Assembly: GCA_018821305.1 (NCBI GenBank)
Contig: JAHJMN010000058.1
Coordinates: forward strand, 1 to 40,666
Length of the DNA stretch: 40,666 bases
Source: Myxococcota bacterium
GTDB taxonomy: Bacteria > Myxococcota_A > Polyangia > HGW-17
Direction: 5' to 3'
In this document: positions 1 through 40,666 of the stretch, one piece after another
Layout: each line of letters opens with the position of its first letter
How positions within the stretch are numbered: the stretch's first letter is position 1
Notes under the pieces: generated by a model
Told to the model about the DNA's origin: nothing
Databases searched by the model: none
What the model saw: the letters and a program-made list of their open reading frames with translations, nothing else
Position numbers and translations under genes: made by a program

Positions 1-89
1 ATATATTTATAATCTGGGCTTTTAGATTTATATGCAAAAGTCCACTTCACCCCAAAAGACAGATCTGACCATAAAAGTAATTTTTTAAG

Positions 90-1310
90 TCATCTGGAAA
101 ACATTATGTTATCCATTAAAAAATTCTGTTCGGAACCGGTGTTCTGGAAAGTAACCATATTAATCCATGATATTCCGTTGCAATCTGCCAAAACATCCGT
201 TGTAAACTCCTGCCACTGTTCAGTTACTGCTATCTCATGGGATGTGCATTCTCCTTCTTCCCCGGTTAAATGAAATATGAACGTTCCACTTCCGGAAACT
301 GAACGGATGCTGAACGAGAAATTATTGAAAGTAGTCGGAGGAAATTCTCTACGATAATAAAAGTGCATTCCTCCCCACTGCCTCATACCATCTATTTTAA
401 GGCATTTACCACTCTGACACCCCAGAACCGCTTCTTCCACGGGCAGATCATTCCAGCCAAGGGGGACCCAGCGTACCTGATCTATGCCACCCCACTCATC
501 AATATATATATCTGCAGGAGGAACAAACTCACAGAGTTCTTCAGATATATCAGGCAATTGTACAAACTGAGCACCCGTATCAAAATAATTTGATGAATCA
601 TCCAACCATAGAATCCCCATATCGCCCTGAATAATTTCTCCTGTAACAGAAGTCAGTCGAAAATATGCAAGATCAGTAGATTGGGGATCAGGTCCTCCCG
701 TAAGATGCCAGGCTCCTCCACTCCTCTCAAGATCAACCCACGTTTGAGTGCTTTCCAGCATAATTTCGGCTCGTCTGATACCCATGGCATGGTTTATAAA
801 AGCAACTCTAATATAGCCCCACTCATTCCAGTCATTTATCTGAACATGAATATTACCATTTACCGGGCACGGTACGGACCTCGCTACTGCGGCATCAAGA
901 CCACCCACGCCAAGAGATTCTGCCGATTCTGTTGATAGATCAAAATGAAAATGACTTCCTGCACAAATGGGATTGCCTTCCACAGGACACAAATCATGAA
1001 CCATCACAATTTCTTTTCCATAAATTGTGCTTACCTCCCAGCATTCTCCACAACTTTCCCCAAACGCTCCGTTTCGGGAGCCTCCGGCCCATGGTTCTGC
1101 AATCGCAGTGGTGAGCCCATTTAAAACAAAGGATGGCAAGACAGGAATTGTCCGATCAAATTCACACCAACCGCCGTTAGAAGCAGTATATGAAGTTGTC
1201 CTGAGATCTGTGCATGTTATATCGATGGGTTGCGAATTATAGTTATTACCTTTTTCAGAACTACAAGCAGTAATTAAGGATATGCAGATAATCAGTGTAC
1301 AGCGACACAT
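90..1310 (-). CDS. Expansin-like secreted lipoprotein with extra C-terminal beta-sandwich
   Basis: Predicted cell-surface, non-hydrolytic cell-wall-loosening protein. From the chosen start the protein has a short signal peptide ending in a lipobox (LITAC, Cys16). Residues about 38-150 resemble the double-psi beta-barrel of expansins: CGECWEV, MVHDLCP with an Asp at the catalytic-like position (106), and HFDLS at 122-126, a hallmark of the family. Residues about 155-255 fit the second, CBM63-like beta-sandwich domain. Residues about 260-406 form an additional Cys-containing module that looks like a carbohydrate-binding beta-sandwich (inference). I start at 1310 rather than at the upstream in-frame ATG at 1358, because AAAGGA lies just before 1310, the upstream start would overlap the preceding gene, and only this start gives a clean signal peptide. 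The gene begins 13 bases after the stop of the M15/ExtensinC gene, so they are probably co-transcribed. The family is known; the substrate (plant cellulose or bacterial peptidoglycan) cannot be told. Confidence 0.8.
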   Translation of the reverse strand: MCRCTLIICISLITACSSEKGNNYNSQPIDITCTDLRTTSYTASNGGWCEFDRTIPVLPSFVLNGLTTAIAEPWAGGSRNGAFGESCGECWEVSTIYGKEIVMVHDLCPVEGNPICAGSHFHFDLSTESAESLGVGGLDAAVARSVPCPVNGNIHVQINDWNEWGYIRVAFINHAMGIRRAEIMLESTQTWVDLERSGGAWHLTGGPDPQSTDLAYFRLTSVTGEIIQGDMGILWLDDSSNYFDTGAQFVQLPDISEELCEFVPPADIYIDEWGGIDQVRWVPLGWNDLPVEEAVLGCQSGKCLKIDGMRQWGGMHFYYRREFPPTTFNNFSFSIRSVSGSGTFIFHLTGEEGECTSHEIAVTEQWQEFTTDVLADCNGISWINMVTFQNTGSEQNFLMDNIMFSR

Positions 1311-1323
1311 GTCACAGGTCCTT

Positions 1324-2361
1324 TCAGTCCGCCTGATCCTTATTATCAATTGCATCATCTGGAGCAGGTTTCTTAATGGGAGTCTTTACAGGTTGTTTAG
1401 GAACAGATTTTCCATCAAGCCATGGATATCTTTTAGGAACAGGAAAATCCAATCGTTTAACATGATGGTAGGTTGAAAGCTTTTTTGTGTAGTATCGCCC
1501 AGCAAATCCATCTCTACGCCAGGTTTCTCCAGGAGTTGGACCTGATATATGAAAATGATCTCTGTGTCCATGATCATAATCAGGTGTGAGAATTCGGCGG
1601 AATATTGGAAATTGTTCTAACTCACAAGTGAGACGCCTGGCATTAACACCTTCGCTTTTGCCAACAGCCCCAACACAGTTTTTCTCATCCCCATAAACTC
1701 TGATCCAGTCACGCTTCATCACGAAAATTCTACCATTTTTCCCTCGAAGCACATAAATATCAATGGCATTTCCAGTTGCATGTCGAGAAAGACGCCTTGT
1801 TCCTGCAATTCTTGTATACCTGTAAATTGATGAATAGAGCACTTCATCGTATCCATATTTCAAAAATATTGGACCAGCCAGATAAAGTGAGAGGGCAAAA
1901 TGACATTCCATGAATAATTCTTTTTCACCCCAAATCCACCTGTAAGTAACTCCATTGATCACCGGATTTAAAAGTGTGACAGGATTTCCTATTCCACGTT
2001 TTTTTGGCCCGGGTTTATATGCAATTCCCAGACTCCTGAGAGTATTAAGGCATTGATTTCCCCAGAGATCCTTACTGATTGAATAAACACCTTTCTTTAG
2101 CTCGCCATATTTTATATTCCTTATATTTTGAAGAACATTTGTAGATGAGGTGTTTGCAACAGGCTTTGGCGGAACCACTTTTACCCCATTAACGACTACA
2201 GGTTCTGTATTGATTTCACCGGACCAGACCGGTGTAAGTGATGAAGTTTTCTTTGTAATGGAACCGGTCTTCACCGTAACCCAGTTTTTGCGAAATTTCT
2301 CTGTAAGTGATGGCCCAAGTTGCATTTGGAGGGCCATTAAAACTAATAAAAATTCATTCAT
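1324..2361 (-). CDS. ExtensinC / peptidase M15-like periplasmic protein
   Basis: Probable metal-dependent peptidoglycan or wall peptidase of the extensin-like C-terminal family, which shares the M15 (DD/LD-carboxypeptidase) fold. A hydrophobic N-terminus (about 20 residues) may direct export. A Pro/Lys/Val-rich linker follows. The conserved domain runs from about residue 95 to 295: a Cys near CLNTLRSLG, NPV, then SRHATGNAIDI, which matches the M15 SxHxxGxAxD zinc motif, and DYDHGHRDHFHI, which supplies the second His cluster. The tail is rich in Lys and Pro. It precedes the expansin gene by 13 bases in the same direction, so the two may act together on a polysaccharide or peptidoglycan wall. 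The RBS is weak. Function as an active enzyme is inferred from the intact motifs. Confidence 0.75.
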   Translation of the reverse strand: MNEFLLVLMALQMQLGPSLTEKFRKNWVTVKTGSITKKTSSLTPVWSGEINTEPVVVNGVKVVPPKPVANTSSTNVLQNIRNIKYGELKKGVYSISKDLWGNQCLNTLRSLGIAYKPGPKKRGIGNPVTLLNPVINGVTYRWIWGEKELFMECHFALSLYLAGPIFLKYGYDEVLYSSIYRYTRIAGTRRLSRHATGNAIDIYVLRGKNGRIFVMKRDWIRVYGDEKNCVGAVGKSEGVNARRLTCELEQFPIFRRILTPDYDHGHRDHFHISGPTPGETWRRDGFAGRYYTKKLSTYHHVKRLDFPVPKRYPWLDGKSVPKQPVKTPIKKPAPDDAIDNKDQAD

Positions 2362-2419
2362 TTTTAAGACCAGGCAGATCTGACTGCTTTAAATTGATTA
2401 CCAACTGCCGAAAAACAAA

Positions 2420-2454
2420 GAATATTCCCTGACTCTATAAAATCAGGAATATTC
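2420..2454 (-). terminator. Rho-independent terminator of queF
   Basis: An inverted repeat GAATATTCC(C)TGA / TCAGGAATATTC forms a stem of about 12 pairs with one bulge and a 10-base loop. Read on the minus strand it is followed directly by a T-rich run (TTTGTTTTT). It lies between the queF stop and the start of the M15-like gene, so it should end the queF transcript and separate the two units. Confidence 0.7.
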
Positions 2455-2469
2455 GCATTTGCCAAAATT

Positions 2470-2530
2470 GTTCGTGGCCTTTCAGGATTTTGAATAAAAT
2501 CTTTATCCAAGCGAATTTCAGGACACGAAC
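2470..2530 (-). repeat. Family A repeat, short degenerate copy
   Basis: A 61-base copy with perfect 7-base ends GTTCGTG / CACGAAC and the internal hairpin region GGATTTTGAATAAAATC. It is a diverged member of the short form of the intergenic family A described at 33577. Confidence 0.7.
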
Positions 2531-2578
2531 ATACTGGTCACTGGGGATTATAGTACACGGTTTTTAATAGTGCAAATG

Positions 2579-2944
2579 TTACGCTTTTTTACGAAGATCT
2601 CTTTCAACTGTAACAACTGTACGAACGCCGCCACGGATATTGAAATCGCCTCGCACTTTAATATAAAGGGGCTCAAGAGCAGAAACAAGGTCGTCACATA
2701 TCCTGTTTGTCACATCTTCATGGAAAGCACCTTCATTTCGATAACTCCATAAGTAAAGTTTAAGGCTTTTAAGTTCCACACATAACTTCTCAGGAATGTA
2801 GTCAATAAATATTTTTGCAAAATCTGGTTGACCGGTAACAGGACACAATGCAGTAAATTCATCCGTATCGATGGATATCAGATATTCACGGCCAGGTCTT
2901 GGATTTGGAAACGTTTCGAAATCTTTAGATGGTTTTGTCGACAT
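2579..2944 (-). CDS. queF: NADPH-dependent 7-cyano-7-deazaguanine reductase (QueF)
   Basis: Reduces preQ0 to preQ1 in the cytoplasm, the committed nitrile reduction of queuosine tRNA modification. At 121 residues it is the short, single-domain (YkvM-type) form. Diagnostic residues are present: the nucleophilic Cys34 in TALCPVTGQPDF, Asp41, the QueF motif ELKSLKLY (57-64), and the Glu/His pair in GAFHED (73-77). No other queuosine gene is in the window, so it is a single-gene unit bounded by a terminator downstream and a long leader upstream. Start chosen at the only well-placed ATG; the RBS is a modest AAAGTGA. Confidence 0.95.
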   Translation of the reverse strand: MSTKPSKDFETFPNPRPGREYLISIDTDEFTALCPVTGQPDFAKIFIDYIPEKLCVELKSLKLYLWSYRNEGAFHEDVTNRICDDLVSALEPLYIKVRGDFNIRGGVRTVVTVERDLRKKA

Positions 2945-3114
2945 AAAAAATCACTTTCTTGAAAAATATATTTTTGCATTCATTTGTATGAATAGAACCG
3001 TTGGTTCTGGAACTGAAACCTATTTCAGCCTTAAGAATCGAAAAACTGAATCTGTTTTGGGTTTGCTTCGGTTTATTTTAGAAAACAAAAACAATCGTAT
3101 CGATACCGAAAAAC

Positions 3115-3143
3115 GATTTAATTGCAAACTTAAACTGTGTCAA
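3115..3143 (-). promoter_or_regulatory. Candidate sigma70-type promoter of queF
   Basis: On the minus strand TTGACA (3143-3138) is followed after 17 bases by TAAATC (3120-3115). The -35 is a perfect match and the -10 is weak. It would give a leader of roughly 165 bases that contains two small hairpins (an AGAACC/GGTTCT stem near 2995-3009 and a CTGAAA/TTTCAG stem just beyond). I cannot match the leader to a known preQ1 riboswitch. Confidence 0.35.
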
Positions 3144-3222
3144 GGCTCTGGTAAGTTTTTTTTTTTTGTTACTGTCCTGAAATACAGGTTTTCAAATTTT
3201 TTGCCCAATTTTTGCTCAGGAC

Positions 3223-3312
3223 TTTCACTGTTTTCAAAGAAAACAGTTGTCGTCTAAGCGAATTGCGTAGCAAATCGGCATGCGGGACGATTTCCTGCGG
3301 AAATACGTTTTA
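3223..3312. repeat. Family C nested palindromic element, copy 1 (90 bases)
   Basis: Inserted inside the family A copy. It has two hairpins: ACTGTTTTC-AAA-GAAAACAGT and ATTTCC-TGC-GGAAAT, with an extra imperfect palindrome (CGAATTGCGTAGCAAATCG) between them that copy 2 lacks. It is flanked by a possible three-base direct repeat GAC/GAC, absent from uninterrupted A copies, which suggests target-site duplication. Confidence 0.75.
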
Positions 3313-3353
3313 GACAGTAACCGCAAGGTGTTGAATTTATTGTAGTGGCCTGT

Positions 3354-3416
3354 CTCTCACTGTTTTCAATGAAAACAGTTGCCGACTTTGACGATTTCCT
3401 TCGGAAATACGTCTTA
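3354..3416. repeat. Family C nested palindromic element, copy 2 (63 bases)
   Basis: Second insertion in the same A copy and the same orientation as copy 1. Shares TCACTGTTTTCAA, GAAAACAGTTG, GACGATTTCC and CGGAAATACGT with it; the first hairpin keeps its nine-pair stem while the loop changes from AAA to AAT. It is flanked by a possible two-base repeat GT/GT. Confidence 0.75.
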
Positions 3417-3465
3417 GTTAGGATTTTTAATAAAATCCTTCGCGAAGCGAATTACAGGACACGAA

Positions 3466-5196
3466 CTATTTTGAAGAAGCGGAATTTAGTTCCTTCAACC
3501 TTTTTTTAGCGGCAGGAATCTGAAGAGCATCAGGATAATTTTTCAAGAAAGATGTCAAAGCTTTTTTCTCACTTCCCGTAGCCCCCTGCTTTCTGTATAC
3601 CCTTACGAGTCCCCAGGCGGCTTCTTTTGCAAGACTTCCCTTTGGTGAACTATTGAGATATTTAAGATAGTTAATGCGGGCGGAGCCAGGGTCATTTAGT
3701 TGTTCCAATTGTATTTCACCTATACTTACAAGACTGACAACAGAAAGACTATGATACGGATAGGCAGCAATTAATTTTTTGTATACTGACACCGCTTCAT
3801 TCCAGTTTTTTCTCAATTTCAACTTCCGGGCTTCACGGAAGAGTTCAAGGGCTGTAAATTCCTTATTCCTTATTGATTTTTCCACAACGGGGATATCATC
3901 TTCTATTTGACTTATCATTATTGGTGGAATTTTTTGCTCTTTGGGGTTTTCTATTCTCTGATTTTGAACGGGGACAGGTCGAACTATTTTCTTTGTTCCT
4001 GTTTTTTTATCCTTATCCTGGTTTTTCTTAACAATATTTTTCACATCAAGCGGTGCAAAAACTGGAAAATCATCTCCAGTTTCTGGCTCTTTAGTTTTCT
4101 TTTCAATATTACCTGCGTACCTTGAAGCAGTCTCCATTTTCAACTGTGCGCTGATAAAATTTCTTCCTTCACGTATTTCAATACTTTTCTCCCAGTCTTC
4201 GTGACCATCAAGACTCATTCTTAAAGTTCGAACTCCCGTTTTCAGTGTAACGACCATAGGGGTGTAACCAATACTCATGCCATCATGGATAACTCTGGCC
4301 CCTGGAGGTGTACTTTCCAACTCCAGTTTTCCATTGCTTGATTCTGAAAACTTCTCTGCCAGCCTCAGCCGGATAGATAGTTTGGATAACTCATTTTCTT
4401 CAATACTGGCTACTTTCATATCTGACGTACTTAGCGTCATCGAACTGGAAACCAGAACACCAACTTCATCTTTTTTAGCAACCTTTACTTTTCCCCGTAA
4501 CACGGTTATCCTGTCAGTATCACTTTCATGTCTTACTTCAAATATTGTTCCTACAACAACAATTCTTGAATTTTTTGTCCTCACAACAAACAGAGGATCC
4601 CCGGATTTCCTATCGACAACATTCAAAATATTGCCCTTATTAATGTGCACAACCACTTTTTCTACCGAATTTTCTGAAACTGTAATCTCACTACCGGGAT
4701 AAATAAGAATTCGAGAAATCCCACCGACGGTAATGACTGCTGGTGTTTTATTTGTTGTGATTTTTGTCCCTGCTGTAACAGTTTCCCCCGTAGAGGACAA
4801 TGACATATCCGAAATCAACAGTACTCTTCCATCTTTAGCTTTGACCCCAGGTAAAAACTTTAAAATTGCAAAACTCGTGATTACAATGCCAATAATTGCG
4901 GCTGCTATCAGGAAATATTTTTTATTCTCTACTTTTTTTCGAGAAGTTTTATCATTTACTTCAACAGGGGCCTCAAGTTTTCCAAGAACATCATTTATTA
5001 TACTTCGCCTTGTAACATCATCCACCGGAATTAAGGGGAGATTCCCGTCTTCAAGATTCAATTCTAAAAAAAGCAGCTCATCCACTCGACACTCAGAACA
5101 TGTATTTTTGTGGTTTTTATATTCTGAAGATTGTGCAGAATTCTTTCGTATAAGATCCTGAAAATCATCACATTTAGGATTATTCTTAGTCCACAT
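3466..5196 (-). CDS. Anti-sigma-like FecR/PEGA/TPR inner-membrane protein
   Basis: Predicted single-pass membrane regulator, partner of the ECF sigma factor whose gene it overlaps by 11 bases. The N-terminal cytoplasmic part holds HKNTCSEC (His29-x3-Cys33-x2-Cys36), the zinc-binding anti-sigma signature. A transmembrane helix lies at about 92-115. The periplasmic part has a FecR-like domain (about 120-255, ending near FEVRHESDTDRITVLRGKV), a PEGA domain (about 290-350, STPPGARVIHDGMSIGYTP), a Lys/Pro-rich linker, and a TPR/YbgF-like C-terminus (about 445-570) with a NYP repeat end. The start ATG lies within the end of the sigma gene, suggesting translational coupling. The stop codon TAG is contributed by the abutting family A repeat, so the original C-terminus may have been altered. 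The role as anti-sigma is inferred from motif and context. Confidence 0.8.
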   Translation of the reverse strand: MWTKNNPKCDDFQDLIRKNSAQSSEYKNHKNTCSECRVDELLFLELNLEDGNLPLIPVDDVTRRSIINDVLGKLEAPVEVNDKTSRKKVENKKYFLIAAAIIGIVITSFAILKFLPGVKAKDGRVLLISDMSLSSTGETVTAGTKITTNKTPAVITVGGISRILIYPGSEITVSENSVEKVVVHINKGNILNVVDRKSGDPLFVVRTKNSRIVVVGTIFEVRHESDTDRITVLRGKVKVAKKDEVGVLVSSSMTLSTSDMKVASIEENELSKLSIRLRLAEKFSESSNGKLELESTPPGARVIHDGMSIGYTPMVVTLKTGVRTLRMSLDGHEDWEKSIEIREGRNFISAQLKMETASRYAGNIEKKTKEPETGDDFPVFAPLDVKNIVKKNQDKDKKTGTKKIVRPVPVQNQRIENPKEQKIPPIMISQIEDDIPVVEKSIRNKEFTALELFREARKLKLRKNWNEAVSVYKKLIAAYPYHSLSVVSLVSIGEIQLEQLNDPGSARINYLKYLNSSPKGSLAKEAAWGLVRVYRKQGATGSEKKALTSFLKNYPDALQIPAAKKRLKELNSASSK

Positions 5197-5824
5197 AATC
5201 TGACTCCTTTACCCAGTGCGAAAGAACAGGATCTGATTGAATCATCCGCAGGAGTTTTGCCTTTCCCGTTTTAAGACGATCCTTGACTGTATTCAGAGGA
5301 GCCCCAGTGATATCTGCAATCTCCTCCATCGAATACTCTCCTGCAAAACGCATAACGCACACAACACGCTGATTTTCCGGTAATTTCACTAGAAGCTTCT
5401 GAAGTGCGGCCTTGATTTCACTTCCGGACAACAATTGAAAGGCCTTACATTCAATAACACCTTCAGGATCTTCTAGAAAAACGGGATCTTTTTGTTTTCT
5501 ATTATTGAAAAACCTCATGGCAGTACGAATGACTATTCGATCTGCCCAGGTATCAAGAGTGCTTTCACCTCGAAAATTATGGAGTGACTTTAAGATCTCG
5601 ATCAGAGAATTCTGTATTATATCATCCATATCTCTGTCAGAAGAAGCCAAATACCAGACTCGAGTCCGTACCCGTTCAAAAAGTTTTTCCGCTACCTGCC
5701 GCCGGGCTGCTGAATCACCAGAAGCAGCTCTGTGTGCTAAAAGTGCATCGTTTTCTCTTATTTTCTCAATCGTACTGATTTCAGTCATATAAGTACCGCG
5801 ATAGATTTCCCATTCAAAGGCCAT
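5186..5824 (-). CDS. ECF-subfamily RNA polymerase sigma factor
   Basis: Directs RNA polymerase to a stress or envelope regulon. Region sigma2 is recognisable at about 40-105 (DMDDIIQNSLIEILKSLHNF, then FRGESTLDTWADRIVIRTA), and sigma4 at about 135-195 (LPENQRVVCVMRFAGEYSMEEIADITGAPLNTVKDRL), with the expected helix-turn-helix. Length 212 fits the family. An alternative start at Met13 (5788) would remove an N-terminal extension not typical of ECF factors; neither start has a strong RBS. The last 11 bases overlap the FecR/anti-sigma gene, which is the usual sigma/anti-sigma pairing. The gene upstream is an outer-membrane protein separated by 133 bases that contain a family A remnant. Confidence 0.9.
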   Translation of the reverse strand: MAFEWEIYRGTYMTEISTIEKIRENDALLAHRAASGDSAARRQVAEKLFERVRTRVWYLASSDRDMDDIIQNSLIEILKSLHNFRGESTLDTWADRIVIRTAMRFFNNRKQKDPVFLEDPEGVIECKAFQLLSGSEIKAALQKLLVKLPENQRVVCVMRFAGEYSMEEIADITGAPLNTVKDRLKTGKAKLLRMIQSDPVLSHWVKESDYVD

Positions 5825-5837
5825 CTCTATGCTTTTT

Positions 5838-5866
5838 GTTCGTGTCCTTAAAATTCAATTTTATCA
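5838..5866 (+). repeat. Family A remnant
   Basis: GTTCGTGTCCTTAAAATTCAATTTTATC resembles the first third of family A with the GC-rich TTCGCTTCGCGAAG block missing. It lies just upstream of the sigma-factor start. It is short, so the assignment is tentative. Confidence 0.4.
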
Positions 5867-5957
5867 AATTTGAGCATGTTTACAAAAATCTGGAAAATCT
5901 GCATTAGAGAACATTGACTATTTAGTGCAATTTGAAGGAAAAATGGATGGAAATTTA

Positions 5958-6992
5958 TCAGAAAAAATTCATGGAAAATGTAAAACCGATAGATGGCATA
6001 ATTTTATTATATCCTCCAAGGGTTTCTGAAATATAAACCAGGTTATAATTTTGCCCATACGCTGTGTAATAATAATTTATCAATGGGACTTCAACGCCCA
6101 GATGAAGTGCTAATCGATAGTTTTTTTTCACAGACACACCCAAATCAAGGCCTGCAGTCCAGAAAAATGCAAAATTTCCTTTAGATGGTTTAGTATTTAT
6201 AAGTGGGCTTGAAGTTTTTGTTTCAACAGTAAAAAGATCGAAGTTAAACCCTGTGAATGGGATTACAAAAAACTGTTTGTAATTAAAAAATGCTCGAACA
6301 TCTATAGAAAATGGATGTCGCTCAATCTTAAGATTTACGAGTTGGCCTTCCTCCTTCAGTGTATTGACAATTGAAAAACCTCCTCCGATACCAATGAATT
6401 TCCACACTTGGCCATAAAACCCAAATGTAAAAGAATATACAGAAGGATTGGCTTTATTATAATTAGAAACTTTATTAATTATGTCTATTGCCACTGGGGA
6501 TTCGTTTTTTTTCTTTCGTTTAGGTACCCGTACCTTTATTTCACTTGTTCCTTGAAATACTGCAGATATCTTTTTCGATGACATATCAAGTACTTTAAGA
6601 GCACTTCCTATGATAATTGTCGCTATCTCAAGTTTTTCTTCTAAGGTTGAACCATCAAGATTTCTTGAAAAATAGTTTATTTTTTTATCTTTAATAAGGA
6701 ATATGTCTAACTTTTCAGTGTTTTTTCCGGAAAAGAAAATCAACAAACGAAATCCATTTACCACCGATGGTATTTCGCCCCGTCGCAATTGTTCAAGGAA
6801 GGCCACTCCTTTTGCTTCACGCCATATAACTTCAATTCTTATTTTTTCAGAGGCAAATTGTTCCCGAATAAGTGAGTTGATTTTCTGATACTTTTCCGCA
6901 TCAGACTTAACTGCAATAATGCCTACCCGGTGCTTTGCATCAGGGGCAATCTGGCTTACAAGCAAAGATAATAGAAAAACTACTCCGGTCAA
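5958..6992 (-). CDS. Predicted outer-membrane beta-barrel protein, unknown function
   Basis: Not recognised as a named family. It has a hydrophobic signal-like N-terminus (about 18 residues), a mixed alpha/beta region (about 20-150), a basic linker (KRKKKNE, near 170), and a C-terminal half with alternating aromatic/hydrophobic strands that ends in FTFSMNFF, a C-terminal Phe typical of barrel proteins recognised by BamA. It is first in a probable unit with the ECF sigma and FecR genes, so it may be envelope machinery or a sensor input for that pair (inference). The start at 6992 lies just inside the end of a gap occupied by a family A copy; an upstream RBS is not obvious. Confidence 0.6.
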   Translation of the reverse strand: MTGVVFLLSLLVSQIAPDAKHRVGIIAVKSDAEKYQKINSLIREQFASEKIRIEVIWREAKGVAFLEQLRRGEIPSVVNGFRLLIFFSGKNTEKLDIFLIKDKKINYFSRNLDGSTLEEKLEIATIIIGSALKVLDMSSKKISAVFQGTSEIKVRVPKRKKKNESPVAIDIINKVSNYNKANPSVYSFTFGFYGQVWKFIGIGGGFSIVNTLKEEGQLVNLKIERHPFSIDVRAFFNYKQFFVIPFTGFNFDLFTVETKTSSPLINTKPSKGNFAFFWTAGLDLGVSVKKNYRLALHLGVEVPLINYYYTAYGQNYNLVYISETLGGYNKIMPSIGFTFSMNFF

Positions 6993-7016
6993 TGTCCACT
7001 TTCCAGAAGATTTTTC

Positions 7017-7071
7017 AGTTCGTGTCCTGTAATTCGCTTCGCGAAGGATTTTCGGACAAATTCTAAATCAC
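7017..7071 (+). repeat. Family A repeat, short variant copy
   Basis: Begins AGTTCGTGTCCTGTAATTCG, keeps CTTCGCGAAGGATTTT, then diverges to CGGACAAATTCTAAATCACT. The same alternative middle (TTTTCGGA) occurs in the copy at 15624, so this is a sub-family rather than random decay. It lies in the divergent gap between the outer-membrane protein and macro-domain genes. Confidence 0.7.
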
Positions 7072-7183
7072 TTCAGTATTAACATTTCGTGTCTGGAAAT
7101 AAAGAACTGATTTCACCATGAAATAATTACAAATAGGACTTTCTGACATATTTCTACGGAAAGTATTTGACAAGTTGTTGGAA

Positions 7184-7729
7184 ATGAATACATTTCGGGC
7201 CATGAGTAATCGAATTTCCTTTACAGTTGAACTTAATTTTAAAAATTGCAGCATTCTTGATTTAAGCGTAGATGCCATATGCTGTCCAACATCAACTCAG
7301 GGGCTCATGAGTCAGGGACCATCCCTCTTAATAAAAGAAACTGGTGGCGATGTAATCGAAACAGAAATTCTTGACATAGCCCCCCTTGCAATTGGAGCCG
7401 CTGCAGTAACCACTTCCGGGTCATTGTCAAATGCAGCTCACGTAATTCATTGTCCTAATCGAATGGAAGATTCAAATCTTGCAAGAATCGAACACATTCG
7501 ATTAAGCGTTCGTGCGGCTCTTGTTGCTTCTAATTTTTACAAATATGACACGTTAGCAATTCCAGTTCCCGGTCCCTGTGCAAAACTTATAACCATGAAG
7601 GAAATTGCCAGGGCAATGATCGATGAAATACGGAATTTCCGGGAGACCCCACCATCGGTAGTTTACCTTGTAGATCCTGATATCGAAATGGTAAGAGCAT
7701 GGGAAGGTTACGCATTCCCTCAAAAATAA
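7184..7729 (+). CDS. Stand-alone macro-domain protein
   Basis: A single macro domain (about 180 residues) that should bind ADP-ribose or related nucleotides, and may remove ADP-ribose from targets. The family pattern is visible: VDAICCPTSTQG in place of the usual DAIVNAAN, GPSLLIKETGGDVIETEI, then SGSLSNAAHVIHCPN, which matches the L..A..VIH strand. The Asn of the NAAN motif is replaced by Ser/Thr residues, so hydrolase activity is uncertain while ligand binding is likely. I take ATG at 7184; TTG at 7175 and ATG at 7202 are alternatives. No partner ADP-ribosyltransferase is nearby. Confidence 0.75.
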   Translation: MNTFRAMSNRISFTVELNFKNCSILDLSVDAICCPTSTQGLMSQGPSLLIKETGGDVIETEILDIAPLAIGAAAVTTSGSLSNAAHVIHCPNRMEDSNLARIEHIRLSVRAALVASNFYKYDTLAIPVPGPCAKLITMKEIARAMIDEIRNFRETPPSVVYLVDPDIEMVRAWEGYAFPQK

Positions 7730-7826
7730 AAATATCCGTTTAAAAAAACAGTGTCTTTTCGGAAATTTGAGGTTTTCGGTAAATTTTTAACCCCAAACAT
7801 ACGCCATAAGATGCCGAAAATATTAC

Positions 7827-7883
7827 CAGTGTCCTTTTAGATTTTTATAAATTTCTTCCCGGGGAGAATTTCCGGATACGAAC
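7827..7883 (-). repeat. Family A repeat, strongly degenerate copy
   Basis: AGTGTCCTTTTAGATTTTTATA and CCGGATACGAAC align with the reverse complement of the short form of family A, with the central hairpin decayed. The remainder of the 7730-7902 gap shows no gene. Confidence 0.5.
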
Positions 7884-7902
7884 GAAAAAGCAGGTTGAAA
7901 TC

Positions 7903-8274
7903 TTGCATCCCGATTCAAAGCGTCATCTTATTATTAAAATATCCACAGGTCTGCTCATGCTGGCTACTGTATTTTTGATAATGAGATATTACAAGAAGGA
8001 TGTTCCTCGAAAAGTTGCCTTTGTTCATATTTTTGATAAAAAACTCAAAGATCAAAACTGGAAATTGCATGTAACAATTTCTGAAAAAAACTCTGACATT
8101 TTCGTTGGGGAGTATTTAATCAAAGGAAAGAGATTTCGTCACACCCTTAAAATACCACCTCGAAATTATAAGGGCACATTCGTAATTTCAGGTCCTGGTG
8201 TCAGAAAATTAGTTGTTAAAGATCTTCCGGCGAAAAAAAATTCTTTTACTGTGCATCATTCCCTGAACCCCTGA
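7903..8274 (+). CDS. Small membrane-anchored protein, unknown
   Basis: Unrecognised 123-residue protein with a basic N-terminus (MHPDSKRH), one membrane-spanning helix at about 8-27, and a basic, strand-rich exported domain. The domain resembles small Ig-like folds only in its alternating pattern; no motif is identifiable. Starts at TTG with a weak AGG-containing RBS. It is followed by a promoter-bearing gap and the AglZ-like gene. Composition (high Lys) agrees with its neighbours, so it is probably a real gene rather than chance. Confidence 0.55.
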   Translation: MHPDSKRHLIIKISTGLLMLATVFLIMRYYKKDVPRKVAFVHIFDKKLKDQNWKLHVTISEKNSDIFVGEYLIKGKRFRHTLKIPPRNYKGTFVISGPGVRKLVVKDLPAKKNSFTVHHSLNP

Positions 8275-8432
8275 TTACGATTTTTTTCGTTCCTTTGACT
8301 TCATTTTTTAAGTATTTTTAGCAATATAAACAAAGATTTAGCTTATCTGCTAACATTAAATATACTCAACGTGTACCCTGAATTACACATCGAACAGGAA
8401 TAATATAATTTGAATAAGCATGTCATACGAGA

Positions 8433-8462
8433 TTGACATAACTGGGATTAAAAGGATATTCT
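8433..8462 (+). promoter_or_regulatory. Probable sigma70-type promoter of the AglZ-like/dgt unit
   Basis: TTGACA at 8433-8438 is followed after 18 bases by TATTCT at 8457-8462. It lies about 57 bases before the chosen ATG at 8520, which carries a strong AAGGAGG. Confidence 0.55.
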
Positions 8463-8519
8463 ATGACTTAACCTTCATCCCTGATGGACGGCATAACTTT
8501 CGACTCCCAAGGAGGCCCC

Positions 8520-11126
8520 ATGGCGCTAGGAACAGTTCTCATAATTGACAACGAGGTTTCATTCGTTAAGAACGTTAAAGATTCTCTTCAAGAACTTGGC
8601 TACACTGTTGAAATTCAGGAAGACGGAGTTTCTGGACTTCAGGCAGTTAAAGACCTGATGCCTGCTGCTGTTATTCTATGTGCTGAAGTTCCTAAAATGA
8701 GCGGCTATGCAGTAATTACTAGAATAAAGAAAAATCCAGAACTGCTTAGTATTCCAGTGATGATTACTTCCGCTGAAGCCACGGAAGAAACATTCAAAAG
8801 GCATAGCGAACTTAAAAACCGTGCGGAATCATATATGTTTAAGCAGGGTTTCGAGATTAACAATTTTGTCGCCGAGTTCAAAAAAATGATGAACTCCGGA
8901 GAAGTTGATTCCCTTACATCAGAATTTTCTGATTTCCCAGACTTTGGTGATATTGTTGACGATATTGACAAAGAAACCAATGCAGCCCTGGATGATGTAA
9001 TTGAAGGAGCATTCTCTGACCCTGCTCCCGAACAATCAGAAGAGCCTGTATTTTTCCCATCCGGTGAAATTGAAGCAATCGCTGATGATGAACCTGAAAT
9101 CTCAACAAATTCAGATTCCCCTGAACTTGTAAATCCAGGGGAATCAGTTGAAATTGAAGTAGCGGAGTCAGAACCTACACCCGTGCCTGAGCCAGAATCT
9201 CAGGAGCCTACACCAGTCCCAGAACCAGAAACTCAGGCGGAGCCTACACCAGTCCCAGAACCAGAACCACAACAGGAAGTGTCTGAACAATATGAAAACT
9301 TTGATATTTCTATTGATGATGCTGTTCCTGGAACAGTTGCTCAGGAAATGTCGGAAGAAATAATACCAGAGCAGCCATCTGAAGTTTCCATGAGTGCAAG
9401 CCTTGGGCTTGATGAAATAGTTGAAGAAACGTCAAAACTTAACAACGACGTCCTGCTTCAAATTGAAGAACTTAAAAAAGAAAAGGAAATGCTTTCACGG
9501 GAAATTACTCAGTTGAAAGCTGGTTCCGGAACTGCCACGCAGTTTTCAAAAGAGAGAGAATTTCTTAATCTCAGAGAAACTATTAATAAAAAAGAACGTG
9601 AAATAATCGATCTCAGATCAGAACTTGATGAAAAAGATCAGCAGATTCTCCAGAAAAAGAACAAAATTCGTGAACTGGAAAGATCCAAAGCTGATATTGA
9701 GGACTCAATCCTTAATCACGAAAGAAGTGAAGTTGAACTCAATGAATCCCTTTCCGGTGCCCGGGATGAAATAGAGTCACTCAAATCTACAATTGAAACA
9801 CTTAAAAGCGAACTCGAAAACGCTAAAAATGAAATAATTACGCTTAAATCAAACCTGGAAACAGCCCTCAGAGAGATTGAGAATCTTAAGGTAGAGCATG
9901 CTCAGGAGATTGAGCGACGCAACAATATACATGTTGGCGAAATTGCAAACCTTAAGTCTAAACATGAAAAAGAGACTGAGGATCTCAACAACAAATACAC
10001 TAGTGAAATAAATGACTTGAACTCCAAATACACCGGTGAAATTGAAGAACTCAAGTCTGAGCATGCTCAAACTGTTGAAACAATGAGCAGTTCATTTGCT
10101 TCTGAAAAATCTGATTTAATTTCAAATAACGAGAATACTATAAATACTCTCAATGCAGCCCATGCAGACGAACTTGAGCGACTTACTAACGAACATACTG
10201 GTCTCGTTATCAATCTTAAACACTCTCATGAGGAAGCTGTCAACTCTCTCAATTCAAATCATGCTCAGGAAATCGAAAATCTTAATAACGAACATGCCGT
10301 GGCAATGGCCAAAGCAAAGGAAGCACATGATGAGGAAACTCAAAACCTCATCGCAGCCCACGAAGCTCTAGTTTCAGACATTAACACCAAGCACGCTCAG
10401 GAAATTGAGAATCTTAACACCGAGCATGCCACGGCAATGGCCGAGGCAAAAGCAACATATGAAGAGGAAACTCAAAACCTCATCGCAGCCCACGAAGCTC
10501 TGGTTTCTGATCTCAAAGCTAAAAATGTTCAGGAAATCGAAAATCTTAATAATGAACATGCTGGTCTGGTCGCAACAATAAGATCTGAAAATGAAGAACT
10601 TGTTGCCAATCTTCGCGGTGAACATGCTCAGGAAATTGAAAATATCAACACTGAACATGCTCAGGAAATTTCTAATCTTAATCAAGCTCATACTGAAGAA
10701 AATGAGCGTCTTAATAATGAACACACAGGTAAGGTTATTAATCTCAAAAACAAACATGAATCTGAGATTGAAAATCTTAAGGCGGAACATGCTCAGAATG
10801 TTGAAAATATTGAGAGTGAAAATGCCGCAACGCTGGCTGATCTTAACCTTCAACATGACACTTTGAAAAATCAACTTGAAACTGCAATTTCAGGTCTTGA
10901 ACAGGAAAAAGAGCAACTTACGGGCAAAGTCTTTGATCTTGAACAATTAAAAATGCGTAATGAAACTGAAATAGAGGAATTACGTGAAAACATCGCTGAC
11001 CTTGAAAGTCAGCTTGAAAATGCTCTTGCGGGAATCGCAACTGACAATGATGTTGCCAGGAAAGCGATTGCTTCTCTTTCTTCAGCTCTTACTGCCCTCA
11101 ATGATCGCTTCAATTCAAAAGAATAA
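8520..11126 (+). CDS. AglZ/FrzS-like pseudo-receiver and long coiled-coil protein
   Basis: Resembles Myxococcus AglZ and FrzS, cytoplasmic polarity proteins of gliding and twitching motility with an N-terminal receiver fold and a long coiled coil. Residues about 4-118 are the receiver domain: VLIIDNE, PKMSGY, and K108 at the conserved Lys position. The usual phospho-accepting Asp is replaced by Cys54 (AVILCAEVP), so it should be a pseudo-receiver working by protein contact. An acidic Pro/Glu-rich linker (about 130-280) follows, then a continuous coiled coil (about 300-845) rich in E, L, N and K, including tandem 44-residue repeats. The start at 8520 (12 codons after an alternative ATG) is chosen for its AAGGAGG. 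The dGTPase gene follows after 26 bases. No Frz, Mgl or Agl partner is in the window, so a motility role is inference. Confidence 0.8.
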   Translation: MALGTVLIIDNEVSFVKNVKDSLQELGYTVEIQEDGVSGLQAVKDLMPAAVILCAEVPKMSGYAVITRIKKNPELLSIPVMITSAEATEETFKRHSELKNRAESYMFKQGFEINNFVAEFKKMMNSGEVDSLTSEFSDFPDFGDIVDDIDKETNAALDDVIEGAFSDPAPEQSEEPVFFPSGEIEAIADDEPEISTNSDSPELVNPGESVEIEVAESEPTPVPEPESQEPTPVPEPETQAEPTPVPEPEPQQEVSEQYENFDISIDDAVPGTVAQEMSEEIIPEQPSEVSMSASLGLDEIVEETSKLNNDVLLQIEELKKEKEMLSREITQLKAGSGTATQFSKEREFLNLRETINKKEREIIDLRSELDEKDQQILQKKNKIRELERSKADIEDSILNHERSEVELNESLSGARDEIESLKSTIETLKSELENAKNEIITLKSNLETALREIENLKVEHAQEIERRNNIHVGEIANLKSKHEKETEDLNNKYTSEINDLNSKYTGEIEELKSEHAQTVETMSSSFASEKSDLISNNENTINTLNAAHADELERLTNEHTGLVINLKHSHEEAVNSLNSNHAQEIENLNNEHAVAMAKAKEAHDEETQNLIAAHEALVSDINTKHAQEIENLNTEHATAMAEAKATYEEETQNLIAAHEALVSDLKAKNVQEIENLNNEHAGLVATIRSENEELVANLRGEHAQEIENINTEHAQEISNLNQAHTEENERLNNEHTGKVINLKNKHESEIENLKAEHAQNVENIESENAATLADLNLQHDTLKNQLETAISGLEQEKEQLTGKVFDLEQLKMRNETEIEELRENIADLESQLENALAGIATDNDVARKAIASLSSALTALNDRFNSKE
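10266..10529 (+). repeat. In-frame tandem 132-base repeat in the coiled-coil gene
   Basis: Units 10266-10397 and 10398-10529 are highly similar (shared GAGGAAACTCAAAACC and ATCGCAGCCCACGAAGCTCT) and encode 44 residues each. A third, shortened unit starts at 10530 with the same CAGGAAATCGAAAATCTTAA. The period is not a multiple of seven (44 = 6x7 + 2), as expected for hendecad-type or stutter-containing coiled coils (44 = 4x11). Confidence 0.85.
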
Positions 11127-11152
11127 CCTGTTAGATTCCACTAAAGGCTGAA

Positions 11153-12466
11153 ATGACTAAACTTTCATGGAACAAACTTCTTACAACTGGGCGAATTGGA
11201 ACAAATTCCGATGAAGATGCCCGGAATGCTTTTCAACGTGATTTCGATCGAATCATTTTTTCAAGTGCTTTTAAGCGGCTGCAATCAAAAACTCAAGTAT
11301 TTCCATTACCTGAAGCGGATTTCATTCATACCAGAATGACCCATTCCCTTGAAGCCGGTTGCGTTGGACGTTCGCTGGGTTATCTTGTATGGAAAAAGCT
11401 TAATGAAAATGCAATTGATATCGGTTCCTCAACGTGGACTGACTTTGAAGGAGCAGTATCCGCCGCTTGTCTTTGCCACGATATCGGCAATCCTCCTTTC
11501 GGCCACAGTGGAGAAACCGCTATTGCTGAATATTTTCTGAAACACCGCACTGACTTCATGAGCCTTGAAGGAATTACTGACGACAATTTCAAGGATTTTC
11601 TTTACTTTGACGGAAATGCAATGGGTTTCAATATCTTAACCCATACTCTGGTAAATCGTTCCAGCCGACCAGGGGGAATGGGCCTTACAGCCGGGGTAAT
11701 AGCGGCTTTTATAAAATACCCATGGTTCAGCAGTGAAGCTCCATTAAAAAAAGGCAAATTCTCCTGTTTTCGAAATGATGAGATCTATTTTAAAGACGCT
11801 ATGACATCATGTGGTTTAGCGGAAGAATCAAAAATTTTACGGCATCCCTTATCATTTCTTGTAGAAGCATCTGATGATATTTGCTATAAAATAATGGACT
11901 TAGAAGATGCCTATCGGCTGGGAATTATTCCTTTTTTTCAACTTGAGGAATTGTTCATGTCCACTATTGGAACTTCCTCGAGTCCATCAAACTACCGTTT
12001 AATCATTGATGAAAAAGAAAAGGCGGCTTACCTCCGGGCAAAAACAATAAGTGTGCTAATAGATCAACTGAGTGACTGCTTTATAGAAAACTACAATGAG
12101 ATAATGGATGGCACTTATTCAAAAGCCCTGACAAGTGTAATCCCCTGTTCTGATGCGCTCTCTGTTATTCAAAAAATTGAGATCGACAAAGTATATTCAT
12201 TCCGGAAGGTTATTGAAATTGAAACCGCTGGTTTCGAAGTCATTCATGGGCTTTTAGAAGTTTTCATTGATGCTATTCTTAACAATTCACATCGTAGTAA
12301 AAAAATTAGAAAACTAATACCTGCATCGTATATGTATTCAGATGATGAAAGAATAGATCGCTACATGGACATACTCTATATTATACGATATATTGCTGGG
12401 ATGACAGATAAATTTGCTATTGAAACATTCAGGACAATGAGAGGAATAACTCTTCCATCTTACTGA
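11153..12466 (+). CDS. dgt: Deoxyguanosinetriphosphate triphosphohydrolase (dGTPase-like HD enzyme)
   Basis: Hydrolyses dGTP or other dNTPs to nucleoside and triphosphate, controlling dNTP pools. Visible motifs: FQRDFDRIIFSSAFKRLQSKTQV (28-50, interrupted here only by my listing), the FIHTRMTHSLEAG stretch with His64, and the HD pair His109-Asp110 in CLCHDIGNPPFGHSGE. Length 437 agrees with dGTPases. Start ATG follows AAAGGCTG; the gene lies 26 bases after the AglZ-like gene and is probably co-transcribed. It converges with the large kinase gene at 12481 with only 14 bases between stops and no obvious terminator. Some dGTPases limit phage replication, but nothing here shows such a role. Confidence 0.93.
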   Translation: MTKLSWNKLLTTGRIGTNSDEDARNAFQRDFDRIIFSSAFKRLQSKTQVFPLPEADFIHTRMTHSLEAGCVGRSLGYLVWKKLNENAIDIGSSTWTDFEGAVSAACLCHDIGNPPFGHSGETAIAEYFLKHRTDFMSLEGITDDNFKDFLYFDGNAMGFNILTHTLVNRSSRPGGMGLTAGVIAAFIKYPWFSSEAPLKKGKFSCFRNDEIYFKDAMTSCGLAEESKILRHPLSFLVEASDDICYKIMDLEDAYRLGIIPFFQLEELFMSTIGTSSSPSNYRLIIDEKEKAAYLRAKTISVLIDQLSDCFIENYNEIMDGTYSKALTSVIPCSDALSVIQKIEIDKVYSFRKVIEIETAGFEVIHGLLEVFIDAILNNSHRSKKIRKLIPASYMYSDDERIDRYMDILYIIRYIAGMTDKFAIETFRTMRGITLPSY

Positions 12467-12480
12467 AAATTTTTGGGGAT

Positions 12481-15400
12481 TCAGGCTCCCAGAGCCAACC
12501 GACTTGCTTTTTCCAAGCCATCAATCCATCCTATTTGCTCTGAAAGACTTAACGCTTTTCGAATAAACGGCTCTCTTTCCCGGTGGGAATGAACCTCTGC
12601 CATTGCTAAAGAAGCTTGAGCTACGCCCATTCTATCACCGGTTTCCGTAAGATAATTGATGGCAATATTGAAATGGACTTTTGCATCCTGAGTTTGACCC
12701 ATTTTAAGGAAATAATAACCTGCCTGATAATGGGTTCTGCCAATGGCCAAAGGACTGTATTGATTTCGGTTAGTAGCTATTGAAGACATTAAAATTTCAA
12801 CAGCTTCCTGATGGTTGCCCATGGCAAACTCAAATTCACTCAACCTTATATAAAGCCGCCAGAAGGAATCAGGATTACTGCTGTTTTTGCGTATCATTTC
12901 AATACCTTCTTTTAGATACTCTGCACCCTCTTCCCATCGTTCCCATTTGAGTTCAATGTAACTCAAATCAAAATAGGCTTTATAAATTAGTTCCGGATTT
13001 TTAGTTGAAGAAGCTTTTTTAATAGCCTGATTAATCAGTGTTCTGGCTTTTTCTTCGGTTTTGCTTGCAATTGAAGTCATTCTTGCCATGGAGGATAATA
13101 TTGATACTTCGAGATCTATATAACCATCTGCAAAAAGAAGTCCTTCACGAAAAACCTTTTCCGCCTCGCGAAATTCACCTGTAAACATCAGTAGATCCCC
13201 GAGTTTACTGCAAATTTCAACAAAATGACCTTGATTTCTACCTGATAGAGCGTCAATCTGCGCTAGATCATGAGCTCTTCTGTAAAGAACTATACTGCCG
13301 TAATCATCAAGGGATGTTTCACAAATCCTCGCAGCGGACTGTAAACTTTCTATCGATTTATCTATATCATTGCCAAGTAAATAATGCCTCACAAGTCGAA
13401 AAATGCTTGCATCTGTTTGTTTTAGATACCTCAGGATAAACTCATTGATTGAATCTCTGGTATTTTTGGGAATCGTACTGAGAATTATTTTTGAGATCAT
13501 GGGATGGTAAAAATGAACAAAATTGCCATCACGATACAAAAGATTTCTTTTAATGAGCACACTTAAAGCATAAATTGTATCTCTACTGGATCCTTCACGA
13601 GCCCAGATTAGATCCAGTGGTGCTTTGATTCCACAGATTGCTACTAACTGAAGAATCCTGAGTGATTGTGAATTTATATTAGCAAGTCTTAATTTGACAA
13701 TATCACTGTGATTTTGTGGCAGTTCCCTACCGCCTTCAAGTAAATACCGAATTGCCTCATCTACTAAAACAGGATTAAAGCAATTGAATTTTCGTATTTT
13801 CTCAAGATGTGTATGAATCGAGTCACTTTTTCGGGTAAGAGTCCGGAGAACATGAATTCTCAAATCCTGTTCGGTCATGGGGTTGATCTTCATTACAGAT
13901 GCAAACTCAAGGGGAGTGTTGGATGTTACAACAATTTTCACTGGTTTGCCATGAGATCGATTTGAAATATACTCAATAAAATGCCTTGAAGGAAAATCAT
14001 ATCGCTCATAACTTCTGAAAATAAAAAGAGATGGTGTCCTGGCGGCTACGGCAAAAACTACCTGTGCAAGGGAAGCAAGAATTTCTCTTAATTTAACCGC
14101 TCTCTCCATAAGCCTTTCATTCAGAGTGCCACGATAGAGAGACATAACATGATTAATATCTTCAATAGATACACCAATATGATTTATCCAACGACGAATT
14201 GACTTTTCTTTGTCAGTTATAACTGAATCTTCAACAACTCCGGCCATCTTCTCAATCATCTTGAGAACCGGATACCAGGGCCGAGCACAAAAATAGGGGT
14301 CAAAGGAAAGATCTATTACATTTACACCTTCAAGCTCTGGAAGTGTGAGCATTGACTTAATAATATGTGATTTTCCTGCCCCTTCTTCACCACAGAGACA
14401 CAGAGTGCTTTCTTCCTCAGAGAAAAATTTAATAAATCGACTATGTACATCCGTAGTCAGTTCATAGTCAATATTAGTATCATGTTCCGAGGTAACATTG
14501 AAAACCGGTTTATTTTCTGACTCTACAGCTCGAATCTGTACAGTCCGGGCTGGTCTGCGTTTCTTTTCCGGCTCAAGTCTGGCCGTTTCCCTGGATAATC
14601 GAAGTTGATTTCGGGCTTCATCGACATCTTCAGTTGTCGAAATGTGAAGATTCTGCATTATTTCGTTAATATAATTACTGAATTCTTCTGCAGACTGAAT
14701 GCGATGAGTCGGATTCTTTTCCAGCGCCTTCAAAATAACAATGTCAAAAGTATCGCAAAGCGCAGGATTTATAAGACTTGGCCGCTTTGGAATCATCCTC
14801 AAGTGAGCGTTCAAAATTTCCCAGGCATTGGAACCCGAAAAAGGCATTCTGCCCGTGAGCATCCTATAAAACATAACTCCGAGGGAGTAGATGTCCGAAT
14901 GGATCGAAGATCTCTGCCCGTTAATAACCTCCGGAGCCATATATTCAGGGGTACCAATAAGTTCGCCATCATTTGTAATGCGTTTCCCAACATTAAGCAA
15001 AACTGTTGATATCCCAAAATCCACAAGTTTAACAACATCTCCACCACCACGTAGTGAAATAATTACAATATTAGATGGCTTCAAATCTCTGTGAATAAAC
15101 CCATAAGAATGTGCCTCAGAAAGAGCACTCAGCAACTGAGAAACAATTGAAACCGCTCTTGTTACTGGAAGTGCAATTCCTTCAATAAGGTAGTCTTCCA
15201 GGGTTGAACCACGAATATATTCTGAAACCATGTAGTGGAGACCGCCAGAACTCTCTCCACTCGTTATAATGCCCATGATATTGGGATGATTAAGATTACC
15301 CATTATTCGGGCTTCTTGTTTAAACCGATTTAAAATATTTTCGTCAATGGCAATTGAAGGCTTTAGAATTTTTACAGCAACACTACTTCCAAGTTCATCA

Positions 15401-15603
15401 TGAAGGGCTCTGTATACTACAGACATGCTCCCCTGAGCAATGAACTCCTCCAGAACATAGCGACTGTCAATTCTCAAACCTTCAAGACTGTCGAGACTTC
15501 TAGAATCAAAAGAATCCAAAGTGGTACCACAGACTGGGCAAGTATATTCGCTGTTTGCAACGGGAATTGAACATCGATTGCAGATTCTCAAAATGTCTGA
15601 CAT
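12481..15603 (-). CDS. Large Ser/Thr protein kinase: zinc ribbon, kinase, P-loop NTPase, TPR
   Basis: Predicted cytoplasmic signalling protein of 1040 residues with no transmembrane segment. Order: zinc ribbon (CNRC 8-11, CPVC 22-25); Hanks-type kinase (about 48-315) with Lys78 in VAVKIL, HRDLKPSN 171-178, DFG 195-197 and GTPEYMAPE 217-225; basic linker; a predicted NTPase with Walker A GEEGAGKS 405-412; and a C-terminal helical region with TPR-like repeats (about 690-1040). The glycine-rich loop is atypical (AQGSMSVVY). The catalytic residues are intact, so activity is likely. The architecture is related to the kinase-AAA/TPR proteins frequent in Myxococcota. It starts at ATG behind AGGGA. 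Convergent with dgt; a family A copy sits upstream, between it and modC. Confidence 0.9.
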   Translation of the reverse strand: MSDILRICNRCSIPVANSEYTCPVCGTTLDSFDSRSLDSLEGLRIDSRYVLEEFIAQGSMSVVYRALHDELGSSVAVKILKPSIAIDENILNRFKQEARIMGNLNHPNIMGIITSGESSGGLHYMVSEYIRGSTLEDYLIEGIALPVTRAVSIVSQLLSALSEAHSYGFIHRDLKPSNIVIISLRGGGDVVKLVDFGISTVLLNVGKRITNDGELIGTPEYMAPEVINGQRSSIHSDIYSLGVMFYRMLTGRMPFSGSNAWEILNAHLRMIPKRPSLINPALCDTFDIVILKALEKNPTHRIQSAEEFSNYINEIMQNLHISTTEDVDEARNQLRLSRETARLEPEKKRRPARTVQIRAVESENKPVFNVTSEHDTNIDYELTTDVHSRFIKFFSEEESTLCLCGEEGAGKSHIIKSMLTLPELEGVNVIDLSFDPYFCARPWYPVLKMIEKMAGVVEDSVITDKEKSIRRWINHIGVSIEDINHVMSLYRGTLNERLMERAVKLREILASLAQVVFAVAARTPSLFIFRSYERYDFPSRHFIEYISNRSHGKPVKIVVTSNTPLEFASVMKINPMTEQDLRIHVLRTLTRKSDSIHTHLEKIRKFNCFNPVLVDEAIRYLLEGGRELPQNHSDIVKLRLANINSQSLRILQLVAICGIKAPLDLIWAREGSSRDTIYALSVLIKRNLLYRDGNFVHFYHPMISKIILSTIPKNTRDSINEFILRYLKQTDASIFRLVRHYLLGNDIDKSIESLQSAARICETSLDDYGSIVLYRRAHDLAQIDALSGRNQGHFVEICSKLGDLLMFTGEFREAEKVFREGLLFADGYIDLEVSILSSMARMTSIASKTEEKARTLINQAIKKASSTKNPELIYKAYFDLSYIELKWERWEEGAEYLKEGIEMIRKNSSNPDSFWRLYIRLSEFEFAMGNHQEAVEILMSSIATNRNQYSPLAIGRTHYQAGYYFLKMGQTQDAKVHFNIAINYLTETGDRMGVAQASLAMAEVHSHREREPFIRKALSLSEQIGWIDGLEKASRLALGA

Positions 15604-15623
15604 TTATTAATCCCTGACGTAAC

Positions 15624-15687
15624 TAGTTCGTATCCTGTAATCCGCTTCGCGAAGGTTTTCGGAAAATTCCTGACAGGACATTCACTA
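15624..15687 (+). repeat. Family A repeat, short variant copy
   Basis: TAGTTCGTATCCTGTAATCC, then CTTCGCGAAGGTTTTCGGAAAATTCC and TGACAGGACATTCACTA. It shares the TTTTCGGA middle with the copy at 7017 and keeps a TTTTC/GAAAA hairpin there. Confidence 0.8.
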
Positions 15688-15744
15688 AATACCAGAAAGA
15701 ACAATAGTAAAATCCATAAAAAAGTTAAGGGTAAATTGACATAA

Positions 15745-16503
15745 TCAGGAAATTTTACAACTATTTTTTATACTATTTAGTTTGTCCATAAAGTGAGTTA
15801 CACTTACAAGTGCCGATACGGCTTCATTAGAAGGATTTCTAAGTATTTCTTCAGTATTTCCCTGTTGAACTATTTCTCCATGCATATAAATAAAAAGCTT
15901 GTCCGCCAGAGAAATTGCTTCAAAAATATCATGAGTAACAAGCAATACCGGAATCTCCAGTTCATGTATTATATGACCTATACAATCACGCATTGCAGTT
16001 CTAAGTGGATTGTCCAGTGCATTGAAAGGTTCATCCAGACATAAAAAGTCCGGTTTACTGATCATTGCCCGGGCAAAAGCACAGCGTTGCTTTTGTCCAC
16101 CACTTATTTCACCGGGATATTTATCTATGACATTAGTAAGCCTATATCTTTTTAAAATCTCCTGCAAAGCGTTTTCTTTTGCTTCTTTCGAAACATCCCG
16201 TGGAGCTCCAAACAATATATTCTGTCTTACGCTCATATGAGGAAAAAGATTGTGTTCCTGAAAAACCATAGCTCCGCGTCGCTTTTGAGGACTCAAATTC
16301 ACATTCTTGTCACTATCAAAAAACACCTGATCTCGACAAACAATTGTCCCCTCATCCGGAGTCATCAAACCGGTAATGGCCCTCAATGTCTGAGTTTTTC
16401 CACTTCCGCTGTATCCGAAAAGGACACCAACCCCCTTCTCGAGTTCAAGTTTTATATCAAGCCTGAAATCTTTCCATGTTTTAGAAAATTCGGCTTTGAG
16501 CAT
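15745..16503 (-). CDS. modC: Molybdate ABC transporter ATP-binding protein, short form
   Basis: ATPase that powers molybdate (or tungstate) import. Walker A GYSGSGKT (30-37), signature ISGGQKQR, Walker B FLCLDEPFNALD and the switch His in LLVTHD are all present. At 252 residues it ends soon after the ATPase core, whereas classic ModC is about 350 residues with a C-terminal Mop/TOBE molybdate-binding domain; that domain is absent here. The start overlaps the 3' end of modB by 23 bases, so the pair is translationally coupled. Substrate assignment rests on the neighbouring modA and modB. Confidence 0.9.
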   Translation of the reverse strand: MLKAEFSKTWKDFRLDIKLELEKGVGVLFGYSGSGKTQTLRAITGLMTPDEGTIVCRDQVFFDSDKNVNLSPQKRRGAMVFQEHNLFPHMSVRQNILFGAPRDVSKEAKENALQEILKRYRLTNVIDKYPGEISGGQKQRCAFARAMISKPDFLCLDEPFNALDNPLRTAMRDCIGHIIHELEIPVLLVTHDIFEAISLADKLFIYMHGEIVQQGNTEEILRNPSNEAVSALVSVTHFMDKLNSIKNSCKIS

Positions 16504-17167
16504 TTGAACCTCTTTGCGTTATCTTTCTCGCTGCATACAGTATGGCAAAACCAAAAAACGTAAAAATTGCTACAAGTATATCAGCTTTTACCCTGTTGCC
16601 CGCAGCAACTTCAGAATAAATCATTAAAGGCATTGTTTGGGTTTCGCCAGGAATATTTCCGGCAACCATTAATGTTGCGCCAAATTCCCCCGCAGCCCGT
16701 GCGAAAGTCAGTGCCGCTCCAGCTATAAGACCAGATTTAGCAAGGGGAAGTGTTATAAGGAAGAAAGTCTCTCTTCTAGAATATCCATGTACTTTTGCTA
16801 TTTCGATGTAATTTTTATCAACAGTTTCAAACGCATATGTAGCAGTCTTAATCATAAGAGGAAGAGAAACAACAAAAGAAGCCAGAATAGCTGCATGCCA
16901 GGAAAAAACGATTGAGTATCCAGTTAGACTATATATATATTTACCAAGTAAACCATTTTTTCCAAAAATTATAAGAAGGTAGTAGCCAGTAACCGTAGGC
17001 GGGAGAATAATGGGGAGAGTAAACAGTACATCCAGAAAATCCCTCCCGAAAAATCTCCTGTGAGCGAGTAAATATGCAATAAAACATCCCACTATAACGG
17101 CTAAAACAGTTGTTACAAGTGCGACTCGTAAACTAAGTAGAAGTGAAAACCAGATAGATGATTCCAT
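16481..17167 (-). CDS. modB: Molybdate ABC transporter permease
   Basis: Inner-membrane permease of the ModABC importer, 228 residues with five to six hydrophobic helices. The cytoplasmic coupling (EAA) loop is clear: EIAKVHGYSRRETFFLITLP followed by AKSGL. TLPIILPPTVTGYYLL is typical of ModB/CysT-type permeases. It overlaps modC by 23 bases and is separated from modA by 182 bases almost filled by a family A element, which is unusual inside such an operon. Confidence 0.93.
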   Translation of the reverse strand: MESSIWFSLLLSLRVALVTTVLAVIVGCFIAYLLAHRRFFGRDFLDVLFTLPIILPPTVTGYYLLIIFGKNGLLGKYIYSLTGYSIVFSWHAAILASFVVSLPLMIKTATYAFETVDKNYIEIAKVHGYSRRETFFLITLPLAKSGLIAGAALTFARAAGEFGATLMVAGNIPGETQTMPLMIYSEVAAGNRVKADILVAIFTFFGFAILYAARKITQRGSNAQSRIF

Positions 17168-17206
17168 GTTAATGAGTTCCGTAAAATTGACCGCTTTCGA
17201 AATAAA

Positions 17207-17349
17207 TAGTTCGTTTCCTGTAATTCGCTTCGCGAAGCATTTTATTAAAAATCCTATCCAGACACTAGTAATATTTTCAGCACCTTGCGGTGTCTATCCG
17301 GCCTTTAAAGAAAGTTGAAAACCTTGTTCTTCCGAATTTCCGGATAGAC
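17207..17349 (+). repeat. Family A repeat, long diverged copy inside the mod operon
   Basis: Starts TAGTTCGTTTCCTGTAATTCG, continues through TTCGCGAAGCATTTTATTAA, CACTAGTAATATTTTCAGCACC and TTGCGG, then ends in a perfect 10-base inverted repeat GTCTATCCGG (17292-17301) / CCGGATAGAC (17340-17349). The end abuts the modA stop codon. In this copy the distal hairpin has been replaced relative to the copy at 33577. Confidence 0.8.
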
Positions 17350-18114
17350 TCACAAAGGTGAAAAACCGTGGTTTTCAAGAATTTTTATTGCAAGGGGAGA
17401 TTTTAAAAACTCAAGAAACTTGGCACCTTTTTCTTTTTTCTTTGAGGCCGTGACCAAAGCAGCGGAATAACGAATTTTATGTTTATTATCTGATACCGTT
17501 TTGACAATTATCGTTTTGGCTTTCACAATGTTATAGTCACTTTTGAATACAAACCCTGCATCCACTTCCCCCCTTTGAACCCAGTCAGATATTTGTCTCA
17601 CATGCTCACCAAAAACCATTTTCCCTTTAAGTTTTCCCCACATTCCAGTTTTTTCAAGATACTGTCTTGTATAAATTCCTGCGGGTACTGTCTGGGTATT
17701 TCCACATGCAATTCTTTTTACATTTTCTATATCTTTAAATTCATTAACGTTTTTATTTTCTTTACTGCGGATAAGGACCAGTTGATTGGAAATAAAATCA
17801 ATTTGCGAATTTTTATCCGCAAAATTTGTGTCCACAAGACCGTCAACAAAGGTTCTATTTGCACTTAAATAAACATCAACGGGAAGCCCAGCTCTAATCT
17901 GTGTTGAAATTACACCGGATGAAGCAAATGCAAAACGTACTGAAATTCCATGCTTTTTCTCAAATTCCGCAGCAATCTTTAAAAGAGGTTCTTTGAGACT
18001 CATGGCACTGCCAATAAAAATTTGATTCTTTTCATTGCGTTTACACGATACTGAAAAAGTAAACCCCGTAAAAAGTGCAAATATTGATAACCATAATTTT
18101 TTTTTATTTATCAT
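17350..18114 (-). CDS. modA: Molybdate-binding periplasmic (lipo)protein
   Basis: Substrate-binding protein of the ModABC importer. Signal peptide with a plausible lipobox (FSVSC, Cys about 24) suggests membrane anchoring. Family pattern: FIGSAMSLKEPLLKIAAEFE, then FAFASSGVISTQIRAGLPVDVYLSANR in the order expected, where the SAM/S and SSG residues contact the oxyanion, and a C-terminal FLKSPLAIKILENHGFSPL typical of ModA ends. It follows the PQ-loop gene after three bases. Molybdate versus tungstate cannot be decided from sequence. Confidence 0.93.
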   Translation of the reverse strand: MINKKKLWLSIFALFTGFTFSVSCKRNEKNQIFIGSAMSLKEPLLKIAAEFEKKHGISVRFAFASSGVISTQIRAGLPVDVYLSANRTFVDGLVDTNFADKNSQIDFISNQLVLIRSKENKNVNEFKDIENVKRIACGNTQTVPAGIYTRQYLEKTGMWGKLKGKMVFGEHVRQISDWVQRGEVDAGFVFKSDYNIVKAKTIIVKTVSDNKHKIRYSAALVTASKKKEKGAKFLEFLKSPLAIKILENHGFSPL

Positions 18115-18117
18115 AAT

Positions 18118-18402
18118 TTATATTTCAACTCCACTCAATCTGGTCCTATCCAGCTTTCGGTTCCTGAAAAACAGGACTATATCTACCGAAACCATTCCTG
18201 AATTTAAAATATACAGAATTATAACTCCATCTGTGTTGCCGGTAATTTTAAAAAGTATCCCTGACATATATCCGATAAAAACCACAAAAAGAAATATTCC
18301 ACTTTTTGATCCATTAGACCTGGATTTGTAACTTTTATAAATAGAAAATGGCCAGGCAGCACCAAAACAAAGGAGCATTATAATTTCAAAAACCGATGAC
18401 AT
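18118..18402 (-). CDS. Small three-helix PQ-loop-like membrane protein
   Basis: A 94-residue protein with three hydrophobic helices and basic connecting loops. The segment LLCFGAAWPFSIYKSYKSRS matches the half-repeat pattern of bacterial PQ-loop/SWEET-like proteins (a conserved Pro in helix 1, then a basic loop). Such proteins form dimers that carry small solutes, but the substrate is unknown. Sits 3 bases before modA and 10 bases after the barrel gene, so it belongs to the mod operon by position. Confidence 0.65.
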   Translation of the reverse strand: MSSVFEIIMLLCFGAAWPFSIYKSYKSRSNGSKSGIFLFVVFIGYMSGILFKITGNTDGVIILYILNSGMVSVDIVLFFRNRKLDRTRLSGVEI

Positions 18403-18412
18403 CTAACCACCA

Positions 18413-19246
18413 TTAAAATTTGTAAGCGTAATTTAGAAATACCATATTCTTCCAGACAGTTCCATAAGAAGATTCAACATCAAGTTGAAGCCATAAGGAA
18501 TCCTTTTTAAATATCAAGCCTGTTAAACCTATTCGTGCGCTAGTTTTATTATAAACTTTTTCCATTGAAACAGCGTATGTATGATTTCGAATGTACCCGT
18601 TCATTTTTCCGGATTTGAAATGAAGTTCTATTCCTCCGGCACCATGAATTCCGCTGAAAGATTCAACATCTTCAATGATGCCTGGAAAGAAACTTGCCAG
18701 TTGCACGCGGATAACTGGACCTGTATACACCAGTAAACTCAAACTGTATACACCGACTTTGAAGTTCATAGCAGCTCCGGGAGCTATTACAGTCTCACCA
18801 TAATTAGTGGAAAAATTGGATTGCTGAATCTCCAGATTTCTAAGCACACCATAAATATTATATCCGTCTTCTAACAAGACTTGTCCATTAAGGCGCAAAT
18901 TATAAAAATGATAGGTTGAAAAATTACCTTCTGACGTGAGTCCAGAGAATTTGTAATATATAAATTCGTAATCCCCGCTGATAAGGAAAGTTCTTTTTCT
19001 TCTTTTTATCCGATTAAACCATTGACCTGAATACAATCTGGATATGCCATCAGTTCTTACTTGAGGGAAAGTAACCATGAATTCAAGGTCTTCATCTCCA
19101 AGCCATTTCCCAAAATACTCCGTTTTCCAGTTTTTCAAATGACTGAAATCTTTAGAGAAGTTTGGAATTTCTGTAAATGTAGATGTCTTTGCTCCCGATT
19201 GAAGTGGTAAAAGCAAAAACAAACCTAAAAAAAAATACTGGCACAT
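18413..19246 (-). CDS. Predicted outer-membrane beta-barrel protein at the head of the mod operon
   Basis: Unrecognised family. Clear signal peptide (MCQYFFLGLFLLLPLQSGAK). The mature 255 residues have alternating strand patterns and end in NYAYKF, a C-terminal Phe that fits outer-membrane insertion. About 10-12 strands can be guessed by eye. It is the first gene of the mod unit, 10 bases before the PQ-loop gene. It might be an outer-membrane channel for the oxyanion, but that is inference from position alone. The start ATG has GGAA upstream; the left end of a family B element begins 32 bases before it. Confidence 0.6.
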   Translation of the reverse strand: MCQYFFLGLFLLLPLQSGAKTSTFTEIPNFSKDFSHLKNWKTEYFGKWLGDEDLEFMVTFPQVRTDGISRLYSGQWFNRIKRRKRTFLISGDYEFIYYKFSGLTSEGNFSTYHFYNLRLNGQVLLEDGYNIYGVLRNLEIQQSNFSTNYGETVIAPGAAMNFKVGVYSLSLLVYTGPVIRVQLASFFPGIIEDVESFSGIHGAGGIELHFKSGKMNGYIRNHTYAVSMEKVYNKTSARIGLTGLIFKKDSLWLQLDVESSYGTVWKNMVFLNYAYKF

Positions 19247-19277
19247 TTTTATTCCGCAAAGGAGTTCTGGCAGACTT

Positions 19278-19674
19278 TGGACCGCTTCCGGAGTTATATG
19301 ATAGTATCCTATTTTCTAGAAATGCTTCAGGAAAAAAAGACCCTCCAGTGCATTTGGTTTTGCAAAATTACTGGAGTTCTGAATATTCAACTCAATTTCC
19401 ACCTCTCGACTCTTTTGTTTCGAAAGCGATTCAGGCAGGTCCAGTTGCAGTGCTGATCGGTTAGTGAATTTTTGCTTCCTGTTCTTGTAATTTTACATTG
19501 ATATTAGATGTTTATGACCTGATCCTGTTTACCTGACTACCTCACTTCCTGAGTCTCTGTTTAAAAAAATTCAGGCATTCTGGTAAACAGTAGCAGTAAC
19601 AGGGTATTCAGGGGCTTGTTCCTGAAGAATTTCTTTTAAACGACTCATAATCGTATTACTCAGGAAGCGGTGTA
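19278..19674. repeat. Family B repeat, long copy with about 60-base inverted ends
   Basis: Left end GGACCGCTTCCGGAGTTATA through GAAATGCTTCAGGAAAAAAAG is an inverted, imperfect copy of the right end, read in reverse as CACCGCTTCCTGAGTAATAC through GAAATTCTTCAGGAACAAGC. The right half also carries GTAAACAGTAGCAGTAACAGG and TTCAGGGGCTTGTTCCTGAA, shared with the copies at 24529, 33721 and 36899. It spans nearly the whole 19247-19817 gap, and its middle is not shared. No convincing gene lies in the gap. Confidence 0.75.
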
Positions 19675-19817
19675 GTTGAAAGTTTTTTGTTCCAGTACAG
19701 ACTAAAAAGTACCATAATGTTTGCCATCGCGTGGGATTTTTTGCGAGTTTTGTTTTTTCCCACAAAAAGTAGTACATGAGTTGCAGTATGCTTCACTAAA
19801 AAATAATTGGAGTGTTT

Positions 19818-22295
19818 ATGTTCAGTGATTTCAATGAATTGGCAAGCATTATCGGTGGTTCTTTCCATGAAAATTTCTCTTTCAACAGCAACCCTGTTTT
19901 TAAAATAGATTCCAGAGCTGTAAGTCAAGGTGGCGTATTTATTGCCATGAAAGGCGAACGTACTGATGGTCACAGATACGTTGATGATGCTCTTTCTCGA
20001 GGCGCGACCTGCGTGATTGTAAGTGACGAAGAAATCTACCGTAGTCATAAGCAATGTATCTTTGTAAAAGATACATTGAAGGCTCTCGGTAACCTTGCAG
20101 CTCATAAAAGACGACTTTTTATGGGGCGTGTTATAGGAATTACTGGTTCCAACGGTAAAACTATTGTCAAAGATGCCCTGGTTCGGATACTAAGTAGAGA
20201 TTTCAAAGTCAGTGGAAATACCGGTAGTTATAACTCCCGGTTAGGTGTTCCCCTTGCAATGCTCAGTTACAGTGATGATGCAGATTTCTGGATCTGTGAA
20301 GCTGGTATCAGTTCTCCAGGAGATATGGAAATCCTTGAAGGGATTATCAAACCCGACATAGGCATACTTACCAATATTGGTTTAGCTCATATTGGAAGTT
20401 TCAAAGATCGCAGAGAGCTTTATGAAGAAAAAATGATGCTCTTTAAAAATTCAACTGGCTGGCTTTTGCTTCCGGATACCGAACCCCTCGTTAAGGAATC
20501 TGAGTTTAAAACAAAAGTCTATTATTCCGGGATAACCAATGGGGATTTACCATACTTGAAGACAAAAACTCTTGTGGAAGGTGCTTTGCTCGTAGAAGTA
20601 AAGTTCCCATCTGGAAATCTCAGACCGCTCCGTCTTACGACACCATCTTCTGACATTGCTATGGATATTGAAATAGCCATTGAAGCTGCCTGGCTATCCG
20701 GAATGGACGAAGCTACGGTCATCAAAGCCGCAGGCAATCTTGGTGGTGGCTCCACGCGACAGGAAATATGGCAGTCTCCAGATGGTATAACAATAATTAA
20801 TGACGCATGTAGTTCGGATCCCATAAGTGTTGAAAGTGCCTTGAGAACAATGGATCTTCTTTCGGATCGCGAAGGGAAAAAGATCTTCGTTTTTGCAGGA
20901 ATGACCGAACTTGGGGAAATGAATGAGAGTGTACATCGGCAGATCGGTTTGGCATGTGCTCTTCATGGAGTTACACACTTATTTATTCAGGATTTAAAAG
21001 AGCTTGATATAACTATTCAAACTTATTTAAACCACCACGAAGAAGGCTTAGTCACTAAATTTACTGATCTTTTGACCGTTAAAACTGAACTAATCCGACT
21101 TCTTGATTCAAGGGATATTATCCTTTTTAAAGGACCCCGAAAAGCCAATATAAGCAAAGTTGCTGAATATGTTTTTGAAGCTATTGCACCTAACAGACTT
21201 ATTACTGACCTTGGTGCTGTTTTTGAAAACATTAATATTTTTAAGAAATTGACGGGCAAGGAAACTAAAATTCTTGCCATGGTTAAAGCCCTTGCATACG
21301 GAAGTGAAATGATTCGTATTGCCAGGGAACTTGAAGCCATGGGTGTCGACATGCTTGGAGTAAGCACCCCTGATGAAGGAGCACGATTACGTCAACAAAC
21401 ATCCATGCCAGTTCTCGTAATGGTTGCCAGCCCGGAAGAGGCTTTTAAAATAGTACGACATAATCTTATCCCCGTGGTATGGAATATTGAACTGGCAAAA
21501 GCTCTTGAAAATGAACTGGGTCCTGAACAAATTGGGCATATTCATATTAAAGTGGATACGGGTATGGGAAGAATGGGTTTGCTTCCGTCAGAAATCCCAA
21601 ATTTTCTTGAGGAATTAAAGCAACTTAAAAAAATTCGCATTTCGGGTCTTATGACTCACTTTTCCTGTGCAGATGACCCATCAATGGATGATCATACCCT
21701 CCGTCAGATCCAGTCTTTTAATGAAGTGTATGACTTTATGTTAAAAAACGGACATTCCGATTTAGTACGCCACGCTTCAGCAACCAGCGGCATAATAAGA
21801 TTTCCAAATGCTCACTACGACATGGTTCGCGTGGGCCTGGGACTCTATGGACTTTACCCCAGCGCAAACCTCATGAATGACGTATCCCTGCAACTTGCAG
21901 TAACACTTGTTTCTCGCCTCATTGCAATCCGCACACTGCCTGTTGGTACAAAAATTGGTTATGGCGCTACTTTCGAGGTTAAGAACCGTGAAATACGAGC
22001 GGGAGTAATCCCTATAGGCTATCATGATGGAATTTCCTGGCGCCTTGGAGGAAAGGGCACCTTTTTTATTCATGGAAAACGCGCGCCTATACTCGGTAGA
22101 GTTAGTATGGATAGTATTTTAGTTGATGTTTCGAACATTGAAGGTGTGAGTTGTGGAGATGAAGTTTTAATTTATGGAGTTCAGGATGGTTTTATGCGTC
22201 GACCAGAAGATCTTGCTGATGATGCAGGAACCATCGTTTACGAGGTTCTGGCTTCCACCGGCCCAAGAGTACAACGAATTTTCCGTGGACGTTGA
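19818..22295 (+). CDS. Bifunctional MurF ligase / alanine racemase fusion
   Basis: Cytoplasmic peptidoglycan precursor enzyme that makes D-Ala (racemase half) and adds D-Ala-D-Ala to UDP-MurNAc-tripeptide (MurF half). MurF: residues about 1-455, with the nucleotide-binding GSNGKT at 110-115 and an IINDA segment near 328. The loop reads GKTIVKD, as in the MurF-Alr fusions known from Bacteroidetes, rather than GKTTVKE. Alanine racemase: about 460-825, with the PLP Lys490 in VKALAYGS and the second catalytic Tyr region IGYGATFEV, then GYHDG and GRVSMDS. ATG at 19818 has GGAG at the right distance; a GTG two codons earlier is less likely. Acetate kinase follows after 146 bases. No ddl gene is nearby. 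Confidence 0.93.
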   Translation: MFSDFNELASIIGGSFHENFSFNSNPVFKIDSRAVSQGGVFIAMKGERTDGHRYVDDALSRGATCVIVSDEEIYRSHKQCIFVKDTLKALGNLAAHKRRLFMGRVIGITGSNGKTIVKDALVRILSRDFKVSGNTGSYNSRLGVPLAMLSYSDDADFWICEAGISSPGDMEILEGIIKPDIGILTNIGLAHIGSFKDRRELYEEKMMLFKNSTGWLLLPDTEPLVKESEFKTKVYYSGITNGDLPYLKTKTLVEGALLVEVKFPSGNLRPLRLTTPSSDIAMDIEIAIEAAWLSGMDEATVIKAAGNLGGGSTRQEIWQSPDGITIINDACSSDPISVESALRTMDLLSDREGKKIFVFAGMTELGEMNESVHRQIGLACALHGVTHLFIQDLKELDITIQTYLNHHEEGLVTKFTDLLTVKTELIRLLDSRDIILFKGPRKANISKVAEYVFEAIAPNRLITDLGAVFENINIFKKLTGKETKILAMVKALAYGSEMIRIARELEAMGVDMLGVSTPDEGARLRQQTSMPVLVMVASPEEAFKIVRHNLIPVVWNIELAKALENELGPEQIGHIHIKVDTGMGRMGLLPSEIPNFLEELKQLKKIRISGLMTHFSCADDPSMDDHTLRQIQSFNEVYDFMLKNGHSDLVRHASATSGIIRFPNAHYDMVRVGLGLYGLYPSANLMNDVSLQLAVTLVSRLIAIRTLPVGTKIGYGATFEVKNREIRAGVIPIGYHDGISWRLGGKGTFFIHGKRAPILGRVSMDSILVDVSNIEGVSCGDEVLIYGVQDGFMRRPEDLADDAGTIVYEVLASTGPRVQRIFRGR

Positions 22296-22441
22296 AATTT
22301 TCCAATTTTGTAACCTTTTTTATTGCTATTCTTTTCACGAAAGGTCAGATAGAACTCAAGACCGTTTTCGATTATATTCAGGTTGTATTATAATCGATGG
22401 AACTATCTCACTGCTTAAAAACGGTCTTCACGGAGGTTACA

Positions 22442-23641
22442 ATGAATATTCTTATAATCAATTCAGGGAGTTCCTCAATTAAATATCAACTATGGCGTTA
22501 CCCTGAAAGGAAACTCCTCGTTAAAGGACTTGTAGAACGAATTGGCCTGGATAATGCGGTTATAACTCATAAAAGCGATCCGGTATATAGACATGAAATT
22601 AAAATAAACGATCACATCCATGGGATCCGAATAATTCTTGAAGCTCTTACAGATCCTGAACATGGAGTATTAGGCTCCCTCTCAGAAATTCACGCGGCAG
22701 GTCATCGGGTTGTTCACGGAGGGGAACAATTCACTGATTCAGTTCTGATTACGCCAGATGTTCTTGATACTATTGATAATATGTCATCTCTTGCACCCCT
22801 TCATAATCCCCCAAATGCTGCGGGGATCCGGGCTGTAATGCAAAATATGCCATCAATTCCTAATATTGCCGTTTTTGATACTGCTTTTCACCAGTCAATG
22901 CCTCAAGAAGCATTTCTATATGCTATTCCCATAAAATATTACAAAGAGGACATGATCAGAAAGTACGGTTTTCATGGAACAAGTTATCGTTATCTCACAA
23001 AAAAAACCGCTGATATTCTTGGAAACAAACCTGAAGATGTCAATGGGGTGTTTTGTCATCTTGGCAACGGAAGTTCCATATGCGCTGTAAAAAACGGAAA
23101 AAGTGTTGAAACAACAATGGGATTCACTCCTCTTGCAGGACTGGTAATGGGTACAAGAAGTGGTGATATAGATCCCGGAGTTTTATTTCACATGATTAGA
23201 TCAGGAATAGTTTCAAATACTTCAGATCTCGACACCCTTCTTAATAAAAAAAGTGGCCTTCTCTCAATTTATGAAAAATCCAGCGATATGCGTGACATTG
23301 AGGACAACCTTACCACAGACGAAAACGCAAAACTTGCTTTTCGGATGTTCACTCATCGGATTCGTCTCTATATTTCCGCTTACTTGAGCCTTACCGGTCC
23401 TGATTCTACAATTGTTTTCTCCGGGGGAATTGGAGAAAACAGTCCCTTAGTACGAGATGCCGTTTTATGTGATTTGCAGCACATGGGGATTAAAATTAAC
23501 AAAGCACTCAATGAAAAACTTCCCCGCGGTCAGTGGGGAACTATCAGTGATGCAGATTCAAAAGTAAAAGTTTTAGTGATACCTACTGATGAGGAATCCC
23601 AGATTGCAGAAGATACTTATAATATTGTAGCGGAATTATAA
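22442..23641 (+). CDS. ackA: Acetate kinase
   Basis: Interconverts acetate + ATP and acetyl phosphate + ADP, for fermentation to acetate or acetate use. All family signatures are visible: NSGSSSIKYQLW at the N-terminus, HRVVHGGEQF, FDTAFHQSMP, RKYGFHGTSY, and the nucleotide-binding CHLGNGSSI and FSGGIGENS. Length 399 is standard. The start at 22442 has CGGAGG seven bases upstream; an in-frame ATG at 22397 would add 15 non-homologous residues. No phosphotransacetylase gene (the usual partner) is in the window. It converges with the next lipoprotein gene, stops only two bases apart. Confidence 0.96.
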   Translation: MNILIINSGSSSIKYQLWRYPERKLLVKGLVERIGLDNAVITHKSDPVYRHEIKINDHIHGIRIILEALTDPEHGVLGSLSEIHAAGHRVVHGGEQFTDSVLITPDVLDTIDNMSSLAPLHNPPNAAGIRAVMQNMPSIPNIAVFDTAFHQSMPQEAFLYAIPIKYYKEDMIRKYGFHGTSYRYLTKKTADILGNKPEDVNGVFCHLGNGSSICAVKNGKSVETTMGFTPLAGLVMGTRSGDIDPGVLFHMIRSGIVSNTSDLDTLLNKKSGLLSIYEKSSDMRDIEDNLTTDENAKLAFRMFTHRIRLYISAYLSLTGPDSTIVFSGGIGENSPLVRDAVLCDLQHMGIKINKALNEKLPRGQWGTISDADSKVKVLVIPTDEESQIAEDTYNIVAEL

Positions 23642-23643
23642 AT

Positions 23644-24363
23644 TCAGAACGTATCGAAAGAACTTACTGGAGAACAATACCATTCACCACTTTCGTCCTC
23701 CAGACATTCCTCAAGATCAGGCATGGGACAGTCTTCTGTCGTTTCACAACTATTTACACATACATTGCTGAATTCCGAGAAACCATAGCAGTATCCATCG
23801 CCTCCCATACATTCAGTGGAATCCTGGCAATTGCATCCGCGCTGCCCTCCCTGAAGACAACCAAAAGGTTCATTAAGCCTATCCACACATATGACTCCTT
23901 CAATTGCGCCGCTGAGATCAATGTCAACTACTTCTTCAAAACTATTGAAAGTAATCATGTAGTTGCCGGAAGGAAGATTCGATATGTCATAATGAAGATC
24001 ATAAGGACACATACAATTACAATTTCCACCATTGTCACTCTCAACAATGCCAATAGAAGTACCAGAAACAGTCACATCGCCCGTGAGGCCAAGCGTATCA
24101 TCTGGGCAACAATTAAATATTGCATTTATATGACTCATTTCAAGATTTCCGCTACCATCATAGTTATAATAAATACATTCAAAACCTGAAAAGTCGAAGT
24201 CCGTCAATGACTTTTTCTCACCATTTTTACATTCAGTATGATCATAATCCACAATAATATTATTGTTGTTAGTATTATTGCTATTGTTGCTTTCAGTTTC
24301 TGAATTTTCACAGCCAGTAAGCATAAGAGTAATTGTCACAAGAAAAGAAATAAGAGTTTTCAT
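23644..24363 (-). CDS. Cys-rich lipoprotein with Asn/Ser linker
   Basis: Unrecognised surface protein. Signal peptide ends in a lipobox (LMLTGC, Cys18), then a linker SETESNNSNNTNNNN followed by a domain with about 20 cysteines, including CNCMCP, a CLQGGQRGCNC run and CETTEDCPMPDLEEC. The latter resembles the small disulphide-rich repeats of delta-proteobacterial surface lipoproteins. The even distribution of Cys suggests disulphides in an oxidising exterior. Strong GGAGG before the ATG. It shares its linker style with the C25 lipoprotease at 35121. No function can be assigned. Confidence 0.7.
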   Translation of the reverse strand: MKTLISFLVTITLMLTGCENSETESNNSNNTNNNNIIVDYDHTECKNGEKKSLTDFDFSGFECIYYNYDGSGNLEMSHINAIFNCCPDDTLGLTGDVTVSGTSIGIVESDNGGNCNCMCPYDLHYDISNLPSGNYMITFNSFEEVVDIDLSGAIEGVICVDRLNEPFGCLQGGQRGCNCQDSTECMGGDGYCYGFSEFSNVCVNSCETTEDCPMPDLEECLEDESGEWYCSPVSSFDTF

Positions 24364-24528
24364 TTAAATATCCTCCATAGTGGTTAGGTACAATTAGGTT
24401 TAGCACCAGATTACCCCCTTGCAATGATAATTATTATGTATTTAAATTTCTAAACCACTTTTAAATTAAACTTAGTGTAAGAGGCTCTTAACAGGGATTC
24501 AAGTAAACAGGGACAGGTCATAAACATC

Positions 24529-24652
24529 TATACCGCTTGCGGAGTAATGCGATAGTGAACAAATTTCAGGAAATGCTACAGAAATGAGCCCCTGATTGTC
24601 CTGTTACTGCTACTGATTTCCTGTTTTCCTGAATTTCTGTCTGCCTGTAATT
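24529..24652 (-). repeat. Family B repeat, partial copy
   Basis: TATACCGCTTGCGGAGTAATGCGATAGTGAAC starts the element, followed by TTTCAGGAAATGC, GAGCCCCTGATTGTCCTGTT and ACTGCTACTGATTTCC, each matching the other copies. The opposite end is not resolved. Flanking sequence also echoes the 19278 copy: CATAAACATCTA matches (reversed) TAGATGTTTATG there, and TTCACTAACCGATCA at 24692 matches (reversed) TGATCGGTTAGTGAA at 19454. The rest of the 24364-24716 gap has no gene. Confidence 0.7.
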
Positions 24653-24716
24653 ATTATATAAGATTGTATTTATTGACTAATTTACTCGGAAGTTCACTAA
24701 CCGATCAACATTGGGT

Positions 24717-26639
24717 CTAGTGCTTGAGTTTAATAATAGAGATTCCTTCCGGGTGCATAATCCATAGTTTACCCTCAGGATCAAGTTTGATATCGCCGAC
24801 AGTTTCCTGAAGCAGATTACCAAGGCCGATAAGCTTCGAATCTTTTTTACCATTTTTTATTCGATAAAGTTCCCGAGTTGCACTTACATATATAATATTG
24901 CGATCCTCATCATATGCAAAAGAGGAAATTGCCCCGGCATCCGGGAGAATACTTGATTCTCCACATTTCCAGACTTTTCCTTTAGCTTTATAACATAAAC
25001 CAAGATCAGTTGCGGCCCACAAACCACCATCTCTGTCAATGAGAACATCATTGATTACGTCAGAGTTCAACCCGTCAGTCTCTCCGCTGCGTTCAAGATA
25101 TTTTTTACCACTAATCCTCCACAGGTGAATAATTCCTTCACGGCTGGCCAGATACCGATGACCATATCGTTCTGACATACGTCGGACGGAAATCGGAATA
25201 CCAGCCATCTGACCTTTTACTGTATGATAGTTCTGTGGAGTGTAATATTTTAATTTTTCCAGATTAAACACATACAGGCCGATTGCTTTTTTTCCAGCGC
25301 CAAAACCTGCCCACATAAGGTGTTTTTTTGTAAAAAATGCGAAGTTTACATAAACATCAGTCCAATCGGACTCATAGACAAAGTTTTCGCCAACTTGAGA
25401 CCATTTTCCATCAGTGCCCATCCGGAAAATTCCTATATGTCCATCATTATTTTTTGCAATTCCCAAAAGTGTACCTTCGGGATCTTTCTTGAAATAAATA
25501 AATTCCCAACCCGGTCGGTTTGTTTCAACGACTATGAATCCTGTTTTTCCAGTGTAGGAAAAACTTTCCCTTCCTGCCGTGAAATGACAAGTCTTTGACG
25601 GTTTATCGCAACTGAGGGCAAGATTTCTAGATTTCCTGTTGACCAAATTTTTGCTTGAAAAATATGTGAAATATTCCCCATCCCACTTAGCTACCCCAAG
25701 ACTTTCGGTCCCGAATAGTAAATTTGAGCCGGATTGCTTTACGAGAGTCATTTTCGGCGGAAATGAAGTTGAATCTTTAATATATTTATAACATGGAGAA
25801 TTTCTTTTCATCGCCTCCAACTTGTTTCCCGAAGATTGTGCGCATGGTTGTATTTTATACAAAACACCTTCGGTATACATCATTGGTATGTTTTTAAATA
25901 TTTTTATCCATTCTACTTTCCCGCTCACACGGTAATAATAAAACTTCCCATCCTGAATATTCAGAACAAGATTAGTTCCCGCGGGATCTATTCCTGAAAC
26001 CCAGTAGGAGGAGGAATTTGAAGATATCGTTGATACCGTAGAAATATGGGAATCAAACTGCTCACATTTACCATCATGACAATACTGCAAGCCTGCTTTA
26101 TCAGTTCCTATCAGTACGCCGCCTTTATGATATTTCTCAATGTAAGTGACCTTGACATTTTTTGAATAAGTCAAAACACGACCGAAAGCGACGTAGAAAA
26201 GACCATGGTCTGCACCTACCCACAAACCACCGGCTGGGTTTGGTTCCAGAACATTGATTTTTGTCTTCACAGGAAGTTCAAAGTTCTGCCAGGCTCCTTC
26301 ATTATACTGTGAAAGACCAGTTGCCGTGGCAACCCAGAGTAAATTACTCTCCCAGGCCAGTGCTCTGATGCTGTCGTTGGGAAGGCCATCTTTTGATGAT
26401 ATTAATAAGAATCCTGTACCATCAATATTGTATCGTTCCAGCCCGGCATTAGTTCCAACCCAGATATTTTTATCAGTTACTTCTACGGCAGTAGTCTTTC
26501 GAGTAGTAGTAAAATAATCAACTCGGCCCCATTGTGTTTGCTTGTATTTATAAAAAGATTTTGTAGTGGGCGACTTTTCCTTTTTATCATTACAACTGAC
26601 CACTGAGAGCAATATTATAAATATTAATGAATACTTCAT
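24717..26639 (-). CDS. Beta-propeller lipoprotein (two-component-regulator propeller repeats)
   Basis: Predicted exported lipoprotein (signal peptide with SVVSC, Cys16) of 640 residues. It carries repeats of the Reg_prop type, recognisable from NIWVGTNAGLERYN, LLWVATATGLSQYN, GLWVGADHGLFYV, GLWAATDLGLCYKA and KLWIMHPEGISII. These are blades of seven-bladed propellers usually found in sensor domains of hybrid two-component systems. Here there is no kinase or TM domain, so it is a sensor-like or binding module alone. Transcribed alone, with a plausible AGG RBS. Ligand unknown. Confidence 0.75.
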   Translation of the reverse strand: MKYSLIFIILLSVVSCNDKKEKSPTTKSFYKYKQTQWGRVDYFTTTRKTTAVEVTDKNIWVGTNAGLERYNIDGTGFLLISSKDGLPNDSIRALAWESNLLWVATATGLSQYNEGAWQNFELPVKTKINVLEPNPAGGLWVGADHGLFYVAFGRVLTYSKNVKVTYIEKYHKGGVLIGTDKAGLQYCHDGKCEQFDSHISTVSTISSNSSSYWVSGIDPAGTNLVLNIQDGKFYYYRVSGKVEWIKIFKNIPMMYTEGVLYKIQPCAQSSGNKLEAMKRNSPCYKYIKDSTSFPPKMTLVKQSGSNLLFGTESLGVAKWDGEYFTYFSSKNLVNRKSRNLALSCDKPSKTCHFTAGRESFSYTGKTGFIVVETNRPGWEFIYFKKDPEGTLLGIAKNNDGHIGIFRMGTDGKWSQVGENFVYESDWTDVYVNFAFFTKKHLMWAGFGAGKKAIGLYVFNLEKLKYYTPQNYHTVKGQMAGIPISVRRMSERYGHRYLASREGIIHLWRISGKKYLERSGETDGLNSDVINDVLIDRDGGLWAATDLGLCYKAKGKVWKCGESSILPDAGAISSFAYDEDRNIIYVSATRELYRIKNGKKDSKLIGLGNLLQETVGDIKLDPEGKLWIMHPEGISIIKLKH

Positions 26640-26691
26640 AACTTAACCTAGCCTTGTATAAAATAACACTAAAAACCTCAGTTGTATGTGT

Positions 26692-27258
26692 TTATCTGAA
26701 TATCTTTCCCGTTTCAAGTCTATTCGATGTTTTTACCATGCAAGGGAGACCAGCTACAGTTCCGCAAAGGTTCGCCCTCATAAGATAGGGACCCCGCGGT
26801 GGGATGAACACAAGGTTAAACCGGGTAAAATTTCCAGTCCATCTTATAAAATGTGATTTAAAATCAATAAAGGATACTAATTTTACTTCCAGTGTAAAAT
26901 CCTCCGATGAAAAGGGAATGCCTGCTTCTGGAAGAGTGCTGGTATTGACGGAAATGATAATTTCATCCCCTATCCGGGACAGGGATAAGACGCCTGCTTC
27001 TGCTTTCAGCGAACGGCCCAACCAGGAAAAATCCTCCCTTTTAAGAGAATCAGAGTCAATTTCACAAAAGCTCAGGTTAAAATATCCATTTCTCGCTGGA
27101 ACAATGTTCTGATTTATAAGAATCTCTTCCATTTCGGGTGTTTTAAGTAAGTCGGGAATAGAGAAACTTCTGCAATCTTCTTCTTCTGTCTCATCTGCAT
27201 CGGGAATATTATCCCCTGTCAGTTCAGCTTTCTCAAGAATGCTTCTAAATATATCCAT
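26692..27258 (-). CDS. Conserved-looking protein of unknown function, last gene of the nrdJ-ribF operon
   Basis: A 188-residue soluble protein with an acidic N-terminal stretch (DADETEEEDC) and a strand-rich C-terminal part (about 60-175). I do not recognise a family; a PilZ-like barrel is conceivable but no RxxxR motif is seen. The ATG at 27258 overlaps the end of ribF by 14 bases and has GAGG upstream, so it is translationally coupled and probably real. Confidence 0.6.
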   Translation of the reverse strand: MDIFRSILEKAELTGDNIPDADETEEEDCRSFSIPDLLKTPEMEEILINQNIVPARNGYFNLSFCEIDSDSLKREDFSWLGRSLKAEAGVLSLSRIGDEIIISVNTSTLPEAGIPFSSEDFTLEVKLVSFIDFKSHFIRWTGNFTRFNLVFIPPRGPYLMRANLCGTVAGLPCMVKTSNRLETGKIFR

Positions 27259-28147
27259 TGAGATGCCTCACTTTTTCGATATCAAGAGATATCTGTTTTA
27301 CAAGCTCATCCTTTGATGGAAAAGCTATCTGTTCTCTCAATTTCATAACAAATTGTATTTCAATCGTTTTTCCATAAATGTCACCAGAAAAACCGTCAAT
27401 AAATACTTCAAACGCCCTTTTACCCCCAGAAAAGAAAGTGGTTCGAGCTCCGATACTCGCGGCTCCTGAAAATACAGTTGTATCGGGCATTACAACTCTC
27501 ACAACATAAACACCATCTGAAGGAATAAGTACTTCTGTCTCTACATTCGCTGTAGGAAAACCAAGCGTTCTGCCAATCTTCATACCCTCAACCACTACTC
27601 CTGCAGCGGAGTATGGCCTTCCAAGCATTAGAGCTGCCTGTTCGATCTGACCTGAAGAAATAAGGTACCGGATAAGAGTGGATGAAACCACAGATCCATT
27701 TACAGATACGGGATTCACCGGGTTAATTTCTACTCTTCCTTTCAGACGATTTTGTAAAATCCCGATATCGCCTAATGCATTTTTTCCGAAACGAAAGTTT
27801 GAACCTATTGAAATAACTTTCAAATTATCTAAACAAAGCATGTCGGAGAATTGCTCCGCTGAAAGTTCGGCAATGGAATCGTTAAATTCCAGCACCGTCA
27901 GGGCATCGAGACCTGTTTCCTCCAGAAGAGTTTTTCGCTGTTCAAAAGAGGTTAGTAATTGAACAGGGCGATTGAAATAATCACCAGGATGGGGGCTGAA
28001 AGTAATAGCTGCGGTGGGTCGACATTTTTCCAGTGCCGTTTTAATTAGAAAACGATGGCCCAGATGAACTCCATCAAAGTTTCCGATTACCAGTGATGCT
28101 GGAGCTACCTGACTTTCAAGTTCTGCCAGGGATTTAACCGTTAACAT
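27245..28147 (-). CDS. ribF: Bifunctional riboflavin kinase / FAD synthetase
   Basis: Makes FMN and then FAD in the cytoplasm. The nucleotidyltransferase half (about 1-170) shows GNFDGVHLGH (22-31), a class I adenylyltransferase HxGH motif, TFSPHPGDYF, and SSTLIRYLISSGQIEQA. The kinase half (about 175-300) shows GRTLGFPTANVE, the FMN/ATP-binding PTAN motif. I start at ATG 28147, one base after the nrdJ stop (TGA-A-ATG), which is a typical coupled arrangement; a GTG at 28174 overlapping nrdJ is the alternative. Confidence 0.93.
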   Translation of the reverse strand: MLTVKSLAELESQVAPASLVIGNFDGVHLGHRFLIKTALEKCRPTAAITFSPHPGDYFNRPVQLLTSFEQRKTLLEETGLDALTVLEFNDSIAELSAEQFSDMLCLDNLKVISIGSNFRFGKNALGDIGILQNRLKGRVEINPVNPVSVNGSVVSSTLIRYLISSGQIEQAALMLGRPYSAAGVVVEGMKIGRTLGFPTANVETEVLIPSDGVYVVRVVMPDTTVFSGAASIGARTTFFSGGKRAFEVFIDGFSGDIYGKTIEIQFVMKLREQIAFPSKDELVKQISLDIEKVRHLNGYI

Positions 28148-28148
28148 T

Positions 28149-30815
28149 TCATGAACATCCGGATGTGGAACCACAATTCATGCATTTATAACATGACCCG
28201 TTTCTTACCATAACAAACCCACAATCGGGACAGATCGGAGCGTCTGATGATGCCACATAATCACCAGTTGTATTGCTTTCATAAGTAGGAGAATAACAAC
28301 TTTCACACTTCTCATTCAGAAAATTAGTTCGAACAAATCGATCTATTCCATCTCTACCTTTAAGAAATAGCCAACGGAATATATAATCCAGAAGACTTGA
28401 TGCAACAGGAATATCAGGATTAGTCGTGATTCCAGAAGGCTCAAACCTTGTGTGCATAAACTTTTCACAGAATAATGTCAGAGGAACTCCATGCTGGAGT
28501 GCAATGCTGATTGCAATACTGAAAGCATCCATTAAACCGCTTATTGTGGAGCCTTCTTTAGCCATGGCAATAAAGACTTCTCCAGGATCTCCATCAGGAT
28601 AGTACCCAATTGTTATGTACCCTTCATGGCCTCCTACTTCGAATTTATGAGTAACACTCAAACGTTCATCGGGGAGTTTCTTCCGAACAAGTGTAAATTC
28701 GAGTTTTTTCGAAATTGCAGAAGAGTCTTTCTTTTCTTTTAGAGACAGGGGTTCTGTTCCTTTTGAGCCCTCACGGTATAGCGCAACACTCTTCAGTCCC
28801 ATTTTCCAGGCATCAATATAAATTTTGCTTATTTCTTCATTTGTTGTATCGCCCGGAAGATTGACGGTTTTTGAAATGGCTCCACTTAAAAAAGGCTGAA
28901 CGGCGGCCATCATATTCAAATGTGCCCGGGGACTTATGCTTCTAGTGCCGTTTAAAGCTCTTAACGCTGTATCAAAAACATCCAGATGATCTGAATTTAA
29001 ATGCGGAGCACCTTCCATGGTCCCATTTTCTTCAAGATACTTTATTATATCTGTTATTTTATTATCGTTGTACCCAAGATTTTTAAGTCCAGCTGCCACA
29101 CTTCGGGTAACAAGTTTTATAGTTCCACCTCCGACGAGATGTTTGAAAACAACCAAAGCAACCATAGGCTCAATTCCGGTAGAATCACTATCCATAAGGA
29201 ATCCGATAGTTCCTGTAGGGGCAAGCAATGTTACCTGAGCATTTCTCAGACCGTACTTCTGTCCTTCTTCTTTTACGGTTTCCCATAGTTGGCGACTGGA
29301 CTCAATAAGTTCCGAAGGTGTTTCACGGCCGAAACGACGGGAGTGATCCATGTGAAGCGATATTACATTATGAAAATGGTATTTATTTTTTTCATACTCT
29401 TCGAAAGGTCCCTTTACACTGGCAAGTTTGGCACTTCTAATCCAGGAAGCTGCGGTCATAATTGAAGTAATTACTCCGGCATAACTTCGGCCTTTGACAC
29501 TGTCATAGGGAATGCCCTGAGTCATCAAAAGACCGCCCAGATTTGTATATCCCAAGCCAAGAGGTCTGAATTTCTTGGAATTTTTCGTTATTTCAGGAGT
29601 CGGATACCCGGCCCGATCAACTATTATTTCCATCGCAGTAATAAACAATTGGCATGCTTGAACAAATGCTTCAGTATTAAAACGATTGTCAGATTCAAGA
29701 AATTTTAAAAGATTAAGAGAGGCAAGATTGCACGCACTCTCATCAATAAACATGAATTCACTACAGGGATTAGAGGCATTTATCCGCCCTGATTCCGGAC
29801 AGGTATGCCATTTATTAATAGTTGTATCAAACTGCAGTCCCGGATCACCACATTTCCAGGCAGCGTCAGTAATGCGATTCCATATTTCACGAGCCTTAAC
29901 AGTTTTTAAAACGGTTCCGTCCGTCACTGCTTTAAGAGACCACTCCTCATCATTAGTAACGGCAGACATAAATTCATCGGTAACCCGAACTGAATGATTT
30001 GCATTCTGAAAGTACACACTGGACCAGGCTTCGCCATCAAATGAACCGTCATATCCTTCCCGGACAAGGGCTCTGGCTTTATCTTCCTCTATGATTTTTG
30101 AGTCAATAAATTCAAATATATCAGGATGTTCAGCGTTCAGGATCACCATTTTGGCTGCTCGCCGGGTTTTCCCGCCACTCTTTATAACACCAGCAAAGCT
30201 GTCAAATCCCTTCATAAAACAGACTGGTCCACTTGCTTTACCACCACCGGAAAGATTTTCCTTTGAACTTCTCAGAGAACTGAAATTTATCCCGCTTCCA
30301 CTTCCCCCTTTGAAAATCATTGCCTCTGTTTTTGCAAGGTCTAAAATACTCTCCAGATCGTCATTAACTTTAAGAATAAAGCACGCACTCGCCTGAGGAA
30401 CATCTTCAACCCCGACATTAAACCAGACGGGACTATTAAACGCTGCGTACTGGTTCACGCAAAGCCATATCAACTCTTCACGAAAGATATTTCCTGATTC
30501 CTCGTTAAAATATCCGTCCTGAATACCCCAATCTGCAATTGTATTGCAAACTCTTGAAATCAAATCCCCCACACTCTTTTCCCGGAGTTCACTTTCCAGA
30601 TTGCCTCGAAAGTATTTCTGAGAAGCTATTGTAAAAGCGAGATCTGACCAACTCTCAGGAACATCTATATTTTTTTGCTCAAAAACAGGTTTTCCATCCG
30701 CTCCGGAAAGAACTGCATCGCGTTTATTCCATCCAATCTGCTCAAATGGATGCTTGCTTGAAGAACTGAAATACCTGTTTACAACAATTTTTTCACTGAC
30801 TGACTGATTTTCCAT
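28149..30815 (-). CDS. nrdJ: Adenosylcobalamin-dependent (class II) ribonucleotide reductase
   Basis: Reduces ribonucleotides to deoxyribonucleotides using adenosylcobalamin to generate the thiyl radical, so it works with or without oxygen. Active-site cysteines are in place: Cys145 (ASACFIL), radical Cys351 in NPCSE (349-353) and Cys362 in ESACNLASLNL, with the 351-362 spacing typical of NrdJ. LAPTGTIGF is the conserved substrate loop. The C-terminus has a zinc-ribbon-like CPDCG...CYKCMNCG and a GCS end that can serve as the re-reducing thiol tail. Length 888 is normal. Start has GGTGAG upstream. It leads a coupled operon with ribF. Confidence 0.95.
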   Translation of the reverse strand: MENQSVSEKIVVNRYFSSSSKHPFEQIGWNKRDAVLSGADGKPVFEQKNIDVPESWSDLAFTIASQKYFRGNLESELREKSVGDLISRVCNTIADWGIQDGYFNEESGNIFREELIWLCVNQYAAFNSPVWFNVGVEDVPQASACFILKVNDDLESILDLAKTEAMIFKGGSGSGINFSSLRSSKENLSGGGKASGPVCFMKGFDSFAGVIKSGGKTRRAAKMVILNAEHPDIFEFIDSKIIEEDKARALVREGYDGSFDGEAWSSVYFQNANHSVRVTDEFMSAVTNDEEWSLKAVTDGTVLKTVKAREIWNRITDAAWKCGDPGLQFDTTINKWHTCPESGRINASNPCSEFMFIDESACNLASLNLLKFLESDNRFNTEAFVQACQLFITAMEIIVDRAGYPTPEITKNSKKFRPLGLGYTNLGGLLMTQGIPYDSVKGRSYAGVITSIMTAASWIRSAKLASVKGPFEEYEKNKYHFHNVISLHMDHSRRFGRETPSELIESSRQLWETVKEEGQKYGLRNAQVTLLAPTGTIGFLMDSDSTGIEPMVALVVFKHLVGGGTIKLVTRSVAAGLKNLGYNDNKITDIIKYLEENGTMEGAPHLNSDHLDVFDTALRALNGTRSISPRAHLNMMAAVQPFLSGAISKTVNLPGDTTNEEISKIYIDAWKMGLKSVALYREGSKGTEPLSLKEKKDSSAISKKLEFTLVRKKLPDERLSVTHKFEVGGHEGYITIGYYPDGDPGEVFIAMAKEGSTISGLMDAFSIAISIALQHGVPLTLFCEKFMHTRFEPSGITTNPDIPVASSLLDYIFRWLFLKGRDGIDRFVRTNFLNEKCESCYSPTYESNTTGDYVASSDAPICPDCGFVMVRNGSCYKCMNCGSTSGCS

Positions 30816-31289
30816 TATCTCACCAAATTCTAAAGTACAACAACAAGTCGCTACAATTTTCTAGACTACTTTTGGGATAAACTGCGAAAAAATAGTTTTT
30901 CGAATTTCCGGGTAGAACCTAATTGATGGATTTGCTCAGGTAAAGCACAATTTCTAAGAGATTAATAATGCTCATTTTTCCCAATGATTAAAATAATCCG
31001 CATATTTCAATAGCATACTTATATATATGTCTAATGCTATAAAGCTCTGTTATTTATTTACTATTTTTGATATTTATTTTTTATAAATTGTTCTTTTTTT
31101 TTTAAAACACAGGAAATAAGAAATAAAAACTATTTACCTTCGGTTAAACCTGCTTTTATAATTTGTATCAGTTAAGGTTCTATCCGGTAATTTTTAAATT
31201 AAAATCCTTTTAAAAAGTTTCAATTCCGAATTGAAACCATAATATATTGAATACTCTCTATCCGGGTCGTTCGTTATTGGAGAAAAGTG
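30816..31289. other. AT-rich gap without a gene
   Basis: Divergent region between nrdJ and the zinc-ribbon gene. No coding frame was convincing. It has long T and A runs around 31050-31120, a possible degenerate family A trace (TTCTATCCGG near 31178) and the perfect palindrome at 31217. I see no B12-type riboswitch upstream of nrdJ. Confidence 0.6.
31217..31237. promoter_or_regulatory. Perfect 21-base palindrome, possible operator
   Basis: Ten-base arms GTTTCAATTC / GAATTGAAAC around a single C. It lies 53 bases before the start of the zinc-ribbon gene. Its symmetry and single occurrence suggest a dimeric-regulator site; it superficially resembles a CRISPR repeat end but is not repeated. Confidence 0.45.
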
Positions 31290-32759
31290 ATGAACTATAT
31301 ATGTACGAGCTGTGGAAATAAATTTGAACATGAGGATGGCGCACTTCGTTGTCCCCTTTGCCTGAGAAAAAACGGAATTCTTCCATGGGAAGAAGATCAA
31401 AAATCCAGTTTGCGAAAGAGAATAATTATAATTTCTGGCATTTGCATTGGATTGCTTGTTCTTGTGGGGGCCAGTTTCGCTTATTTTACTCTTAAAAAAC
31501 CGGCGAAGGCAGTTAAAAACACACAGAAAGTAAGTGAAAAAACGAGCCTGTTGCCAGACTGGAAGAAAATAGAGAAAGCCAGTGGATTCAGGATTGGACC
31601 AGAAAACCCAGATCCCTTTTCATGTGGAGAAAATTGCAAAAAACTTGTGGTTTCAACGGATAATCCGACTAAACTTCGTGAATTAATTTCAAGTTCTGCC
31701 CAGGGAAAGGTAGATGGCACCCTCAAGGGCTCCCTTCGCTCCGTTGAAGAACTTGCGAAAGCTGTCATATCAAAAGAAAAGATTTCGGCTACTTCCCTTG
31801 AATGGAATGTTCTTGCATGGGTGGTGCTGAATCAAACAAAGAAATTTAAAGCCTCCATTATCCCAGTCAAACCTGGAAAAATCATTGGGGAAAAATCCTG
31901 TATTGGCTCTTTCGCCGTGATTGTATCGGAAAATACAAAGGATTCCCAACCTGTAACTCTGGATGTTACAGGAATTCCACCCATGGAACACAGCATTGAA
32001 ACACCCCTGAGTCCCGAAAGCGTTGTTGCGAGATATCTGGCAATGAGAACTCTTCGCAAGTTTTCACCCTGGAGTAACGAGTGGGATATTTTTCATCCGG
32101 AAAACATCATGGCCCCGCGTGGTTCTGAAAAGGAGGCTCTTGAATCACTCAAATCCCTGATGCAGGCTGAAAAAATCGATTCCAACCCACAAGTTCAATG
32201 TGCCTTCGTATGGCATGGACTCGTTTTCAGAATGCTTTCAAATGTAAAAAAATATACTTCGCTCATGAAAAGTGGAACAAATTCACCAGGAGCCCTTTCC
32301 ATGGATATCGTCGGCAGGATTATCAGAAGCGATTATGGAGAGAAAACGGATCTTAAGCTCCTGAAAGGGTTTGAGGCTTCTGCAGTCATGTATGCTGCTA
32401 CTACGGGGCAGAAAGTCGATGAATCTTTTCTTGACACACTCATAGATACCCGACGTCCAGAATCCATTTTTCCTGTAATTGCATACCATCTGAGACAACA
32501 GACACCAGATAGTTATAAAAAAGCCCTCACTTTACTTAACGCCTGGTTCCCCGAGAAAAAAAGATGGGTCGTGGAATATTTATTCACGATATATATTAAT
32601 ACAGGGGAACTTTCTCAGGCTGAGGAACTTATTACTTTTGTGAGGAAGCAGGATCCATCCAGTTCTCTTGCAGCATACTTTGAAAAAGTTATTCAGGAAA
32701 AAAAAGAAGTTCAAAAAACTAAGAATAAGCCTACCGCAGATCCAAAACTAAAAAACTAA
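31290..32759 (+). CDS. Zinc-ribbon, single-pass membrane protein with repeat-like C-terminus, unknown
   Basis: A 489-residue protein with a cytoplasmic zinc ribbon at the extreme N-terminus (CTSC and CPLC), a membrane helix at about 46-66, and a large extracytoplasmic part of about 420 residues. The end (about 400-475) is helical and TPR-like (AEELITFVRKQDPSSSL). This zinc ribbon-TM-exported layout recurs in uncharacterised delta-proteobacterial proteins. Start at ATG 31290 with GGAG seven bases before; a GTG one codon earlier is an alternative. Function unknown. Confidence 0.7.
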   Translation: MNYICTSCGNKFEHEDGALRCPLCLRKNGILPWEEDQKSSLRKRIIIISGICIGLLVLVGASFAYFTLKKPAKAVKNTQKVSEKTSLLPDWKKIEKASGFRIGPENPDPFSCGENCKKLVVSTDNPTKLRELISSSAQGKVDGTLKGSLRSVEELAKAVISKEKISATSLEWNVLAWVVLNQTKKFKASIIPVKPGKIIGEKSCIGSFAVIVSENTKDSQPVTLDVTGIPPMEHSIETPLSPESVVARYLAMRTLRKFSPWSNEWDIFHPENIMAPRGSEKEALESLKSLMQAEKIDSNPQVQCAFVWHGLVFRMLSNVKKYTSLMKSGTNSPGALSMDIVGRIIRSDYGEKTDLKLLKGFEASAVMYAATTGQKVDESFLDTLIDTRRPESIFPVIAYHLRQQTPDSYKKALTLLNAWFPEKKRWVVEYLFTIYINTGELSQAEELITFVRKQDPSSSLAAYFEKVIQEKKEVQKTKNKPTADPKLKN

Positions 32760-32864
32760 GCAAAATATTAAATTTTAAAATTTGAATGAAAAAAAGGTGA
32801 TATGGGCATATAGTCTTACTTGCGAACTAACATTTGAAAAACAGTAACTTTTTTATTTTTGCTG

Positions 32865-32893
32865 TTGACATAGCCCTTTGTTGTCCATATTAT
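32865..32893 (+). promoter_or_regulatory. Near-ideal sigma70 promoter
   Basis: TTGACA (32865-32870), a 17-base spacer, then TATTAT (32888-32893). The best match to the consensus in the window, 55 bases before the ATG of the small basic protein, which also has AAAGGAG. Strong constitutive expression is expected. Confidence 0.75.
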
Positions 32894-32948
32894 GCAGTAA
32901 GGAATTTAGTAGTTTAATTGTTATCACTTTTAATCAAAGGAGCTCACC

Positions 32949-33464
32949 ATGTCAAAAGTTGATTATAATAATTTTTTTGCAGCAATCAAAGATACAACAA
33001 CTTATACAAAATCCGAAACTGTAGATCACATTAAGAAGCTTGTTCACACTTTAATGGATCAGCGCTTTGACCTCATCATTAATCCAGATGCCTTTGCAGC
33101 AATCAGAACTTACCTCAAGGGCAACATGGAAAACCACCTTGAAAAAATAAGGTTTTCTGACATTCTGAATTTAAATGGTGGTGTTCCCCGCGTTTCAAAA
33201 GGCCGCAATGAAAAACCTGCAAAGCCAATTGACTATCATTCAGTATTGGAAGTACTTCACGCTTACCTCAAAGATGGAAAAGCTGCAAGCGCAAGTGAAA
33301 TAAAGAGCGAAATTAATACTAAACTTAGTGTTGAAATTACGACAGGACAATGGCAGTCATTCCGTAAAAAACTGCCCATGGCGCTTGGTAACACAAAGTG
33401 GGACTTGGAAAAAATTGGTGGTGATAAAGCTCAGTCCCGCTGGAAAATTAAAAAGGTAAAATAG
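32949..33464 (+). CDS. Small basic protein with possible winged-helix C-terminus, likely highly expressed
   Basis: Unrecognised 171-residue, Lys-rich protein with no signal or membrane segment. Residues about 1-70 are helical (TVDHIKKLVHTLMDQRFDLI). A short basic linker (KGRNEKPAKP) leads to residues about 95-171, whose pattern (HSVLEVLHAYLKDGKAAS, then ASEIKSEINTKLSVEITTG, then WDLEKI and SRWKIKKVK) resembles a small winged helix, so nucleic-acid binding is plausible (inference). AAAGGAG RBS and a near-consensus promoter upstream suggest abundant expression. Downstream lies a cluster of family A and B repeats. Confidence 0.65.
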   Translation: MSKVDYNNFFAAIKDTTTYTKSETVDHIKKLVHTLMDQRFDLIINPDAFAAIRTYLKGNMENHLEKIRFSDILNLNGGVPRVSKGRNEKPAKPIDYHSVLEVLHAYLKDGKAASASEIKSEINTKLSVEITTGQWQSFRKKLPMALGNTKWDLEKIGGDKAQSRWKIKKVK

Positions 33465-33502
33465 ACCTGAGAAATCAGAAGTTCATCCTTTTCCCGCCAA
33501 AT

Positions 33503-33538
33503 TTGTTCATCCTGTAATTCAATTTTCTTATTAAAATC
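33503..33538 (+). repeat. Family A remnant
   Basis: TTGTTCATCCTGTAATTC and TTCTTATTAAAATC match the first half of family A without its GC-rich core. It lies 40 bases before a complete copy. Confidence 0.45.
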
Positions 33539-33576
33539 AACTATCTCCAATGCAACTCGGTTAGTGCTGTATTAGT

Positions 33577-33722
33577 TAGTTCGTGTCCTGTAATTCGCTT
33601 CGCGAAGAAATTTATTAAAATTTCTAACAGGCCACTAGTAATATTTTCAACACCTTGAGGTTACTGTCCTGAGCAAAAATTGGGCGAAAAATTTGATTTT
33701 TGGTATTTCAGGACAGTAACTA
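33577..33722 (+). repeat. Family A repeat, best full-length copy (146 bases)
   Basis: Reference copy. Imperfect terminal inverted repeats TAGTTCGTGTCCTGTAATTC and (reversed) TAGTTACTGTCCTGAAATAC, bounded by TA at both ends. Inside are TTCGCTTCGCGAAG, the hairpin GAAATTTATTAAAATTTC, CTAACAGGCCACTAG, a CAACACCTTGAGG segment, and a second hairpin whose 13-base arms GTTACTGTCCTGA / TCAGGACAGTAAC are perfect. The short form ends at CAGGCCACTA. The element has no open frame of note. Confidence 0.88.
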
Positions 33723-33965
33723 TACCGCTTCCTTAGTAATACGATTGTGAGTTATTATAAAGAAAATCTTCAGGAATAAGCCACTGATTGTCCTGTTCCT
33801 GCTACTGATTACCTGAATACCAGATTTATTTTAACAGGAACTCAGGCAGTCAACAAACAGGAACAGTGTCAGTGCGTATCTATTCAATATCAATGGTAAA
33901 TTACAAGGACCAGAAGCAAATATTCACTTTTTAGATTTCGATCCTTTTACTCATGAAGCGGTCTA
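33721..33965 (-). repeat. Family B repeat, complete copy (245 bases)
   Basis: Begins TATACCGCTTCCTTAGTAAT and ends (reversed) TAGACCGCTTCATGAGTAAA, so the ends are inverted repeats bounded by TA. It starts exactly where the family A copy ends. The middle matches the 36899 copy in inverse orientation (GATTGTCCTGTTCCTGCTAC; ATTCACTTTT; TTTCGATCCTTTTACTC). With family A it fills the 33465-33978 gap. Confidence 0.82.
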
Positions 33966-33978
33966 GTTGATATTGGGT

Positions 33979-34812
33979 TTAGTTTGCCTTCAGCACGTCA
34001 GTAATCTTTCTTCCATTTGCATCACGAGAATTCAATATTGACTCGCTGCTTACACTGTAATCGCTTGTTCCATATAGTATTTTCGCCCAGATAACTTGAA
34101 TATACCTTTCCGTTGAAGTTCTGGATGGTGATGCCGCGAATTGTACTCGATAACACTTTCTTTTGTAGTGATCGTTCACTTGCCCGGAAACTATTTTCCC
34201 TTTCATAAGATGAATGTGACCCTTACTGTCAAAGTGGCCAATATAGTTGAAATTCCGTTTTTCTCCTGGCAAGGTAAGGACATCATAAGAGGGATTGTCG
34301 GTTATAAAAAGACTTCCAGATGTGTCAGTATATATATAAAATCCTTCAGGCATTTTAAAAACTTCGTGAAATGACTTACGGTCTCCATAGACGAAGGTTT
34401 TGACAGTTTTTTCCAGTTCAGGCCAATTTTTCCTGTTTTTTCGATAGGTGCTGCTTATTTCGCGAAATTCTTTCAATGAAATACGCTTCGGATCTATCCA
34501 GTGTGTATCAAACAGTGTTCCAGGAACATGAGTAAATTTTTCAATTGTAATCATTTTTTTATAACGTTCGGCAATCGGTAGGGTTCCGACATTACCCGTC
34601 AGTTTTACTGTTTGTTTTTTTAATGGCGAGCGGTAATAAAGATGATGTTTTGTTTGCCAGGATAACTCAACAAATTCTTTTTCAGTGCCGTAAATAATCT
34701 CGCCACCACCGCTACATTCTATTTTCTGTTTAAAGTCCGGCTTGCCTGATCTGCATGAAATTATAAACAAAATTAAAACAGCAATAAAAATCCTCTTAGT
34801 ATTCTTTTTCAT
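33979..34812 (-). CDS. Lipoprotein of unknown function
   Basis: Signal peptide with a lipobox (LFIISC, Cys20) if translation starts at the internal ATG at 34812; the upstream ATG at 34836 would add a non-signal extension. The mature protein (about 258 residues) is basic, Lys-rich and strand-rich, without a motif I know. It is flanked on both sides by repeat elements and by genes on the other strand, so it is a single-gene unit. No function assigned. Confidence 0.6.
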   Translation of the reverse strand: MKKNTKRIFIAVLILFIISCRSGKPDFKQKIECSGGGEIIYGTEKEFVELSWQTKHHLYYRSPLKKQTVKLTGNVGTLPIAERYKKMITIEKFTHVPGTLFDTHWIDPKRISLKEFREISSTYRKNRKNWPELEKTVKTFVYGDRKSFHEVFKMPEGFYIYTDTSGSLFITDNPSYDVLTLPGEKRNFNYIGHFDSKGHIHLMKGKIVSGQVNDHYKRKCYRVQFAASPSRTSTERYIQVIWAKILYGTSDYSVSSESILNSRDANGRKITDVLKAN

Positions 34813-34902
34813 AAAGATACAATATTCAATTTCCATTCTGTGTCAATCTATTCAAAGAGGACTCTTGAAAACTCAACAGAAAACAAGTATATCCTGAGTA
34901 AG

Positions 34903-34967
34903 TAGTTCGTGTCCTGTAATTCGCTTCGCGAAGGATTTTATTAAAAATCCTAACAGGCCACGTACTA
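34903..34967 (+). repeat. Family A repeat, clean short copy (65 bases)
   Basis: TAGTTCGTGTCCTGTAATTCG, TTCGCGAAGGATTTTATTAA, AAATCCTAACAGGCCACG, then TACTA. It is a single long imperfect palindrome, with the GGATTTT-ATTA-AAAATCC stem intact. Lies in the divergent gap before the C25 protease gene. Confidence 0.85.
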
Positions 34968-34974
34968 AGTAGAG

Positions 34975-34999
34975 ATATTCCTGTTCGAGTACAGGAAAT
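34975..34999. promoter_or_regulatory. Hairpin next to the family A copy
   Basis: ATATTCCTGT-TCGAGT-ACAGGAAATAT: a stem of about 10 pairs with a single asymmetry and a six-base loop, 122 bases before the protease start. No T-run follows, so it is not an obvious terminator. Confidence 0.4.
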
Positions 35000-35120
35000 A
35001 TTAACATAAATCTTAACTGTGTATTCTGAAATACAGATTTTCCAAGTTTCGGTGGATTTCAAAACAGCAATTCATCTCAGTGGAATGCGTTTGAAGACAA
35101 AAACAGTATATGGAGATTAT

Positions 35121-36839
35121 ATGAATCGATTTTTTTTATTTTCCATTATTTTAGCCTTTTTATCTATAGCATGCGACCCCATTGATTCAGACTCAAATAA
35201 CGCTTCGGATGCTTCTGTAAATAACTCTAATAACACAAACAACACCCTGAATAATATAAATAATCAATCCGATGGGGGTCAGGATGTTGAAAGTGATTCT
35301 GGTACCATTAACCCAGCCTGGTGGCAGGAAGATGAACTCGGTCGACAAACTGAAGGCAATATCCTCGGAAGTGATGAAGGCGAACTTGTCATTGTTACAA
35401 CCCAAGCCCTTGCTGAAACATGGACTGTATATGCCGGTATTAAGACCGGTGAAGGCATTTTTACTGAGGTGGTAACCGTTGAATCCATTGTATCAAACTA
35501 TCCTGGTGCTGATGACGCGGAAAAAGTTAGGAATTTCCTCATTGAAAGATACAATAACGGTTCACTGAGGTTTGTTTTAATGGGGGGAGATGCTGGACAT
35601 GTACCGTTCAGACGCGTTGAGAACTACATTTACGCCACAGAAGAATTTACTTCAAATGGTCCAAGTCAGTTGTATTTTTCTAATCTCTCAGCAGATTTTG
35701 ATGCCGATGGCGATGGTATCTATGGCGAAATGAATGATGATCTTACTCTTGAACAATCCCGGCAGACCAATATTGCCGTTGGGCGAATCAGTGTCTCAAA
35801 TACTGAAGAGATCGAAAACTACATTCAGAAATATATCGCATATGTAACTGTCCCACAGGGTCGTATTACCTTCCCTCTTCTTTTATCGGATATTGCTTCC
35901 ACAGTTCCATTAATTGGTGATGTTGATGCTGCAGAAGGAGTTGAAGTCACTTTCGATGCTTTTTTCCCTGATATTTTTCACCAGAACGTGCGCAAACTTT
36001 ATGCAACACAAAGTGCTGCTGATCTTTACGACGGTGAAATAATTTCCGTTCAGAAGGTTCATGATGCTCTATCTGACGGTTATGGTATGGTTTTTCACAA
36101 TGGACATGGAGCCCACCGATGGATTACGGATATCCTGAATTCAGATTTCGTTAATTCCCTTGATAACACAATTCCTCCGGTTATGGCCTCGTGCGCCTGC
36201 CTGTCAGGTAATTTTGCAGATAAAGCATCCTCCTCAACTTTTGACGGATGGCAACTTCAAGGTGAGAATGAGGATAGTGCTGCAGAATTATTCATCAACA
36301 GTCCTCATGGTGGAGTCGCCTACATCGGAAATACGGGCACAGGCCTTGGTCCAATTGGAGGTAGTCAATTTCTCCATGCTTTTTATAAAGGAATTTTCGA
36401 AGAAGGTCTGGTTTATATAGGTGAATCATTTAATTACGGCCGCAGCAACTTCCGCTCAATTGATTATTCCCTGGCCTGGATACCGGTAACCATGACCGAT
36501 GATAGTGAATGGTGGACATCCCACGTTATTATTCTGCTGGGAGATCCTTCCCTGCGTATCTGGACGATGAACTTTGAGCGGATTTATCTTGAAACACCAT
36601 TAAAATATGGGCCTGGTTACAACGAGCTCACAGTCACCGTAAAAGATGTCAATGGATCCCCTCTGGAAGGCATCTGGGTTACGGCATCAAAAGGAACTGA
36701 TTTTATTATTAAAAATACCAGTGATTCCGACGGTAAAGTCACTTTCCGCTTTGTACCTGACGGCCCCGGTAACATAAATATAACGGCCTCGAGTGAGAAT
36801 TATTTTTCGACAGTTGTGAAAATTACCCCCGATATATAG
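35121..36839 (+). CDS. Peptidase C25 (gingipain-type) lipoprotein
   Basis: Predicted surface-anchored cysteine protease. Signal peptide with lipobox (LSIAC, Cys18), then a linker of Asn, Ser and Thr (about 24-50), then the C25 catalytic domain (about 85-500): His329 in NGHGAHRW and Cys360 in ASCACLSGNF, the same arrangement as the gingipain dyad. DADGDG (193-198) is a likely calcium site. Residues about 500-572 are an Ig-like C-terminal domain (a common PVT/YTG-type end). The start at 35121 has GGAG; the open frame extends upstream but lacks a signal there. The stop codon TAG (36837-36839) is supplied by the adjacent family A copy. No type IX secretion genes or C-terminal sorting domain are seen; lipidation is the likely anchor. 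Confidence 0.85.
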   Translation: MNRFFLFSIILAFLSIACDPIDSDSNNASDASVNNSNNTNNTLNNINNQSDGGQDVESDSGTINPAWWQEDELGRQTEGNILGSDEGELVIVTTQALAETWTVYAGIKTGEGIFTEVVTVESIVSNYPGADDAEKVRNFLIERYNNGSLRFVLMGGDAGHVPFRRVENYIYATEEFTSNGPSQLYFSNLSADFDADGDGIYGEMNDDLTLEQSRQTNIAVGRISVSNTEEIENYIQKYIAYVTVPQGRITFPLLLSDIASTVPLIGDVDAAEGVEVTFDAFFPDIFHQNVRKLYATQSAADLYDGEIISVQKVHDALSDGYGMVFHNGHGAHRWITDILNSDFVNSLDNTIPPVMASCACLSGNFADKASSSTFDGWQLQGENEDSAAELFINSPHGGVAYIGNTGTGLGPIGGSQFLHAFYKGIFEEGLVYIGESFNYGRSNFRSIDYSLAWIPVTMTDDSEWWTSHVIILLGDPSLRIWTMNFERIYLETPLKYGPGYNELTVTVKDVNGSPLEGIWVTASKGTDFIIKNTSDSDGKVTFRFVPDGPGNINITASSENYFSTVVKITPDI

Positions 36840-36900
36840 TTAATGTCCTGAAATTCGCTTCGCAAAGAATTTTATTAAAAATTCTATCCGGCCACTACTA
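36837..36900 (+). repeat. Family A repeat, short copy overlapping a stop codon
   Basis: TAGTTAATGTCCTGAAATTCG, TTCGCAAAGAATTTTATTAA, AAATTCTATCCGGCCACTAC. The hairpin has GAATTTT/AAAATTC where other copies have GGATTTT/AAAATCC, a compensatory change. The first TAG is the stop of the protease gene. Confidence 0.85.
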
Positions 36901-37144
36901 GACCGTTTACGGAGTAAAAGGATCGAAATTGGGAAAAGTGAATGTTTTCATCCTGCCATTTGTAATTATGCATTGATTTTGAATATTTAACCGCTGATCC
37001 TGAACCTGTTTTCCTGACTATCTGTCTACCTGTTAAAAAAACAGGTGTTCAGGTAAACAGCAGCAGGAACAGGAAAATCAGGGGCCTTCTCCTGAAGCAT
37101 TTCTTTAAAATGATTCACAATAGTATTACTCATTAAGTGGTCTA
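36899..37144 (+). repeat. Family B repeat, complete copy (246 bases)
   Basis: Begins TAGACCGTTTACGGAGTAAA and ends (reversed) TAGACCACTTAATGAGTAAT. The middle has GAACCTGTTTTCCTGACTA, AACAGCAGCAGGAACAGG and TCTCCTGAAGCATTTC. Abuts the family A copy at 36837. A second copy of the B end (ACCCCTCGCCGAGCAATACG, about 37150-37178) follows. Together these fill the 36840-37295 gap, so it has no room for a gene. Confidence 0.82.
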
Positions 37145-37187
37145 TATAAACCCCTCGCCGAGCAATACGATACTAACCTATTTTATA

Positions 37188-37200
37188 TAGTTCGTGTTTT
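37188..37200 (+). repeat. Family A end fragment
   Basis: TAGTTCGTGTTTT is the terminal 9-10 bases of family A; the remainder is lost. Low confidence because of its length. Confidence 0.35.
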
Positions 37201-37295
37201 CCACATTTTTTAACTCAGAATACTCAAAGTAAATTTCATGTTTAAACACAATCTTATTAAAACGAAATCGTTTTAGTGCTATTATTTTCTGTGTT

Positions 37296-40200
37296 ATGCC
37301 GGAATCAAACAACGAATCGGAATCTGAAAAACCTGCTTCTGATGATGAGTTATCCCCCGTTTATCCAGTTATTTCAGGGGATGAACAGGATGTATCTATT
37401 CGATTCACAACCATGGAAGATGGACTTGCAGTTATTCCCGCAGACCTTCAAAATGAAGTTATCTACAGCGAGGATCCTGAATTTGATCCCGACGAAATAC
37501 CTGAAATTTCTTCAAAAGATCATATTTCTAATATTTCAGATTCTCTTGAAGATAATTTCATTGAAGGTAGCACATCCGATGAAAATATAGCCGTTTCCTG
37601 GGGTATTCCTACCCTTAAGCAACTTGACACCATCAGTATTATCCCGGATTTTTCATCTGAGTCCGATGTCGATTCAGAAAATTCAATCGAAGACATCCCT
37701 TCAACCTCAACTGGCCCAAAGACCAGCTCTGAAGAAGATTCAATAATTATAAAACCTGAGGAAGAAGATTCTCCCGGTATCGGGGACGGAGTAATGGATA
37801 CTCATGTATTCATAAAAACTACTGTCCGGGATACCCTTCCTATTAACCCTCACATTCCATTTTCCACTCTGGAAGAAGCAAATCTACCTATGATTGATTC
37901 TTCTCGATATGATTTTAAAAGGGAAATAGGAAAGGGTGGTATAGGACGAATCATGCTCGCCATGGATCGCAACATCATGAGGAATGTTGCCATAAAGGAG
38001 CTTCTGACTCCACAAGCAATTAAGGGAGAAGACACCTATGTTCCGGGAGATGAAGCGGAGCGCCGGTTTTTATATGAAGCCCGACTTACGGGAGTTTTAG
38101 AACATCCTGGAATAGTTCCTGTTTATGAAATAGGAATTCAGGAAAACGGAAGAGCCTGCTATATTATGAAAATGGTTAAGGGAAAAACCCTTCATGAGCT
38201 TATTCAGGAAAGAAATTTTATTGGACGCCTTGAACTTCTTCACAACTTTATCCAGTTTTGTAACACTATTGAATTCGCTCACTCAAAGGGGGTTATTCAC
38301 AGAGATCTCAAACCTGCCAATGTTATGATTGGTGAATTTGGTGAAACCGTCGTTCTCGATTGGGGCCTTGCTAAAATAAAAGGTGAAAAAGATCATCGCA
38401 GTTCCGATCTCTTCGTCGATCCTGATAAAATCAGGGAAAATCTTGGGGAAACAACAGACGGGACTTTAATTGGAACACCACTTTATATGTCACCGGAACA
38501 AGCTATGGGCAAACTTGACGATATTGATGAATCCAGTGATATCTATGCCCTCGGTGCCGCTATTTACGAACTTCTTACAAAACAACCTGTTTTCTCCTCC
38601 AGAAATCCTCGTGAAGTGCTTGATATGGTAGTAAAAGGTCAAGTTGATCCACCAAGCCGAATTGAAAAAAGAATTCCCCGGGAACTTGAATCCATAATCA
38701 TGAAGGCCATGAAATGGAAAAAATCCGACCGCTATACTTCCGTGAAGGAAATGTCTAAAGAAATTAAACAGTTTTTGGCAGGCGGCGTAGTTAAAGCATA
38801 CAGTTACACACCAATTGAACTTGTGCTTCGTAAAATAAAAAAATATTCACTACCAATATTTTTAATTATCCTTGCCCTCAGTGGAATTTCCTTTACATGG
38901 TGGTGGCGTGGTTATTCCCAGTTAATGCTTAAAAATAAACAGGAATCAAAACACAATCTAGATACTCTTGATAAAACAAGAAAAATATTAAAAGACTTTC
39001 TTAGTCTGGATAATATCTGCAACGACTCCATAAAACTCTTCGAACGAAAATTGGGACATCTTCAGGGAGATACTGTCGATAAACTCATGACAGATATGCT
39101 TACTCATAAAAATCGTGCTATGAGAATTCTTGCAGCTCGTGTATGTACAGGCAGAGAACTTTCTGGATGCATGGCAAAAATGCTCAATATCCTTAAAAGC
39201 AAGCAGGAATCAGATCCAGAAGTTACTATCGAAATGTTTTATTCCCTTGTTTCCGGAGAAAACCCCCAATGGTCTATTGAACTTTACAACGTTTTCCGGA
39301 AATTCACTGAGTGGAGTTATGAACACCTGAAAACGCGCCGAGTCCTGCATCTCCTTGAAATTCCCGACTGGAAACAACTATCTTCTTCGCCACCGTCAAT
39401 ACATCTTGAATTCTGCCGAGTGAGATGCAGTATAAATGGTCCAAAGTGCAATGAATGTCTTGAAGGATTTCTCCGCCGGGAACATGGAAATACAACCGCT
39501 TCTTTTGAACTCAGTCGTAGTTATTTCAGTACAGGATTTGATGAGAAAGCATCTATTCTCATTATGGATTTACTTAAAAACAATCCAAATCCCGCGGGTG
39601 TCTTTGCACTGAAAGGCGAAATCGAACTTCGTTATGGAAGACAGGATTCCGGAGAAAGCTACCTTGATAAAAGTCTGATGTGGAATCCATCATCCTTCCG
39701 AGTTAATCGGGTTATAACTTTACTCAAACTTGCCAACAATCAGATGCTTGATAACGATCATATTAACAGAATTATTGATAGATTCAGAGGCAAACATGGT
39801 GTTCTGCTTCATCTTGCAGATATGCTTACTGACATTAACAAACTGGATAGTGCTCAAAAGATAATTAACAATACTGCCCTTTCCAGTCTGGAACCTGGAG
39901 TTAATTGGATTCGGCTCAAGCTCGCTATTGCGCGCAAAAATACCGGAGATATTCTTCGTTATTCTTCATATATAAGTAAAAATGGTCTATTTCTTAATAA
40001 ATATCCAGGCCTTCACGGATGCGCTATTGAGTTAGGTTCTCCAATCAATCCTCTGGAAAATCACTATATTTCTTCTCCGAATCAATTCATAAGACATGAA
40101 ATGGCTCGTGGTGACTGTACTTCCGTTGTGAAATTTTGCAGTAACCAACAAAACCTGAATAGTTTTTCTTATGCTGCATGCCGAATGTGCTCCATCAGAC

Positions 40201-40517
40201 AAACTGGTGGACGAATTTCTTTTGATTTCAATAATAAAATTGCAGATTTCTTTAACTATTTTGCGCAAGCACTTCTGAGTGACGCAGAATTCAAGTATCT
40301 GGATATAACAGAAGTTGAGGAACTTCAGGCTTTTCACATATATGAAGCCATTATTTATGAAAAGAATCGTAACTTCGAAAAATCAAAAGCATCATACAAG
40401 AAATGGTTAACTCTGTATAATCCCAGCAGTGTGTTTTACAACTTTGCCATCCGGGGAGCCGGGGAAAAAAACAATAGTGAAACCGAACAGAATTCGGTTT
40501 CAAAGAACCTGAAATAA
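37296..40517 (+). CDS. Membrane Ser/Thr kinase with acidic N-terminus and TPR-like C-terminus
   Basis: Predicted 1073-residue membrane kinase. An acidic, low-complexity N-terminal segment (about 1-195) precedes a Hanks kinase domain (about 204-495): glycine loop GKGGIG 212-217, Lys234 in VAIKEL, HRDLKPAN 335-342, then VLDWGLAK with DWG (355-357) instead of DFG, and GTPLYMSPEQA. The Asp is intact, so the domain can be active; DWG is frequent in this kinase group. One transmembrane helix (about 519-537) is followed by a helical, repeat-like periplasmic part of about 530 residues with a Cys-rich stretch (CRVRCSINGPKCNEC, about 707-721). The start at 37296 has no clear RBS and is uncertain. A family A copy follows at the window edge. 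Confidence 0.88.
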   Translation: MPESNNESESEKPASDDELSPVYPVISGDEQDVSIRFTTMEDGLAVIPADLQNEVIYSEDPEFDPDEIPEISSKDHISNISDSLEDNFIEGSTSDENIAVSWGIPTLKQLDTISIIPDFSSESDVDSENSIEDIPSTSTGPKTSSEEDSIIIKPEEEDSPGIGDGVMDTHVFIKTTVRDTLPINPHIPFSTLEEANLPMIDSSRYDFKREIGKGGIGRIMLAMDRNIMRNVAIKELLTPQAIKGEDTYVPGDEAERRFLYEARLTGVLEHPGIVPVYEIGIQENGRACYIMKMVKGKTLHELIQERNFIGRLELLHNFIQFCNTIEFAHSKGVIHRDLKPANVMIGEFGETVVLDWGLAKIKGEKDHRSSDLFVDPDKIRENLGETTDGTLIGTPLYMSPEQAMGKLDDIDESSDIYALGAAIYELLTKQPVFSSRNPREVLDMVVKGQVDPPSRIEKRIPRELESIIMKAMKWKKSDRYTSVKEMSKEIKQFLAGGVVKAYSYTPIELVLRKIKKYSLPIFLIILALSGISFTWWWRGYSQLMLKNKQESKHNLDTLDKTRKILKDFLSLDNICNDSIKLFERKLGHLQGDTVDKLMTDMLTHKNRAMRILAARVCTGRELSGCMAKMLNILKSKQESDPEVTIEMFYSLVSGENPQWSIELYNVFRKFTEWSYEHLKTRRVLHLLEIPDWKQLSSSPPSIHLEFCRVRCSINGPKCNECLEGFLRREHGNTTASFELSRSYFSTGFDEKASILIMDLLKNNPNPAGVFALKGEIELRYGRQDSGESYLDKSLMWNPSSFRVNRVITLLKLANNQMLDNDHINRIIDRFRGKHGVLLHLADMLTDINKLDSAQKIINNTALSSLEPGVNWIRLKLAIARKNTGDILRYSSYISKNGLFLNKYPGLHGCAIELGSPINPLENHYISSPNQFIRHEMARGDCTSVVKFCSNQQNLNSFSYAACRMCSIRQTGGRISFDFNNKIADFFNYFAQALLSDAEFKYLDITEVEELQAFHIYEAIIYEKNRNFEKSKASYKKWLTLYNPSSVFYNFAIRGAGEKNNSETEQNSVSKNLK

Positions 40518-40529
40518 ATTATAGCTATT

Positions 40530-40666
40530 TAGTTACTGTCCTGAAATACCGAAAATCAAATTTTTCGCCCGATTTTTGCTCAGGACAGTAACCGCAAGGT
40601 GTTGAATTTATTATAGTGGCCTGTTAGGATTTTTAATAAAATCCTTCGCGAAGCGAATTACAGGAC
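40530..40666 (-). repeat. Family A repeat, full-length copy cut by the window edge
   Basis: Reverse orientation: TAGTTACTGTCCTGAAATAC, the perfect arm TCAGGACAGTAAC, CGCAAGGTGTTGAATTTATT, GGATTTTTAATAAAATCC and TTCGCGAAGCGAATTACAG, ending at GGAC with the outer end missing beyond the window. Confidence 0.88.

Follow-up and report, generated by a model that had tools for sequence, protein, structure and literature searches.

The window, that is, the whole stretch of 40,666 nucleotides that was analysed, belongs to a 5.22-Mb draft genome of a Myxococcota bacterium in 216 contigs. Its ribonucleotide reductase has as top match a protein of an uncultured 'Deltaproteobacteria' MAG (77% identity), followed by deltaproteobacterial and Myxococcota MAGs. 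An interrupted copy of the repeat family A is found at 3168-3466, between a QueF gene and a PEGA/FecR-domain gene (3466-5196, other strand). A genome of the same genus also has these two genes side by side; there the alignments are no more than 116 bases apart, compared to 521 here, which leaves too little room for the A copy. The end of this copy supplies the TAG stop of the PEGA/FecR-domain gene, at 3466-3468 of the window. Elsewhere in the window, ORF 8484-11126 contains 33-nt repeats at 9877-10825, its product is probably a coiled-coil-like protein, and a scan of viral contigs with this ORF gave no relatives. Comparison of the window with Rfam gave 0 matches.

The initial annotation described region 3168-3466 as one family A copy interrupted by two small hairpin elements of a family C. 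The parts of this region are the following:

3162-3167, no strand: left copy of the A target duplication, TTTTTT, 6 bp, matching the right copy at 5 of 6 positions
3168-3466, + strand: family A MITE copy with two interruptions, the element proper being GTTACTGTCCTG ... CAGGACACGAAC (nhmmer chain with gaps g1=93 and g2=65; BLAST)
3168-3222, + strand: left part of the alpha unit, ending at site 1
3220-3222, + strand: GAC, left flanking repeat of C1, as read from the sequence
3223-3312, + strand: C1, long form, 90 nt, at site 1
3256-3285, + strand: extra segment of 30 nt replacing TT, in long-form C only (alignment; also in L013, L017, L019 and L021)
3313-3315, + strand: GAC, right flanking repeat of C1
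3316-3353, + strand: middle of A, comprising the end of the alpha right arm, the linker and the beta left arm up to site 2
3352-3354: GTC, left flanking repeat of C2, as read from the sequence
3355-3416, + strand: C2, short form, 62 nt, at site 2 (RNA fold -21.1 kcal/mol, z -5.4)
3417-3419, + strand: GTT, right flanking repeat of C2 (GT/GT in the alternative reading of the initial annotation)
3419-3466, + strand: right part of the beta unit
3467-3472, no strand: right copy of the A target duplication, TATTTT, 6 bp, whose first TA together with the preceding C forms the other-strand TAG stop of ORF 3466-5196

Excision of 3223-3315 and 3354-3418 had been proposed to restore an uninterrupted A. 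It yields a 145-nt sequence that aligns with 52 empty A copies, with a best identity of 96.6% (L136:708), no gap column in 10 of the alignments and at most one in 44. C1 and C2 have both hairpins in common, in the same orientation, with a local score of 30 compared to a maximum of 13 in 1000 shuffles. The short flanking repeats that had been suspected are also present, as GAC/GAC around C1 and GTC/GTT (or GT/GT) around C2; the last G may be assigned either to C or to the duplication, because both sites carry a G. The nested arrangement at 3168-3466 is confirmed as real.

Family A is a MITE

Family A is built of a unit alpha (ends GTTACTGTCCTG / CAGGACAGTAAC), a linker and a folded unit beta ending in CAGGACACGAAC, over ~147 bp, and both units are also found as stand-alone copies. 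The ends of the aligned copies exhibit terminal inverted repeats (GTTACTGTCCTG / CAGGACACGAAC). The 6-bp target duplication is exact in 39 of 75 near-complete A copies, tandem copies included, whereas shuffles gave a mean of 5.44 and a maximum of 12; the agreement per position is 60-67 of 75 and the preferred target is TANNTA. These 75 copies form a non-random set, many of them having been fetched for carrying C or for resembling an empty copy. Given the two palindromic units with their linker, the terminal inverted repeats, the 6-bp duplication and the small, non-coding and multicopy nature of the element, family A is a MITE by the usual marks.

The beta core has 249 matches in its own genome and none in 316 other genomes of the class, and none of the family's other seven genomes yielded a whole empty A. 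A second MITE-like family, A', has the structure alpha'-beta' with the linker GAATGAAGACCTTGAAATTATT, and L128:14087-14308 is an A/A' mosaic. Further copies of these repeats are:

15624-15687 of the window, - strand: stand-alone beta-like unit without C
33577-33722 of the window, - strand: A copy with both sites empty
34903-34967 of the window, - strand: stand-alone beta unit without C
40530-40666 of the window, + strand: A copy with both sites empty, clipped by the window end
L095:13712-13865: A' copy

Tandem A copies, with a spacing of ~147-148 bp and one TANNTA target per junction, are found at L063, L064, L065 and L118. Such arrays are as expected if A re-inserts into its own flanking target, or from unequal crossing over.

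In a scan of 0.73 Mb for a partner insertion sequence of A, end pairs more than 1 kb apart with a matching duplication were found in L095 only. The shorter of them, a candidate autonomous partner (L095:12618-13858), was rejected, since it encloses an ordinary gene rather than a transposon and one end lies in the A' copy. The genome contains two partial DDE_3 matches, without A-like end pairs.

Segment C and its positions

Segment C is 62-90 nt long and comprises two hairpins. The pair of short palindromes is supported by folding as RNA (-21.1 kcal/mol, z -5.4) and as DNA (z -5.6), and an inverted TCGTC/GACGA lies between the two hairpins in many copies. The ends of C, TCTCACTG and CGTTTTA, are not inverted, and no terminal inverted repeats were found in it. 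Compared to the short form, the long form has ~28 extra nt in the middle of the element; in C1 this extra segment (3256-3285) contains AAGCGAATT, a sequence also present in beta, and it may have been captured from a beta unit. Among short copies, variation is greatest in the first loop, and the stems hardly vary. The 3-nt loop of the first hairpin is hypervariable, with ten different triplets among the 45 copies read (of 49), and its stem is nearly invariant.

C copies were found with a whole-genome pattern for each hairpin, and the places were then read in context. A total of 52 copies with both parts was obtained (51 and L028), of which 49 carry the full second hairpin and three, L093, L022 and L048, do not. 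All 52 lie inside A or A' at site 1 or site 2, in one orientation throughout. In A', C is found at the position homologous to site 1 (L052/L133, L054, L057). None of the 52 lies in the mirror-image arm of the A palindrome, though the alpha left arm holds the same 12 bp inverted, and none was found in stand-alone alpha, which accounts for 13 of the 50 alpha matches in the sample. The proposal that C targets palindromic DNA as such is, with this restriction to the same two A/A' positions, not borne out.

The flanks of the 49 copies correspond to site 1 on both sides in 35 and to site 2 on both sides in nine; two have a site-2 left and a site-1 right flank, two the reverse, and one a site-1 left flank with a foreign right flank. 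Left flanks were labelled by eye for L028, L019 and L054 (site 1), for L035 (site 2), and for L093, L022 and L048, which have site 1 or site 2. Truncated C relics, not counted among the 52, are found at L057, L126, L164, L035 (first hairpin) and L059-L062. Searches for C in the other seven genomes of the family gave none, and the C pattern had 0 matches in a genome-contig collection from which the records of its own or very near genomes may be absent.

A third insert of ~38 nt, of the GCTTACGCTTCCGCGCTTCGCTTCGCGAGAGCGCTATA type, occupies the A linker in L108:9768-9951, L017, L040, L058 and L055, so that nesting exceeds two layers. In L040, an A::C copy is apparently inserted in a beta unit with the duplication GAATTA within GCGAATTACAGG, which gives three nesting levels.

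Empty sites of C

The initial annotation had considered that every A copy might carry C as an ancestral part. Both sites are empty in 53 of the 75 A copies; 16 have only site 1 occupied, three only site 2 and three both. In addition, all 21 full A copies of a content-blind sample (40 stretches, 0.69 Mb) are without C. The stretches were picked irrespective of content, except that C14 and C21, known holders of C, were skipped in the first batch. One of the 21, an A/A' mosaic, shows an unrelated stretch of 77 bases in the site-2 gap, and a truncated A in the same sample (L094:6057) carries C.

The genome-wide search for C yielded many copies, together with precise empty sites and short flanking repeats. 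GAC/GAC is exact at 29 of 32 site-1 copies. At site 2, the flanking repeats of eight copies are GTC/GTT in five and GTT/GTC, GTT/GTT and GTC/GTC in one each. The possible target duplication of C consists of 2-3 bp repeats at two sites only, and because only two sites are involved, these repeats perhaps reflect as few as two events. With its precise empty sites and 2-3 bp flanking repeats, C is thus an insertion into A; the reading of C as ancestral to A was rejected on account of the empty sites and of the stand-alone alpha and beta units without C.

Histories of C and A

For the 75 A copies, a tree was built after removal of C. Site-1 occupancy requires 17 changes on it, compared to a mean of 17.2 after shuffling, and an occupied A copy has an occupied nearest A neighbour in 4 of 19 cases (4.6 expected). 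Near-identical A copies differ in occupancy, L029 from the empty L067 and L025 from the empty L116, each pair differing in 2 of 146 columns. Conversely, nine site-1 pairs with identical C (0 of 61 columns) have flanks that diverge, with differences at 3-9 of 43-44 left-hand positions and 1-14 of 35-36 right-hand ones; 30 of the 33 site-1 carriers were used in this comparison. The excised A of the window differs from that of L023 in one of 146 columns of the tree alignment, and their flanks are identical over 80 nt, whereas between C1 and the C of L023 there are differences at 7 of 61 positions, in addition to the 28-nt segment.

A and C distances correlate in the 19 full carriers (r 0.45, p 0.012), so that part of the spread of C is co-inheritance. 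The link between C and left-flank distances depends on the set, with r 0.36 (p 0.006) for n 19 and r 0.07 (p 0.25) for n 30. C sequences group by site, with 3 changes compared to group means of 8-12 after shuffling. The trees rest on 61 columns for C and 146 for A, and most of their forks are weak.

These comparisons show that the present distribution of C among A copies does not follow A ancestry. The earlier claim that C moves, or moved, holds in that C has moved among A copies independently of their ancestry; current transposition of C on its own is not borne out.

Discussion

We favour, with roughly an even chance of its being correct, a reading in which a few founding insertions of C were followed mainly by homologous exchange between A copies, over site-specific transposition. 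A would be moved in trans by a DDE-type transposase, and C would have entered A a few times, at least once per site. It would then have spread over the dispersed A copies mainly through homologous exchange or gene conversion between them, with the help of recombination between C copies. C would also ride along when A::C copies transpose, frequent free transposition not being the main route, and, encoding nothing, it would depend on host recombination and on the transposase of A.

The restriction of all 52 copies to two fixed positions is fitted by founding insertions and homologous redistribution at least as well as by a palindrome-targeting transposase, and homologous exchange would explain the absence of C from the mirror arm of the 12-bp palindrome and from stand-alone alpha. 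It would also explain why left-arm and middle distances of A are linked in empty copies (r 0.45, n 51, two diverged empty copies left out; r 0.22-0.63 in subsampled empty copies) and this linkage is lost in site-1 carriers (r 0.11, n 19). The four C copies with one flank from each site are what recombination between two C copies would yield. Against this reading, similarity shows no clear gradient near the left edge of C, whereas a simple conversion tract should leave one. Moreover, some site-1 C copies fall by sequence in the site-2 group (L058 with L024, the A' pair and L011), for which flank homology alone is an insufficient explanation.

It is possible, but less probable than founding insertions with exchange, that C is a site-specific non-autonomous transposon, which a transposase acting in trans has repeatedly and independently inserted at the same nucleotides of A and A', with A as its sole niche. 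The scattered occupancy speaks for it, as do the cases in which diverged A copies hold identical C or near-identical A copies hold different C, the exact position with 2-3 bp repeats at both sites, the C types common to both sites and the occurrence of C in the diverged A' family (L133, L054, L057). Against a transposon of this kind stand the empty mirror-image arm (0 of 52), its absence from stand-alone alpha and the lack of terminal inverted repeats in C. Nor did a search of the genome for Y1, DDE_3 and IS110 transposases identify an enzyme that would mobilise C: the IS110 DEDD transposase PF02371 has 0 matches there, while 4 of 14 control genomes are positive, and no C-like end pair was seen around the three Y1 transposases or the two partial DDE_3 matches. 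No C directly flanks the three Y1 transposases, the nearest one seen lying ~1.4 kb off (L133). IS200-type insertion has a fixed right end; an IS200/IS605-type insertion of C was rejected, as the triplet after C varies by site (GAC or GTT). Slightly more doubtful still is the view of C as a dedicated MITE hyperparasite, i.e. a 62-nt non-coding two-hairpin element, mobile itself, that recognises A (and A') and repeatedly enters it at the same one or two nucleotides, A being its only habitat. Beside one Y1 transposase gene, a short direct-repeat array (L131:2133-2574) appears CRISPR-like, judging from repeating ORF translations.

The remaining explanations are a good deal less probable. A::C might represent one or two A subfamilies in which C was inherited once per site and multiplied by A's own transposition, as the grouping of C sequences by site, the A-C distance correlation in the 19 carriers and the many A::C copies with their own exact 6-bp duplications (e.g. 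L013, L014, L025, L026 and L029) would suggest. We regard this as improbable, given that occupied A copies do not cluster and that identical C is found in A copies whose left flanks differ by ~10-20%; a single A::C subfamily is unsupported by the A tree. Hairpins between short repeats can favour deletion, and C could on this ground, and from its scattered occupancy, be an ancestral part of A that was precisely lost again and again, for instance through slippage involving the GAC repeats on either side of the hairpins. This is very improbable, since stand-alone alpha and beta are without C and loss alone cannot place different C types in A copies with identical flanks, as in the window and L023. 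Least credible, and close to negligible, is an assembly artefact of a repeat-rich draft genome: the 216 contigs and the several A copies near contig ends could raise this suspicion, but the 52 C loci lie in separate contexts and exact A target duplications surround A::C copies.

ERIC elements have internal insertions of ~70 bp. A resembles ERIC, Correia/NEMIS, RUP and Nezha MITEs in being shorter than 200 bp and non-coding, with terminal inverted repeats, a target duplication and a strong fold; its duplication is of 6 bp compared to the TA of IS630-type MITEs, and Correia elements come in sizes of 107 and 155 bp, the difference being a 50-bp internal sequence (PMC2229807, PMC10969869). In pneumococci, the small repeats BOX, RUP and SPRITE insert into one another and, as here, several hairpin-forming families share one genome; whereas the part of that account available to us reports no fixed position, C is found only inside A/A', at two exact positions, and its empty sites are abundant (PMC3049150). 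The GTAG/CGTC REP dimers of A. variabilis and H. neapolitanus lie inside defined palindromes, and C is similarly a pair of short hairpins, with the inverted TCGTC/GACGA between them in many copies. In those two genomes, however, REP-free target palindromes were not found, whereas the empty sites of C are the majority and its target is a MITE with its own duplication (PMC3733652). IS1397, IS621, ISPpu9/10 and ISRm22 target REP/BIME, so that they share with C a fixed place in a dispersed palindromic repeat; unlike these transposase-encoding elements, C has 62-90 nt and encodes none (PMC1525189).

It is thus already in print that small repeats insert into one another and that palindromes are entered by other elements. 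A literature search, with most subscription papers outside its scope, found no non-coding segment confined to fixed MITE positions with abundant empty targets.

The usual view of small non-coding repeats is that they are passengers of a single transposase. In this genome two repeat layers are separable, many of the targets being empty and tens of them occupied, and A::C lets one ask whether a gene-less 62-nt segment comes to populate a dispersed repeat through transposition or through gene conversion. If by conversion, sequence exchange between dispersed copies of a bacterial MITE would be frequent enough for an insert to spread; if by transposition, C would be a very small site-specific mobile element.

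Follow-up and report, generated by a model that had tools for sequence, protein, structure and literature searches.

A double-hairpin MITE family in a Myxococcota genome and its probable partner, a resident ISNCY-type insertion sequence

Results

The window, that is, the whole 40,666-bp stretch of DNA analysed, is the entire contig C75 of a Myxococcota draft genome (5.22 Mb, 216 contigs). A full 142-bp MITE is found at 33579 to 33720 (plus strand). It belongs to subclass A1 of a repeat family that we call family A, and it shows 94% identity to the consensus over 142 of 142 positions. Its left hairpin (H1, 33579 to 33635, plus strand) sets the left terminal repeat GTTCGTGTCCTG opposite a degenerate inverted copy, CAGGCCAC. 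A spacer follows, and then the 61-bp right hairpin (H2, 33660 to 33720, plus strand), in which an inverted copy GTTACTGTCCTG stands opposite the right terminal repeat CAGGACAGTAAC. The first-pass annotation of this DNA had marked an element of about 146 bases at 33577 to 33722. The element is real; that span includes a TA on each side, and the element proper is 142 bp. The flanking hexamers are TAGTTA and TATACC, and the target duplication is no longer readable at this copy.

Ten positions in the window had been listed as copies, and each was found to be a family A element or part of one; those at 2470, 3168, 7827 and 40530 are on the minus strand. A full MITE with 99% identity to the consensus is truncated by the contig end (40532 to 40666, minus strand). 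A full-length, diverged MITE (17209 to 17347, plus strand, 77% identity over 139 bp) has a different right hairpin (GTGTCTATCCGG...CCGGATAGACTCAC), the change being present in both arms. The full MITE at 3168 to 3466 (minus strand) carries an internal B module in each hairpin, at about 3222 to 3313 and 3354 to 3417. The short form of 60 to 65 bases, also noticed earlier, recurs as solo left hairpins of 60 to 61 bp. One (34905 to 34965, plus strand, 61 bp, ends GTTCGTGTCCTG / CAGGCCACGTAC) has an exact 6-bp duplication, TAAGTA, on each side (34899 to 34904 and 34966 to 34971). The others lie at 2470 to 2530 (minus strand, 61 bp, ends GTTCGTGTCCTG / GGCCACGAAC) and at 15626 to 15685 (plus strand, 60 bp), the latter between TAACTA and TAAATA (one mismatch). 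The copy at 36839 to 36900 (plus strand, 85% over 62 bp, ends GTTAATGTCCTG) is either a left-hairpin element or the left half of a full copy. The left part of a decayed copy is present at 7018 to 7066 (plus strand, 90% over 49 bp), and a decayed left-hairpin remnant at 7827 to 7883 (minus strand) was assigned by eye, as it is not a significant BLAST hit. A remnant at 5838 to 5888 (plus strand, 86% over 51 bp of the A2 consensus) represents subclass A2, a 153-bp MITE with the same terminal repeats.

The window also contains an 880-aa ORF (8484 to 11126) that combines a response-regulator receiver domain with a long downstream coiled-coil-like repeat region of 33-base (11-residue) period, and an 827-aa fusion of a MurF-like ligase and alanine racemase (19812 to 22295). 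A second intergenic repeat family, ACCGCTT(N)CGGA(G/A)TAA..., is found at 24528 to 24635 and 33720 to 33827, and near 36900, L112 and L124. These repeats often directly adjoin family A copies, and the first two share 77% identity over 108 bp.

The full family A element is 141 to 142 bp and consists of H1, a spacer of about 20 to 25 bp (TAGTAATAAATTCAACACCTTGCG) and H2. It has no transposase gene and carries no gene at all. The terminal inverted repeats are 12 bp long with 10 matching positions, and each end pairs with an inverted copy of its own sequence to form a separate hairpin. This double-hairpin, modular build is uncommon. The element at 33579 to 33720 folds with z = -6.1 relative to shuffled sequences. 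Subclass A2 has other stems and another spacer on the same plan (z = -4.8 versus shuffles). H1 and H2 are each also found alone, as 61-bp units flanked by their own exact 6-bp duplications (TAAGTA at 34905 to 34965 in the window, TAATTA at L033:2843-2903).

Some copies carry internal modules. The B module is a 65-bp insert (TAAAACGTATTTCC...AAAACAGTGAGAGTC) with 54 occurrences in the genome. It is inserted, with what looks like a 2-bp duplication, at TGTC^CTG in H2 of both subclasses or at CTAAC^AGG in H1; some copies (L129, L143, L152) combine the two sites as hybrids. It was considered as a free-living mobile element and rejected, being inside family A elements at 30/30 loci read. The C module (GCGCTCTCGCGNAGCGAAGCGC) is inserted in the spacer of both subclasses and has 22 pattern matches in the genome (L156 to L177). 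A related palindrome, GTGCTCTCGCGNAGCGAAGCAC, is present alone outside MITEs (L171 to L176).

Genome-wide, the left-hairpin core GTGTCCTGTAATTCGCTTCGCGAA has 290 matches (up to three mismatches) and the reversed pattern none. The right-hairpin core is present in 252 copies, and the terminal repeat GTTNNTGTCCTGNAAT occurs 655 times compared to twice for its reversed-pattern control. In 115 related genomes, including one of the same genus, the terminal repeat was found at most twice in any genome, and the exact left-hairpin pattern has no match in 84,980 GTDB species genomes. Family A is a tiny non-coding transposon that has spread to about 300 copies within one bacterial genome. Six contigs (C17, C77, C89, C114, C116 and C117) and the window (position 40666) terminate inside family A copies. 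Because the MITE breaks the assembly, there are at least as many identical copies as were counted. Among 41 copies examined for gene context, with ORFs called by a simple length rule, 38 are intergenic, although ORFs span 90% of the window. The orientation of the neighbouring genes is mixed (19 co-oriented, 6 convergent and 5 divergent).

For sequence comparison, 106 left hairpins and 59 full copies were collected from stretches around copies. Because a near-perfect left hairpin was required for sampling, variation in that hairpin is masked. Both ends were read in 80 copies, and 40 of these have an exact 6-bp target duplication (shuffles: mean 5.7, maximum 11); lengths of 3 to 5 and 7 to 10 bp gave next to none in the same copies. 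The empty-site consensus is TAAWTA, and outside these six positions no clear preference was seen. Among the loci that were read, head-to-tail tandem copies share a single hexamer at about 19 junctions.

A single DDE_Tnp_1 gene was found genome-wide, at the start of contig C216. Its ORF (L094:87-1436) is intact and encodes 450 aa. The best profile is ISNCY (NCBIfam NF033593, 1.2e-87), with 294 bits against a curated cut-off of 325 that is not reached; the runner-up is IS5_1 (122 bits). The profiles matched are of ISNCY/IS5/IS1182-type DDE transposases, not of IS630. A DDE arrangement (MDSTTV, GDRGF, RAGVEGNISHLKR) is visible by eye. Among the same 84,980 GTDB species genomes the protein has no confirmed relative. 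A distant relative with 34% identity, with ISNCY also as its best profile, is found in another genome of the class (L101), where the ends of the element are GTTCSCATCCACAAAC and the 6-bp duplication TAGCTA is exact.

C216 starts inside the IS, and its first bases, used as query, found six other contig ends. At these six ends TAACTA or TATTTA is followed by GTTCGTGTCCTGAAATTAAG, and all six are identical over 31 bases. The six identical left junctions indicate about six near-identical IS copies, collapsed by the assembler in the draft. Four of the six junctions abut another element with one hexamer shared. Downstream of the transposase gene stands TATTTCAGGACAGTAAC and then TATTTA; further right ends are followed by TATTTA or TAACTA. 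Joining C216 to a left-junction contig across an overlap of 84 bp gives an IS length of 1679 bp. This length and the 6-bp duplication fit ISDol1, and the IS may be ISDol1-like. Two loci (L112 on C116, L125 on C154) were considered as second intact copies and rejected as decayed IS fragments. At the start of contig C172 (L118) an IS copy directly follows the stop codon of a gene with an FlgG-like (flagellar rod protein) C-terminus.

The IS left end GTTCGTGTCCTGAAAT is the same as the MITE left end, and the IS right end TATTTCAGGACAGTAAC the same as the MITE right end. At the left end the identity covers 16 bases from the terminus inward (GAAAT copies), and at the right end 17; it takes in CG versus AC, the two bases that distinguish left from right. 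Both elements are flanked by 6-bp TANNTA targets. The similarity ends about 16 to 18 bp from each terminus; the MITE is therefore not a simple deletion derivative of the IS. The IS ends do not have the MITE-type hairpins. The description of the ends as MITE-like thus holds, with defined terminal repeats, 6-bp duplications and a partner IS with matching ends. A search for a RAYT or IS630-like transposase sharing these ends had been suggested; the one found is of DDE/ISNCY type and is neither.

The stem variants reported in the first-pass annotation were recovered among 100 left hairpins: GGATTTT/AAAATCC is commonest (46), followed by GAAATTT/AAATTTC (24), with GAATTTT/AAAATTC in five. In 58 full copies, two-sided changes occur at nine pairs compared to 4.1 in shuffled alignments (0/500), with a covariation score double that of the shuffles. 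Covariation is above background, and most of the signal comes from a few founder subfamilies. The bulk lies at two pairs that split two large subfamilies (GC/AU 33:24 and UA/AU 36:22), and the remaining covarying pairs represent rare subfamilies. G-U intermediates are absent at the two most variable pairs, 30/45 and 32/43. The markers that define subfamilies in H1, spacer and H2 are combined in many ways, and therefore copies exchange sequence or markers arose more than once. Private mutations amount to 0.0086 per site per copy at paired and 0.0070 at unpaired positions, and 24 of 32 private changes at paired sites break the pair. Since private mutations are as common in stems as elsewhere, the fold is not enforced in single copies. 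It is passed on by source copies and erodes once a copy has inserted. It had been proposed that the paired changes imply selection on, or inheritance of, a folded form: inheritance is borne out, and selection for folding in individual copies finds no support in the private mutations and the founder subfamilies.

Discussion

From the sequence evidence, we consider family A to be a non-autonomous DNA transposon (MITE) that is cross-mobilised by the resident 1679-bp ISNCY-type DDE IS (probability about 0.93). The enzyme used by the MITE is almost certainly that of this full-size IS. The IS itself is best assigned to the ISNCY type, its best-scoring profile but below the curated cut-off. The transposase would bind one left and one right MITE end in trans, excise or copy the MITE, and join it to 6-bp staggered cuts at TAAWTA. 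Head-to-tail chains with one shared hexamer may form because the duplicated hexamer beside an existing copy is reused as a new target. The 142-bp form probably arose by the joining of two smaller palindromic elements into a composite, one being the left-end and the other the right-end hairpin; each hairpin is still found alone with its own duplication. The composite may have prevailed since its outer ends are the same left and right pair as in the IS. Solo remnants of a known IS end had been suggested as another reading; the family A copies are units that transposed and bear duplications of their own. The paired stem changes may have been fixed in few source copies, perhaps via template switching within the palindrome, and then amplified.

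In addition to mobilisation by the IS, the paired changes could reflect repeated selection for palindromy during transposition, the end hairpins being needed for mobility. We regard this addition as possible but somewhat doubtful. Two subclasses with different interiors follow the same plan of an end facing its own inverted copy, and several two-sided changes separate subfamilies. However, the IS has multiplied although its ends lack such hairpins, template-switch repair of quasi-palindromes yields paired changes without selection, and the independent events are few. It is unlikely, going further, that the ends must face their own inverted copies in order to fold and that this architecture, common to both subclasses with their different interiors and to the solo units, lets the MITE out-compete its parent IS, which has about six copies versus hundreds for the MITE. 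If true, such a build may, for example, offer the transposase two end sequences per end or allow escape from inhibition.

It is very improbable that family A is a host-selected structured RNA or regulatory element (terminator, mRNA stabiliser or riboregulator) that spread secondarily. The folding of both subclasses far better than shuffles, the excess of paired changes and the intergenic placement would fit such a role, but there is no Rfam match in the window at the gathering threshold, private mutations are no rarer at paired sites and mostly break pairs, the two most variable pairs show no G-U intermediates, and the gene context is mixed.

Still less probable are palindromes of the REP/BIME or REPIN type, mobilised as single-stranded DNA by a RAYT (Y1/HUH) transposase. 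Transposition of single strands by HUH enzymes makes no target duplication, and REPs make none; exact 6-bp duplications are present here. Three Y1_Tnp genes are found in the genome, but 0/3 are bracketed by family A ends, and at one of them (L031) no family A copy was found within the stretch examined. Family A elements are short, intergenic and palindromic and occur in doublets and clusters as REPINs do (PMC3116915); the 6-bp duplications and a DDE element with identical ends in the same genome refute this origin. The least probable reading, an IS630/mariner-type (Correia/NEMIS-like) MITE with a TA duplication, would account for short, high-copy, intergenic copies that appear flanked by TA...TA, but IS630 duplicates TA only and the 6-bp duplication refutes it, the TA belonging to the TAAWTA target and the partner transposase matching ISNCY/IS5/IS1182-type DDE profiles instead. 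REP/BIME and IS630-type MITEs, named earlier as the closest concepts, are thus set aside on the duplication length, the Y1 genes and the ISNCY-type DDE partner.

The mobilisation of family A by its resident IS has a parallel in the 187-bp MITE of Microcystis, which was matched to an ISL3 element and has an 8-bp duplication (PMC11448079). Both MITEs are short, non-coding, high-copy and stem-loop forming, and in both the terminal repeats and duplication length match a resident full IS. Family A differs in its IS type, in the 6-bp rather than 8-bp duplication, in its several hundred copies, and in having two separate hairpins from left and right ends and nested internal modules. Its partner resembles ISNCY elements (NF033593) in transposase profile, the 1679-bp length and 6-bp duplication, and differs in scoring below the curated cut-off. 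REPINs and BIMEs with RAYTs (PMC3116915) share paired palindromes, intergenic position, clusters or tandem arrays and one-genome expansions with family A, which in contrast has target duplications of 6 bp, a DDE and not a Y1 partner, and ends that are defined terminal repeats. Correia/NEMIS and other IS630-type MITEs are likewise small with inverted terminal repeats and a TA-rich target, but their TA duplication contrasts with 6-bp TAAWTA and the transposase is unrelated. In the literature searched, which gave partial coverage, no MITE reported for an ISNCY-type element was found.

It was concluded that family A is an ordinary kind of element, a MITE of an ISNCY-type IS, with an unusual two-hairpin build. 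What had been an unnamed palindromic repeat is thereby defined as a transposon system whose two partners reside in the same genome. It also calls for caution, as stem covariation in a repeat family can reflect the history of a few source copies and not selection for RNA structure.
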